Positions 1 to 47,613 of a DNA stretch of 47,613 bases are shown here, piece after piece. Positions within the stretch are counted from its first letter, which is position 1. Every line of letters starts with the position of its first letter. The notes under the pieces are model-generated. The model worked only from the letters and a program-made list of their open reading frames with translations, did not search any database and was not told where the DNA came from. Source of the DNA: Clostridiales bacterium (GTDB taxonomy: Bacteria; Bacillota; Clostridia; Christensenellales; CAG-314); assembly GCA_022508375.1 (NCBI GenBank), contig JAFLVJ010000009.1, positions 1 to 47,613 on the forward strand. Reading direction: 5' to 3'. The position numbers were made by a program, and so were the translations under genes.

Positions 1-74
1 TTGTCGTTCATTTCTTGAATACGCTTCAAGAGTTTGGGTTGAACGAAAGGTCCTTTTTTAATCGATCTACTCAT
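1..74 (-). CDS. rpsS: 30S ribosomal protein S19, partial (5' end only)
   Basis: The reverse strand reads ATG then Met-Ser-Arg-Ser-Ile-Lys-Lys-Gly-Pro-Phe-Val, the near-universal start of S19, which binds the 16S rRNA head with S13. Only the first 24 codons are present; the gene runs off the left edge of the window. A ggagg-type ribosome site lies just before the ATG, and the gene follows rplB by 14 bases, the normal S10-operon order. The identification rests on the N-terminal signature and gene order. Confidence 0.93.
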   Translation of the reverse strand, partial: MSRSIKKGPFVQPKLLKRIQEMND

Positions 75-88
75 TTTCTTTCCTCCGA

Positions 89-913
89 TTAGTTGATACG
101 CTTAATAATAAATTTATCGCTTGCTTTCTTGTGCTTTCTCGTCTTGTAACCGAGAGCGGGTTTACCCCAAGGAGTTACAGGACCGGGACGACCGATAGGC
201 GACTTACCTTCACCACCGCCGTGGGGGTGATCGCAGGGGTTCATTACGCTACCGCGAACGGTGGGCTTAATACCCATGTGACGTTTCTTGCCTGCCTTAC
301 CGATGCTGATGATTTCGTGGTCGAGGTTACCGACCTGACCGATTGTTGCGTGGCACTTCAATAGAATCAATCTCATTTCGCCACTGGGCATACGCAATGT
401 TGCGTACTTGCCTTCTTTTGCCATCAACTGAGCGAATATTCCTGCCGCTCTTGCGATTTGACCGCCCTTGCCGGGGTTCATCTCGATGTTGTGTACGATT
501 GTACCAACGGGGATGTTTTCGAGAGGAAGATTGTTACCAACCTTGATATCTGCGTCGGGGCTTGCCACAACTGTGTCGCCAACGTTGAGACCTACGGGAG
601 CGAGAATGTATCTCTTTTCGCCGTCTGCGTAATGCAGCAATGCGATATTTGCCGTACGGTTGGGATCGTATTCGATTGTTGCAACCTTAGCGGGAACGCT
701 CTTATCGCGCTTGAAGTCGATGATTCTGTACTTGATGCGGTTGCCGCCGCCGATGTGACGAACGGTGATGTGTCCGCTTGCGTTACGTCCGCCCGTCTTC
801 TTGTTTACTGCAAGAAGGCTTTTTTCCGGAGTTGTCGTCGTGATTTCCTCAAACGTCGAAACAGACATGAAACGACGTGCAGGAGACGTAGGTTTATATT
901 TCTTAATAGCCAT
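89..913 (-). CDS. rplB: 50S ribosomal protein L2
   Basis: L2 (274 aa, normal length) is a core large-subunit protein needed for subunit joining and the peptidyl-transferase region. The N-terminus has the family pattern [11 protein letters not shown]. The middle carries the RNA-binding OB/SH3-like part, and the C-terminus holds the conserved glycine-histidine loop '[18 protein letters not shown]', whose histidine lies near the catalytic centre. It sits between rplW and rpsS in the S10 operon and is transcribed leftward from the promoter at 3111-3140. Nothing looks degenerate. Confidence 0.98.
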
Positions 914-931
914 TGTTTTATTCCTCCGTTA

Positions 932-1222
932 TTAGGACAGACTTTCAAAGAACTCAATCGCCTTGCTGTCTGCAGTCAGGCGAACGGTTGCCTTTTTCCA
1001 GTCGGGGGTGTAGCCTTGGCTTCTTCCCTGTCTTCTGAGCTTACCTTTTACGGTAGCGGTTGTGATATGTTCCACTTTTACGCCGAAGATTTCTTCGATT
1101 GCGCGCTTGATTTCCACCTTGTTAGCGGATTTCGCCACTTCGAAAGTGTAAGTCTTTGCGGGGATGCCGGCGTAGCTTTTTTCCGTCAAAACGGGACGTC
1201 TGATTATATCGTAGGAATTCAT
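932..1222 (-). CDS. rplW: 50S ribosomal protein L23
   Basis: L23 (96 aa) sits at the peptide exit tunnel and docks trigger factor and SRP. The sequence opens 'NSYDIIRRPVLTEKSY' and has the conserved 'KIEIKRAIEEIF' type helix (here KVEIKRAIEEIFGVKV) followed by the basic extension 'GKLRRQGRSQG'. Its ATG overlaps the rplD stop by four bases, so it is probably translationally coupled to L4. Length and order fit the family; no anomalies. Confidence 0.97.
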   Translation of the reverse strand: MNSYDIIRRPVLTEKSYAGIPAKTYTFEVAKSANKVEIKRAIEEIFGVKVEHITTATVKGKLRRQGRSQGYTPDWKKATVRLTADSKAIEFFESLS

Positions 1223-1842
1223 AGTGAATATGCCTCCTCAATTTTCTTCATAGCATCTTTGGTTGCAATGATTGAGTAACTGGATACAAGTTCGTAGATG
1301 TTGGCAAGCACAGCGTCCGTAACTGTAAGTTTTTCGATGTTTGCGCCTGCTCTAACGATATCTGCACAGTCTCCCGTTACAAGCAACAGGGTTCTCTTGT
1401 CGAAGTTGAAGTTCTTCAAGATTTGAGCAACGAGCTTTGTCTTGGGCTGTGCAAGCTTGATTTGGTCAACTACTACCAATTCGTTGTTGGCAACCTTATA
1501 GCTGATTGCGCTGCGGAAAGCCTGAGCCTTCATCTTCTTGTTGATCTTTTTGCGGAAATCACGGGGCTTCGGTGCAAATACAACGCCACCCTTGATCCAT
1601 TGCGGAGCGCGGATAGAACCTTGACGAGCACGACCGGTACCCTTTTGTCTCCAAGGCTTGATGCCGCCGCCACGAACTTCCGTACGGGTCAAAGCGCTCT
1701 TCGTGCCTTGTCTTTGGTTAGCTTGATAAGCAACTACTGCTTGGTGAATGAGAGGCTCATTGTACTCGCAACCGAATACTGCATCGTTAAGTTCGAGCTT
1801 GCCGATTTCTTTTGCCTCGGTATTGTAAACTTTTACTTGCAT
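1219..1842 (-). CDS. rplD: 50S ribosomal protein L4
   Basis: L4 (207 aa) is an assembly protein of the large subunit with a tunnel-lining loop. In many bacteria it also feeds back on its own operon. The conserved loop 'KPWRQKGTGRARQGSIRAP' is intact near residues 66-84, followed by 'GGVVFAPKPRDF'. It is 20 bases downstream of rplC and overlaps rplW by 4 bases. Because L4 autoregulates S10 operons in some lineages, the structured leader before rpsJ is worth considering as its target; this is inference only. Confidence 0.97.
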   Translation of the reverse strand: MQVKVYNTEAKEIGKLELNDAVFGCEYNEPLIHQAVVAYQANQRQGTKSALTRTEVRGGGIKPWRQKGTGRARQGSIRAPQWIKGGVVFAPKPRDFRKKINKKMKAQAFRSAISYKVANNELVVVDQIKLAQPKTKLVAQILKNFNFDKRTLLLVTGDCADIVRAGANIEKLTVTDAVLANIYELVSSYSIIATKDAMKKIEEAYSL

Positions 1843-1862
1843 TGTTCTTGTCTCCTTTCACC

Positions 1863-2489
1863 TTATTTCTTTACGGCGTTGCGAACGTAAACGATACTGT
1901 TCTTCGCGCCGGGTACTGCGCCTTTAACGAGCAGTACGCCTCTCTCTTTATCGACTTTTACTACCGAGAGATTCAAAACTGTTACTTGTTCTACACCGTA
2001 GTGACCGGGAAGATTTTTGCCGGGCATTACGCGTGAAGGACTACTGATAGGTCCCATAGAACCGACTTCTCTGTGAACAGGGCCTACACCGTGGGTTTCC
2101 TTAAGTCTGTGTTGGTTCCAACGCTTGATAACGCCTGTGAAACCGTGACCCTTGGTGATACCCGTTACGTCAACGTATTCGCCTGCTGCAAATACGTCAG
2201 CCTCTACCTTTGCGCCAACTTCGAGAGCGGAACCTTCAAGTTTGAACTCATGAAGATGTTTAACTGTTGCTCCGCTTGCTTTCAAGTGACCGAGTTCGGG
2301 TTTGTTGAGCTTTCTTTCGGGAACTTCTTCAAAACCGAGCTGGATTGCGTTGTAGCCGTCGCGCTCCACTGTCTTAACTTGCGTTACCGTGCAAGGACCT
2401 GCTTGAATTACCGTTACCGGAACCATCGTTCCGTCGCTCATGAATACTTGTGTCATTCCGAGCTTTTTACCAATGATTGCTTTATTCAT
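1863..2489 (-). CDS. rplC: 50S ribosomal protein L3
   Basis: L3 (208 aa) is an early large-subunit assembly protein. It begins 'MNKAIIGKKLGMTQVF', a family hallmark. The extended loop containing the 'GHGFTGVIKRWN' and 'GSMGPISSPSRVMPGKNLPG' segments, which reaches toward the peptidyl-transferase centre, is complete. It follows rpsJ by 31 bases with a purine-rich ribosome site (aggtgaac). Typical size and position; confident call. Confidence 0.98.
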   Translation of the reverse strand: MNKAIIGKKLGMTQVFMSDGTMVPVTVIQAGPCTVTQVKTVERDGYNAIQLGFEEVPERKLNKPELGHLKASGATVKHLHEFKLEGSALEVGAKVEADVFAAGEYVDVTGITKGHGFTGVIKRWNQHRLKETHGVGPVHREVGSMGPISSPSRVMPGKNLPGHYGVEQVTVLNLSVVKVDKERGVLLVKGAVPGAKNSIVYVRNAVKK

Positions 2490-2520
2490 AGATAAAGTTC
2501 ACCTCCGCTGTATTTATTTA

Positions 2521-2835
2521 TTAGAGCTTGATTTTGATATCGACGCCCGCGGGGATATCAAGCTTGGTCAAAGAGTCAACCGTCTTGGTGTTGGGGCTGT
2601 AGATGTCAATCAAGCGCTTGTAAGTTCTAAGTTCGAATTGTTCGCGCGCGTCTTTATATTTGTGTGTTGCGCGCAAAACGGTTACTATTTCCTTCTCGGT
2701 GGGAAGGGGGATAGGACCGGATACCTTACTACCCATCTTTTGAGCTGCTTCAACGATCTTAGCGCAAGCAACGTCAACAAGGTTGTGGTCGTAGGATTTG
2801 AGTTTGATTCTGATTTTTTGACTTTGTGTTGCCAT
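2521..2835 (-). CDS. rpsJ: 30S ribosomal protein S10
   Basis: S10 (104 aa) is a small-subunit head protein and, as NusE, an antitermination partner of NusB. It starts [17 protein letters not shown] and has the conserved '[16 protein letters not shown]' and '[12 protein letters not shown]' segments. It is the first gene of the operon, with a strong ribosome site (aaaggag, 6-7 bases before the ATG). The start is fixed by that site and by family length. Expression is driven from 3111-3140 through a roughly 270-base leader. Confidence 0.98.
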
Positions 2836-3104
2836 TCTTTTTCTCCTTTTTTGATTTTAGTTTTCCGAACTGTCTTGTGAAAACCACTTTGGTAACACCA
2901 CCGCCGTGTGTTTCCTGCTGCGACCTTTAATAAAGCAAATTAAATTTGCCCTCAATATATCCTGCGTCAGTATGATTTTTGACATCACTTAACGCCTGAT
3001 ACTGCATTAAATTTTGTTCGGTCACGCCGTTCGTGACGGCGCTCAGGTCTGCGCAAGTTATCTGTTTTCTCAGTAACCTTGCGAATCTACCCCAATTTTG
3101 CAGC
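2836..3104 (-). promoter_or_regulatory. Long structured 5' leader of the S10 operon
   Basis: About 270 untranslated bases separate the inferred start site (about 3104) from rpsJ. A GC hairpin stands out in otherwise AT-rich sequence: CGCCG/CGGCG and, alternatively, GTCACG/CGTGAC arms overlap around 3020-3040 and are mutually exclusive. An open frame crosses the leader (2927-3124), but its ATG codons lie within or upstream of the -10 box, so it is unlikely to be translated. A role in ribosomal-protein feedback is plausible but unproven. Confidence 0.45.
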
Positions 3105-3110
3105 TTACCC

Positions 3111-3140
3111 ATTTTAGCATACAAAACAATACCCTGTCAA
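3111..3140 (-). promoter_or_regulatory. Sigma-A promoter of the S10 operon
   Basis: On the minus strand TTGACA (3140-3135) is followed after 18 bases by TAAAAT (3116-3111), with an upstream TG giving an extended -10. This is a near-consensus promoter, placing the start site near 3104. Confidence 0.85.
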
Positions 3141-3261
3141 ACAAAAATATGCTGATTTTCATATATTTTTTTTGAAATTTAAAAAAATTGACGATCGGCG
3201 CCACAAATACAGCAAATATGAACGAAAAGGACATTTAGCCAAGTCTGGTATCTGTTACTCA

Positions 3262-3289
3262 TTGCACTGTTAAATAATGTTAATATAAA
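3262..3289 (+). promoter_or_regulatory. Possible promoter for the M1-like lipoprotein gene
   Basis: TTGCAC (3262-3267), a 16-base spacer and TATAAA (3284-3289) precede the gene by about 108 bases. The region is very AT-rich, so chance matches are likely. Confidence 0.4.
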
Positions 3290-3396
3290 TAATATATGTA
3301 TATCTTTAATACAAACGCAATGATTTACGAATAAGCATATTACGACGGCGGGACTCATACACTTGTAACTGAAAGAACCCTATCAAGGAGAAGATA

Positions 3397-4881
3397 ATGA
3401 AAAAACTGTTGTGTATTGCGCTTACCGTATGCTTGCTTGCCACCTGCGCCTGCCTAACGCTTGTCGCCTGCTCCCAAGACAGGATGAAACAGGCAATCAA
3501 ATATGGCGATAACTACACTATTGTCGCTTCATACGACGACGAAGCGCATGTTCTATCCGCCACGCAGACGGTAACGCTCACTAACCGCAGCGAAAACAGC
3601 TTTCCCGCCGTTAAATTTCACATATACGCCAATCAGTACCGCGAAGACGCGACAAACGGCGTAGTTCCCAACATGTACGTTCAACGCGCCTACCCCAACG
3701 GACTGAGCTATGGCGATATTACCTTCGACAGCGTAAAGGTGGACGGTAGCGCAGTGGCATACACCATTGAGGGCACCGATATGGATATATTGTCCGTACC
3801 GCTTGCCGCCGAATTGTTCCCTAATCAAAAGGTTACAATTGAAATGACCTACCAAGTTACACTTGCAAATATATGCCATCGCTTGGGATACACGGACAAT
3901 GCCGTAAACTTAGGCAACTTCTACCCCGTACTGTGCCACGTTGACAACGGCAGTTACTCTACTACCCCTTACTACAACGTGGGCGATCCCTTTGTTTCGG
4001 ACGTTGCCAACTACAACGTATCCCTTACCGTACCGGACAGTTACCTTGTAGCCTCCACCGGTAATATTGTTGAAGTAAGCTCGTTAAACGGTTGTAGTGT
4101 GTACAAATATACCGCCAATGCCGTACGCGACTTCGCATTTGTATTGTCACAAAACTTCAAGAAACTAACCTCCACCGTAGGCAATACGCAGGTAAACTAC
4201 TACTATATCGCCGACGCCGACGCCGAGGCAAGCCTTGCAACAGCCGTCGGTATGTTGAACTATCTCAACAAAAACGTAGGCATATACCCTTACGAGCAGT
4301 ACAGCGTTGTGGAAACGGACTTTTGTTACGGCGGGATGGAATATCCCTGCATGAGCATGGTTACAAGCGGCTCCACGTCATACCAAGAGGCAATCGCTCA
4401 CGAAACGGCTCACCAGTGGTTTTACGGACTGGTGGGTAACAACCAAATAACTAACGCCTGGATGGATGAAGGACTAAGTGAATTTGTTACCTATCTGTAC
4501 ATGGATTCAACAGGGGCAACGAGTCTAAGCAGAAGCATGCTTGGTTGCTACCAGACTTATACCTCCTACGTTGACGTACTGAGCAACTACTACAGCGACG
4601 TAGATAGATCCATGCGTGCAGTAAATGAATACAAGAACGACAGCGAATATGTAATATTTACGTACGTTAAAGGCGCCCTGTTGTTCAACAGCGTTTACGA
4701 AGCCATGGGATCAACGCGCTTTTGGAAAGCGCTAGCCAACTACTACGATGAAGGATTGTTTACCGTTGCCGAACCGTCGCTTATGACAGGTTGCTTCGCC
4801 AATGCAGGTGGCAAAGAGATTGAGGCGATATTTACAAACTTCATTGAGGGTAAAGAAATTATAGGCAAACTCACCGACTGA
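3397..4881 (+). CDS. M1-family (gluzincin) metallopeptidase-like lipoprotein
   Basis: A 494-aa secreted zinc peptidase-like protein. The N-terminus is a lipoprotein signal (KK, hydrophobic core, lipobox L-V-A-C), so it should be anchored on the outer face of the membrane. The M1 zinc site is intact: HETAH at about 335-339 and the third ligand Glu, 19 residues on, in 'WMDEGLSEF'. Just before it, 'GGMEYP' (about 311-316) takes the place of the GAMEN substrate-binding motif. The N-terminal beta domain is as expected for M1 aminopeptidases, but the C-terminal helical region is short. It probably trims extracellular peptides. It has a good ribosome site (aaggagaa) and is divergent from the S10 operon. 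Confidence 0.85.
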   Translation: MKKLLCIALTVCLLATCACLTLVACSQDRMKQAIKYGDNYTIVASYDDEAHVLSATQTVTLTNRSENSFPAVKFHIYANQYREDATNGVVPNMYVQRAYPNGLSYGDITFDSVKVDGSAVAYTIEGTDMDILSVPLAAELFPNQKVTIEMTYQVTLANICHRLGYTDNAVNLGNFYPVLCHVDNGSYSTTPYYNVGDPFVSDVANYNVSLTVPDSYLVASTGNIVEVSSLNGCSVYKYTANAVRDFAFVLSQNFKKLTSTVGNTQVNYYYIADADAEASLATAVGMLNYLNKNVGIYPYEQYSVVETDFCYGGMEYPCMSMVTSGSTSYQEAIAHETAHQWFYGLVGNNQITNAWMDEGLSEFVTYLYMDSTGATSLSRSMLGCYQTYTSYVDVLSNYYSDVDRSMRAVNEYKNDSEYVIFTYVKGALLFNSVYEAMGSTRFWKALANYYDEGLFTVAEPSLMTGCFANAGGKEIEAIFTNFIEGKEIIGKLTD

Positions 4882-4925
4882 AGCGAGAGGTTATAAACTT
4901 CGCAATACGCAACAATTTTATTTAA

Positions 4926-4954
4926 TTGAATAATGCGTGAATATATGCTATAAT
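4926..4954 (+). promoter_or_regulatory. Promoter of thpR
   Basis: TTGAAT (4926-4931), 17-base spacer, then TATAAT (4949-4954) with a TG extension. The start site would be near 4961, leaving only about 11 untranslated bases, which contain the aggtg ribosome site. Confidence 0.8.
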
Positions 4955-4971
4955 ACTCTCATAGGTGAAAC

Positions 4972-5526
4972 ATGAGAGTATTTGTAGCGCTGGATCTTCC
5001 ACAAAAAACAAAAGACAACCTTGAACGCTCGTCCAATCAATTTGCCGAACACAGTAACGGCGGAAATTTTGTCCCGAAGGAAAACTTTCACATTACGTTA
5101 CACTTTCTCGGGAACGTTGCGGCAAGCGACCTGATATACATTCAAAGCGCAATGGACGCGGTAAAAGATATGCCTGCGCCGGAAATTGCCGTAACGCAAT
5201 TCGTAATGCAGCGCTCCAACGACATTGTTTGGGCGAAACTAAAACAAAACGCCGACCTTGTTGCACTACACGATACACTGGGTGAAAAGTTGGAAAACAA
5301 CGGATTCGAAGTGGAACACCGCGCCTTCCGCGCTCACATTACCCTAATCCGCAAGAAAAGCTTTACCTTGCCCTGGACAGAAGTCGTCAAGAACGTAAAG
5401 GTTTACAATATGCCCTTTGTCGCCACCAACGTCGTACTGTACGAAAGCGTTTTCGGCGAAAACGGTGTCACCTATCGCGAACTGTACAAGGTAACGCTCC
5501 GAACAAACGCGCGTGGACTTGGTTGA
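4972..5526 (+). CDS. thpR: RNA 2',3'-cyclic phosphodiesterase (2H family)
   Basis: A 184-aa ThpR/LigT-type 2H phosphoesterase that opens 2',3'-cyclic phosphates on RNA. Both catalytic H-x-T-x motifs are present: HITL at 40-43 and HITL at 122-125, with the typical start 'MRVFVALDLP'. Length matches the family. The last seven codons (ending NARGLG) and the stop codon lie inside the interspersed repeat that begins here, so the repeat has supplied or replaced the natural C-terminus. Transcribed alone from a promoter with a very short leader. Confidence 0.92.
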   Translation: MRVFVALDLPQKTKDNLERSSNQFAEHSNGGNFVPKENFHITLHFLGNVAASDLIYIQSAMDAVKDMPAPEIAVTQFVMQRSNDIVWAKLKQNADLVALHDTLGEKLENNGFEVEHRAFRAHITLIRKKSFTLPWTEVVKNVKVYNMPFVATNVVLYESVFGENGVTYRELYKVTLRTNARGLG

Positions 5527-5730
5527 CTTCGCAACCCTGCACTACGTGTGCTAACGCATTCACGCGGTCGGACTAACAAGGAAGGGCGTGACACACGCCC
5601 TTATCTGAATAAACCTTCGCTGGGGAGCCGCATACCCCAGCACCCCCGCAAGGACGACAAGTTCGGTAAACGCCCGTACTTGTCGGACATTGAATTGAAA
5701 ACCCGACCAAACGCGCGTGGACTTAGTTGA
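5502..5730 (+). repeat. Four-hairpin interspersed repeat, copy A
   Basis: Copy A of a structured repeat also present at 35528-35694. From 5573 to about 5695 it is almost identical to copy B. Hairpins: an outer stem CGCGCGTG/CACGCG whose loop carries about 45 extra bases here; AAGGGCGTG/CACGCCCTT with a 3-base loop; GCTGGGG/CCCCAGC; and CGACAAGT/ACTTGTCG with an inner CGG/CCG. The segment starting CAAACGCGCGTGGACTT is repeated directly at 5504-5526 and 5708-5730. Both copies read the same way as the gene in front. The frame open through copy A hits a stop in copy B, so it is not a gene. Confidence 0.8.
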
Positions 5731-5766
5731 ACCCCCGACCCAAAGAATAAATAATATTGCAAAATA

Positions 5767-5800
5767 AAAGGTCCCTCTTTTTTGAGGAACCTTTTTTCTT
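5767..5800 (+). terminator. Rho-independent terminator after thpR and repeat A
   Basis: Stem AAAGGT-C-CCTC / GAGG-A-ACCTTT around a T loop, then a T run. It ends the thpR-repeat A transcript. Confidence 0.8.
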
Positions 5801-5853
5801 GCATAGTTTGCTTTATTAACAATTGAGAATGTTAGAAATAAAACACTTTTATG

Positions 5854-5978
5854 ATAAGAGGATTAGAAGCAAGGTAGGCGAGGCGTGCGCGGCTTGAACG
5901 ACAGGAGTGTACTAGGCGTACACGACTGAGGGCAAACGCAAGCAGAACAAAGCATACCGCCGCTTATAATTCTCTTAT
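5854..5978. repeat. 125-base GTAC-hairpin element, copy 1
   Basis: Seventeen-base complementary arms (5854-5870 and 5962-5978; 16 of 17 pair, one wobble) enclose a central hairpin at 5902-5928: CAG-GA-GTGTAC-loop TAGGC-GTACAC-GA-CTG, with tandem G-A mismatches. The right arm ends on the first base of the neighbouring gene's stop codon triplet. Relatives are at 36438-36562, 44874-44995, 27978-28046 and 47500-47609. Confidence 0.8.
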
Positions 5979-8900
5979 TATTCGCGGTTGTAGCCAACTA
6001 CGTAACTCACATTGTCAATGGACAACAACATGTCGGACAGCAACTTTCTGTCAATATTGATACGCTCTTCGAATACCAACCATTTACTGTCGGAAACGTC
6101 AGTATTGGGCAAGCTCAGTATCAAGCTTGTGTAAACTGCCGTCTTGATGTCTTGAGGCAGATCGTCATACGCTATCACTTCGTCGTTTGACATAACCTTG
6201 AGCGCATAGTTATCCGCAACAATTTTGTAAGATACACCGTTTTCCGCAACAAAGTTGTTGAGGTATCTTGTGGCCTGTTCAAGAATGTACTTGATCTTAT
6301 CGTTGATAAGCACATCCACTATTTCGTTGTGTGACAGCGTTTGACGAAGATTATTCAAAGTACGCGCCTCTGCTGCCGCTACGCTCACCTTTGCACGGGC
6401 GTTAGCTGCCGCAACATACACGTTCAACTGTTGATTGCGTTGATGCTCCAACTCCTGCTGAAGCGTTTGAAGAAGGGCAATTTCATGCTCCTTTTCGGCG
6501 ATATTGCTCGGCGAAGCAACCGAATCGGGTTGATTTTTCAGTATCGAATAAAGATTGTCAATCTTTTCCGCAAGGCTTCTCTTCATCGTGTCGTATTCGG
6601 TGATGAGCTTGCGCAGTCCTTCCACGCCGGTTTCAATATCCATTGCGGAAATCTTATCTACGTCCAGTCCCTTGAGGTTAAATTCGAACTTCAACTCCTG
6701 ATACAGCTCGTCGTATTCGCGACACTTGGATTGGTACAGCCAGTTGATCTTTTCCTGTTCGAGACGTTTTTTGAATATATCCTTTTCCAACGCTTGTTTG
6801 GATTCGAGCAGCATGTTACGCTCGCTTTCCACGTCGCCCAGTTCGTATCTGAGACTTGCAATTGCCTGTTCGATATCGTCGCCGCCTGCATAGTTTTGCG
6901 CTTTTTGCGTTGCGATAGCGATTTGATCCTCGTTGACCTTGACGGTCTTGCTGGCTTCGATGATTGCGCCGCGTACGTCGTCCAACTTGGATTCGATACT
7001 TTCAAGCTGACGGGTTACCGCCTTGTACTGCTCGTATCCTGCGGACAGTCTGCCACCGATATCCGTCAATTCATCCTTGAGCTTGTCGTTTGTGGTAACA
7101 AGTGAATCAACAGAGGCACGTGTATCGTCCAGTTGTTGTTGGGTGTCTCTAAGATACTTCAAGCGTGATTTGAGAGCGGCAAGCTTATTACGTGCCGACT
7201 CGACGGAACGCTTGAGTTCGGACAGTTCCGATTCGCTACGGACGGCTTCCTGTTGAACGTCCAACAGGTATTTGGTGCCGTTGTCACTGTTGAGCGCCTT
7301 GAGATAGTTAAACACAACCTCACTGCTACTTTGCGTGACGATTTCGTTGTAGCGCTTGTTGATGTTGTCTTTTTCGCGCTGAAGCGTTTCCATTTCGGCG
7401 CTGTTAATTTCGATATGGCGCTTAATTTCCTTTATGGCGCCTTCAAGTTTATACGCGCGCTCAATGAGCAGATCTCTGTCAAGGTTGCGAGCGATAATTT
7501 CCTGATTGAGAGCCTCCACTTCCTGATCGTGGAAACTTGCCGTAACTGCAAATACGCTTGTGGCGTCATCGCTGTACACCTTTTGACTGTTGAGGAATAC
7601 TTCGCGCTTGAACTCTTCCTGCTTTTTCAGCAGCGTTTTGTCGTATTCGGCTTGTAGGCGTGAACGGGACTGTTCAAGTTGCAAAATGCGGTACTTGTAG
7701 TCTTCCATTGCGCGCTCGAGATTGCGTTGCTTTTCCTTCAAGGACAGGTTGATAGACTCCAGCTTGGAGTACTTAGCGTCCAAAACCTGCAATATGGTAT
7801 CCTTTGCCTTGATGGGCGTAACTGCAACGTCCAATTCGGCAACCGCGCGGAAACGCTTTACCTGAACAACCAGGTTGCTTTCCTTTTCGGCAATTTGACT
7901 TTCCTTAACGACGATTTCGCTTTCCAGTTTTTCCACTTGCGAAGTTACTTCGTCAATCTTAACGTCGATACGAACCGCTTCGAGCAATTCGCCAACGCTT
8001 CTTGCGGGAATATGGAAAGAGTCAAGGCTGTCGCGTACTTCAACGATGGATTTTTCCACTTGGTCAAGCTTGTTGGCATACATTGCCTTTTCGGCGATGA
8101 GGCGTTGCTCCTTATCGTTGAGTTCCAAGAGCGTTTCGTTGAGCTTTTTGTTCTTTTCGTACAAAGAAGCAATATAAGCAAGTTCGTTGTTGATTGCTTC
8201 GACACGGCTACGCTTGTCCTGTTGCAACGCGTATTGGCGGTCCTTATCTTCCAGTTGTTTACGGATACTTGCCAGTTCGTTTTCCTGCCACTCCAGTTCG
8301 CTTGTGATGGCGTAACGCTGTTTTTCGTGGTCGGCGCGTTGCTCGGCTATAGCGCGCAACGTTTTTACCTTGGGAACAAGCAATTCGATATCATCGCGAA
8401 GTTGTACCGTTTTGCGAGCGCTTTCCACGTCGTCTTGGCGTTTAACCAATTTGTTGTACTGCTGTTGCGACGCTTCCAACTCTTTTTCGATATCTGCACG
8501 GAGGGATTCAACGTTTTGTCTGGCCTTCATTTCTCCAAGTTGCGCCGTTGCTACGGCAATATCCCTTGTAACACTGTCCAGCTGTTCGTTTAATGCGTCC
8601 AACTGTTCGGTGCTTGCCGGTGTAGCCGGGCTGGCGCTGTATTCCTTCACCTTCTTGAGTGCGCTGTCCTTCAACATTCTTGCCTCGGCGGAAGTGCGAG
8701 CAATTTCATCCTGCACTTCGGCAAGCAAGCGAATTTCCTCGAACAGCTTCAGGTCGCCGTGGAAGTTGTCCACCGCCTTGTTGCTGATGTAACTCAGCTT
8801 AAGCATATTTTCAAGCGATTCCTCGACTATGTTTTCGATAAATTCGATAGCGCGAGAACGTGCCACAACCTGGTAGTGTCCGTCAACCATCTTTTTGAGT

Positions 8901-9145
8901 ATGGTACGGGTTGTGCCATCCTCATTGTGGATACGGGCAATGGAATACTCGTCACCATTGATACTGAACTCCAGTTCGACGTCGCGATTGCACTCCGAAT
9001 CCTCCTTGAAGCAAAATTCGAAGTAATTGTGTAAACGTCCGCCACGCGTGGTAACTACGCTCAGTCCCTCGGATGCTGTACCGAAGGTAAATATTTGTTT
9101 TTCGTTGGTTTGAGGATTGATGGCTACTACCTTGGAAATTTTCAT
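5978..9145 (-). CDS. Rad50/SMC-like coiled-coil protein with degenerate ATPase
   Basis: A 1055-aa protein with the layout of SbcC/Rad50/RecN-type ATPases: short N- and C-terminal globular parts around roughly 800 residues of heptad-rich coiled coil. The N-terminal strand-turn 'SEGLSVVTTRGGRLHN' sits where the Walker A loop should be, but there is no GxxGxGKS/T. At the C-terminus 'LPQDIKTAVYTSLILSL' stands where the ABC signature helix is expected and 'SKWLVFEERINIDRKLL' where Walker B/D-loop should be; catalytic residues are absent in both. It looks like a structural pseudo-ATPase. Start ATG follows gaggtg. It is divergent from the DnaD-like gene, which may point to chromosome maintenance; that is inference. 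Confidence 0.7.
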   Translation of the reverse strand: MKISKVVAINPQTNEKQIFTFGTASEGLSVVTTRGGRLHNYFEFCFKEDSECNRDVELEFSINGDEYSIARIHNEDGTTRTILKKMVDGHYQVVARSRAIEFIENIVEESLENMLKLSYISNKAVDNFHGDLKLFEEIRLLAEVQDEIARTSAEARMLKDSALKKVKEYSASPATPASTEQLDALNEQLDSVTRDIAVATAQLGEMKARQNVESLRADIEKELEASQQQYNKLVKRQDDVESARKTVQLRDDIELLVPKVKTLRAIAEQRADHEKQRYAITSELEWQENELASIRKQLEDKDRQYALQQDKRSRVEAINNELAYIASLYEKNKKLNETLLELNDKEQRLIAEKAMYANKLDQVEKSIVEVRDSLDSFHIPARSVGELLEAVRIDVKIDEVTSQVEKLESEIVVKESQIAEKESNLVVQVKRFRAVAELDVAVTPIKAKDTILQVLDAKYSKLESINLSLKEKQRNLERAMEDYKYRILQLEQSRSRLQAEYDKTLLKKQEEFKREVFLNSQKVYSDDATSVFAVTASFHDQEVEALNQEIIARNLDRDLLIERAYKLEGAIKEIKRHIEINSAEMETLQREKDNINKRYNEIVTQSSSEVVFNYLKALNSDNGTKYLLDVQQEAVRSESELSELKRSVESARNKLAALKSRLKYLRDTQQQLDDTRASVDSLVTTNDKLKDELTDIGGRLSAGYEQYKAVTRQLESIESKLDDVRGAIIEASKTVKVNEDQIAIATQKAQNYAGGDDIEQAIASLRYELGDVESERNMLLESKQALEKDIFKKRLEQEKINWLYQSKCREYDELYQELKFEFNLKGLDVDKISAMDIETGVEGLRKLITEYDTMKRSLAEKIDNLYSILKNQPDSVASPSNIAEKEHEIALLQTLQQELEHQRNQQLNVYVAAANARAKVSVAAAEARTLNNLRQTLSHNEIVDVLINDKIKYILEQATRYLNNFVAENGVSYKIVADNYALKVMSNDEVIAYDDLPQDIKTAVYTSLILSLPNTDVSDSKWLVFEERINIDRKLLSDMLLSIDNVSYVVGYNRE

Positions 9146-9168
9146 TTGGCACCTCGTTTATACTTTGT

Positions 9169-9198
9169 GCCATTTTCAACAAATAAGTTGAAAATGGC
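9169..9198. promoter_or_regulatory. Perfect 12-base inverted repeat in the leader of the SMC-like gene
   Basis: GCCATTTTCAAC and its exact complement are separated by six bases, about 25 bases before the ATG. It could be a repressor operator or an RNA hairpin just upstream of the ribosome site. Confidence 0.6.
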
Positions 9199-9268
9199 GG
9201 TGATTTATGTTACAATAATCCTACGCGTCAAGTATCGAACAATACTACCGCATTGTAACCTTTCGTAC

Positions 9269-9297
9269 ATTATACTACATTGATTTAAAATAATCAA
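9269..9297 (-). promoter_or_regulatory. Promoter of the SMC-like gene
   Basis: Minus-strand TTGATT (9297-9292), 17-base spacer, TATAAT (9274-9269). The start site would be near 9262, giving a leader of about 117 bases that contains the inverted repeat at 9169-9198. Confidence 0.75.
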
Positions 9298-9323
9298 TAG
9301 TTTATTGACAAAAGAGGTAATTT

Positions 9324-10781
9324 ATGGCTTTTTGCGACAAAGAAAAACAATTTATTGACAGTGGCTTTACCACCGTTGACAATAAATTTATTTTCAACTA
9401 TCTTCCCGACGCGTCGGATATTCGCGCCTCGATATACCTATTCGGATTGGCATTATCGGATAGCGATGGCGATGACAACTCGTGCGATACAATTGCACGC
9501 AAGTTCAACATTTCCCGCGAAGACGTCATTAGTGCTTTCCAGTACTGGGAAGAGCTGGGACTCGTACATATAATCACCGGCCCCGAGCCGCGTGTAATTT
9601 ACCTCTCACTGCAGGGAGTAAATACTTCCCTCAAGAACGTGAAACCCGGCAAATACGCCAAATTTTCGCGGGATATACAGGACGCTATTTCCGGCAGAAT
9701 GATAACGGTACACGAATACAACGAATACTACGGTTTCTTGGAGGGTACAACCTTCGAACCTGCCGCACTTGTTGCAGTTGCCAAGTACTGCGTCGAACTG
9801 CACGGAAACGATATCGGCTACCCTTACATACTGACGGTTGCGCGCAACCAACTGAAACGCGGCGCAACCACGCTTGCCACCGTTTCGGAAAACCTCCAAT
9901 CGCAGCAAAAGTATGACGACGAACTAAACGTTCTTATCAAGCTGATGAACTTGCGTTCCTACCATATACACTACTACGACCGCGAAAACTACGAAAAGTG
10001 GACCAAGAACTACGGGTTCAGTCAGGAAGTTATACTTGCCGTCGCCAAGAAATGCAAAGGGAGCGGAATGACGAAACTGGACAATCTGCTTTCGCAATAT
10101 TACCGCAACGGCGCATTTTCCGAAAAGGAAATACAGCACTTCGAAAAGGAAAAAACTCACCTGTACAATTTGGCTGCGGAAATCAACCGCGCAATAGGCG
10201 TATATTACCAAAGTCTCGATATGGTAATAGAAGAATACGTCACCAAGTGGTTGCGCAACGGTTACGATGACGATACCTTGCTAAGAATTGCCAAGTACTG
10301 CTTTACAAGCGGAATACGTACGCTTAACGGACTGGACGCCATCATCGATAAGCTGTACAAAAAGGGCGTGACAAACATAACTTCGTTAACCGCCTATCTG
10401 GATAACTTGGCAGACACGGATAAAACGATACAAAACATATTACTCAAATGCGGCTTGGTAAGACGCACTATTGCAAGCGATCGAACGTTATACAAGACGT
10501 GGATAGAAAGCTGGAACTTACCGCTGGACGTAATTTACTACGCGGCGGAACAGTCTGCAGGCACCTCTAACCCGATGACGTACCTCAACAGGATACTATC
10601 CGATTACAAACAAAACGGTGTAACCACCGTAGAACAAGCGCAAGCACGCAAGAACCTCACATCAAAAAGCACCGCCACCACAGCCACCGTATATATTGGC
10701 GGTGGGGATATGGAACGCAGACAGTACACCGAAGAAGAAATCAGCACTTTATTTACAGCCTTGGATGAAACGGAGGACTAA
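9324..10781 (+). CDS. DnaD-like replication initiation protein
   Basis: A 485-aa protein of the DnaD/DnaB-primosome type, which recruits the helicase loader at origins or restart sites. Residues about 1-95 resemble the winged-helix N-domain ('CDTIARKFNISREDVISAFQ', then 'WEELGLVHI'). The rest contains several DnaB_2-type helical units, recognisable as repeats of 'Y..W...G...D.I..A......G...' (for example around 'YEKWTKNYGFSQEVILAVA' and 'YVTKWLRNGYDDDTLLRIA'). It has more units than a standard 230-aa DnaD. Its stop overlaps the next gene's ATG by one base, so it is coupled to the loader ATPase. Ribosome site agaggtaa. Confidence 0.85.
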   Translation: MAFCDKEKQFIDSGFTTVDNKFIFNYLPDASDIRASIYLFGLALSDSDGDDNSCDTIARKFNISREDVISAFQYWEELGLVHIITGPEPRVIYLSLQGVNTSLKNVKPGKYAKFSRDIQDAISGRMITVHEYNEYYGFLEGTTFEPAALVAVAKYCVELHGNDIGYPYILTVARNQLKRGATTLATVSENLQSQQKYDDELNVLIKLMNLRSYHIHYYDRENYEKWTKNYGFSQEVILAVAKKCKGSGMTKLDNLLSQYYRNGAFSEKEIQHFEKEKTHLYNLAAEINRAIGVYYQSLDMVIEEYVTKWLRNGYDDDTLLRIAKYCFTSGIRTLNGLDAIIDKLYKKGVTNITSLTAYLDNLADTDKTIQNILLKCGLVRRTIASDRTLYKTWIESWNLPLDVIYYAAEQSAGTSNPMTYLNRILSDYKQNGVTTVEQAQARKNLTSKSTATTATVYIGGGDMERRQYTEEEISTLFTALDETED

Positions 10782-11734
10782 TGAACAAAGAACAACTGTT
10801 ACAGCAAGCCAAACGCATAGTAGATGAACGCCGATTTTATGCGGAGGATAAAGCCGAACAATTACTTACTAGTCTGCGCGAAAATGCAGATTTTACCACC
10901 GTTGAACATCAACTGCGGGCGGCTCAGGTAGATCTGGCAATGGGTACTGGCGACGCTAAACAACTGCAAAAAAAAGTAAATCAACTGCAAAAAAAGCAAT
11001 CGGCGTTTCTTTCGGCACTTGGCTTGAGCACAAGCGACCTCACTCCGCAGTATCACTGTCACAAATGCGGTGATACAGGTTACGTTGACGGCAAAGCATG
11101 TAGCTGCCTGCAAGAGGAAATTCGCAAGCTCATAGTTGCCGACAGCAACATAATCAACCGAAATTACACCTTTGCAAATTCCAAAGAAACGGATAAACAC
11201 AACTTGGCAGTTTACAAAATGGCGCGCAAGGTGTGCTTGGACGGCAAGACAAATATGCTATTGACGGGCAATACCGGCTCGGGCAAGACGTACCTGCTCA
11301 CAGCGTGCGCTAATCTGTGTATGGAACACAACCTAAGCGTACTGTTTGTTACGGCTTACACGTTAAATACACGTTTTCTTGACGCTCATCTGAGCGACTT
11401 TTCAAGCAAACAGATGATTCTCGATAACCTCCTTGACGTGGACGTACTGATTATTGACGACCTCGGAACGGAAACGGGTTACAAAAACGTGACCGCGGAA
11501 TATCTCTTTGCCGTATTGAACGAACGCATTGCTCGCGGCAAGCAAACGTTTATAAGCACCAATTTACCGTTGGACCTATCCCAAGCAAAAAGAGACGAAT
11601 TGGCTAAGCTTGGCAAAGTTATTGTTACGATACGCGGAAGATACGATGAAAGAATGTTCTCCCGTTTGGTTGATCCCAACACTACTTTCGTTGCCGAACT
11701 GCAAGGTTGCGACAAACGTTTGAAAAAGAATTAA
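10781..11734 (+). CDS. DnaI/DnaC-like replicative helicase loader ATPase
   Basis: A 317-aa AAA+ ATPase. Walker A 'TGNTGSGKTYLL' (about 163-172) and Walker B 'VDVLIIDDLGTE' (about 220-230) are intact, with conserved Arg residues near 'IRGRYDERMFSRL'. An N-terminal helical part leads into a cysteine/histidine cluster 'HKCGDTGYVDGKACSC', as in DnaI zinc-binding domains. It should load the DnaB-type hexameric helicase together with the DnaD-like protein encoded immediately upstream. IstB transposition helpers share this fold, but the zinc cluster and the coupling to dnaD favour a replication loader. Confidence 0.88.
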   Translation: MNKEQLLQQAKRIVDERRFYAEDKAEQLLTSLRENADFTTVEHQLRAAQVDLAMGTGDAKQLQKKVNQLQKKQSAFLSALGLSTSDLTPQYHCHKCGDTGYVDGKACSCLQEEIRKLIVADSNIINRNYTFANSKETDKHNLAVYKMARKVCLDGKTNMLLTGNTGSGKTYLLTACANLCMEHNLSVLFVTAYTLNTRFLDAHLSDFSSKQMILDNLLDVDVLIIDDLGTETGYKNVTAEYLFAVLNERIARGKQTFISTNLPLDLSQAKRDELAKLGKVIVTIRGRYDERMFSRLVDPNTTFVAELQGCDKRLKKN

Positions 11735-11786
11735 AAAGAGCAACAACTACGCTTTAAGATCAAAAAATAGACAAGTTAAAGCTTTT

Positions 11787-11822
11787 AAGTGCGTAAATAT
11801 GTTTTCTTTTGCGTACTTTTTT
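11787..11822 (+). terminator. Terminator after the helicase loader
   Basis: AAGTGCG pairs with CGTACTT (one G-T), followed by six T. The loop is long, so only moderately convincing. Confidence 0.5.
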
Positions 11823-11833
11823 ATCATTTGCTA

Positions 11834-11862
11834 TTGAAATAAATTTACAACTGTGCTAAAAT
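11834..11862 (+). promoter_or_regulatory. Promoter of the mgtC-like gene
   Basis: TTGAAA (11834-11839), 17-base spacer, TAAAAT (11857-11862) with TG extension; start near 11869. Confidence 0.78.
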
Positions 11863-11899
11863 ACTGTAACTATAATTACTCACACTAGAGAGGCAAGGT

Positions 11900-12613
11900 A
11901 TGAATCTATTGGCTTTTACAAAATCATTTGCTGAAATTTTCAGCGGCCCCATTGTAAACGTCAGCTGGGAAGACGAGCTGGTAGCGTTGCTACGTGTTTT
12001 CATCGCTGGTCTGTTTGGCTTGATAATGGGCTTTGAACGCAAACGCCGTCAAAAAGAGGCTGGACTGGCAACGCATTTCATCGTTGCGGCAGCCTCGGCT
12101 CTGTTTACATGCATTTCCACCTCTATTGCTGCAGGCACCGACGCAGGTGTAGATGGCGAACGTATTGCGGCACAGGTAGTTTCCGGTGTTGGTTTCCTTG
12201 GAGCAGGCATGATATTCTTCCGCAGAGAAAGTTTGCGCGGACTTACCACCGCTGCGGGTATTTGGGCAACAGCAGCAATGGGAATGTGCATTGCCATGGG
12301 GCAAATAATTGTTGCCACGGGCGTATTGGTATTGATATTGGTTGTACAAACGATACTGCACATGAAACGCATCCGTCGCAACAATATCCATATGCTTATG
12401 GTTAAATTCAGCTACACGGAAGAAAACAAAACCAAATTGATGGAATATTTCGGCGTGGACTCGTTCCATCGCGTAAAGTTAACCAAGTTGGACGAACGCA
12501 CGCTAGCCGAGGCGGTAATATACCCCAAAGAAAAATTTTCTGCGACGGAGTTGTACGCTTTTATGTCGCAAAACCCCGAAATCGACTCCGTCGAGCGCCT
12601 CGAGGACCTGTAA
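11900..12613 (+). CDS. MgtC/SapB family membrane protein
   Basis: A 237-aa inner-membrane protein. Residues about 25-150 form the MgtC core: hydrophobic helices with the signatures 'GLIMGFERKRRQKEAGLATH', 'ERIAAQVVSGVGFLGAG' and 'LRGLTTAAGIWATAAMGM'. These are the family's hallmarks. A soluble C-terminal domain of about 80 residues follows. MgtC proteins are linked to magnesium limitation and control of the F-ATPase, but their biochemical activity is unsettled. The gene has its own promoter and a strong terminator, so it is probably monocistronic. Confidence 0.9.
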   Translation: MNLLAFTKSFAEIFSGPIVNVSWEDELVALLRVFIAGLFGLIMGFERKRRQKEAGLATHFIVAAASALFTCISTSIAAGTDAGVDGERIAAQVVSGVGFLGAGMIFFRRESLRGLTTAAGIWATAAMGMCIAMGQIIVATGVLVLILVVQTILHMKRIRRNNIHMLMVKFSYTEENKTKLMEYFGVDSFHRVKLTKLDERTLAEAVIYPKEKFSATELYAFMSQNPEIDSVERLEDL

Positions 12614-12628
12614 AATAGTAACAATTAC

Positions 12629-12668
12629 AAAAACGGCTGCAAAAATTTTCTTTTGCTGCCGTTTTCTT
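12629..12668. terminator. Bidirectional terminator between mgtC-like and HEPN genes
   Basis: AAAACGGC-T-GCAAAA pairs with TTTTGC-T-GCCGTTTT; T runs occur on both strands, serving two convergent genes. Confidence 0.85.
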
Positions 12669-12694
12669 TGTTTAAATTTGATTTACCGATTCAG

Positions 12695-13288
12695 TTAAAA
12701 GCTCATTAGATCATAAAGAATTAAATAACAGTACTTAACTACCTCATATTCACTATCCCCAGGATTCATATGTCCGTGTATCAAGCAATTACGCACTTGA
12801 TATATAATTTCGAATAGACCAGCAAATACCTTTTCCACATCGCTAATTATGTATAAAGTTTCCAGTTTTAACACGTCATCTTTTTCAGATTCAAAAACGG
12901 TACCATCCTTTTTGAGATGTGGCGTTTTAATAAGATTCGTCTTATCATCCTTGTTATTATAATCACAAACTGCGCTCTCCATAGAAATAATACCTAATTT
13001 ATCTGAAGAAAGCATTGCATCATTTAAAGCATAGTGAAGTTGTTGTATATTTGACTTGAATATTTGGTTTTCTTTTGCATCTCCCTCAATCAACACCTTG
13101 AATTGTTTGTATATGTGATTTCTTTTGGAGTAATCAGACTTTACTTTATCTATTAGAACCCTGTCTTTAGTACCAAATTCCGCATAATGATACACATACC
13201 AAGCGTTGCACGATAGCCATAAGTTAACAAAAGGAGCAAAGTAGTCTATTTTTGCTTTTGCAAACCATTCTTTTCTAAATTCTGGCAT
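12695..13288 (-). CDS. HEPN-like protein, third gene of the restriction-modification operon
   Basis: A 197-aa all-helical protein with the HEPN signature R-x4-H at R166-H171 (RNCLIH) near the C-terminus. HEPN proteins are commonly metal-independent RNases in toxin, abortive-infection and restriction islands. It lies 10 bases after the specificity gene with a strong ribosome site (aggagaaat), so it belongs to the same transcript. The family cannot be named by eye; it may be an RNA-cleaving effector, a back-up toxin, or a non-catalytic partner. Base composition is as AT-rich as the rest of the operon. Confidence 0.6.
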   Translation of the reverse strand: MPEFRKEWFAKAKIDYFAPFVNLWLSCNAWYVYHYAEFGTKDRVLIDKVKSDYSKRNHIYKQFKVLIEGDAKENQIFKSNIQQLHYALNDAMLSSDKLGIISMESAVCDYNNKDDKTNLIKTPHLKKDGTVFESEKDDVLKLETLYIISDVEKVFAGLFEIIYQVRNCLIHGHMNPGDSEYEVVKYCYLILYDLMSF

Positions 13289-13298
13289 ATGATTTCTC

Positions 13299-14639
13299 CT
13301 ATTCTTGTACTTCTAGCCAAAGCAATGCCGTTTCTTCGCTTGTTTCTATTGCCATTTCAACAGTTTGTATGGCTTTATCCAAAAGATGGTTAGCTATTTT
13401 GCGCAATCGGGATGATTCGCGCACTTTATCGGTAATTTCTTTTTGCACGTTTTCTTCAAACATAGGTATTGGTAAATTCAATACGTCTTTGTCTTTTATT
13501 ACAGGGTAAGAAGTCCCCACGTTAAATTTCAACAGCCAATCCCGATAAGTTGAAGTGCGCAACAATACTTGCAAAATTTCCGTTGAATAATCACTTTTCG
13601 GTCGTAGCACGGTAAATGCACCACTTACAAGCAAATTGTTTTCCTCAAGAATTGCTACAGCTCCACGGTTTGGACGGACGGTAGATACAAGAATGTCACC
13701 GCAGCACGTCATAATTTTCGCATTATCCGGTAAATCCTCTGTGTTAATTGTATTGTAGGTATAACTGCCGTTTCCTACGTTAATATCTCCGATTTCCACA
13801 TACTTATATTGTCCCAAGCTCTTGGAACATTTTTCCGTAACTAACTGGAATTTATCGTCTATTGTAGTGAAGCCATTTGCATAATTTTTTATTGATTGTT
13901 CGTATTTATCATATTTCGGCTGATAAAACTCCGCATCAAAGCGTCCCGACTGCAAAAAACTATCAGAAGATTTTCTTACAGAATAAGTGTTGTTTTCACT
14001 GTTTGAAATATCCAAAAGCCCATTTAGCAATATTTCCGCGTCTTGTATTGCCTTATCAGATTGGGCAAGCAACTGTTCCGCGTTTAACACCATCTGTTCT
14101 ATTGTGTTTTGAAATTCTTCAGACAACAACGGCACTTTAATATCCTTGATCTTGTATATGAACAGGTTAGGTTGAACATTTCCCGTTGTAAAACGTGCCG
14201 TTTGGTAACGACCGTATTTTGTTAATATGAAAGAAGATAGGAAGCGAGGCTTAAACTCCGAATCGAATATTCTTATTATTCCGACATGCCTATCTGCATT
14301 AGCAGGTAATACGCGTTCATTTACAACAGCACAGTTGCCTATAGTACCTACGGTCGAAACGATAACATCATCTTTTCTCAACTGCGTTCTGGGATTTGCT
14401 GTATTTTGCGCTTGTGATATATGTCCGGTACTGCTCAAGTCGAAAACATTATTTTTAGGTGCCTTAGCCGAAATTAAATTTATCTCGGAATTATCGTCAA
14501 AATCTATACTCTCATGTATGCCATCTGTAACATCAGCAAATTTAACGATTTTCTTCCAACTTTTTTGATCAAGTTGTTCTTCTGCTTTACGGTAAGCTTT
14601 CAATACATACTCGCTATCTATGCGATTGTCTGCATACAT
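13299..14639 (-). CDS. Specificity (S) subunit of a BcgI/AloI-like restriction-modification system
   Basis: A DNA-recognition subunit with two target-recognition domains, each followed by a conserved helical spacer: 'LLAQSDKAIQDAEILLNGLL' mid-protein and 'LRKIANHLLDKAIQTVEMAI' at the C-terminus. The first ATG (14639) seems too late. The same frame stays open upstream and reads conserved-looking S-subunit sequence ('LTDGLEISEIRYSS') back into the methylase gene, with no ATG, GTG or TTG in it. The natural product is therefore probably a fusion made by a -1 shift at the T7 run at 14729-14735, or an 8-T phase variant. Downstream is the HEPN gene. Confidence 0.8.
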   Translation of the reverse strand: MYADNRIDSEYVLKAYRKAEEQLDQKSWKKIVKFADVTDGIHESIDFDDNSEINLISAKAPKNNVFDLSSTGHISQAQNTANPRTQLRKDDVIVSTVGTIGNCAVVNERVLPANADRHVGIIRIFDSEFKPRFLSSFILTKYGRYQTARFTTGNVQPNLFIYKIKDIKVPLLSEEFQNTIEQMVLNAEQLLAQSDKAIQDAEILLNGLLDISNSENNTYSVRKSSDSFLQSGRFDAEFYQPKYDKYEQSIKNYANGFTTIDDKFQLVTEKCSKSLGQYKYVEIGDINVGNGSYTYNTINTEDLPDNAKIMTCCGDILVSTVRPNRGAVAILEENNLLVSGAFTVLRPKSDYSTEILQVLLRTSTYRDWLLKFNVGTSYPVIKDKDVLNLPIPMFEENVQKEITDKVRESSRLRKIANHLLDKAIQTVEMAIETSEETALLWLEVQE

Positions 14640-14722
14640 TGAAGAATACCGTATTTCACTTATTTCTAGCCCATCCGTTAAAACCTTGTATTTGGCTTCA
14701 TCGAAATGTTCAACAGACGGGC

Positions 14723-14735
14723 TTATTGAAAAAAA
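14723..14735 (-). other. T7 slippery run and stop at the methylase/specificity junction
   Basis: In the methylase frame the gene ends AGT TTT TTT CAA TAA. T-TTT-TTT matches the X-XXY-YYZ slippery pattern. A -1 step there (or one added T) skips the stop and enters the open specificity frame. This would fuse the two proteins into one chain of about 1,130 residues. No downstream stimulatory structure was checked by computation. Confidence 0.55.
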
Positions 14736-16699
14736 CTTAAACCTTCTTTTTTGGCGAATTCAGCAAATGCTTCGGCAATACCATCGCCTGTTATTCCGTC
14801 ATGGTTGTACAAATCCTGCTCGACCACCAAATGCCCATTGTCGTCAAGCGCCTTTGTCCCGTCAGCCCTCTTTACATATATGATGTCACCGCTGTTATCC
14901 TTACCCGGCTTTTGCTGTGTGGCAAAGAAAATATTGTAGTCGTCTTTACGCGGGCAAAGTACATCGTCCCATTTTTGCACAAATAATACACTGGTTTTTG
15001 TACCGGTATGAGGCTTAAACGTGTTACCGTGAAGACCTACAACAGCCAAAATGCGACATTTTTCAGCAATATACTCACGAATATATTTGTCACTACTGTT
15101 ATTAAATCTGCCCTGTGGCAATACAATTGCCATTCTTCCGCCCGGTTTTAGAAAATCAATATTTCGCTCAATAAACAAAACATCTCGCCCAACTTTGTTT
15201 TGAGTATTGCCTTTTTCATTCTGACCAAGCTCATATCTGCTGAGTATCCGTTTCTCCTTGATATCCCCTGCAAAGGGAGGATTAGCCATAACTATATCAA
15301 AATCGAATTCTTGATACCCGTCTCGACTCAAGTCCTTTAACCGCCAAAAACCTTCCGAATATGTACGTAGCCAATCTTCTTGTTTTGCGGTTTCATCCCA
15401 ACGTTCAAAGTCAAGTGTATTGAGATGCAATACGTTTGTGTGTCCATCACCGGCAATTAAGTTAAGTGTACGAGCAACACGCACGGCTTTTTCGTCAAAG
15501 TCTATACCGAATATATTTTCTTTTACGTAATCGGTGTAATCAGCAGGCTTTTCATCAAGTGAAGCCAATTCACCTTTCGGTCTGCCTTCTTCATCAGCTA
15601 TTTTGTCCCACACATTGAAAATCGTATGCACCGGAAACCCACTACTTCCGCATGCGGTATCAATCATCTTTTCATCTTTGTGGGGGTTAAGCATACGCAC
15701 ACACATTTCTATTACATAACGAGGCGTAAAAAACTGGCCCTTTTCTCCTTTGCTTGATTTGCTCATCAAATATTCAAAGGCATCGTCCACTACCTCAAGA
15801 TTACTGTTGAACAATTTAACGCTTTGAAGCGATGCTACGCAAATCGAGAGATGGGAAGGAGAGAGCATTATTTTTGTGTTTTCCTCAAACACACCTTTCC
15901 ACTTTTTATTCGCTGCATTAAATAACTCTTGTGTTGCAGACTTCAGTTCGAATTCTGTACGTCCCGCGTTGGTAAAATCAAGAAAACGTGAAGGTTTCCG
16001 TCTGCTCATGAATTCATCGTACAGTTTTGCGAATATTAGTTTGAAGCATTCTTCAAAAACATCCACACCGGCATTTGCGAGAACTTCGTCTTCCAAATCT
16101 TTGATTTTATCTTTAAGCGAAATTTTATCTTTTTGAAGAACATCGTTCTCCTTTAAATCCTTTATTGTCCAACGTTTGGATATTACATCCATGAGTGTCT
16201 GACTTGCCTTAGGAATATCACGGATTTCTTCAAAGTAGTTTGGATCTTTACGATTGTAATAGGCAATTTGCTCGCCATTACACCACACTGCAATTGGTGC
16301 GCCGGTACTATTACAATAACTCTTTAACTGCTCCTTTCCATCTTTTAACTTCGGTTTTTTCACTTCAATTATTATGTATGGTGATTCTACATGCTCTTTG
16401 TCCATAATAACAATATCCGCGCGTTTAATTTCACGTCCAAAGTGTACGGGAAATTCCAATTTCATTCTGGACACAGGATACCCGTACTCATTTATAAGTT
16501 TATCGATTAGTAACTGACGAACAACTTCTTCAGGCTTCAATGTAATCTGTTTTTTTCTCGCAAGACAATCGACAACACCATAATGTTTGCCTTTTTTATC
16601 TTCCTTATCAATAATTCTGTTATTAAGAGTTTCAATGCTCTCTTGACTAAATTGGTCGGTTTTGTATGCACTGTCTTTCAAAATATCATAAATAGTCAT
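14723..16699 (-). CDS. Restriction-modification protein: HsdR-N-like nuclease fused to N6-adenine methylase
   Basis: A 658-aa protein joining two domains. Residues about 1-200 resemble the HsdR N-terminal nuclease, with a PD-(D/E)xK-like core: Asp about 95 in 'RADIVIMDK' and 'IIIEVKKPK' about 109-117. Residues about 290-640 are an N6_Mtase domain with motif I 'DTACGSSGFPVH' (about 343) and catalytic NPPF (about 473-476). No helicase is present, so it resembles type IIB/IIG enzymes (BcgI A subunit, or AloI) rather than classical type I. The start is chosen at ATG 16699 after gaggttaatt. An upstream frame extension crosses the promoter and is rejected. Confidence 0.85.
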   Translation of the reverse strand: MTIYDILKDSAYKTDQFSQESIETLNNRIIDKEDKKGKHYGVVDCLARKKQITLKPEEVVRQLLIDKLINEYGYPVSRMKLEFPVHFGREIKRADIVIMDKEHVESPYIIIEVKKPKLKDGKEQLKSYCNSTGAPIAVWCNGEQIAYYNRKDPNYFEEIRDIPKASQTLMDVISKRWTIKDLKENDVLQKDKISLKDKIKDLEDEVLANAGVDVFEECFKLIFAKLYDEFMSRRKPSRFLDFTNAGRTEFELKSATQELFNAANKKWKGVFEENTKIMLSPSHLSICVASLQSVKLFNSNLEVVDDAFEYLMSKSSKGEKGQFFTPRYVIEMCVRMLNPHKDEKMIDTACGSSGFPVHTIFNVWDKIADEEGRPKGELASLDEKPADYTDYVKENIFGIDFDEKAVRVARTLNLIAGDGHTNVLHLNTLDFERWDETAKQEDWLRTYSEGFWRLKDLSRDGYQEFDFDIVMANPPFAGDIKEKRILSRYELGQNEKGNTQNKVGRDVLFIERNIDFLKPGGRMAIVLPQGRFNNSSDKYIREYIAEKCRILAVVGLHGNTFKPHTGTKTSVLFVQKWDDVLCPRKDDYNIFFATQQKPGKDNSGDIIYVKRADGTKALDDNGHLVVEQDLYNHDGITGDGIAEAFAEFAKKEGLSFFQ

Positions 16700-16730
16700 A
16701 ATTAACCTCAAGTAGTTGTTTTTTATATTG

Positions 16731-16759
16731 ATTATAGCACTTTCGACAGATATTTGCAA
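16731..16759 (-). promoter_or_regulatory. Promoter of the restriction-modification operon
   Basis: Minus strand TTGCAA (16759-16754), 17-base spacer, TATAAT (16736-16731) with a TG extension. The start is near 16724, 25 bases before the ATG. Confidence 0.8.
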
Positions 16760-16871
16760 TATGTTACACATTCACTACAATAACACAGTATTAGCCCACA
16801 CCACCGAATAAATGATTGGTGTAATGCCAATTCCATTACTTCTTTTCATTCATGATTGGTAGCGAAACTCC

Positions 16872-16899
16872 AAAAAAAGGACCTCCCAATGGAAGTCCT
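16872..16899 (-). terminator. Minus-strand terminator in the gap between the island and the RM operon
   Basis: AGGAC..TCC/GGA..GTCCT stem followed on the minus strand by seven T. It would stop transcripts leaving the island leftward. The bases from 16760 to 16871 show no gene and no clear structure. Confidence 0.6.
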
Positions 16900-16940
16900 C
16901 ATTGTTAAACATTTGCCGATCGAGTTTACGAGCGAACGCC

Positions 16941-16985
16941 AGCTCCAAAAAAGCACCGCGCATTGTAAGCGGTGCTTTTTTGGAG
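16941..16985. terminator. Symmetric 18-base-arm terminator abutting the distal tRNA-Thr fragment
   Basis: GCTCCAAAAAAGCACCGC pairs perfectly with its complement at 16968-16985 around a 9-base loop. The GC core followed by six T works on both strands. Its right arm includes the first bases of the tRNA-Thr fragment, so it probably derives from the original tRNA terminator. Confidence 0.75.
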
Positions 16986-17029
16986 CTACTAACCGGATTT
17001 GAACCGGTGACCCCGTCCTTACCAAAGAC
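16976..17029 (-). other. Distal attachment site: duplicated 3' end of tRNA-Thr
   Basis: Bases 16976-17024 are identical to 20661-20709, the 3' part and flanking T run of the intact tRNA-Thr; after one mismatch four more bases match. The 5' half of the tRNA is missing. This is the usual footprint of site-specific integration into a tRNA gene 3' end. Confidence 0.85.
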
Positions 17030-17109
17030 GATTGCTTTTTTCAAAAACCACAATAACTTGTATTTTTTGCATATTTTCAACCCTATATCTTGTATTTTTT
17101 AACAAATCA

Positions 17110-17268
17110 TGTGCCAATGATGTGCCTATTTTTTAGTTTTGGGCAGTTCCAAATCGTTTTAGACAGTTTTAGCGTCCTTCCAAAACATCACATAAAGATA
17201 ACGTAAAAATAAACAAAAAATGACTTATTGGCACACAAAAGAGGTATTTTGGACACCGTGTGCCAAAT
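17110..17268. repeat. GTGCCAA-type repeats near the distal attachment site
   Basis: TGTGCCAATGATGTGCCTAT at 17110-17129, TTGGCACAC near 17228 and GTGTGCCAA near 17259 (the last two inverted). The first block matches the one at 20539-20559 at the other end. Placement fits arm-type binding sites of a tyrosine integrase. Confidence 0.55.
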
Positions 17269-17311
17269 GCTATTTTACAATTTTAATCAAATACAATACA
17301 GAACTTATGCT

Positions 17312-18406
17312 TCATGATTTTTTATGATACAGTTTGAGTGTTTTATACATTCCCCAGTATGCCTTTTTGTCACTGTACCACAGACTAACTAACTGTAACA
17401 AATCTTTCATTCCTTTATCATTGATACATAGTTCATACTCACCATATGTAAGCCGTGCATAAGCAGTATTATCAAACCCATTGATGTAATTATTTCGATA
17501 AATTGCTATGGCGTTTGACAGCGCCTGGTCAAATTCCGTATTTCCATCCAATGTAGCAATGACATCTTCGTCTACTGACATCAAAGAAAGCACCATTGGT
17601 AAATATAAGAGCTTTGCTCCTCGCTCAATCAATGGCTTTATAATGGGGCATAATAACATACTAAATCTACCACTACCATATACGATTTGAGAAAATAGTA
17701 AATCCTTTGATACTCTTGGTAATGCTTCGAACAATGCAATCAAACAGTCTATTCGTTTTTGTTCGGTTTCTATTCTGTTGTCGTTGGACAATATTTCTAA
17801 TACTTCTTGTACGCGCAGATCCAACTTGAAAGAAAATATCCTGTTTAATTCCCATTCAAGGGCTGTTCTGTTATTGAACCCTAAGGTACTTGATAGTACA
17901 TCCCGAATGCTATCGTATCTATGTTCATTATTGAAAAATACAATTGGTTCAGCAAAATACTTGCTAGCATGAATATTGCAATTATAGTATTTCAGCAAAT
18001 ATTCTAATTCAGCATTTTCTTCGGTTGTTATTTTGAAAAAAATACGTTTATAAATTAAGTCTTCAAAACGTTCGCGTACTGTTTTTATACGCAGTAGCCA
18101 ATAGACAATGACATCATAATCACCAACGTCAATACTTTGTTGCAGTGCGTTTTCGTCTATATAATATAACTCGCCGAGTCTTTCTGTAATAGGTTGTTCT
18201 TTTTTCTTACCACTTAAAAGTTCATCTATCGTAACGCCAAACAATTCCGATAGCTGGTACAGCTTTTCAATTTTGATTCCGCCACCGTTTTCACATTGAC
18301 TGATTGCAGATGATGACACTCCTAATAATGCAGCCAAAGTTTTTTGATCCATTCCAATACCTTCACGTAATTCACGAATAAAGTTTCCCAATTTAAAGTT
18401 CCTCAT
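17312..18406 (-). CDS. HTH (XRE-type) protein with shared C-terminal domain, island gene 3
   Basis: A 364-aa protein. Residues about 6-64 are a Cro/C1-type helix-turn-helix ('QKTLAALLGVSSSAISQCEN'). The remaining 300 residues are helical and unrecognised. They share patterns with the preceding island gene: 'KDLLFSQI' at 234-241 versus KDLLLAQI there, and 'PLIERGAKL' at 258-266 versus LLIKSGAKL. The two proteins are therefore likely paralogues. Its ATG overlaps the previous stop by 14 bases with its own ribosome site (ggagaaaagat). A repressor role is plausible from the HTH. The large conserved tail suggests a sensing or effector function that cannot be named. Confidence 0.7.
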   Translation of the reverse strand: MRNFKLGNFIRELREGIGMDQKTLAALLGVSSSAISQCENGGGIKIEKLYQLSELFGVTIDELLSGKKKEQPITERLGELYYIDENALQQSIDVGDYDVIVYWLLRIKTVRERFEDLIYKRIFFKITTEENAELEYLLKYYNCNIHASKYFAEPIVFFNNEHRYDSIRDVLSSTLGFNNRTALEWELNRIFSFKLDLRVQEVLEILSNDNRIETEQKRIDCLIALFEALPRVSKDLLFSQIVYGSGRFSMLLCPIIKPLIERGAKLLYLPMVLSLMSVDEDVIATLDGNTEFDQALSNAIAIYRNNYINGFDNTAYARLTYGEYELCINDKGMKDLLQLVSLWYSDKKAYWGMYKTLKLYHKKS

Positions 18407-19907
18407 ATCTTTTCTCCACGGGAAAGTATTTTTTTCGAATTTCTTCTAGCGATAGCGTATCTATTTCTTCAAGCAATTTTGCGGTCAAATCAGAATTTCT
18501 GCTCGCCTTATATTCTGCGTATGACATAATGGACATCCGACTTAAAATATCATTTTCTGTCAATACATTTTTCTTTTCTCCAATCCATTCTGTGTATTCA
18601 AGCTCTTCTAATTGTTCGCCGGCATTCCACAATTGTTCTAACCTTTGCAGTTCACGCCTTTGTGCTGCTACTTTTTTTTCTGCGTCTTTACATTTTTGCC
18701 AGGACTTAATATCACCCACGCCAATTCGTTCTGCCAATAGCAATTGCTCTTTACGGCTCATATTTGGTTTCATATATTCCTGATATCGTTCGATTAATAT
18801 ATTTTCAGGAATTTTTTCATTTTTTATAAAAATCTCGTATAATTCATCAAGTGATAATTTTTTGCAATCCTTTCGAGTGCAATTCAGAAAATAATACAGA
18901 TCAATTAGTCTGTTTTTCGTGCTGTTTTCCGCCCAATAAAACTCCAGACGATTTTTTTCGCTATTATATGAAGATAGTAGTATTTTTGCATCAAGAAGGT
19001 AGTGTAGCTTTTCCATTTCATCTAAAATGGAAATAGGCTCGTATCTGTACACTTCAAAACCAAGTAATGACGAATTTAATTTAGCGCCACTTTTAATTAA
19101 CAATTTAATTCCTTCTTTTGTTATGCGCTCTTCATCGTAATCAATGCCGTATTTTTTTAAATACGTAAGTTTGTCGTAAAAATCGGTAATATTATGTGTC
19201 TGAATTTGGGCAAGGAGCAAATCCTTTTCCCAATCTTCCAATTCTTGTAGCAGTTTTTCGGTCATAGGAATGTTTTCTTCAAACCCACATAGATCTCTTT
19301 CAAATTCTATTCGTTTGTCGTAATCAAACAATTTTTTAACTTCCCAATATATTTCATCGAGTGAACTTCCATGCATCGACAAAATTTCGCGGTAAACTAC
19401 ATGTCGCAATAATTTCGTTTGATTGTTGGCATAATTTTCTAATTCACCGTATGATTGCTTAGCATAGTCACTGATGCTATAAAAGTTGTCAAACAAAAAG
19501 TTAAGCTCGTCATTTTGCATCACTGTTAGTGATTTCTTGTCAATAAGCTCTAACAGCAATTCTTTTACCCTAGCCTTTATTGTTCTTTCTTGTTCAATGC
19601 GAGTTTTATACAGCTCATCTGCGGAAAAGCGTTCAAACCACTTGGAATTGACAATAAAATATTTTTCTTCAAAATTTTGCGGTGTATATATTTCGCCATT
19701 CAAAATGTCAGAAACCTGTACCCCATAATACTCGGCAATAATATTGAGCTTATCCATGTCAGGAAAATTGCCTTTTTCCCACTTCGCTATGGTTTTATCC
19801 GATACTTCTATTCCATAATCAAACAAATCCATTGCTACTTGAAATTGTTTTTTGCCTTTCCGCATTCTTAGAAATTTTAGAAACTGACCGATTTTGCTCT
19901 TATCCAT
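18393..19907 (-). CDS. Large HTH (XRE-type) protein, island gene 2
   Basis: A 504-aa protein. Residues about 6-70 are a Cro/C1-type HTH ('GIEVSDKTIAKWEKGNFPDM', then 'YYGVQVSDILNG'). The roughly 430-residue C-terminal part is charged, helical and not recognised. Segments near 110-145 and 228-277 parallel the following gene, indicating a common domain. A coiled-coil-like stretch ('KKVAAQRRELQRLEQLWNAG') lies in the last quarter. It overlaps both neighbours (8 and 14 bases), giving tight translational coupling. No enzymatic motif was seen. Unusually long for a simple phage-type repressor. Confidence 0.7.
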   Translation of the reverse strand: MDKSKIGQFLKFLRMRKGKKQFQVAMDLFDYGIEVSDKTIAKWEKGNFPDMDKLNIIAEYYGVQVSDILNGEIYTPQNFEEKYFIVNSKWFERFSADELYKTRIEQERTIKARVKELLLELIDKKSLTVMQNDELNFLFDNFYSISDYAKQSYGELENYANNQTKLLRHVVYREILSMHGSSLDEIYWEVKKLFDYDKRIEFERDLCGFEENIPMTEKLLQELEDWEKDLLLAQIQTHNITDFYDKLTYLKKYGIDYDEERITKEGIKLLIKSGAKLNSSLLGFEVYRYEPISILDEMEKLHYLLDAKILLSSYNSEKNRLEFYWAENSTKNRLIDLYYFLNCTRKDCKKLSLDELYEIFIKNEKIPENILIERYQEYMKPNMSRKEQLLLAERIGVGDIKSWQKCKDAEKKVAAQRRELQRLEQLWNAGEQLEELEYTEWIGEKKNVLTENDILSRMSIMSYAEYKASRNSDLTAKLLEEIDTLSLEEIRKKYFPVEKRYEEL

Positions 19908-20298
19908 AAATAGCTTCCTCTATCATTTTGTCGCACTGTCTTTCCAATATTTTTCTGCGTTTCATTGCATAATCCACATTGCGTTTTTTTCTAAAAACTG
20001 TTAGCTGGTTTTCGCGTTTAATATCTTCCGGCTTTGCAGCTCCGAATAATCGCTGCTCAGTCGAATTGGTAACTTTAAAGTAGTAATCGTCTTTATTTAT
20101 TTCAACGCCCTCACAAAATTCATTTTGTGAGATTTGTTTGACATAGAGTATTGCATCTTTGTGATGATGCTTTACCCTTGGAAAATAACGCACCTTCAAG
20201 GCAGCTTCCTTCCCTGAAGAAGCTTCGACGTAAAACTGTTTTTCTATATAGTGATTTCGACCGACGTGACCACATTTTGCTCTAACTTTGTAGTACAT
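19900..20298 (-). CDS. Small conserved-looking protein with CGHVGR motif, island gene 1
   Basis: A 132-aa basic protein, first gene of the island operon. It begins 'MYYKVRAKCGHVGRNHYIEK' and contains 'PRVKHHHKDAILYVKQIS', a histidine-rich stretch. The N-terminal half (about 1-75) looks like a compact beta-rich domain, and the C-terminal half is very basic (RKKRNVDYAMKRRK), suggesting nucleic-acid contact. One Cys and several His do not make an obvious zinc site. Ribosome site caggaggta precedes the ATG. Its stop overlaps the next ATG by 8 bases. Function unknown. Confidence 0.65.
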   Translation of the reverse strand: MYYKVRAKCGHVGRNHYIEKQFYVEASSGKEAALKVRYFPRVKHHHKDAILYVKQISQNEFCEGVEINKDDYYFKVTNSTEQRLFGAAKPEDIKRENQLTVFRKKRNVDYAMKRRKILERQCDKMIEEAIYG

Positions 20299-20360
20299 TT
20301 TACCTCCTGTACCAGTATGTGAGCCAATTGTATCACGGTAATTATTTCTATGAGCGATAC

Positions 20361-20383
20361 ATTAATTTAACATTTAAATTAAT
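20361..20383. promoter_or_regulatory. Perfect inverted repeat in the island operon leader (candidate operator)
   Basis: ATTAATTTAA, three bases, TTAAATTAAT, about 38 bases downstream of the TTGACA promoter. It is a symmetric site suited to the two HTH proteins encoded by the same operon. Confidence 0.45.
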
Positions 20384-20420
20384 TGTAAATTTATTTTTAA
20401 GTTTTAGTAGAGTTGATAAT

Positions 20421-20449
20421 ACAATACATCATTTGGTAGACTTTGTCAA
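20421..20449 (-). promoter_or_regulatory. Promoter of the island operon
   Basis: Minus strand TTGACA (20449-20444), 17-base spacer, TATTGT (20426-20421). The leader to gene 1 is about 115 bases. Confidence 0.65.
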
Positions 20450-20538
20450 TCAGTTACAGTTTTGGTTATCGCAAACACGTGATTTGTTCTATTAAATACT
20501 GTACAAGGACGCGAATACATGCTCGCATCCCGCAAAAA

Positions 20539-20570
20539 TGTGCCAATTTGTGTGCCTATCGTGTGCCAAT
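20539..20570. repeat. GTGCCAA-type repeats near the tRNA-side attachment site
   Basis: TGTGCCAAT..GTGTGCCTAT (20539-20559) followed by GTGTGCCAAT. It is nearly the same block, in the same orientation, as 17110-17129, and lies about 100 bases inside the attachment core. Confidence 0.55.
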
Positions 20571-20637
20571 AAGTCAAAATTGGATGATTTTAGTCAAATA
20601 AGTGGTTGAAATTCCCTAAATTTATTAAAAAAATAAG

Positions 20638-20665
20638 AAAAAACCGCCCTAAATGGGCAGTTTTT
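20638..20665 (-). terminator. Terminator of tRNA-Thr
   Basis: AAAAAC-C-GCCC / GGGC-A-GTTTTT hairpin immediately after the CCA end, with six T on the minus strand. Confidence 0.8.
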
Positions 20666-20740
20666 GGAGCTACTAACCGGATTTGAACCGGTGACCCCGT
20701 CCTTACCAAGGACGTGCTCTACCTGCTGAGCCATAGTAGC
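20665..20740 (-). tRNA. tRNA-Thr (anticodon GGT)
   Basis: A 76-base cloverleaf. Acceptor arms GCTACTA/TAGTAGC, D arm GCTC/GAGC, anticodon arm CGTCC-TTGGTAA-GGACG giving GGT, T arm ACCGG-TTCAAAT-CCGGT, encoded CCA. It is the intact target copy of the integration described at 16976-20709; the element restores the 3' end sequence, so the tRNA stays functional. Confidence 0.96.
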
Positions 20741-20785
20741 GTATTTAGCATATTTAATTGTCGTTGCGGTTATAAAACCTTGTTT

Positions 20786-20814
20786 ATTATATATTGTTTT
20801 GTGTGCTTTGTCAA
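20786..20814 (-). promoter_or_regulatory. Consensus promoter of tRNA-Thr
   Basis: TTGACA, 17 bases, TATAAT on the minus strand (20814-20786), a perfect match to the sigma-A consensus. Confidence 0.9.
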
Positions 20815-20843
20815 TTGTCTGTTGAAAATTTTATTTAGTTATA

Positions 20844-20880
20844 CAAAGCTCTCCTGCGAACAAATCACAGGAGAGCTTGT
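20844..20880. terminator. Terminator after the transglutaminase gene
   Basis: AAGCTCTCCTG / CAGGAGAGCTT, an 11-base-pair stem with an 11-base loop, downstream of the minus-strand gene ending at 20923. The T tract is weak. Confidence 0.6.
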
Positions 20881-20922
20881 ATTCGCTATTTAAGCTTTAC
20901 TCTGCAAGCAACATTATAATTG

Positions 20923-23900
20923 TTACTTAGCCTTTTTCTTTTTCAATACAACGATGACTGCTGCGACAACGCACAATGCAATCAAGCTAGTCGCTACCAC
21001 TATTGCTACTATAGCCGCTGTGGGAAGTCCTGAATTGTCGGCAGGGTTTGTGGGGTCAACAGCGTTGATAGTTACATGCATTTCCTCACTTTCTGCCGAA
21101 TATGTAGCAAACATTGAGGCAGATGTTAACTTCAACACGTACGTTCCGGAGTCAGATACCTGAGCGTTGCGTATAACGAGAACGGAACTTGTTTGATTCT
21201 CTACCAGTTTACCGTCCTTGTACCAGCGGTAAGCAGTTGATCCAGATACTTCAAGCGTCGGTTCCAATCTCAGCTCTCCGCCGGCATCCATTGTTACGCT
21301 CTTACTAGCTTCAGCAACGGTAACTACCGGTTGTTTTACTTCCTGTTTGACAATAACACTCGATTCGTTGTTCATTGCTTGCTTTTCAAGTATTTTCTTC
21401 GAAACAAATTTTACTTCAACAAAGTTGACGCCTTTCGCAGACAAATGTTCATACGCAAGTGAGATAGAATATGCCGTTTTGCCTACAGCATCAGCCATTG
21501 CCTCGCCGTTAAGCATGATAGACGCTATTTCATAGCCTTCGTGCGCATTAACACTTACAACCTTGCTACCGTCCTTGTCAACGCGGAACATGTTGCCCAC
21601 TTCTTTGTCGGTTAATTCAGTTGCAGTAGCCACACCACCAAAATTGTTAGAAACGATAACGGATTTTGCAGTGTTTGCTTCATCGGAATCAGCAGTTGCT
21701 GCAACGATAGCAAACGGACTGAACGATTTGCAAAGCAGTACCAAACCAAGCGGTGTTACCGTACATTCGATTTCCTCGACATCGACAACTTGATCTCTCT
21801 TGTCTCGAATAAAGTGATACGCCTTAAACGTTACGCCATTCATTGAATCGTTGTAAGTAAAGCCTTCGGGGAAGCCCACGCACACGCGTACACCTTGACC
21901 TGTTTCCAGAACTACAGACTTGCAAATAGTAAGCGTGATATTGTAGGTGAAGCTTTCCAAAATGTCTTCATCAAAGGTGTCCTCAACCATATCCATCATC
22001 AGTTTATCTTGCTTTTGAGAGGGTTTGGTTACGACAAGCGCAAATCTGTCCTTGGACTGGCTAACGTCGGTACCGTCAGCTGTCTCCCAGCCTTGCTTGG
22101 ACAGATCTTCTTCTTCCATAAGCCTCGGTTGACCAAATACGTTCCAATGGTAGCCGTATGCTTTGTAGCAAAGAGCTTCGCACTCATGCCCCACAGCATA
22201 GGTTGCGGGATTGACTTGTCTGTGCGAGTTGACTCCTTCAAGGTTAAAGTTGAAGTAGTACATGACGCTGTCATACGCCCAATCTGCGTAAGGAGTAAAC
22301 TTAAAGGATACGCTTCCACATCTGTAGGAACCGTCAGGAAGCTTTTCGCCTAGGTCGTACTTGATGCTATTCACGTCGATGCAGTCATTAAACCTAACGG
22401 CGTTTGTTCCTTTCATAATTTCGCCCGTTGCGCGCATTCCGTAAACGGACATTTGAAGCTCCGTTGCGCCGTCCATAAATTGAAGCATCTGGTCGTACTC
22501 AATCGTTATACTCCAAGTACGCGTTCCGTTGGAAGGTATATCAAGCCTACCTGTCATGGCGGGGGTTGCTCTTACGATATGCGGAGCAGGTTGATAGTCG
22601 GGATCGCCGAATTGAGTTTCAATCAAGCCCGAGCGAGCAAGGAATATTGACATGTCGCCCGTGTAGGAAAGCATTTCTGCGGCTTCGTCAGCCGTATAGC
22701 CCCATCTGTCATCCCAGTCATAAGGACGAGGAGCCCTAGTCGTCAACGCAAATTCAAAGCCGGTCGATTTGCTCTCATCTTGAATAACGGTGTATCCTTC
22801 GCCTTCCTGAATGTTGGGGTACATAGGATATGGCTCACGTATGGGATTAAGATAAGCCCAAACCAAAGTTGATATACTGTTAGACTTCACTTTTCCATAT
22901 TCGAAAAGGTACTCATCGTCCCCAATACCCGATAAATCCTGTTGGTTCTTAATCTTTTCGGGCAGATAGTCGCCTTCGTAGCGTACGAGAATGTAGTAGC
23001 CTTTCGCTTCTGCTTCGGCGTAACCGCACCACTCGCCGTCAATCAGCACGCTTACGTAAATGTTGGTGGAATCAAGGTTGGTACTGTATGGCGTTTGAAC
23101 CACCTTAAACATACCGTGCGTAAGGCTGATCTCGCCGCCAATGTTTTGTTGGCTGAGTTCGGGATAGGTGAAAGGGTACTCTGCTTCCGACTTGTAGGGG
23201 CTGGTTACATGTTGAGTGTTCATGTAAGCTGCGCCCTTTAGGAAGTAGTCTTCACTGTACAGATAACCTAATTCATCATCATAGACGGTTTTTTCCATGT
23301 CCTTGTTTTCTCCACCTAATGTGTTTGGTAGATCGTCAAGGGGTGTTGTTCTTGAAATTAACCTCGGGTATTTTTCCGGCGGGTACTTTACTAAATCGTC
23401 ATAGTTAAGGTCGTCGAACGTCGGGTCCACTGCATACCAGCTTCCGTCAAGTTTAACGTAAGTCCACATATGTACTTCTTCTTGATTTTCACCGTGACGG
23501 TACGCGCCGTTTACAAGCACGCAAGGTACGCCCAGTTCGTCCATTATTGCCTTGAACGCGCGGCTGTAGCCTTCGCAAAGAGCTTTGCCCTTTATAAACA
23601 CGCCGTAAGGAGTTCTTACGTGTCCTGCGTCGTCGCCAGCTTCAGTTTCAAGTCTGTACGTAGTGCTTATTGCTACCTGTCTGTGCGCTTCTCTGATTTG
23701 CGCAACCTTAGCAGCAAGTTCATTACCAAGCGTTTTAACCTGACTGTTGGTAGGTTTAGCGGCTTTGGAAGCGGTAACAGACTTGCTGAGTGCCGTTTTG
23801 TACTCAACTATTGCTGCTCTAACCTCTGCTTCGCTGTTAAAGCCTTGCGTCCAGTAGGTGTCCGACCTGCCTACACCAAGATATGCGTGGTACTTGCCAC

Positions 23901-24303
23901 TAGTATCCTGCGTTACGCGCAAGGAAAGATATCCAAAGTCAACGTAAAAAATATCATCGTAATCTGTGTAAAACGCGTCGCGAGCTGCTCCCATAGCGTT
24001 AAGAAGAGTCATATCGCCGTTAGCGTACGCCTCGAGCTGAGCCTGCGTAACATGACCGCCCGCTACAAGGTCGTAATCTTCGCCCTTGATGAATATTTCA
24101 TTCGCGTTCATTGCTTGCATTGCCTTGTAGAACTCTTTTTGCTCGGTTGTGTTGAGCTGTGCGCCGAAGTAATTGTCAACGTTTGACAATTCGGCAGCTA
24201 CTGCTCGATACGTTCCTACGCCAAATACGCCCACTGCTATAAGTGCGGACAGCATAAAGCAAGCCAAAAGCGCCAAGCCAATCAGTTTTTTTGATTTTGT
24301 CAT
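20923..24303 (-). CDS. Secreted transglutaminase-like protein with Ig-like domain and C-terminal anchor
   Basis: A surface protein of 1,126 residues. It has an N-terminal signal peptide (KSKKLIGLALLACFML...) and a transglutaminase-like fold with the full triad: Cys243 in 'KALCEGYSRAF', His278 in 'EVHMWTYV', Asp293 in 'AVDPTFDD'. A long unrecognised middle follows, then an Ig-like domain ('YRWYKDGKLVEN', 'SDSGTYVLKL') and a final membrane helix followed by KKKKAK. There is no LPxTG, so anchoring is by the helix. It could cross-link or cleave peptide bonds in wall or host protein. Start taken at ATG 24303 after ggaggtatat. It follows the M3-like peptidase by 24 bases and may share its transcript. 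Confidence 0.82.
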   Translation of the reverse strand: MTKSKKLIGLALLACFMLSALIAVGVFGVGTYRAVAAELSNVDNYFGAQLNTTEQKEFYKAMQAMNANEIFIKGEDYDLVAGGHVTQAQLEAYANGDMTLLNAMGAARDAFYTDYDDIFYVDFGYLSLRVTQDTSGKYHAYLGVGRSDTYWTQGFNSEAEVRAAIVEYKTALSKSVTASKAAKPTNSQVKTLGNELAAKVAQIREAHRQVAISTTYRLETEAGDDAGHVRTPYGVFIKGKALCEGYSRAFKAIMDELGVPCVLVNGAYRHGENQEEVHMWTYVKLDGSWYAVDPTFDDLNYDDLVKYPPEKYPRLISRTTPLDDLPNTLGGENKDMEKTVYDDELGYLYSEDYFLKGAAYMNTQHVTSPYKSEAEYPFTYPELSQQNIGGEISLTHGMFKVVQTPYSTNLDSTNIYVSVLIDGEWCGYAEAEAKGYYILVRYEGDYLPEKIKNQQDLSGIGDDEYLFEYGKVKSNSISTLVWAYLNPIREPYPMYPNIQEGEGYTVIQDESKSTGFEFALTTRAPRPYDWDDRWGYTADEAAEMLSYTGDMSIFLARSGLIETQFGDPDYQPAPHIVRATPAMTGRLDIPSNGTRTWSITIEYDQMLQFMDGATELQMSVYGMRATGEIMKGTNAVRFNDCIDVNSIKYDLGEKLPDGSYRCGSVSFKFTPYADWAYDSVMYYFNFNLEGVNSHRQVNPATYAVGHECEALCYKAYGYHWNVFGQPRLMEEEDLSKQGWETADGTDVSQSKDRFALVVTKPSQKQDKLMMDMVEDTFDEDILESFTYNITLTICKSVVLETGQGVRVCVGFPEGFTYNDSMNGVTFKAYHFIRDKRDQVVDVEEIECTVTPLGLVLLCKSFSPFAIVAATADSDEANTAKSVIVSNNFGGVATATELTDKEVGNMFRVDKDGSKVVSVNAHEGYEIASIMLNGEAMADAVGKTAYSISLAYEHLSAKGVNFVEVKFVSKKILEKQAMNNESSVIVKQEVKQPVVTVAEASKSVTMDAGGELRLEPTLEVSGSTAYRWYKDGKLVENQTSSVLVIRNAQVSDSGTYVLKLTSASMFATYSAESEEMHVTINAVDPTNPADNSGLPTAAIVAIVVATSLIALCVVAAVIVVLKKKKAK

Positions 24304-24327
24304 ATATACCTCCATTTTTAATTATTT

Positions 24328-26340
24328 TCATTTACGGCTATTGAAATAGCTTTGAATCGTCGTGTAAAGCTCACCTTGGAATGCGCTGTGCAAACCGCAG
24401 TAGTTGAGAATTTCCTCATATGTTGCGGTAACAACAGTGTCGCCGTAGCTATCCTTGCCCATAAAAGCACTGTTGCTACTGTAAGTGAAAAGTTTAAGAT
24501 AACTGTCGCGCGCAATGTTTAGACCGAGAGTCTCCGCTTTGGCGAAAATCTCCAACGCCGGCAACGCACTCATGGCATACGAAATATAGTAAGCGGCGTT
24601 GTCAAACACAACGTAGAACCAGTAATCGGTATTAAGATAACTTGCCGCGCCACTGTACGTTGACAGGATACTTTTAAACGTAGCGTTGTAATCGGTGATT
24701 GCTCTGCCGTTGTAAAGTCCCGTGTAAGCCGCCTGTTCGAACTCATCTACAGCCGTTGCAAGCACTACCGTAGATAGGAAGTCAAACAGTTGATTCAATT
24801 CCACTGCGTCATATCCGTTTGTAATACCGGTAGGTTTGTTTTGGGAGAGCCAAGCAAGGAACATCATTTCGTTTCCCTGCGACTGCGTTTCGTTGTGGTC
24901 CATGGACGTGTAAATTTCGCCATTGTACGTAAAGTCGTAGTAATGACCGAACTCGTGGACGAAGGTAAATGCGTTGGAGTAATCCTCCTCTTGGAAATAA
25001 ATTGCAGGAGTGTCGATAAATATACCCGTATATGCTCCCACACCCGAACCGGTAAAGTAATTGCCGTTTCGGTACAGTTTATTTGCTTCACCGAAGAAAT
25101 CCACACCGTTTACTTCACTTAGATAATTGTAGTAGTCGCCAATGTAGCTGACGGTATCCTTGACCGTGTTGAAGTTGGAAATCGAGTGCGAAACCGTATC
25201 CACAACAGCCAAGTTTGTCAATCCTTCGAAGTAATTGGAATTTGCTGCGTTGATGAAATATCTGCCACGGTAATATTTGTCATAAAAACTGTAGTACTCC
25301 TGCGCGACGTTTACAAACAACGGTGCAATAACACTCTTAACATAGGAACGCATCTTTGTTACTTCGCTGGGAGAGTACTCGCGGTAATATACGTTTTCGT
25401 AAGCGTAATCCATGTAGTTACTGTAACCCGAGCTTGTAGCCACTCCGTTATATGCCGTTACTAAACGCTTATATAGGTTGTTTAACTTCGTATATTGTGC
25501 ATTTGAAGGGCCTTTGTCGTCATCTATCGCATCCAACAAGTCGTTATATTGAGCAATAACGTCGCGCAACTCCGACTGATCGGCAGAACTGCTGTTGTAG
25601 CTTTCGGCAAGATCACGTGCTTCGTCAATTTCCTCGCTTGTCCAACCGCTATAAAAGTAACTGCGATAGTTGGAATTGTAAATCATCTCGTACAAACCGT
25701 AAAATCTTGCCATCGTAATATCATAGTACTCGCTGGCGTCGTAATATCTGTCAATAAAACTCGTATAGACATCGCTCAGCAAATACGCCAAATCACACTG
25801 TGCGATGACCGTATCCACGTCCTGTTCGTACTGGTCGTAAAGTGTGTCAAATTGAGTTCGGTTGTTACCGTTGTTGATATTTGCAACAAGTTGATTGTAA
25901 TGGCTGTCAATTGACATCATTTGCTTGTCAAGCGTGTAGTCGGACAGTGAAAAATACTTTTTCGTAGCCTCTGCACGCCCGTAAACGTCACAACCGTCAA
26001 CGCTGCACTTTACGTACAAAAAGTAACTTTCTCCAAAGTCGTGAGTGTGCGCCTCACCGGTCTTTATCCACTTGGCGTACAGGTGGAAGCTAAACAGCAT
26101 TGGCGTACCGCTTTCAAACGGAGAGGTACAGTCAACGTCCGTGTACCAACCGCCGAATTCGTAACCTTCCCTAGCAACGGGAATAGGCATATCTTCATCG
26201 GGGTCGTAAACTTGTATTTTCGTCTTGCCGTCAGCGTAGTAATCATGCAGATATACCACAGCAACCTGAAAACAGGCTGCGCTGACAAGACACGTAAGTA
26301 TCATCACCGCAACTAACGAAAATGCTGCGAATTTCTTCAT
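24328..26340 (-). CDS. Secreted M3-like zinc metallopeptidase with InlB B-repeat
   Basis: A 670-aa exported protein. The signal peptide ends near 'LVSAAC', a possible but imperfect lipobox. Residues about 45-90 form one InlB B-type repeat ('GYEFGGWYTDVDC ... LYAKW'). The remainder is a long helical M3/oligoendopeptidase-like domain with the active site HEFGH at 462-466 and a likely third ligand in 'ETQSQGNEMMFLAW'. An M3-like enzyme outside the cell is less usual than the cytosolic PepF type; it probably processes extracellular oligopeptides. It sits between trkH and the transglutaminase gene, all on the minus strand. Confidence 0.82.
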   Translation of the reverse strand: MKKFAAFSLVAVMILTCLVSAACFQVAVVYLHDYYADGKTKIQVYDPDEDMPIPVAREGYEFGGWYTDVDCTSPFESGTPMLFSFHLYAKWIKTGEAHTHDFGESYFLYVKCSVDGCDVYGRAEATKKYFSLSDYTLDKQMMSIDSHYNQLVANINNGNNRTQFDTLYDQYEQDVDTVIAQCDLAYLLSDVYTSFIDRYYDASEYYDITMARFYGLYEMIYNSNYRSYFYSGWTSEEIDEARDLAESYNSSSADQSELRDVIAQYNDLLDAIDDDKGPSNAQYTKLNNLYKRLVTAYNGVATSSGYSNYMDYAYENVYYREYSPSEVTKMRSYVKSVIAPLFVNVAQEYYSFYDKYYRGRYFINAANSNYFEGLTNLAVVDTVSHSISNFNTVKDTVSYIGDYYNYLSEVNGVDFFGEANKLYRNGNYFTGSGVGAYTGIFIDTPAIYFQEEDYSNAFTFVHEFGHYYDFTYNGEIYTSMDHNETQSQGNEMMFLAWLSQNKPTGITNGYDAVELNQLFDFLSTVVLATAVDEFEQAAYTGLYNGRAITDYNATFKSILSTYSGAASYLNTDYWFYVVFDNAAYYISYAMSALPALEIFAKAETLGLNIARDSYLKLFTYSSNSAFMGKDSYGDTVVTATYEEILNYCGLHSAFQGELYTTIQSYFNSRK

Positions 26341-26395
26341 TTCATATCTCCCAAAGAGTTATTTTTTATCATAGGCGCGCGATGTTTATGACCGC

Positions 26396-27943
26396 TTATC
26401 TTTTTATCCAAGTTGTGGGTGCAAATGCCAACAGTATAGGATAAATCTCCAGACGGCCGATAAGCATAGCAAAGGACATTACGAGCTTGGACAGCCAATT
26501 GTACATGTAGTAACCGCTTGCCGCTACGCCGTAAGCGGGACCTATATTATTTATACAGGATACCGCCGCCGTTATGTTAGACTCCACAGCGGAAATATTG
26601 GAGCCAACGCTCGTTGCGTAACCGGCTACGCTGGTGTCGAAGCACAACACAATAAAGGTTGCCGCAAGTATAAGCATATACAATCCGAAGTAACTTGTTA
26701 CGCTGTGCAATGTTTCGTCGGATACGATTTTTCCTTCGAACTTGACTGCGTTGGCGTTTCTCGGATGCAAAACCTTGCGAAGTTCCTTCTTAACCGCTTT
26801 GCACAGTATTACCACGCGGGAAACTTTCAGTCCGCCGCCCGTTGAGCCTGCCATACCGCCGATAAACATAAGCAAGAACAAGATACCAAGGCTCAATAGC
26901 GGGAAACTGTTAATATTGAGACCGTCGGGTATTGAGCTGTAACCGGTTGTGCTGATAAACGCCGCCACTTGGAACAACGAATGACGAACGGTGTCGTGAG
27001 CGTTTTGCGCAAAAGGCAAATTAGCAAGTGCAAGATCTATCGAAATAGCCGTCATGGATACTGCGATAATTCCCATAAATATCCACAGCTCGCGAGAGCC
27101 GAAAGCCTGGCGGAACTTGCGTAGTAACATCAGGTAATACAGGTTGAAATTGATACCGAACAGTATCATGAATGCGGTAATAATCCATTGATACGCCGCA
27201 CTGTAGTAGGCTATACTACTACCTCTCACGCTAAACCCGCCGGTACCCGCGGTACCGAAGGCGTGCACTACTGCGTCGAAAATATTTTCGCCAATAGGCA
27301 ATTTGTCGGCAACAGCACCGGCAATTATCAACGCAACCGTTTCCACAACGGTAAATCCGATGTAAAGCAGATACAGTATCTTAGCGGTATTTCTTGCCCT
27401 TGGAACAATCTTATCTACGGTGGGGCCGGGCATCTCAGCACGGAGAATGTGCATACCGCGGTTGGAATCGCCCGTTTCAAACGCCATCAAAAATACCACT
27501 ACGCCCATACCGCCAATCCAGTGGGTAAAACTGCGCCAAAACAGCAGCGCCTTGTCCGTCATATACAGCGTGTCTATCTTATCGCCCGTAAGTATCGTTG
27601 CGCCCGTGGTGGAAAATCCACTGCACATTTCGAAGAAAGCGTCAATATAACCCAATTTGGCAGGACTGGGAGTGATAACAAATGGCAATGCGCCTATCGC
27701 AGACACGTATATCCACGAAAGCGACACAATTATGAGCCCTTCCTTGGCGAAAATCACCTTGTCCTTGGGCTTGAGACACAGCATCAACACCAAGCCGATA
27801 GCCAAAGATATCCCAACCGTTATGGCAATTGCCCACCAACTGGCCTCACCCAGACACAATGCAAGTACCGCAGGTATTACCAACAAGATTGCAAGTACTA
27901 TTGCTATTCTGCCCAAAGTGTGAAAAATCATCCTATAATTCAT
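26396..27943 (-). CDS. trkH: TrkH/KtrB-type potassium uptake channel subunit
   Basis: A 515-aa membrane protein of the TrkH/KtrB family, which imports potassium together with the TrkA gating ring. The four pore loops are visible as 'FSTTGATILTG', 'FGTAGTGGFSVRG', 'FISTTGYSSIPDG' and 'SCINNIGPAYG', spread over about ten hydrophobic helices. Start is set at ATG 27943 (MNYRMIFHTLGR). Upstream in-frame sequence belongs to the repeat at 27978-28046. The nearest purine-rich tract, aaggggatt, is further away than usual, so the start is less certain. It follows trkA, its functional partner. Confidence 0.92.
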   Translation of the reverse strand: MNYRMIFHTLGRIAIVLAILLVIPAVLALCLGEASWWAIAITVGISLAIGLVLMLCLKPKDKVIFAKEGLIIVSLSWIYVSAIGALPFVITPSPAKLGYIDAFFEMCSGFSTTGATILTGDKIDTLYMTDKALLFWRSFTHWIGGMGVVVFLMAFETGDSNRGMHILRAEMPGPTVDKIVPRARNTAKILYLLYIGFTVVETVALIIAGAVADKLPIGENIFDAVVHAFGTAGTGGFSVRGSSIAYYSAAYQWIITAFMILFGINFNLYYLMLLRKFRQAFGSRELWIFMGIIAVSMTAISIDLALANLPFAQNAHDTVRHSLFQVAAFISTTGYSSIPDGLNINSFPLLSLGILFLLMFIGGMAGSTGGGLKVSRVVILCKAVKKELRKVLHPRNANAVKFEGKIVSDETLHSVTSYFGLYMLILAATFIVLCFDTSVAGYATSVGSNISAVESNITAAVSCINNIGPAYGVAASGYYMYNWLSKLVMSFAMLIGRLEIYPILLAFAPTTWIKR

Positions 27944-27977
27944 TTTGTGTAAAAATAATCCCCTTTTATAAAAAGTA

Positions 27978-28046
27978 TTGAAAGCGCAGTCGCGTGGAAG
28001 GTGTGGCGAGGATTTAGCCCGCATACCGCGATGAGTGTACTTTCAA
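27978..28046. repeat. GTAC-hairpin element, short derivative (copy 4) between trkA and trkH
   Basis: Ends TTGAAAG/CTTTCAA form inverted arms. On the minus strand the first 38 and last 19 or so bases match the ends of the element at 44874-44995 (TTTGAAAG..CATCGCG..ATGCG.GCTA; CGCGACTG.GCTTTCA). About 50 internal bases, including the GTAC hairpin, are missing. It begins four bases past the trkA stop. Confidence 0.65.
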
Positions 28047-28049
28047 AAA

Positions 28050-29411
28050 TTATCTTAACGCGTCGGACAGGTCGTATAAATGCGCGTCCGTCGCAACAAC
28101 TATCACGCTGTCACCTTCAAGTATCTTATCGTCGCCCGAAGGAATAATGGTTTCCTTACCGCGAATGATGCCTGCAATGATAAAGTTTTGCTTGAGCTTT
28201 AAGTCCTTCAAGGCGATACCCACAAGTTTGCAGTCGGCAAGCACGGCAAATTCCAACGCTTCCGCTCTGTCGTCCATGAGGCTGTACATAGTTTCCACCT
28301 TGCTGGAAAGCGTGTTTTTGAGTGCGCGTGCATATCTTGTTAGCGCGTCGGCAACCAGCTTGCGCGGAGCAACCACGTTTTCCAAGCCGAGTTTTTCCGC
28401 CAAATCCGCCAGTTCTGCGTGATTTACCTTGGCAATAACCTTGGGTACTTCCTGACTTGCCGCGTAGAAGGAAATAAGAATATTTTCCTCGTCGGTACCA
28501 GTCAACGCCACAAAAGCGTCCGTTGACTTAATACCTTCCTCCCACAAGAGGTCGTGGTTCATTCCGTCACCGTGAATAAGTGTTGCGCCCGCAGGCAAAA
28601 TCTCCGCCAGTTCCTCACAACGCTGTTCGTCGCGCTCGATAATCTTGACGGAAAAGCCGTTGGATACCAGTATTTTAGCCAAATAGTAGGACGTCGTGCT
28701 TCCGCCTAGGATTATGACGTCGCGGCCTTGCTTTTGCACTGCGCCGATACTTTTGAGGAACTTATGAGTATCACTTCTCTTTACCATGAAGGCGACCTTG
28801 TCCCCCTCCTGCAAAGTAAATGCGCCGGTTGGAATATATACCTCGTCCTCTCTTTGCACCACGCATGCGATAAACTGTACGGCGCATTTTTTACGGAGAT
28901 CCATAAGGTTGACATCGATAAGCGGCGAACCTTCCTTGATGATAAGTTCCAACATTTGCAGTTTTTTGCCTGCAAAGTTGTCCACGCTTACCGCAGAGGG
29001 TAATTTCAGTTGGTCAAACAACGTTTCGGCAGTTAGTCGCTCGGGGTTCAACGCCATGGACAGCTCCAACTCCTTAGTGATGTAGTTAAGTCCGTCCTCG
29101 TTGTACTCCGTTTCGCGAATACGCGCAACAGTATGCTTTGCGCCCATTCGTCTCGCCAAAAAACAGGAAAGCATATTTACTTCGTCACTTTCCGTTACAG
29201 CAATGAACAAATCCGCCTTGGGCACGCTTGCAGACAACAACATTTCGCGTGAGGTTGCACTTCCGCATACCGCCATTACGTCATACGTATTGGTAACGTC
29301 CTCAATAACGTCGCTGTCGTTGTCGATAGCAATGATATCATGCTTGTCTTCTGCCATGCTGTCAATGATGGCTTTACCCACCTTGCCACAGCCTACGATA
29401 ACAACTCTCAT
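28050..29411 (-). CDS. trkA: TrkA potassium uptake regulatory protein
   Basis: A 453-aa cytosolic gating-ring subunit made of two RCK units. The first nucleotide-binding turn is 'MRVVIVGCGKVGKAI' at the N-terminus, and the second begins 'DVIILGGSTTSYYLAKIL' near residue 230. Each is followed by a TrkA_C-type domain ('AFTLQEGDKVAFMV', 'DKILEGDSVIVVA'). It binds NAD(H) or ATP and controls TrkH, encoded just downstream. ATG 29411 is chosen because aaggagcaact precedes it and the Rossmann fold begins immediately. The longer upstream frame is untranslated leader. Confidence 0.94.
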   Translation of the reverse strand: MRVVIVGCGKVGKAIIDSMAEDKHDIIAIDNDSDVIEDVTNTYDVMAVCGSATSREMLLSASVPKADLFIAVTESDEVNMLSCFLARRMGAKHTVARIRETEYNEDGLNYITKELELSMALNPERLTAETLFDQLKLPSAVSVDNFAGKKLQMLELIIKEGSPLIDVNLMDLRKKCAVQFIACVVQREDEVYIPTGAFTLQEGDKVAFMVKRSDTHKFLKSIGAVQKQGRDVIILGGSTTSYYLAKILVSNGFSVKIIERDEQRCEELAEILPAGATLIHGDGMNHDLLWEEGIKSTDAFVALTGTDEENILISFYAASQEVPKVIAKVNHAELADLAEKLGLENVVAPRKLVADALTRYARALKNTLSSKVETMYSLMDDRAEALEFAVLADCKLVGIALKDLKLKQNFIIAGIIRGKETIIPSGDDKILEGDSVIVVATDAHLYDLSDALR

Positions 29412-29443
29412 AGTTGCTCCTTTTTCATTACAAAATATAGCGC

Positions 29444-29462
29444 ATATATACGCAGTATATAT
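29444..29462. promoter_or_regulatory. Inverted repeat at the trkA start site
   Basis: ATATATAC, three bases, GTATATAT, spanning the predicted +1 (about 29454) of the trkA promoter. A candidate operator or start-site hairpin. Confidence 0.35.
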
Positions 29463-29489
29463 TGTATCACAATACCTCAACGATTGCAA
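29461..29489 (-). promoter_or_regulatory. Promoter of trkA
   Basis: Minus strand TTGCAA (29489-29484), 17-base spacer, TACAAT (29466-29461). Confidence 0.72.
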
Positions 29490-29491
29490 CG

Positions 29492-29518
29492 AAAAAACAC
29501 CTTGCCGGGCGAGGCAAG
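29492..29518 (-). terminator. Second terminator after the acyl-CoA synthetase gene
   Basis: CTTGCC/GGCAAG stem with six T on the minus strand shortly after. Confidence 0.55.
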
Positions 29519-29537
29519 TATTTTAACATCTGCTAAC

Positions 29538-29563
29538 AAAAAGCCCCTTCATGTAAAGGGGCT
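29538..29563 (-). terminator. Terminator after the acyl-CoA synthetase gene
   Basis: AGCCCCTT/AAGGGGCT stem followed by five T on the minus strand, 27 bases past the stop. Confidence 0.8.
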
Positions 29564-29589
29564 GGCATCGACAGACGTCTGCGGAACTG

Positions 29590-31155
29590 TTATTTGTTTT
29601 CCAACGATCTGAAATCTATTTTGCCGAAATCGGTTCGAGGCATTTGTTCTATCACTTCCACGTAACGCGGAACCGCGTACCTGATAAGATTACGTCGGCA
29701 TATTTCCGTCACTTCGCGTTTGACAGTTTCGTAATCCGTAGGCTTTGCAAGCGTCACATATACCTTTACGAACTGCTTGCCATCCACTTTGACGCCCACA
29801 GCGCACGCTTCGGATACGAAATCCAACTTACTGACGCATTGTTCTATCTGCGAAGGAAATACGTTGACGGCAGCAATCTTTATAGAACGCTTTTTTCTAT
29901 CGACAACGTGCAGATATCCGTCGCTGATGTATCCGATATCCCCTGTTTTTACCCAGGTTTTACCCTCCATGTCAACAAGACAGTTGCCACCTTCGATATA
30001 TCCGTTCATCACACCGTTTCCGCTAACTATGATTTCGCCCAGTTCGCCTTCGGAAAGAATATTGTTGTAGTCATCCCATATCTGTACGTAGTTACCAGGC
30101 ATGGGGCGTCCGCAACTACCCTTTTGTTCGAAGTCGTAGTTGTTTACGATACACACTCCGCATACTTCGGTAAGTCCGTATCCACGCATAAGCCGAGCGC
30201 GAGAGCAATATTTGGACAAAATGCCGTTGACTCGCTCCACCAAAGCTTCCTCACACACGTCCCCGCCACACCAAATAACATCAAGACTGCTAAGCCCCTT
30301 ATTGTCAAAGGTGTTATCCTTGAGCATCTTCTTGAGCATTGCGGGCACTACACTCCACACCGTTACGCGATACTTGTTGATATATCGACTGACCGCCTTG
30401 GTATCGAACTTGGGAACAAGTATAAGACTGTACCCAACCGACAGCGGGCCGTGCATTGCCGAACACAATCCATAAGCGTGAAAAACAGGCAAAGTAGCGA
30501 GATTAAAGTCGCCTACTTGTACATTTGGGTGGTACATCTTGAACATTCCGTCAGTGACACTGTTGAAAGCATTGTTGTTGAGCATCACAATCTTCGGCTC
30601 TCCGCTTGTGCCGCCACTGTGCATGTAGCAGAGTAAATCTTCCGCCTTACCTTGAAGCTCCGTAGGCGTATTTGCGCCCTTTTTCAACAGCTTTGCGTAA
30701 GTATCAATTACGCCTACACGTTTACCCGACATGCGCGAATACAGTGCGTAAGCAGGCTTACGAACATGTACGTAATCGGCGATAGAACAGCGAATAAGCA
30801 ATTGTCCCAGCTTTGTGAGCGGATTTTCATCCTTTACCGTCACGTCGTAAAACAGCAACACCTTGGAGTTGGTTTTACGCAAATTATCCGCGAGCAAATT
30901 GACAGGCACGAGCGGATGGATGATATTTGCAATCATACCCAGTTTACTGCACGCGTAAAAAGCGACAAGCGCCTGCGGGCACGTTGGCAAATACAACGTC
31001 ACAACGTCCCCTTTATTCAATCCAAGCTGAATTAACGCGCCGCTAAAGCTCTCGATATCCTGCAAAAATTGCGAAATCTTAAGTTTGTGCCCGTAATATA
31101 CTATATATCCGTTGCGGTTAACGCCGCTATGCAGAAATTCGTAACAAGTTACCAC
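29590..31155 (-). CDS. AMP-dependent acyl-CoA synthetase/ligase
   Basis: A 521-aa adenylate-forming enzyme that activates a carboxylate as acyl-AMP and usually transfers it to CoA. The phosphate-binding loop is 'MHSGGTSGEPKIV' (about 174-186). Later motifs are 'MRGYGLTEVCG', 'WVKTGDIGYISDGYLHVVDR' and a C-terminal 'TDFGKIDFRSL' lysine region. The substrate cannot be deduced. No ATG exists near the N-terminus. GTG 31155 is chosen, with GAGGGG seven bases upstream, and that ribosome site lies inside an interspersed repeat. A TTG at 31200 would extend the frame through the repeat and is rejected. Confidence 0.87.
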   Translation of the reverse strand: MVTCYEFLHSGVNRNGYIVYYGHKLKISQFLQDIESFSGALIQLGLNKGDVVTLYLPTCPQALVAFYACSKLGMIANIIHPLVPVNLLADNLRKTNSKVLLFYDVTVKDENPLTKLGQLLIRCSIADYVHVRKPAYALYSRMSGKRVGVIDTYAKLLKKGANTPTELQGKAEDLLCYMHSGGTSGEPKIVMLNNNAFNSVTDGMFKMYHPNVQVGDFNLATLPVFHAYGLCSAMHGPLSVGYSLILVPKFDTKAVSRYINKYRVTVWSVVPAMLKKMLKDNTFDNKGLSSLDVIWCGGDVCEEALVERVNGILSKYCSRARLMRGYGLTEVCGVCIVNNYDFEQKGSCGRPMPGNYVQIWDDYNNILSEGELGEIIVSGNGVMNGYIEGGNCLVDMEGKTWVKTGDIGYISDGYLHVVDRKKRSIKIAAVNVFPSQIEQCVSKLDFVSEACAVGVKVDGKQFVKVYVTLAKPTDYETVKREVTEICRRNLIRYAVPRYVEVIEQMPRTDFGKIDFRSLENK

Positions 31156-31208
31156 TTGACAACCCCTCAGTCTGCCACGCAGACAGCTCCCATTACACAA
31201 GGGAACCC
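31152..31208. repeat. Small hairpin repeat overlapping the acyl-CoA synthetase start
   Basis: On the plus strand: CCCCTCA, the hairpin GTCTGC-CAC-GCAGAC, then TCCC..GGGA and a T run. The element fills the 5' leader of the minus-strand gene and contributes its ribosome site. Shortened relatives with CTCCCTT/AAGGGAG stems serve as terminators elsewhere (for example 38937-38968). Confidence 0.55.
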
Positions 31209-31225
31209 TTTTTTGAATTAAGTTT

Positions 31226-31254
31226 ATTTTATCAAATTAACCGACAAATTGCAA
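31226..31254 (-). promoter_or_regulatory. Promoter of the acyl-CoA synthetase gene
   Basis: Minus strand TTGCAA (31254-31249), 17-base spacer, TAAAAT (31231-31226). The start near 31219 places the whole hairpin repeat in the leader. Confidence 0.75.
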
Positions 31255-31310
31255 GTTATATGCGCGCACTGCAATTTAAAGCAAATCTTAATGCAAATAC
31301 AGCGATATTT

Positions 31311-31334
31311 AAAAAGCGACCGAAGTCGGTCGCT
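31311..31334 (-). terminator. Terminator of the apt-like gene
   Basis: AGCGACCGA/TCGGTCGCT stem with a minus-strand T run; 22 bases past the stop. Confidence 0.85.
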
Positions 31335-31355
31335 TGATAATCCGTATATATATTT

Positions 31356-31892
31356 TTACAGCAATGGAATTACGCCAAGGTAGCATATATCATCGCGCTT
31401 GCATGCGTCGCCTTCGGCAAGTACGAAAGCCTTTTTGTGAATTATTCCGCCGGCAAGAGTTACAAGTTCCTCAAGTCCTACAAGGCTGTTACCCGTGGAT
31501 ACTACGTCGTCGATAATACCCACCTTTTTACCGCGCAACAAGTCCGCGTCGTGTTTGCTTATGTACAGTTTTTGTACCTGACCGGTCGTGATACTGCTCT
31601 TGATTTCAACTTCCAGTCCGTCCTGCATGTACAACTTCTTGGATTTGCGCGCAACTGCATAGTACGCCATACCCAGTTCACGCGCAATTACGTGAGTGAG
31701 TTGAAGTCCCTTGCTCTCCGCAGTGATAAGTACGTCGCAATCCGAAACAAGCTTGGCAAGCTCTTTACCGCAATGCTCTGTAAGTTCCACATTGCCATGC
31801 AAATTGAAAAATGCAATGTTTACGCCACTGGGAAGGGGCAATATGGGAAGCTCTGCTGTGTAACCGTTGAGATCGACTTTAAAGTACTTCAT
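31356..31892 (-). CDS. Adenine phosphoribosyltransferase-like protein
   Basis: A 178-aa type I phosphoribosyltransferase. The PRPP-binding motif 'VGIIDDVVSTGNSL' lies at about 124-137, and 'ITAESKGLQLTHVIAREL' at about 56-73 resembles the hood and first loop of Apt. The N-terminus (MKYFKVDLNGYTAELPILPL) differs from canonical Apt, so the base could be adenine, xanthine or another purine. It probably acts in purine salvage. It has its own promoter (TTGACA, 18 bases, TAAAAT) and terminator, so it is a single-gene unit. Divergent from the pseudouridine synthase gene. Confidence 0.8.
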   Translation of the reverse strand: MKYFKVDLNGYTAELPILPLPSGVNIAFFNLHGNVELTEHCGKELAKLVSDCDVLITAESKGLQLTHVIARELGMAYYAVARKSKKLYMQDGLEVEIKSSITTGQVQKLYISKHDADLLRGKKVGIIDDVVSTGNSLVGLEELVTLAGGIIHKKAFVLAEGDACKRDDICYLGVIPLL

Positions 31893-31947
31893 GGTAGTTC
31901 TCCATTTTTTCGATTATGTACATTTATATGCTTTTCTAAGCGTATTT

Positions 31948-31977
31948 ATTTTACTACTTTTGCCCCAATTATGTCAA
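31948..31977 (-). promoter_or_regulatory. Promoter of the apt-like gene
   Basis: Minus strand TTGACA (31977-31972), 18-base spacer, TAAAAT (31953-31948). Confidence 0.75.
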
Positions 31978-32089
31978 TTAGATATAGCCACTCAGGACTT
32001 GAAAACTGCAAGACTTTGACAAATTGGCATCACTGCATTGCAACACAGTGCACCGGTGATAATGGATTGCAACAAGAGTGCGCAAGCGG

Positions 32090-32118
32090 TTGAAAGTTTT
32101 ACGATATTACTGTACAAT
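32090..32118 (+). promoter_or_regulatory. Promoter placing +1 on the start codon (leaderless gene)
   Basis: TTGAAA (32090-32095), 17-base spacer, TACAAT (32113-32118), then exactly six bases to ATG 32125. The expected +1 is the A of the ATG, and no ribosome site is present. Confidence 0.7.
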
Positions 32119-32124
32119 ATACAC

Positions 32125-32955
32125 ATGAAACTAACCTTAATTATTGCCGAAAAAGATGACGGAATATCCCTCAAAGAATTTCTGTCCCGCCAAGGCTACT
32201 CCACCACGCAGATAAAGCGATTTAAATACAGTGGCGAAATGACGGTAAACGGGCACCCCACAACCGTTGCCCAAATACTTAAAACAGGCGACACGTTGAT
32301 ACTTGCAACGGACGAGCGGCTTACCACCCCGTCATTTGCGTCTAATCCTGCCGAAATAGTTTTTGCAGACCAATACCTATACGTTGCAGCAAAACCTTAC
32401 GGCGTGGCGATACACCCAGACAGGGCGCACAAGTCGGAAACGCTCGGTAACATGCTGGCTACAACATTCGGCAATGGGTTTCAGCTGCGAATTGTTACGC
32501 GGCTGGACAAGACGACAAGCGGCTTAGTATTGGGTGCGCTTGACGAAATTACCGCGCAAAAACTCAACACGTTACAACACGGTCACGGCATTGTAAAAAG
32601 TTACGTTGCGCTCGTGGAGGGGCTTGTCGAATCGGACGGCGAAGTTACCCTACCACTGACACGTATGGACGGACAAAACAAAACGGTCGTTGATATTTCA
32701 ACAGGAAAACAATCTCACACCGTTTATCGCGTACACGAAAAACGCGAAAACACGACCTTATTAAACGTCACACCTATTACGGGACGTACGCACCAAATAC
32801 GCGCGCACCTATCCGCCATTGGACACCCGATAGTAGGCGATACGCTGTACGGCGCGCAAAAAGATACGCGCATAATGCTCCACTGCGAACGCCTGACCTT
32901 TATTCACCCCTACACGGGCGAACAGGTAGATTTGAAATTACCCGCCGATTTTTAG
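32125..32955 (+). CDS. RluA/RluD-family pseudouridine synthase
   Basis: A 276-aa RNA pseudouridine synthase. Residues about 10-60 are an S4-like RNA-binding domain ('SLKEFLSRQGYSTTQIKRFK'). The catalytic motif 'IVTRLDKTTSGLVLGA' contains the nucleophilic Asp, and 'GRTHQIRAHLSAIGHPIVGD' is the second family hallmark. It modifies uridines in rRNA or tRNA; which paralogue cannot be told. ATG 32125 is chosen because the domain starts there. The upstream frame crosses the promoter. With six bases from -10 to ATG, its mRNA should be leaderless. Confidence 0.92.
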   Translation: MKLTLIIAEKDDGISLKEFLSRQGYSTTQIKRFKYSGEMTVNGHPTTVAQILKTGDTLILATDERLTTPSFASNPAEIVFADQYLYVAAKPYGVAIHPDRAHKSETLGNMLATTFGNGFQLRIVTRLDKTTSGLVLGALDEITAQKLNTLQHGHGIVKSYVALVEGLVESDGEVTLPLTRMDGQNKTVVDISTGKQSHTVYRVHEKRENTTLLNVTPITGRTHQIRAHLSAIGHPIVGDTLYGAQKDTRIMLHCERLTFIHPYTGEQVDLKLPADF

Positions 32956-32957
32956 TA

Positions 32958-32985
32958 AAAAAAGCCGACATAAGTTATGTCGGCT
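32958..32985 (-). terminator. Terminator between convergent rluD-like and HAD genes
   Basis: AGCCGACATA/TATGTCGGCT with a 3-base loop and seven T on the minus strand. It may also slow plus-strand transcripts. Confidence 0.8.
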
Positions 32986-33000
32986 ATTATTATCGAATTA

Positions 33001-33570
33001 CTATACACGCTCGCTGTTTTCGTAAAGCAGCGTCACCTTGTCGCCCTTTACGAAATATCCTTTCCCCGCAAGTTTAAACATGGGAACGTCCGTTTTCGAA
33101 TCGGAATAGTAGGTTGCTAACGGCTTATCCCCGTAAACAGACTTGTAATACGACACCTTTTCCTTTCCGTAAACGTGCTTTCCGTGAAGTCGCGCACGCG
33201 TATCCAGATTGGTAGCGATACATGCAACGCCCAAACGTCTGCACGCCTCCTCCACAATAAAGGACGGTGAGGCCGAAATCACAATGTCGTCGTCGCGACG
33301 GTTTTCGAGGTACCAGGGCTTGATGTGTTTCATGTTTTTGTCCCAAAACTTGACTACGTATTTTTCTACGTTGGGAACAAGCGCGATAAACCACTCCAGC
33401 ATGTGCAGATACTTATTAACGCTGATGATATGCAACGCTCGAAGTATCAAAGCCAGCACTATCACGGGAATCATAAAAATCAAGTACGGAAAGCGAAGCG
33501 TGCAGTAAAAAGAAAACCTGCGAGTGCTGTTTCCGTACAGTATCGTGTTGTCGAAGTCGTAACCGTTCAT
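33001..33570 (-). CDS. HAD-superfamily phosphatase with a hydrophobic segment
   Basis: A 189-aa HAD hydrolase. Motif I DFDNT (nucleophile Asp5, acid Asp7) is at the very N-terminus. Motif II is 'ISASPS', motif III probably Lys in 'GKEKVSYYK', and motif IV 'YYSDSKTDVPM'. Residues about 28-47 (FPYLIFMIPVIVLALILRAL) are hydrophobic enough to dip into or anchor at the membrane, seen in some HAD-IB phosphatases with lipid or phosphoserine-type substrates. The promoter leaves six bases between TACAAT and ATG, so the transcript should be leaderless. Confidence 0.85.
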   Translation of the reverse strand: MNGYDFDNTILYGNSTRRFSFYCTLRFPYLIFMIPVIVLALILRALHIISVNKYLHMLEWFIALVPNVEKYVVKFWDKNMKHIKPWYLENRRDDDIVISASPSFIVEEACRRLGVACIATNLDTRARLHGKHVYGKEKVSYYKSVYGDKPLATYYSDSKTDVPMFKLAGKGYFVKGDKVTLLYENSERV

Positions 33571-33576
33571 ACACGT

Positions 33577-33605
33577 ATTGTATCACAACTTCACCATGTT
33601 ATCAA
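33577..33605 (-). promoter_or_regulatory. Promoter placing +1 on the HAD start codon (leaderless gene)
   Basis: Minus strand TTGATA (33605-33600), 17-base spacer, TACAAT (33582-33577), six bases, ATG 33570. Same geometry as at 32090-32125. Confidence 0.7.
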
Positions 33606-33664
33606 GTTAATAGCGCCAACTGTATTTAATATAGTGTTTTTCCCATTTACCGCCATGCAATAAG

Positions 33665-33697
33665 AAAACGCAAGTCGAATATTCGACTTGCGTTTTT
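33665..33697 (-). terminator. Terminator of tRNA-Arg
   Basis: AAAACGCAAGTCGAAT is followed directly by its complement, then a T run ending at the tRNA 3' end. Confidence 0.85.
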
Positions 33698-33774
33698 TGG
33701 CGCGCCCTAAGGAGCTCGAATCCCTAACCTTTGGTTCCGTAGACCAACGCTCTATCCAATTGAGCTAAGGGCGC
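33698..33774 (-). tRNA. tRNA-Arg (anticodon ACG)
   Basis: A 77-base cloverleaf. Acceptor GCGCCCT/AGGGCGC, anticodon arm TTGGT-CTACGGA-ACCAA giving ACG (A34 expected to become inosine), T loop TTCGAGC, encoded CCA. Confidence 0.95.
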
Positions 33775-33806
33775 ACATTTAAATGTTAGTTGCAATTTGC
33801 TAACAC

Positions 33807-33835
33807 ATTATACAGCATACAAAATTAAAAGTCAA
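33807..33835 (-). promoter_or_regulatory. Promoter of tRNA-Arg
   Basis: TTGACT (33835-33830), 17-base spacer, TATAAT (33812-33807) on the minus strand. The -35 box lies within the 3' arm of the upstream terminator. Confidence 0.82.
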
Positions 33836-33865
33836 CAAAATTGATTGCGCAATTTGTTGACTTTT
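33827..33865 (-). terminator. Terminator of the flavin reductase gene, overlapping the tRNA-Arg -35
   Basis: AAAAGTCAACAAA pairs with TTTGTTGACTTTT, extended by TTG/CAA with a one-base bulge. The minus-strand descending arm TTGACTTTT doubles as the next promoter's -35. Confidence 0.7.
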
Positions 33866-33902
33866 TAGCATTTGGTCGTCACGCGGAATTTCAAGTGACT
33901 AA

Positions 33903-34460
33903 TTACTTTATTTTTTTGCCGTCGGAAAAGGCGTTGCCTACTTTTTCGCCCAATACACGGTAATCGTGTTGCGCCGAGTTGTAGGTAATAATGCCTGCCT
34001 TACCCAAGTCCACGTTGCCCTTGTCATCCAATACGCATTCGCACGCGGAAACGTTTACAATATTACCCACTATCATTCCGTCCTCGTTGACGTGATCAAG
34101 TTCACATTCGATTGCCAATGGGAAATCCGTCAAAAGCGGCGCGTCAACAAATTCGCTCCTTACCGTGTGAAGACCTGCCCTCGCCAACTTGTCGGGTACG
34201 TCGTTTGCGGAAACAATGCCCACGTAGTCCGCTTCTACAACGTGCTTGGCGTCAGCAAAGCTAACGGTAAAGGCTTTTTTGAGGAGGATGTTTTTGCTGG
34301 TTTTGTGGTCGTCGGATAAGCACAGCATTACCTGATTGGTATCGTACACTCCGCCCCAGGCAGCGTTCATGGCGTCGGGATTGCCCTTTTCGTCGTAGGT
34401 AGCAATGATAAGTACAGGACAGGGAAATACCCAAGTCTTTTTACCGAAGTTTTTTCTCAT
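33903..34460 (-). CDS. Flavin reductase-like FMN-binding protein (flavoredoxin type)
   Basis: A 185-aa split-barrel flavin-binding protein. The start 'KKTWVFPCPVLIIATYDEKG', then 'AMNAAWGGVYDTNQVMLCLS' and 'KNILLKKAFTVSFAD' are typical of the flavin_reductase family found in anaerobes. It likely binds FMN and transfers electrons or reduces small molecules; the partner is unknown. Monocistronic, with its own promoter (TTGATT, 17, TATAAT), a good ribosome site (aaggagacg) and a terminator. Confidence 0.88.
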   Translation of the reverse strand: MRKNFGKKTWVFPCPVLIIATYDEKGNPDAMNAAWGGVYDTNQVMLCLSDDHKTSKNILLKKAFTVSFADAKHVVEADYVGIVSANDVPDKLARAGLHTVRSEFVDAPLLTDFPLAIECELDHVNEDGMIVGNIVNVSACECVLDDKGNVDLGKAGIITYNSAQHDYRVLGEKVGNAFSDGKKIK

Positions 34461-34495
34461 AACACGTCTCCTTACTTTAAGTTTATCCTTGTACG

Positions 34496-34524
34496 ATTAT
34501 ACCACTGTATCCGCGTAAAATCAA
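34496..34524 (-). promoter_or_regulatory. Promoter of the flavin reductase gene
   Basis: Minus strand TTGATT (34524-34519), 17-base spacer, TATAAT (34501-34496) with TG extension. Confidence 0.78.
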
Positions 34525-34583
34525 TACAAAACGACGTAACCGTTATATTGACTGTACCCATACAAAACTGTTGTCATACCTTC

Positions 34584-34619
34584 AACAGCGCGAAACGTTT
34601 ATATCGTTTTGCGCTGTTA
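34584..34619. other. Stem-loop between divergent promoters
   Basis: AACAGCGC-G-AAACG / CGTTT-T-GCGCTGTT, a 13-14-pair stem without a T run, just upstream of the -35 at 34623. Possibly an insulator or operator; no gene lies here. Confidence 0.4.
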
Positions 34620-34622
34620 TAG

Positions 34623-34651
34623 TTGCACCTTAAATTAAATTGTGTTAAACT
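34623..34651 (+). promoter_or_regulatory. Promoter of the GreA-C-like gene
   Basis: TTGCAC (34623-34628), 17-base spacer, TAAACT (34646-34651) with TG extension. Confidence 0.65.
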
Positions 34652-34673
34652 GTGTGTAACCAAGGAGAAAAAC

Positions 34674-34913
34674 ATGAACAAACAAAACACTGTACAATGC
34701 GGATCGACGGTAGTTGTGCGTCGTGAATTTACCACCGAACAAAAAACCTATCATATATCGAGTTACACCGACTTGTCGCGCAACATTGTATCCGCGGAGC
34801 ACCCTATAGGCAAGGGATTGTTGAATCACGAAAAGGGCGACAAGGCGCTGATTGATGACCCCAAGCTATACTACTTCGTTGAAATATTGGATATCAAAAA
34901 CCCCACGGAATAG
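34674..34913 (+). CDS. Stand-alone GreA/GreB C-terminal-domain-like protein
   Basis: A 79-aa protein matching only the FKBP-like C-terminal half of transcript-cleavage factors: 'GSTVVVRREFTTEQKTYHIS' and 'AEHPIGKGLLNHEKGDKA'. The coiled-coil finger that carries the catalytic acids of GreA is absent, so it cannot stimulate RNA cleavage as GreA does. Small proteins of this form (Rnk-like) bind RNA polymerase and can compete with other secondary-channel factors, so an RNAP-binding role is likely. ATG 34674 is chosen for the aaggagaaa ribosome site. Confidence 0.75.
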   Translation: MNKQNTVQCGSTVVVRREFTTEQKTYHISSYTDLSRNIVSAEHPIGKGLLNHEKGDKALIDDPKLYYFVEILDIKNPTE

Positions 34914-34981
34914 TCGCCAACAAGTGACGTTTTTACTCAAGGCGAATATACTAACGGTAAATAATAAAAAGAGGTAACGCA

Positions 34982-35527
34982 ATGAAACAGGCAATACTTG
35001 TAGTAGATATGTTAAACGACTTCGTCACGGGCGCGCTGAAATGCGACCGCGGCTTGGCAATTGTCCCCAAAACAGCGCAGTTGCTCAACGGAGCGCGCAA
35101 AGCGGGAATTCCGGTAATTTTTTGCAATGACGCGCACATAAAGGGCGTTGACCATGAGCTTAAGCTGTGGGGCGATCACGCAATAGCGGGAACAAAGGGC
35201 GCCGAGGTTATCCCCGAACTTGGTCTGTGCGACAAGGATTACGTCGTGCCGAAACGCCGTTACAGCGGATTTTTCCACACAGATCTCGACTTGCTCCTAA
35301 AAGAGCTCGGCGTGGATACCGTAATCATGACGGGGCTGCATACCCACATGTGCGTGCGTCACACCTCTGCTGACGCCTACTGCCTGGGCTACGACGTCGT
35401 GGTGGCAAAGGACGCAACGGATTGCTTTACACAAGAGGACTACGACTACGGCATCAAGTATCTTGTAGAAACCTACGGGGCAGTTATTACCGACGTGGAC
35501 AGCTTAATCAAATCCTGGAAAGTATAG
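34982..35527 (+). CDS. Isochorismatase-like cysteine hydrolase (nicotinamidase type)
   Basis: A 181-aa alpha/beta hydrolase of the isochorismatase fold with the triad Asp9 ('VVDMLNDF'), Lys91 ('VVPKRRYSGFF') and Cys124 ('HTHMCVRHT'). 'FCNDAH' at about 47-52 and later acidic residues resemble the metal/substrate site of nicotinamidases. It probably deamidates nicotinamide or a related amide for NAD salvage, but substrate assignment by eye is weak. Ribosome site agaggtaac. The four-hairpin repeat copy B follows the stop within a base or two. Confidence 0.87.
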   Translation: MKQAILVVDMLNDFVTGALKCDRGLAIVPKTAQLLNGARKAGIPVIFCNDAHIKGVDHELKLWGDHAIAGTKGAEVIPELGLCDKDYVVPKRRYSGFFHTDLDLLLKELGVDTVIMTGLHTHMCVRHTSADAYCLGYDVVVAKDATDCFTQEDYDYGIKYLVETYGAVITDVDSLIKSWKV

Positions 35528-35694
35528 CCGACCAAACGCGCGTGGACGTTGCCACGCGGTCGGACTAACAAGGAAGGGCGTGACGCACGCCCTTATCTGA
35601 TTTGACTTTCGCTGGGGAGCCGCATACCCCAGCATCCCCCGCAAGGACGACAAGTTCGGTACACGCCCGTACTTGTCGGACATTAAACTGAAAG
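35528..35694 (+). repeat. Four-hairpin interspersed repeat, copy B
   Basis: Complete compact copy. Hairpin 1 CCGAC..CGCGTGG / CCACGCG-GTCGG; hairpin 2 AAGGGCGTG/CACGCCCTT; hairpin 3 GCTGGGG/CCCCAGC; hairpin 4 CGACAAGT.CGG / CCG.ACTTGTCG. Differences from copy A fall in loops and linkers, while stems are unchanged. It starts immediately after the nicotinamidase-like stop codon, in the same orientation, and is followed by a terminator. Confidence 0.85.
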
Positions 35695-35717
35695 CACTCC
35701 AAGCGAGAAAAAAAAGA

Positions 35718-35744
35718 CTTCCCTTTGTAAGGGGAGCCTTTTTT
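35718..35744. terminator. Terminator after repeat B
   Basis: CTTCCCTT-TGT-AAGGGGAG stem with T run on the plus strand and A run (T on minus) before it; bidirectional between convergent genes. Confidence 0.8.
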
Positions 35745-35763
35745 GTAACAATTAAATCTCAAA

Positions 35764-36240
35764 TTATCTATACTTGAACATCGGGGCTGTATGGTCGCGT
35801 TCGGCTGTATGCGCAACGAAATCCACCTCATAACGGTGATAACGCGTATATGTCTCCGCCTTAGTGATGGCGATTTCCACAATGCGCATGTCGGGATTGC
35901 TCTCGGTAACATAATCGTCGTAGTCCAGCGAGAACTGCCTTTTCAAATTTTTGCGTAAATCCTTGTTTTGCGGTTCACACGGATGTCCCAAAGATCTGGC
36001 AACGCCTTGCATGTTGTGAGAACCGTGACACAAGCCAACGTTTGCGCAAACAGCAATGTGGCGCATAAACGTGTTGGTTGTTTTGCTCAAAACATACATC
36101 TTGCCGTCGTGATAGTATGCATGAACGTCTCGCACTGCTACTTCGTCATTGGCGCACGACGCCAGACTCATTTCCACAATATGGCTGAAATTTTCTTCCA
36201 TTACTTCCAATGCTCTCGTATATACGCGTTCCGGTTCCAT
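35764..36240 (-). CDS. Pyridoxamine 5'-phosphate oxidase-like FMN-binding protein
   Basis: A 158-aa split-barrel protein of the PNPOx-like group. Segments 'EENFSHIVEMSLASC', 'VRDVHAYYHDGKMYVLSKTT' and 'FMRHIAVCANVGLC' fit the N-terminal barrel strands that bind FMN. The C-terminus (YTRYHRYEVDFVAHTAERDH) is not diagnostic. Usually annotated as a general flavin or heme-handling protein; no substrate is indicated. It has its own promoter (TTGACT, 17, TACAAT) and ribosome site aaggagact. Confidence 0.75.
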   Translation of the reverse strand: MEPERVYTRALEVMEENFSHIVEMSLASCANDEVAVRDVHAYYHDGKMYVLSKTTNTFMRHIAVCANVGLCHGSHNMQGVARSLGHPCEPQNKDLRKNLKRQFSLDYDDYVTESNPDMRIVEIAITKAETYTRYHRYEVDFVAHTAERDHTAPMFKYR

Positions 36241-36280
36241 ACAGTCTCCTTTTTATAATGTATTGTTAATCGCTACATAT

Positions 36281-36309
36281 ATTGTAGCATTGATAAAATG
36301 TCAAGTCAA
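36281..36309 (-). promoter_or_regulatory. Promoter of the PNPOx-like gene
   Basis: Minus strand TTGACT (36309-36304), 17-base spacer, TACAAT (36286-36281) with TG extension. Confidence 0.75.
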
Positions 36310-36369
36310 TACGCAATTTATAATTTTGAAATCATATCCTCCCTTGTTCCAAAAAACATCCACTATATA

Positions 36370-36406
36370 AGACAACTCCCCTTGATACAAACAAAGGGAG
36401 TTGTTC
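36370..36406. terminator. Possible terminator upstream of the PNPOx-like promoter
   Basis: ACAACTCCC/GGGAGTTGT stem, extended by CTT/AAG. No T run, so termination is uncertain. Between here and 36437 nothing else is seen. Confidence 0.35.
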
Positions 36407-36437
36407 AATATTGCATATAATAAATATTTTTCATAGT

Positions 36438-36562
36438 CTTGAGTGGTTGGAAGCGAGCAAGACAAGGCACCCGCGGATGAGACAACAGGAGCGTACTAGG
36501 CGTACGTGACTGAGTCGAAACGCAAGGGTAACGCAGTATTGCGAAGCTTATAACCGCTTAAG
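36438..36562. repeat. 125-base GTAC-hairpin element, copy 2
   Basis: Arms 36438-36454 and 36546-36562 pair at 16 of 17 positions (three wobbles). Central hairpin 36486-36512: CAG-GA-GCGTAC-TAGGC-GTACGT-GA-CTG. Length (125) and hairpin offset (48) equal copy 1. Relative to copy 1 the stem changes T-A to C-G and G-C to G-T, keeping pairing. The right arm contains the stop codon of the DUF1858-like gene. Confidence 0.8.
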
Positions 36563-36740
36563 CATTGAGCTGAGCGAGCATATCCTCTACATCCACTCCA
36601 TGAGCGGCAGCCGCTTCCTCAACTGTTTCCTGATGAGCCATGAGGCAGTGAATACAACCCATACCGTAACTTCCGAAAACTTGAGCGGACTCCGGCTTGA
36701 TTTGCAAAACTTCTACAATTTTCATATCCTTGGTTATCAT
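36558..36740 (-). CDS. DUF1858-like small redox-disulfide protein
   Basis: A 60-aa protein with the pattern 'MITKDMKIVEVLQIKPESA' then 'YGMGCIHCLMAHQETVEEAA', matching the hybrid-cluster-protein-associated disulfide domain (DUF1858). The C-x-x-C (GCIHC) is intact. Its role is unknown; the family often accompanies anaerobic redox enzymes. ATG 36740 is chosen for the strong aaaaaggagata site. A longer frame upstream crosses the promoter and is rejected. The stop codon sits inside the arm of the repeat at 36438-36562. Confidence 0.85.
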   Translation of the reverse strand: MITKDMKIVEVLQIKPESAQVFGSYGMGCIHCLMAHQETVEEAAAAHGVDVEDMLAQLNA

Positions 36741-36772
36741 GATAAAATATCTCCTTTTTTTAGTGCAGTAAT

Positions 36773-36801
36773 ATTTTACAATAGTATGAGCAAATTTGCA
36801 A
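36773..36801 (-). promoter_or_regulatory. Promoter of the DUF1858-like gene
   Basis: Minus strand TTGCAA (36801-36796), 17-base spacer, TAAAAT (36778-36773). Confidence 0.75.
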
Positions 36802-36921
36802 GCGTAAATTACAATACGCGCAAAAAGTAGCCTTGCCTTGTTCAATAAAAAAATTTGGCGCATACAATATATAGTAAAACTATAGCCACTCATGATTACA
36901 TTCACCAATAAGGAGTAAAAT

Positions 36922-37569
36922 ATGTACAAGATAAGCGAGCTAGTTGGAAAGAACCTGATAGACGTCAATTCGGCGCAGGACTGTGGGCAAATAAAAGACT
37001 TCGTTTACGACAAGGTTACGGGAGTAGGGGCGTTTGCTACCGATACGGGTAGGTACGGCGCGGACAAAATATTTTCCGTCAAGGACGCCGTAAGCGTAGT
37101 CGCGGCAAAAAAAATTGACGCGGGCGAAACATTTGTCGGAAAAGTCGCCTACGACACCACGGGCAAATATCTTGGCAAAATATACGAAGTGGAATTCGGC
37201 AATACGCTCAAGCCCGCCAAAATCACGCTGCTTGACGGCGCGCAGTACGGCAGGGGCAAAATATACGCCGTCAAAGACGTTGCATTGATTAGGGCAAAAA
37301 CTCCCATAAGCAAAAAACGCAACGCGCCCACTACCGCGTCGGCGCAAAGCGTTACCGAACATACAATGAAATCAAGCACAAAAACGCACTGGATGCAAAA
37401 CCGCAAGTATGGCGATTTTTCCTTCCTTTTAGGCAAGTTTACCGACAAAAACATCACCAATTTCCAAGGCGAGGTAATGATAAAAAACGGAGAAAAAGTA
37501 ACGCCTGAAGTTTTGCGACAGGCAAAGATTAGCGGTAAGCTTATAGAACTGTGTTTGCACACCAATTAA
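36922..37569 (+). CDS. PRC-barrel-like domain protein
   Basis: A 215-aa protein whose first 125 residues look like two PRC-barrel-type units: 'MYKISELVGKNLIDVNSAQD' and 'AGETFVGKVAYDTTGKYLGKI', each a short beta barrel of the kind found in RimM and sporulation proteins such as YlmC/YmxH. A basic linker follows ('SKKRNAPTTASAQ'), then a C-terminal segment of about 60 residues ending 'VTPEVLRQAKISGKLIELCL'. Function unknown, possibly RNA or protein docking. Ribosome site aaggagtaa. Confidence 0.68.
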   Translation: MYKISELVGKNLIDVNSAQDCGQIKDFVYDKVTGVGAFATDTGRYGADKIFSVKDAVSVVAAKKIDAGETFVGKVAYDTTGKYLGKIYEVEFGNTLKPAKITLLDGAQYGRGKIYAVKDVALIRAKTPISKKRNAPTTASAQSVTEHTMKSSTKTHWMQNRKYGDFSFLLGKFTDKNITNFQGEVMIKNGEKVTPEVLRQAKISGKLIELCLHTN

Positions 37570-37570
37570 A

Positions 37571-37600
37571 AACGGCTCGCTTATATTGCGAGCCGTTTGT
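37571..37600. terminator. Bidirectional terminator
   Basis: AACGGCTCGC/GCGAGCCGTT around a 7-base loop between the convergent PRC-barrel and membrane-protein genes; five T on the minus strand. Confidence 0.85.
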
Positions 37601-37604
37601 GTAT

Positions 37605-38099
37605 TTATTTCTTTTTGTTAGTCGCTTTGGCTTTATTTGTCGTTTTGCTATTTTGTGATTTGCTATTTGGTGATTTGATTTTGCCCAAGATCTTCTTGAC
37701 CAAATCAATAGGCGGGAAAAGCACAACAAGCAGACCGACAATTATTTCCACGTAAAAGGGGATAGGTTTTATCTGCTGGGGTTTATATCTGGAACCGAAA
37801 CCGCCGACAATGTCAAATGCCTCAAGGTCGGACTGATTTGCGTCCAACAGGTAAGCGTCGGTATCCGTTTCGATAAATATGCGGTAAATGTTCGAATCGG
37901 ACTTGGACTTGACAATCTTGTCGTAGTATTTGACAGAGCGGACGTTTTTAAGTGTCTGCAACGATTCCAAGACGTTATTTCCGTCCACGTGGTGCCTACT
38001 TATCCCGTGCTTGAAGGTGATAATCTTGTAATTGAACAATGCAAACAAAACAATTGCAACAACCAAAACAACCTTGATTACAACCCTTGCTATTCGCAT
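37605..38099 (-). CDS. Small two-helix membrane protein
   Basis: A 164-aa unrecognised protein. An N-terminal helix (VVIKVVLVVAIVLFALF, about 5-23) and a second near the C-terminus (VEIIVGLLVVLFPPIDLV, about 125-142) flank a soluble 100-residue domain. The tail after the second helix is rich in Lys, Asn, Ser and Thr. ATG 38099 follows a consensus aaaggaggcaat site. It lies 57 bases behind tRNA-Ser with only a stem-loop between them and no clear promoter, so it may be co-transcribed with the tRNA. No function proposed. Confidence 0.6.
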   Translation of the reverse strand: MRIARVVIKVVLVVAIVLFALFNYKIITFKHGISRHHVDGNNVLESLQTLKNVRSVKYYDKIVKSKSDSNIYRIFIETDTDAYLLDANQSDLEAFDIVGGFGSRYKPQQIKPIPFYVEIIVGLLVVLFPPIDLVKKILGKIKSPNSKSQNSKTTNKAKATNKKK

Positions 38100-38117
38100 A
38101 TTGCCTCCTTTATTGAC

Positions 38118-38152
38118 TATACCCAACCAAACCTACGGTTCGGTTGGGTATA
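38118..38152 (-). terminator. Stem-loop directly after tRNA-Ser
   Basis: TATACCCAACC-A-AACC / GGTT-C-GGTTGGGTATA, a 15-pair stem with one mismatch. It has no T run, so it may mark the 3' trailer or partially terminate before the membrane-protein gene. Confidence 0.45.
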
Positions 38153-38155
38153 AAT

Positions 38156-38244
38156 TGGCGGAGAGAACAGGATTTGAACCTGCGGAGGCTGTTAACCTCG
38201 CACGCTTTCCAAGCGTGTGCCTTAAACCGCTCGACCATCTCTCC
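38156..38244 (-). tRNA. tRNA-Ser (anticodon GGA)
   Basis: 89 bases with the long variable arm typical of tRNA-Ser. Acceptor GGAGAGA/TCTCTCC, anticodon arm ACGCT-TGGAAAG-CGT giving GGA, T loop TTCAAAT, encoded GCCA end. Confidence 0.95.
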
Positions 38245-38283
38245 AAACGTGTTGCGAGTTGCGCTTATTCAGTGCGCTTATTT

Positions 38284-38312
38284 AGAATAACAAAATTTTA
38301 CAAAATAGTCAA
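38284..38312 (-). promoter_or_regulatory. Promoter of tRNA-Ser
   Basis: Minus strand TTGACT (38312-38307), 17-base spacer, TATTCT (38289-38284). Confidence 0.72.
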
Positions 38313-38359
38313 TTGTTATTTGTAAAAATAGTTAATTTGTTGTTACTTTTGCTTTTCTA

Positions 38360-38388
38360 TTGCAATTTGCAACAGAATATGATAAAAT
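38360..38388 (+). promoter_or_regulatory. Promoter of the 166-aa hypothetical gene
   Basis: TTGCAA (38360-38365), 17-base spacer, TAAAAT (38383-38388). Confidence 0.72.
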
Positions 38389-38414
38389 ATATCTATTACA
38401 GTGGGGAGTTAGCT

Positions 38415-38915
38415 ATGAGTAAAGAAAATATCTACCAACTAGTGGAAAAAAATTACAGTCCCGAAAAGGAAGTTCGCAAGATTCACGATATCTTGACGCA
38501 GGAAATATTCTTCAATCATACGGCAACGGACGACCAGGGACACAAGGCTGTTACCACTTTCCGCTTTTTCGACTTTGCAGACAAGGTGCTGTTTCCCTTT
38601 ATTCAGGACAAGGGCACTTGCTTGGGACTGGCGGAATTTATGGCGCGCGCCGACGCGATATTGGAATTCGGCGATTGCAGCAATCTTTCCACTTACAGAA
38701 TAACCAACTACCTTGAAATTGTGGAAAATTTACTCAATCTTTACTTCTACCACAAGCGCACTATCGAAAGGAAAATGGGCTACGACATTTATTACACACC
38801 CTACAACAAGGTAGTCTTCCTCATGACGGAACTCGAAAAATACTTGAAACTTACCAAGTCGGTCAAAAAAGACAAGGTCTTGTTGCAAAAATTAGATATC
38901 AAGATAAGAAAATAA
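38415..38915 (+). CDS. Hypothetical cytosolic protein, 166 aa
   Basis: Not recognised. The protein is helical and charged, with no signal peptide or membrane segment; cysteines at 'GTCLGLAEF' and 'GDCSNLSTY'. ATG 38415 is chosen because it follows a ggggag site and the promoter at 38360-38388. The frame upstream reads through hydrophobic non-coding sequence and is rejected. It is a monocistronic unit with its own terminator. No neighbour hints at its role. Confidence 0.6.
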   Translation: MSKENIYQLVEKNYSPEKEVRKIHDILTQEIFFNHTATDDQGHKAVTTFRFFDFADKVLFPFIQDKGTCLGLAEFMARADAILEFGDCSNLSTYRITNYLEIVENLLNLYFYHKRTIERKMGYDIYYTPYNKVVFLMTELEKYLKLTKSVKKDKVLLQKLDIKIRK

Positions 38916-38936
38916 ACCCTAGACCGATATAATTTA

Positions 38937-38968
38937 ACGGCTCCCTTACACAAGGGAGCTGTTTTTTA
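38937..38968 (+). terminator. Terminator of the 166-aa gene
   Basis: AACG-GCTCCCTT-acac-AAGGGAGC-TGTT then six T. The stem resembles part of the small hairpin repeat at 31152-31208. Confidence 0.82.
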
Positions 38969-38976
38969 ATTATATA

Positions 38977-39627
38977 CTAATCCTTAAACCGTTGTAAGAC
39001 CACCACTTGGGTTGTTTCGTTAGTCGGAGCGTCGTATAGCGTTAGCGTGTCGGAGGAACTTATTTGTACAACGTCGGGAGCGAACAGCGACAGGAACTTA
39101 TCTACGCCGTCCACATCGAAGCTGTGTTCGTCCGTCTTGTAGTGCATGGGAACGACCAACTTGGGGTGAACATTGTCAACGTACCACTTCGCGCCGATAG
39201 CGTCCACGGTAAATGTACCGCCTACGGGCAACAGCAAAACATCGCAGTTGTTGATTTTGTCCACTACGTTGTCATCCAGACAACCGATATCACCCATGTG
39301 AACCACCTTCAATCCGTCAACAAGGAAGGTGAAAACCAGGTTTTTGCCACGCTTACTACCCTTTACATCATCGTGGAACGTTTCGATACTTTCTACCGCT
39401 ATATCGTCCGCAGCGCAACTGATTTGCACGTCCAACTCGGCAGGACTGCCTATTATCGAGTCCATACAGTCGTGATCGCCATGATGATGTGATATGGTTA
39501 CGACGTCACACCTGACGCGCGCCATGTCGAACCCCACCCAGTCGCTTTTGTACGGGTCGCACACCACGGTTGTACCCATTTCGCTAATTATTCGAAAGCT
39601 TGCGTGCCCAAGATACTGTAATTTCAT
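38977..39627 (-). CDS. Metallo-beta-lactamase-fold metal-dependent hydrolase (UlaG/UPF0173-like)
   Basis: A 216-aa metallo-beta-lactamase-fold hydrolase. The metal motif HHHGDH lies at 47-52 (H47, H49, D51, H52). Other ligand regions are 'VHMGDIG' and 'VVPMHYKTDEHSFDVD'. The start 'MKLQYLGHASFRI' is characteristic of the UPF0173/UlaG-like group, which hydrolyses lactones or related esters. The exact substrate is unknown. ATG 39627 follows gggggat. An in-frame extension upstream crosses the promoter (TTGATA, 17, TATTAT) and is rejected. Confidence 0.85.
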   Translation of the reverse strand: MKLQYLGHASFRIISEMGTTVVCDPYKSDWVGFDMARVRCDVVTISHHHGDHDCMDSIIGSPAELDVQISCAADDIAVESIETFHDDVKGSKRGKNLVFTFLVDGLKVVHMGDIGCLDDNVVDKINNCDVLLLPVGGTFTVDAIGAKWYVDNVHPKLVVPMHYKTDEHSFDVDGVDKFLSLFAPDVVQISSSDTLTLYDAPTNETTQVVVLQRFKD

Positions 39628-39660
39628 CGTTGATATCCCCCAAGTGTAGCAATTACATAT

Positions 39661-39689
39661 ATAATACCACAAAATACCTTGAATATCAA
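39661..39689 (-). promoter_or_regulatory. Promoter of the metal-dependent hydrolase gene
   Basis: Minus strand TTGATA (39689-39684), 17-base spacer, TATTAT (39666-39661) with TG extension. Confidence 0.68.
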
Positions 39690-39803
39690 TCTTTACGCAA
39701 GTTTTACAAATTTTAGTATTTCGACATGTTTTTCGTTTTTTTGCGCCCATGTTGTGATTTTCGATAAAAATCCCGCTAAAATTTAGGCAAAGTGCAAAAA
39801 AGG

Positions 39804-39832
39804 TGGATTTTTTTCCCAATGTTTGGTATAAT
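39804..39832 (+). promoter_or_regulatory. Extended -10 promoter of the dehydrogenase-like gene
   Basis: TGG-TATAAT (39827-39832) with a weak -35 (TGGATT, 39804-39809); start near 39839. Confidence 0.65.
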
Positions 39833-39847
39833 AGGAGCGTGTATTAC

Positions 39848-39906
39848 ATCTTGCCTTTGCAAGATATAATGTATGGGACGAGTAGAATGTGTGCGATGGC
39901 GCACAC
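39848..39906 (+). promoter_or_regulatory. Two-hairpin leader before the dehydrogenase-like gene
   Basis: Perfect hairpins ATCTTGC/GCAAGAT (39848-39865) and GTGTGCG/CGCACAC (39889-39906). The second ends three bases before the ggagg ribosome site. The arrangement could regulate translation initiation. Confidence 0.4.
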
Positions 39907-39920
39907 GTAACGGAGGTAGT

Positions 39921-40934
39921 ATGAAGGCTTGGATCTTGGAGGATATCGGCAAACTTACTTTGCAAGAATCCCAACCTACCGAAATAACTGAAAATCAAAT
40001 AAAGGTCAAAATCGAAGAAGTATTGCTAAACAACTCCGACTTTGAAATTTACACAGGCGCGTCTAAACGTAAATATCCGTTTATAATTGGACGTAACGCT
40101 GTGGGCGTAGTGTCAATGGTACATGGCGACAATCAGTTCTTCCAAAAGATGGACCGAGTGGCTATTGAACCGTACATTCCATGCGAGACGTGTGACGAGT
40201 GCCGAAACGAACAGTACGACAAGTGCTCCAACATGCAGGAGTTGGGTTACAATTGCAACGGACTGTTACGCAACTTTGTGGATTTGCCCTACGCGCAACT
40301 GCACCGCTTGCCCGATCAACTAAGCAACGAAAAAGCGTTGTTTGTTCCGATAGTTGCTTTTTGCCTCAACATCGTTGACGCGCTCAATCTGGAAAAGGGA
40401 CGTCACATCGCGATATTCGCATCCAGCAAGACGGGACTTATACTGGCTCAACTTGTTGCGTACTACCAAGCAGTGCCCGTGCTTATCAGCAGTTCAAATG
40501 AACTACTGGACATGGCAAGAGAGATGGGAATATTCTACTGCTTCAACCCCGAAGAAACGGAAGTGGAAAACGAAATTGTTGCCGTTACCAGCGGCAGAAT
40601 GTGCAAGGAATTGATATTGCTCAGCAACAGCGACTTCAATATGAAAGACGTTTACAATGTTGCGGCTTTCAACGCAAATATATGCCTTGCGGGCTATTCC
40701 AACAAGGAAAGCAAGATGTCCGTTGCCAATATTTGTCGCAAGCACCTCAACATATTTGGCGTGTATAACGGCGCAGGCAACTTTTCGTCGGCAATCAATT
40801 TGCTTGTAACAGATACCGTAAACGTGGATACGCTGATAGGTTCCACCATCGACTTCGACGCGCTGGATAAGGAAATGGCTAAATTAAACCCCAAGGATCT
40901 TGAAATTAAATCGTTTATTGTAAAAGTAAACTAG
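39921..40934 (+). CDS. Zinc-containing alcohol dehydrogenase-like (MDR) protein, catalytic site altered
   Basis: A 337-aa medium-chain dehydrogenase/reductase relative. The structural-zinc lobe is complete: Cys88, 91, 94, 102 ('CETCDECRNEQYDKC'). The catalytic-zinc site is not: the usual Cys before Asp40 is Ser39 ('NNSDFEIY'), and the G-H-E motif is 'GRNAVG' (57-62). The Rossmann glycine motif also appears eroded ('FASSKTGLILAQL'). It may therefore be a non-zinc reductase, a binding protein, or a pseudo-enzyme. ATG 39921 follows cggaggtagt. The leader has two perfect hairpins. Confidence 0.78.
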   Translation: MKAWILEDIGKLTLQESQPTEITENQIKVKIEEVLLNNSDFEIYTGASKRKYPFIIGRNAVGVVSMVHGDNQFFQKMDRVAIEPYIPCETCDECRNEQYDKCSNMQELGYNCNGLLRNFVDLPYAQLHRLPDQLSNEKALFVPIVAFCLNIVDALNLEKGRHIAIFASSKTGLILAQLVAYYQAVPVLISSSNELLDMAREMGIFYCFNPEETEVENEIVAVTSGRMCKELILLSNSDFNMKDVYNVAAFNANICLAGYSNKESKMSVANICRKHLNIFGVYNGAGNFSSAINLLVTDTVNVDTLIGSTIDFDALDKEMAKLNPKDLEIKSFIVKVN

Positions 40935-41002
40935 CATAACGGTATTAAGAAAAAACATATTCAATATTCGCAATATAATTTAAATAATATACACATAAAT
41001 TT

Positions 41003-41030
41003 AAGGCAGATGTCACCATCTGCCTTTTTT
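41003..41030 (+). terminator. Terminator of the dehydrogenase-like gene
   Basis: AAGGCAGATG-tcac-CATCTGCCTT followed by T run. Confidence 0.9.
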
Positions 41031-41038
41031 GTTGTGTA

Positions 41039-43732
41039 TTATAGCTGTTCCTCGCTCTTGCGTATAACGTTATAGCCCGTAAATACATTTTCATAATCAT
41101 AAAAATATTCGTCCGGAACAATAACGGTAACGTTTTTAGACAAGGAGCCAAATGCAGTCGAAATCACGTTTTCAGCCGACAGGCTTCCTTCAAACCTCAA
41201 CACCTCCAAATTAGCACAGTTCAGTGCACCCTTCCCCATTCCCGTAACGTTGCCGAGGAACACAATTTCTTGTATCATCGTGCAGTTTAAAAACGCATTT
41301 ACAGGCACAAAAACGTCTCCGGTTATAGTAACCTTTTTTAGCGTAGTCGGTATATAGTAATAATAATCATACCCATACATTTCACTGTACTGTAGTACCG
41401 TCCACTTTTCGCGTCTCACAGTAGACCCGAATATATGGCCGAACACACCGTCCGGACTATCGATTGTCGTCCTGTTTTTCCCCACGAATGGCAATGTTAT
41501 TTCCGTCAATTTACAGCCTTTGAACGCGTCGGTGTGTATTATTTGCACGCTGTCGGGCACTGTTATCTTTGTAAGGTTCTCATGGAAATTACCCTCTGTA
41601 ATTTCGTCCACCGAAAGCAAATCTATGATTGCGGGAATCTCAAGCTCCGTTATCGATGAATCGCGCACACCATATACGTTAATGTTGTTTGTCGCATTCG
41701 TTTCGTAATACAAAAAGCGTTTGTCGGTGCCCTTGACCCAATATGCGTAAAAAGTAGTATCGCCGTCCAACTGCCAAGTATTTACATCGGGCGACCCAAG
41801 ATAGTTTTCACCAAGTAGCGTACCCTGTCCGTCGCCTTCGGTAAACCAGCCCTCAAACGACCAGCCCGTTTTGTAGGGCTCAGGCAGTATATCGAAAAGA
41901 TTGATATCGGCTCCGTAAGTAAACTCTAACTTTTCAATGGTGACACCGCTCGTAGCGCCACCGTAATCGAATGAAACAAACGCAACCCACTTTGCATAAA
42001 GCGTTACCGTAGAGTCGTCCTTGCACACGTCGGTTGCATCGTACTGCTTACCGTTTCCTGCGGGCAAAGTAAACCACCCACCGAAAACGTAGTTCGCTCT
42101 TTCGGGAATAGGAAACTCGCCAAACGGCAAATCGTATGTATATTGTCTGTCGCTTACGGAGTTTCCTCCCTGCACGTCGAATTTAAACGTTATTTGATTG
42201 GCGGTCCAGCTTGCGGTAAGCACGGTTGTCTTATCGTAATTTATTACAGTAGTTTCATTTACGGTATTGCCGTCGGCGTCGTGCCAGCCCGTAAAGGTAT
42301 AGCCGATGCGCACGGGGGTTGCGGGCACAAATCTGTTGCCAATTATCGCCTGTGAACTTGGAACGGCATCTCCGCCGTTTGCATCGTAGTTTATGGTAAC
42401 GCTCCAAGCGGCGTAAAGCGTAGTCGTCCCTTCAAATTGGCAAATACTGTCTTTGTCGTATTTCACGCCATAGCCCATGGGCTCGGTGTACCAACCTGCA
42501 AAATTCCAATCTTTTGCAGTTGTTGCTACGGGAAGACTTTCCACGTCTGATTGTTTCCACTTATAGGCTCCGTTTATTTCCGTCTTATTAACACTACCAT
42601 TGCTGCCTGCGTCGAGCGTTATCTTTACAAGCCACTTGGCGTACAGCGTAATGTTCTCCGCAGTAGTATAAACTGTAGTGCTCCTGTAAGCCTTGCCGCC
42701 GTTCTCATGGTCGTACCAACCGTCGAACACAAAGCCTTCGCGCACGGGCGTGGGCAGTTCACCGACTGTGGAGGAGTAGGTTACTTCCTTTGTCGAAGTC
42801 GCGCAGGTGCCTTTTTGCGCGTTAAAACTTATAGTGTACGTATTGGGCGTAAACTTGGCGTACAGCGTAATGTCACCGGCAACGGGCGTAGAAAAGTCCC
42901 ACTGATTGGTCAAACCGCTGTCCGAATACCAACCGCCAAACGTGTATCCTGCTTTTTTGGGGCTGTCGGGTTCTATTATTAGATTGCCGCTTATAACCGT
43001 TTGCTCTTTGACGTGCGTTCCGCCGTTCGAATTAAAAGTTACCTTGTTGGGGAGGGGCTCCCACTTTGCATACAGCCAAAAACCGCGCAATACCTGCGCC
43101 GAAAAATCATAAGCCTCAGTGCATTCGTAGTCTTTATACCATCCGTCAAAGGCGTAGCCTGTTTTTCTCGGATAGAACAACGGTATTTTCACCTTTTCGC
43201 CTTTTTTAACACTTTGCTCGGCGACGTCCGTACCGCCATTGCTGTCGAAGTAAATTGTATATGTCGGAACCGTTGCCTTCTCGGAATAATATTCAAAGGA
43301 ATACTTGACGGTGATACCGTTTACCGTTTGACTTACACCTATAGAAAATATGCCGTTTGAAAGTGTTACATAGTTAAACGTACTCGCAATCGCAGAGTCG
43401 CTAAATGTAATTTCTTCCCCGTTTAACGTATATTTCGTATCGCCGTATCCCGACAGAATCATACCGTCCACGAACTTGATGGTGTTCTTGGAAATACTTA
43501 CGCGCTTTCCGTACATTAAGATAACCATGTCGTAGGTTGAGTGATCGGTCTCGGACATATTGTTAATGTCAATGTAACCCTCACCCACGTCCGTTACGGA
43601 ATATGAAAAGCCTTTTAAAGTATAGTCACCGTAAATACTGCTACCGGTATCACAGCCGACAAATAAACAGCCGCAAACCACCGTCACCATTGCCAATATT
43701 ACTATAAGTGAATATGTTAATACTTTTTTCAC
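41039..43732 (-). CDS. Surface lipoprotein with seven InlB B-repeats and a BspA-like LRR domain
   Basis: An 897-aa cell-surface protein. It has a signal peptide with a lipoprotein Cys ('GCLFVGC'), a short N-terminal domain, then seven InlB B-type (Listeria-Bacteroides) repeats of about 65-75 residues, each with a core like 'GY.F.GWY.....' (for example 'GYAFDGWYKDYEC', 'GYTFGGWYSDSG') and ending 'LYAKW'. The last about 200 residues are BspA-type leucine-rich repeats ('LTKITVPDSVQIIHTDAFKG'). Such proteins mediate adhesion. Start GTG 43732 with aaagggg; a TTG eight codons upstream is weaker. Own promoter at 43764-43792. Confidence 0.87.
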   Translation of the reverse strand: MKKVLTYSLIVILAMVTVVCGCLFVGCDTGSSIYGDYTLKGFSYSVTDVGEGYIDINNMSETDHSTYDMVILMYGKRVSISKNTIKFVDGMILSGYGDTKYTLNGEEITFSDSAIASTFNYVTLSNGIFSIGVSQTVNGITVKYSFEYYSEKATVPTYTIYFDSNGGTDVAEQSVKKGEKVKIPLFYPRKTGYAFDGWYKDYECTEAYDFSAQVLRGFWLYAKWEPLPNKVTFNSNGGTHVKEQTVISGNLIIEPDSPKKAGYTFGGWYSDSGLTNQWDFSTPVAGDITLYAKFTPNTYTISFNAQKGTCATSTKEVTYSSTVGELPTPVREGFVFDGWYDHENGGKAYRSTTVYTTAENITLYAKWLVKITLDAGSNGSVNKTEINGAYKWKQSDVESLPVATTAKDWNFAGWYTEPMGYGVKYDKDSICQFEGTTTLYAAWSVTINYDANGGDAVPSSQAIIGNRFVPATPVRIGYTFTGWHDADGNTVNETTVINYDKTTVLTASWTANQITFKFDVQGGNSVSDRQYTYDLPFGEFPIPERANYVFGGWFTLPAGNGKQYDATDVCKDDSTVTLYAKWVAFVSFDYGGATSGVTIEKLEFTYGADINLFDILPEPYKTGWSFEGWFTEGDGQGTLLGENYLGSPDVNTWQLDGDTTFYAYWVKGTDKRFLYYETNATNNINVYGVRDSSITELEIPAIIDLLSVDEITEGNFHENLTKITVPDSVQIIHTDAFKGCKLTEITLPFVGKNRTTIDSPDGVFGHIFGSTVRREKWTVLQYSEMYGYDYYYYIPTTLKKVTITGDVFVPVNAFLNCTMIQEIVFLGNVTGMGKGALNCANLEVLRFEGSLSAENVISTAFGSLSKNVTVIVPDEYFYDYENVFTGYNVIRKSEEQL

Positions 43733-43763
43733 TGTTATCCCCTTTAAATATATCAATACTACT

Positions 43764-43792
43764 AATATACAGGATACGGTTCAACTTTTCAA
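43764..43792 (-). promoter_or_regulatory. Promoter of the InlB-repeat lipoprotein gene
   Basis: Minus strand TTGAAA (43792-43787), 17-base spacer, TATATT (43769-43764). Confidence 0.65.
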
Positions 43793-43830
43793 GTGTTTAC
43801 GAAACCTTATTTTTATAAATTTCCGATATA

Positions 43831-43862
43831 AAAAAGACCTTACGGGTTAGGTAAGGTCTTTA
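43831..43862 (-). terminator. Terminator after trxB
   Basis: AAAGACCTTA/TAAGGTCTTT stem with six T on the minus strand. Confidence 0.85.
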
Positions 43863-43943
43863 TGTTGTAGATGTTACGTTGTATGTATTGTTGAACCGTT
43901 GTGTTGAAGAAAGAATTTGTACATTTTGTTCAGTTTAAGGGCG

Positions 43944-44858
43944 TTACTTTACATTTTTAAGTCGATCGACGTACATGGCTGCGGAAAAACCTGCTACGGC
44001 GCCGTCCCCGACGGCTGTTGTACACTGGCGGACTTTCTTCGTACGGCAGTCGCCTGCAACGAAAATTCCATCACAGCTTGTTAGGCAATCTTCGCCTGCA
44101 ACGATGTAACCCTTGTCGTCCAACTGCACAAGGTTAGCAAAGTCACCATTGTGGGGAACCTGACCTATTGCAACAAATACTGCGTCCGTGTCCTGATAGG
44201 TTATTGCGCCGTCGTTGTCGCGAAATACCACACCATCTACCTTGTTTTCGCCCAAAATATCCGTTACGGTCACGTTTTGAACCCAGTTTATCTTGTCATT
44301 TGCAACAATTCGCTCCGTCAATTCGTTGTCGCAGAACAGCCTGTCAAACATGGTGAGCAAATGTACTTCACTGCAAACTTCCGCCAAATACAACGCAAAT
44401 TGCGCCGCACTGTTGCCGTCGCCCACTACGCACACGGGCTTGTCCTTGTAAAACGCGCCGTCACACACAGCGCAGTAGCACACTCCGTTACCCGCCAGCC
44501 TTTCTTCACTGTCCAGTCCCAACTTTTTGTGGGATACACCTGTGGATATTACTACGGACAAACAGTCGTAACTGCCGTATTCGGTCGTTACGGCAAATCC
44601 GCTTGCTGTCTTTTGTATCTTTGCGGTACCCATGTCAAACTCCACGCCGTGAGCCGTTGCCTGTTCAAACATTTTGTCGGCAAGCTCGGCGCCTGCGATT
44701 TCTTTGACAGATGGGTAATTTTCTACGCGGGGCGCGGTGGCGATCTGTCCGCCGAAAGCGTTGGCTTCCAGTAACATTACGCTCTTACCTGCGCGCGCCG
44801 CATATAGCGAGGCGGTTAAACCCGCAGGTCCACCGCCTATTACTACGATATCGAACAT
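43944..44858 (-). CDS. trxB: Thioredoxin reductase-like flavoprotein
   Basis: A 304-aa NAD(P)H-dependent disulfide reductase. FAD-binding 'MFDIVVIGGGPAGLTASLYA' starts at residue 1, the redox pair CAVC lies in 'VCYCAVCDGAFY' (about 130), the pyridine-nucleotide loop is 'VCVVGDGNSAAQFAL', and the C-terminal FAD motif is 'CDGIFVAGDCR'. ATG 44858 follows agaggag. The frame extends 22 codons further upstream, but only through the repeat at 44874-44995. It follows an nrdD that carries a fused glutaredoxin-like domain, suggesting that TrxB recharges that domain. Confidence 0.93.
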   Translation of the reverse strand: MFDIVVIGGGPAGLTASLYAARAGKSVMLLEANAFGGQIATAPRVENYPSVKEIAGAELADKMFEQATAHGVEFDMGTAKIQKTASGFAVTTEYGSYDCLSVVISTGVSHKKLGLDSEERLAGNGVCYCAVCDGAFYKDKPVCVVGDGNSAAQFALYLAEVCSEVHLLTMFDRLFCDNELTERIVANDKINWVQNVTVTDILGENKVDGVVFRDNDGAITYQDTDAVFVAIGQVPHNGDFANLVQLDDKGYIVAGEDCLTSCDGIFVAGDCRTKKVRQCTTAVGDGAVAGFSAAMYVDRLKNVK

Positions 44859-44873
44859 ATCTCCTCTTTTATT

Positions 44874-44995
44874 TGAAAGCATATTCATCGCGTGATGCGA
44901 GCTACGTGTGCCAACCGCCTTGGTCATGTACGCCTAGTACACTCCCTGCGACAGATTGTCACCTGTTGCCCGTCTGAGCCGCGACTGTGCTTTCA
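44874..44995. repeat. GTAC-hairpin element, copy 3, between nrdD and trxB
   Basis: Ends TGAAAGC/GCTTTCA pair. The central hairpin on the minus strand is GTGTAC-TAGGC-GTACAT (44942-44926) with GA on both flanks. Ends are homologous to the short element at 27978-28046. Relative to the upstream gene it is oriented oppositely to copies 1 and 2. Confidence 0.75.
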
Positions 44996-45028
44996 TAATT
45001 TATCTTAGTAAACAGTTTTTTTCAGTAG

Positions 45029-47392
45029 TTATTTACGTGTTTCTATGTATTTACGTACATTGGACGCGTTTTCATATACCTTGTAGCTGTCGCCGTCCGC
45101 CACTATCAACGTGGGGGTAAGTTTTACGGCAAATTTCTTGGACAGCTCGGCGTTTTGCATTGCGTTTACCGCTTCCACTTCCAAGCCTGCCTTGCCAAGC
45201 ATGATTTCCGCCATCTTGCAGTTGGGACAGTTGTCCTGAATGAACAGAATGGGTTTTTCTATGCGAACCTGCTCTTTCACCGCTTCCTCAACGTTGTTAA
45301 ACAAACACTTTTTCAAGGTGCTTTCGTCAGGTTTGTAGGTTCTGCGTTCCTTCCATTCCTGCGCCTTGCCGTCGTTCCAGTTTTGAACGGGACGGTAGTA
45401 GCCTGTGATACGGCTATATACTTCCGTCTTCTTATGGCAGTGAGGACACTCGTACTGTTCGCCTACAAGGTAGCCGTGATCGGGACATACAGAGTAGGTC
45501 GGTGACATTGTGTAATACGGCAGACGGTAATTTTCGGCGATGGTTCTTACCAGCTTCATTGCCGACTTCCAATCGGGCAAACGTTCGCCGAGGAAGGTGT
45601 GGAATACCGTTCCCGATGTGTAAAGCGTTTGCAATTCGTCCTGAATATCCAACGCGTCAAACGCATCCGCTGTGTAGCTTACGGGAAGGTGCGAGCTGTT
45701 GGTATAATAGGGAGTTTCGCCCTTCTTGCTGGCAAAAATCATATCGGGATACAACTTAGCGTCGTGCTTTGCCAAACGGTAGGAGGTGCTTTCGGCGGGC
45801 GTTGCTTCAAGGTTGTACAAGTCGCCGTACTTTTCCTGATAGTCGCTAAGTCTCTCGCGCATGTGGTTGAGCACTTTCTTGGTAAACTTTTGCGCGCGCT
45901 CATCAGTAAGGTTGCACGCAAGCCACTTGGCGTTCAAGCACGCTTCGTTCATGCCGACAAGACCGATTGTAGAAAAGTGACTGTCGAAACTTCCCAGATA
46001 GTGTTGAGTGTAGGGGTACAGTCCCGCTTCCATAAGTTTGGTTACGGTTGTACGCTTGATTTTGAGAGAACGGGCGGATATATCCATCATCTTGTCCAGA
46101 CGTTCGAAAAACTCCGTTTCGTCCTTACTCAAGTAAGCTATACGGGGCATGTTGATTGTAACAACGCCGACGGAACCGGTGTTTTCTCCACTACCGAAGA
46201 AACCGCCGGACTTTTTGCGCAATTCGCGCAGGTCAAGACGCAAACGGCAACACATGCTACGAACGTCGCTGGGTTGCATATCGCTGTTGATGTAGTTGGA
46301 AAAATACGGTGTACCGTACTTAGCAGTCATTTCAAACAGCAGCTTGTTGTTTTCCGTCTCGCTCCAGTCAAAATCTCTCGTGATGGAGTAGGTTGGTATA
46401 GGATACTGGAATCCACGTCCGTTGTAGTCACCCTCGATCATGGTTTCGATAAACGCCTTGTTTACCATGTCCATTTCGCGCTTGCAATCCTTGTACTTGA
46501 AGGGCATTTCCTTACCGCCGACAATACAGTTGAGTTCGGCAAGGTCATCGGGTACGGTCCAGTCCAGCGTGATGTTGCTGAAGGGCGCCTGAGTACCCCA
46601 ACGACTGGGGATATTTACGCCGTATATGAAAGATTCGATGCACTTCTTCGTCTCTTCGTAGCTAAGGTTGTCCACCTTAACAAAGGGCGCAAGATACGTA
46701 TCAAAGGAGCTGAATGCCTGAGCGCCTGCCCATTCGTTTGCCATGATACCAATGAAGTTTACCATTTGATTGCACAGCGTGGAAAGGTGTTTAGCAGGTG
46801 CGGAGGTAATCTTGCTATCTACACCGCCCAAGCCTTCCTGAATAAGTTGTTTCAGCGACCAACCTGCACAATATCCCGATAACATGCTCAAATCATGCAA
46901 ATGGATAGCTGCAGTACGGTGAGCGTTGGCGATTTCCTCGTCATATACTTCGCTGAGCCAGTAGTTAGCGGTGATAGCTCCGCTGTTACTAAGAATCAAT
47001 CCGCCTACCGAGTACGTTACAGTGCTGTTTTCCTTAACGCGCCAGTCGGCAATCTTCAAGTAGTTATCTACTACGGATTTGTAATCAAGAAAAGTCTCCA
47101 TGGCATTGCGCGCGCTTTCGTGCTTTTTGCGATACAGTATATACGCCTTGGCAACGTCAGCATAACCGGCCTGAATAAGCACCGTTTCCGCACTGTCCTG
47201 AATGTCCTCAACGGACACGATACCGTCAATAATCTTGTCCATGAAGTCGGCTGTCACCTTTAAGGACAGCATGTCGATTACGTCGTCGGTGTAGGGCTTG
47301 TTGAGTTCCCTAAACGCGCCTGTAATAGCCTGGCTGATTTTAGAAAGTTTAAAATCGATAATTTGACCGTTTCTCTTTCTTACTTGATACAT
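45029..47392 (-). CDS. nrdD: Anaerobic ribonucleoside-triphosphate reductase with fused glutaredoxin-like domain
   Basis: A 787-aa class III ribonucleotide reductase that makes dNTPs without oxygen via a glycyl radical. An N-terminal ATP-cone (about 1-90, 'YQVRKRNGQIIDFKLSKISQ') precedes the ten-stranded barrel. The zinc site 'CPDHGYLVGEQYECPHC' and the glycyl-radical loop 'RITGYYRPVQNWNDG' (Gly about 664) lie near 635-672. About 115 extra residues follow, including a glutaredoxin-like domain (about 708-787) with CPNC, which likely reduces the active-site disulfide. The activase NrdG is not in this window. trxB is next on the same strand. Ribosome site ggaggaaa. Confidence 0.93.
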   Translation of the reverse strand: MYQVRKRNGQIIDFKLSKISQAITGAFRELNKPYTDDVIDMLSLKVTADFMDKIIDGIVSVEDIQDSAETVLIQAGYADVAKAYILYRKKHESARNAMETFLDYKSVVDNYLKIADWRVKENSTVTYSVGGLILSNSGAITANYWLSEVYDEEIANAHRTAAIHLHDLSMLSGYCAGWSLKQLIQEGLGGVDSKITSAPAKHLSTLCNQMVNFIGIMANEWAGAQAFSSFDTYLAPFVKVDNLSYEETKKCIESFIYGVNIPSRWGTQAPFSNITLDWTVPDDLAELNCIVGGKEMPFKYKDCKREMDMVNKAFIETMIEGDYNGRGFQYPIPTYSITRDFDWSETENNKLLFEMTAKYGTPYFSNYINSDMQPSDVRSMCCRLRLDLRELRKKSGGFFGSGENTGSVGVVTINMPRIAYLSKDETEFFERLDKMMDISARSLKIKRTTVTKLMEAGLYPYTQHYLGSFDSHFSTIGLVGMNEACLNAKWLACNLTDERAQKFTKKVLNHMRERLSDYQEKYGDLYNLEATPAESTSYRLAKHDAKLYPDMIFASKKGETPYYTNSSHLPVSYTADAFDALDIQDELQTLYTSGTVFHTFLGERLPDWKSAMKLVRTIAENYRLPYYTMSPTYSVCPDHGYLVGEQYECPHCHKKTEVYSRITGYYRPVQNWNDGKAQEWKERRTYKPDESTLKKCLFNNVEEAVKEQVRIEKPILFIQDNCPNCKMAEIMLGKAGLEVEAVNAMQNAELSKKFAVKLTPTLIVADGDSYKVYENASNVRKYIETRK

Positions 47393-47410
47393 AGTTTTTC
47401 CTCCGTAGTA

Positions 47411-47475
47411 ACCTGTATAGTTCCCTATAGGTGACGAAAACCGACGTCTTGTTCACCTCAAAACATCGGTCTGAC
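47411..47475 (-). promoter_or_regulatory. Symmetric sites and hairpin in the nrdD leader
   Basis: TATAG-ttcc-CTATA (47416-47429) lies about 25-37 bases before the nrdD ATG, and ACCGATG/CGTCGGT arms could form an upstream hairpin. No classical NrdR-box pair and no clear promoter were found. Confidence 0.35.
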
Positions 47476-47499
47476 CACACGAGCCCTGAAAACTGTAAG

Positions 47500-47609
47500 G
47501 TTTTGGCGACGTAACGAACAGTTATCCTGCGTGAATCCGTATTTGCAGTACGTCCAGTACAGCTTCATACGTCTTTACTTGTCTAACAGTCCATTCCATC
47601 CGCCAAAAC
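47500..47609. repeat. GTAC-hairpin element, divergent copy 5
   Basis: Nine-base arms GTTTTGGCG/CGCCAAAAC enclose a central hairpin. On the minus strand it reads CGTAT..GC-T-GTAC-TGGAC-GTAC-T-GC..ATACG, comparable to GTAC-TAGGC-GTAC of the other copies. Flanking sequence is otherwise different. Confidence 0.55.
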
Positions 47610-47613
47610 TGCT

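Follow-up and report, generated by a model that had tools for sequence, protein, structure and literature searches.

A 3.68-kb island without an integrase gene in a clostridial tRNA-Thr gene carries a three-gene cargo operon

The window analysed here is the whole 47,613-nt stretch of DNA introduced above. Seated in its tRNA-Thr(GGT) gene is a foreign-looking, AT-rich unit of 3.68 kb (16977-20660), which has the intact tRNA and a terminator on one side and a displaced 3' half of the tRNA gene on the other. The GC content is 34% (0.34) in the island versus about 46% (0.463 and 0.457) in the flanks. Three overlapping open reading frames, all on the minus strand and coding for 132, 504 and 364 residues (genes A, B and C), fill the interval. 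The features of the locus are as follows.

16941-16987, no strand assigned: chromosomal terminator hairpin that belonged to the original empty site, with 19-nt arms, overlapping the att repeat
16977-17030, minus strand: attL, the displaced 3' half of tRNA-Thr(GGT) (ARAGORN and repeat comparison)
16981-17057, minus strand: decayed tRNA-Thr copy (ARAGORN)
17111-17128, plus strand: arm-type pair at the left end, GTGCCAA at 17111 and GTGCCTA at 17122
17228-17234, minus strand: arm-type motif at the left end, inverted
17260-17266, plus strand: arm-type motif at the left end
17312-18406, minus strand: gene C, 364 aa, Xre-type HTH plus an unnamed domain common to B
18393-19907, minus strand: gene B, 504 aa, Xre-type HTH plus an unnamed domain
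19900-20298, minus strand: gene A, 132 aa, AKCGHVGR...PRVKHHHKDAI domain
20421-20449, minus strand: promoter-like site for A-B-C, TTGACA-17-TATTGT (consensus match)
20540-20569, plus strand: three arm-type motifs at the right end, at 20540, 20552 and 20563
20639-20665, minus strand: island-borne terminator hairpin, behind the regenerated tRNA-Thr
20661-20714, minus strand: attR, a portion of the intact tRNA-Thr(GGT) (ARAGORN, repeat comparison and Rfam)
20665-20740, minus strand: intact tRNA-Thr(GGT) (ARAGORN)

The direct repeat of the tRNA-Thr(GGT) 3' half spans 54 nt, 53 of them identical between 16977-17030 and 20661-20714. Its first 49 nt (16977-17025) match without exception, which confirms the exact 49-base duplication of the tRNA 3' end claimed in the preliminary description, and the sole mismatch lies directly 3' of the 7-nt anticodon loop, TTACCAA. 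An Rfam search of the island region returned only tRNA. Phage and plasmid DNA matches to the island are all short and all located at the tRNA-Thr end, the exception being phage contig MT836975.1, which matches the displaced tRNA copy as well.

Comparisons with congeners define the insertion. The anticipated empty tRNA-Thr site is present in three of them (G009, G016 and G025), where the order is MgtC gene (confirmed by a PF02308 match), terminator, tRNA-Thr, with no island and with gaps of 98 bp, 274 bp and 160 bp, respectively. A repeat spotted by eye near the congeners' tRNA-Thr sites is absent from the window. Removal of one unit in silico restores the G009 junction; of three 266-base stretches compared with the G009 site, the excised sequence scores 186, and the two junctions with the island in place score 130 and 160. 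A repeat that arose by chance, or when tRNA-Thr was duplicated locally in tandem, with unrelated genes in between, has a precedent in congeners G014, G017 and G019, which carry tRNA-Thr fragments in tandem, but in our view the empty site in three congeners already refutes this explanation. The displaced terminator, the GC shift and the end-specific motifs argue against it too, and it is extremely improbable.

These motifs, GTGCCWA, had been proposed as integrase arm sites when first seen as GTGCCAA blocks. Seven of the ten copies in the window fall at the ends of the island, within stretches of 280 and 366 bases; since the motif is not enriched window-wide (10 observed versus 11.25 expected), this clustering is the relevant point. 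When the end sequences were dinucleotide-shuffled 2000 times, the maximum was three copies versus the real seven, for a motif chosen post hoc after sequence inspection. A paired form, GTGCCWATN{1,18}GTGCCWAT, has only three instances across the 1.63-Mb genome, all inside the island, and its reversed control does not occur; in the 25 genus genomes, the paired form is found outside the window's genome only in G016 and G023, away from tRNAs. Three of the 29 arm-pattern loci checked have a tRNA, which by our estimate is about the chance level for 3-kb loci. Support therefore comes not from this number but from the geometry of two loci elsewhere in the order. In G309, tRNA-Ile and an integrase gene flank GTGCCWA, at an ICE-like locus with ArdC-like and TraG P-loop matches. 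In G057, it lies between tRNA-Thr(GGT) and an integrase split into two open reading frames. Two other motif clusters, G336 and G111, have no tRNA seen and no integrase recognised by eye. Viral contigs contain at least 120 stretches with the arm pattern, and a comparison of 80 of these with 31 integrase queries gave weak matches in L227 and L280 only. Clustering at the ends and proximity to integrases elsewhere favor the proposed arm sites; an unbiased k-mer test of the island ends yields no significance.

The unit itself agrees with the earlier account of about 3.7 kb holding one three-gene operon and no recombinase, according to open reading frame, Pfam and integrase-query checks. Pfam identifies no recombinase family in the three open reading frames, and 34 integrase queries reveal no convincing remnant in the island, the best match (E 0.043, 23% over 79 aa) lying inside B. 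Nor does Pfam find a relaxase or VirB-type match in A, B or C, which fill the unit. Integrase-first island finders would easily overlook small integrase-less islands of this type. Two tyrosine integrase matches in the same genome were considered as helper candidates and rejected: the 13 and 18 kb examined around them in this MAG, which is 89% complete, contain no tRNA, and each match is accompanied by three scattered GTGCCWA copies and no cluster. Likewise, the larger integrase-bearing element with the same ends envisaged in the preliminary description was not found in the genomes scanned.

The same tRNA-Thr is occupied in congener G022 by an integrase-encoding element, split over two contigs. 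It resembles the island in its target and in having analogous repeated blocks at both ends, as judged by eye. However, it encodes its own integrase, its blocks (also read by eye) are GTTTGCTA in place of GTGCCWA, and its cargo comprises AbiEii, a sub-threshold AbiEi-type match and the type I restriction-modification genes HsdR, HsdM and HsdS. The G022 and G309 integrases belong to one family (36% over 419 aa). The G309-type motif array is also present at G235 and G067. There, 34 integrase queries gave no integrase match across the 14 and 12 kb examined, so loss of an integrase that leaves the arms behind seems to occur.

Among known integrase-less elements, the island is best read as a CIME, with A-B-C as an accessory cassette for defense sensing or regulation, a reading that we consider probable. 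Both attL and attR are present, as predicted from sequence and delimited by the 54-nt repeat and the empty site. Integration genes are absent by Pfam on the three genes and by the 34 integrase queries, and conjugation or mobilization genes are absent by Pfam on A, B and C. The unit may descend by deletion from an ICE or IME: GTGCCWA also stands beside the integrase of the ICE-like tRNA-Ile locus, and no direct ancestor was found in the genomes scanned. ICEs, IMEs, prophages, PICIs and P4-like satellites are defined by an integrase of their own, which the island lacks. Streptococcus CIMEs likewise keep attL and attR without integration or transfer genes (PMC5704250, PMC7563491); those with cargo span 1.2-13 kb, and some are located at the 3' end of a tRNA-Lys gene (PMC7563491). 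Compared with the elements as described there, the present island differs in standing alone, with no tandem ICE or IME seen in the window, in its cargo of an undescribed operon, and in its host order, Christensenellales. In Dehalococcoides, 15 islands that lack an integration module are reported at ssrA, the tmRNA gene, with the proposal that they are perhaps cis-mobilizable (PMC3146451); those islands involve a serine recombinase system, whereas the window's island has tyrosine-integrase-type motifs and lies in tRNA-Thr.

A plausible sequence of events is that a tyrosine integrase of the PF14659 plus PF00589 kind made the insertion, with crossover in the 7-nt anticodon loop, and that the GTGCCWA blocks are the arm sites of that enzyme. 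The unit would now be a CIME that can be moved only by the integrase of another element. It could instead be a dead remnant, an ICE, IME or prophage that lost its integrase and transfer genes and is no longer mobile. No helper bearing GTGCCWA arms was found in the own genome, and the integrase-free arrays at G235 and G067 fit such decay; against it stand the 49 of 49 identical core nucleotides, the seven arm motifs still in place at the two ends, and the finding of no integrase or transfer gene fragment in the island. The latter three observations would be expected of a unit that is recent or can still be mobilized but do not prove it, and we place the dead remnant somewhat below an even prospect. 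An origin as a satellite by design, a minimal lineage that never carried an integrase and always used that of a helper, is improbable. It would explain why only cargo and both sets of arms are present, and the limits of DNA similarity to a related locus, L174, coincide with A-B-C. However, no second tRNA-Thr island with these ends was found in the 25 genus genomes, the only tRNA-Thr case in the order scan (G057) has integrase open reading frames, and A-B-C elsewhere lacks the tRNA and att repeats where checked.

A CIME is a known kind of element; the new part here is the cargo operon A-B-C. Consecutive genes overlap, A and B by 8 nt at the start of B, and B and C by 14 nt at the end of B. The promoter-like site listed above belongs to a class whose number in the region does not clearly exceed chance (19 found versus 15.6 expected). 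B and C are paralogs (251 aligned columns, probability 99.3), and since their genes overlap here and the pair is found at six of six loci, they probably act together as DNA-binding proteins. Family matches to B and C cover only the HTH, except for one PHROG regulator family over B residues 5-235, and none of the three proteins has a recognised catalytic domain. In PADLOC-DB 2.0.0, A and B have no match up to E 0.1 and the match to C is confined to residues 5-86; no known anti-phage model there matches the three proteins outside the HTH. For A, Pfam, PADLOC, PHROGs and NCBIfam contain no family above a convincing threshold, and no earlier description of A-B-C was found in the literature searched or in these four family libraries.

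The B-C pair is present at five further loci, in genomes of the order or named Clostridia MAGs, and A is complete in four. The closest relative, L174, shows 68% DNA similarity across A-B-C that does not extend beyond it, so the operon looks like a moving cassette; its C is 58% identical to that of the window. Occurrence of the three genes outside an att-flanked context had been named as evidence against an island. Taken literally, this is what other genomes show, with neither tRNA nor flanking repeats where checked, but the island boundaries rest on the empty site and are unaffected; the cassette is rather a module of its own. The distribution is narrow and patchy. In scans of 341 genomes at class level and 338 at phylum level (E up to 1e-15) that scored at most four candidates per genome and may miss distant members, the B alignment gave a full-length match only in its own genome; apart from the window's own C (2-239), the remaining rows are confined to positions 1-105, the HTH end. 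C alone retrieved nothing confirmed from the genome contigs, although L174 encodes a 58%-identical C, so the pattern scans are not exhaustive. A matches one phage record (PV036423.1) and no plasmid, and its alignment (A1) has no confirmed relative in viral contigs. At E 1e-5, B finds no relative among phage or plasmid records, and none is confirmed in viral contigs.

What the cassette does is suggested by its neighbors. Three of the five relatives (L174, L176 and L177) have restriction, helicase or toxin-antitoxin genes as neighbors, and the congener element at the same tRNA carries restriction-modification and AbiEii genes. For this reason, A-B-C, perhaps a self-contained accessory cassette in which A is the small partner of B and C, would most likely sense or regulate a response to invading DNA or phage. 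A defense or defense-regulating role is a lead. A stronger version is conceivable but on balance doubtful: the operon would encode an undescribed system of three components against phages or plasmids, made up of two paralogous DNA-binding proteins that share an unnamed domain and a small partner resembling a ribosomal protein, and it would spread as a bare cassette, carried here by a tRNA-Thr unit that borrows an integrase. Alternatively, A-B-C may be a general transcription-regulator operon, for example for host or mobile-element control, with no defense role. The recognised domains are HTH, B matches a PHROG regulator family, and members of the A family also occur in settings unlike defense, namely by WYL-type regulators (one checked), in nrdD/nrdG clusters and in a phage; the other two relatives (L135/L175 and L136/L178) have no clear defense neighbor. 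The three defense-type neighborhoods and the narrow, patchy distribution weigh against a general regulator, which we rate as a serious but minority possibility. The recurrence of A-B-C in such neighborhoods, despite the lack of a convincing family match for A, makes the operon of interest, and because the island is delimited to the base and contains a single operon, its cargo is cleanly testable. For gene A alone, the nearest known candidates for comparison are the RNA polymerase epsilon subunit (YkzG) and the ribosomal proteins eL20/LX, and its fold may resemble that of the rRNA-binding eL20/LX.

The window is the entire contig C24 of a metagenome-assembled genome of 1.63 Mb (89% complete), and its tRNA-Thr locus carries the following features:

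11900–12613: MgtC-family protein (PF02308)
12695–16771: type I restriction-modification (R-M) gene group, including a 197-aa ORF
13299–14639: S gene of the R-M group
14723–16771: M gene of the R-M group, with an HSDR_N domain
16981–17057: decayed second tRNA-Thr copy (ARAGORN)
20639–20665: terminator-like hairpin, the island's own, behind the regenerated tRNA-Thr
20665–20740, minus strand: intact tRNA-Thr(GGT) (ARAGORN)

The sequence at 16977–17030 is repeated directly at 20661–20714, with 53 of 54 nt identical and the leading 49 nt free of mismatches; the 49-base exact duplication of the tRNA-Thr 3' end noted in the preliminary description is thus real and lies within a slightly longer repeat. 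This block covers the tRNA from its 3' end up to the anticodon stem. Its sole mismatch adjoins the 7-nt anticodon loop, the position at which a crossover in the loop would place the junction of chromosomal and element DNA. The GC content of the island is 0.34, versus 0.463 and 0.457 in its flanks. The island structure is strongly supported. By kind the island is best read as a cis-mobilizable element (CIME) as described in PMC5704250 and PMC7563491.

An empty tRNA-Thr site, which the preliminary description proposed to seek in related genomes, is present in three congeners. Of 25 genomes of the genus, 23 gave a match to the tRNA query, and 20 regions were taken from 17 of these. First, in G009 a homolog of the window's 1130-aa protein (20923–24315), tRNA-Thr and an MgtC-family homolog are neighbours, with 98 bp from the tRNA to the point where the MgtC alignment ends. 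Second, the MgtC gene likewise adjoins the tRNA 3' end in G016 and G025, at distances of 274 and 160 bp. Third, window 16910–16976, the left flank of the displaced tRNA copy with its terminator hairpin, can be aligned to the G009 site; over 266-base stretches, the window with the 3684-bp unit excised in silico scores 186 against that site, compared with 130 and 160 for the occupied junctions. The MgtC gene lies 5' of tRNA-Thr in five congeners (G017, G018, G019, G021 and G024; loci L066, L071, L074, L075 and L077), so the locus is inverted or rearranged there. The G022 site is occupied by a different element. At the sites of G014, G017 and G019 (L073, L074, L078), most of tRNA-Thr is present in tandem, the copies about 145–164 bp apart; these are possibly scars of repeated integration.

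The type I R-M genes at 12695–16771 (GC 0.373) have the MgtC gene on one side and the old tRNA terminator on the other, fall outside the tRNA repeat brackets, and are missing from G009. No R gene was recognised among the ORFs of this group. It is a separate insertion and not part of the island.

The GTGCCAA blocks previously noted near both island ends do cluster, but an unbiased k-mer test of the ends was not significant. Seven of the ten GTGCCWA copies in the window, a total at chance level, lie in the island ends, and shuffled ends never held more than three (2000 shuffles), for a motif picked post hoc after inspection of the sequence. All three genome-wide occurrences of the paired pattern GTGCCWATN{1,18}GTGCCWAT fall in the island (reversed control, 0). 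Across the order, the arm pattern matched 28 of 392 genomes, own included; a tRNA was found at 3 of 29 loci checked from these scans, by our estimate no more than chance. Clusters without a tRNA comprise six motifs in G336 (L331, 4726–4935) and four in G111 (L332, 312–582).

The search for a larger integrase-bearing element with the island's ends turned up none. The G022 element, joined by inference across two contigs, uses the same tRNA-Thr and encodes a 464-aa integrase, AbiEii, a sub-threshold AbiEi-type match, HsdR, HsdM and HsdS, but its ends carry repeated GTTTGCTA blocks (by eye). In G309, the interval from tRNA-Ile to an integrase gene (PF00589 and PF14659) holds four GTGCCWA motifs, at a locus that is ICE-like by its ArdC-like, DNA methylase and TraG P-loop matches; in G057, two such motifs separate tRNA-Thr(GGT) from the end of an integrase split in two ORFs. 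The G022 and G309 integrases share 36% identity over 419 aa, and their settings suggest that the missing integrase has one relative that uses the site and another that uses the motif. Motif arrays near-identical to that of G309 occur at G235 (tRNA-Ile) and G067 (only a stretch resembling the tRNA-Ile 3' end), where none of 34 integrase queries matched within the 14 and 12 kb searched. At both motif-bearing sites (L328, 7320–7464; L329, 6346–6489), the intact tRNA-Ile is preceded by two additional tRNA-Ile 5' halves. The island's own genome has two tyrosine integrase hits, each with three scattered GTGCCWA copies and no tRNA within the surrounding 13 and 18 kb; the second (L122, 8301–9530, contig C23) belongs to a small gene group. 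It is plausible that the island may move through a borrowed integrase.

The cargo genes overlap by 8 nt (A/B) and 14 nt (B/C). B and C are paralogous over 251 aligned columns, comprising the HTH and about 190 further residues. Among the best 25 of 37 Pfam families matching a 12-member B/C alignment, nearly all are of HTH type; 16 PADLOC families matched its members, mainly of regulator or candidate type, as family names rather than aligned positions. PHROG family 8 (regulator) aligned to B residues 5–235.

With B minus its HTH as query, 5 of 396 genomes in the order matched, own included: G243 and G353 were clear, G131 has a B-C pair adjoining tRNA-Arg with no A detected, and G272 is counted by its match in the scan. 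A genome_contigs scan confirmed five distinct loci, two coinciding with G243 and G353. B-C is thus present at five loci besides the window (G131 left out), four with a complete A directly upstream and one, L177, with an A-like end only (by eye). In the closest relative, L174, A, B and C are 64%, 64% and 58% identical, and at the DNA level it resembles the island only across window 17317–20309, the A-B-C stretch (68% over 3021 bp). The five loci have no tRNA in the stretches searched, nor were att-like repeats noticed on their flanks.

The best reading of A-B-C is putative defence or defence-regulating cargo. Ten neighbours per locus, chosen by us, were scanned at L174, L176 and L177; for L135/L175 and L136/L178 the scan covered nine chosen neighbours. 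L174 has MzaB- and MzaC-like proteins, a C5 methyltransferase, a DUF2357 protein and a PLD/helicase protein; L177 has T5orf172 and an AAA_11/12 helicase; and L176 has HipA. None of the chosen neighbours at L135 matched. Viperin models pick out a radical-SAM/SPASM protein at L136; because a sulfatase adjoins it and the one further match is marginal, neither was counted as defence. Judged from these chosen neighbours, three of five loci therefore count as defence-type neighbourhoods.

The A family is broader than the cassette, occurring in 18 of 396 genomes (own included). A homologs lie beside a WYL regulator (L172) and near nrdD (L165; L170 is similar by eye). In L171 (7627–9147) the A domain ends a 506-aa protein with an HTH-like start by eye and no Pfam match. 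In L158 (8673–10798), A directly follows the gene of a 576-aa protein whose match is kinase-like (APH/RIO). In the gut phage PV036423.1 (L138, 7009–7416), an A homolog adjoins annotated anaerobic ribonucleotide reductase genes.
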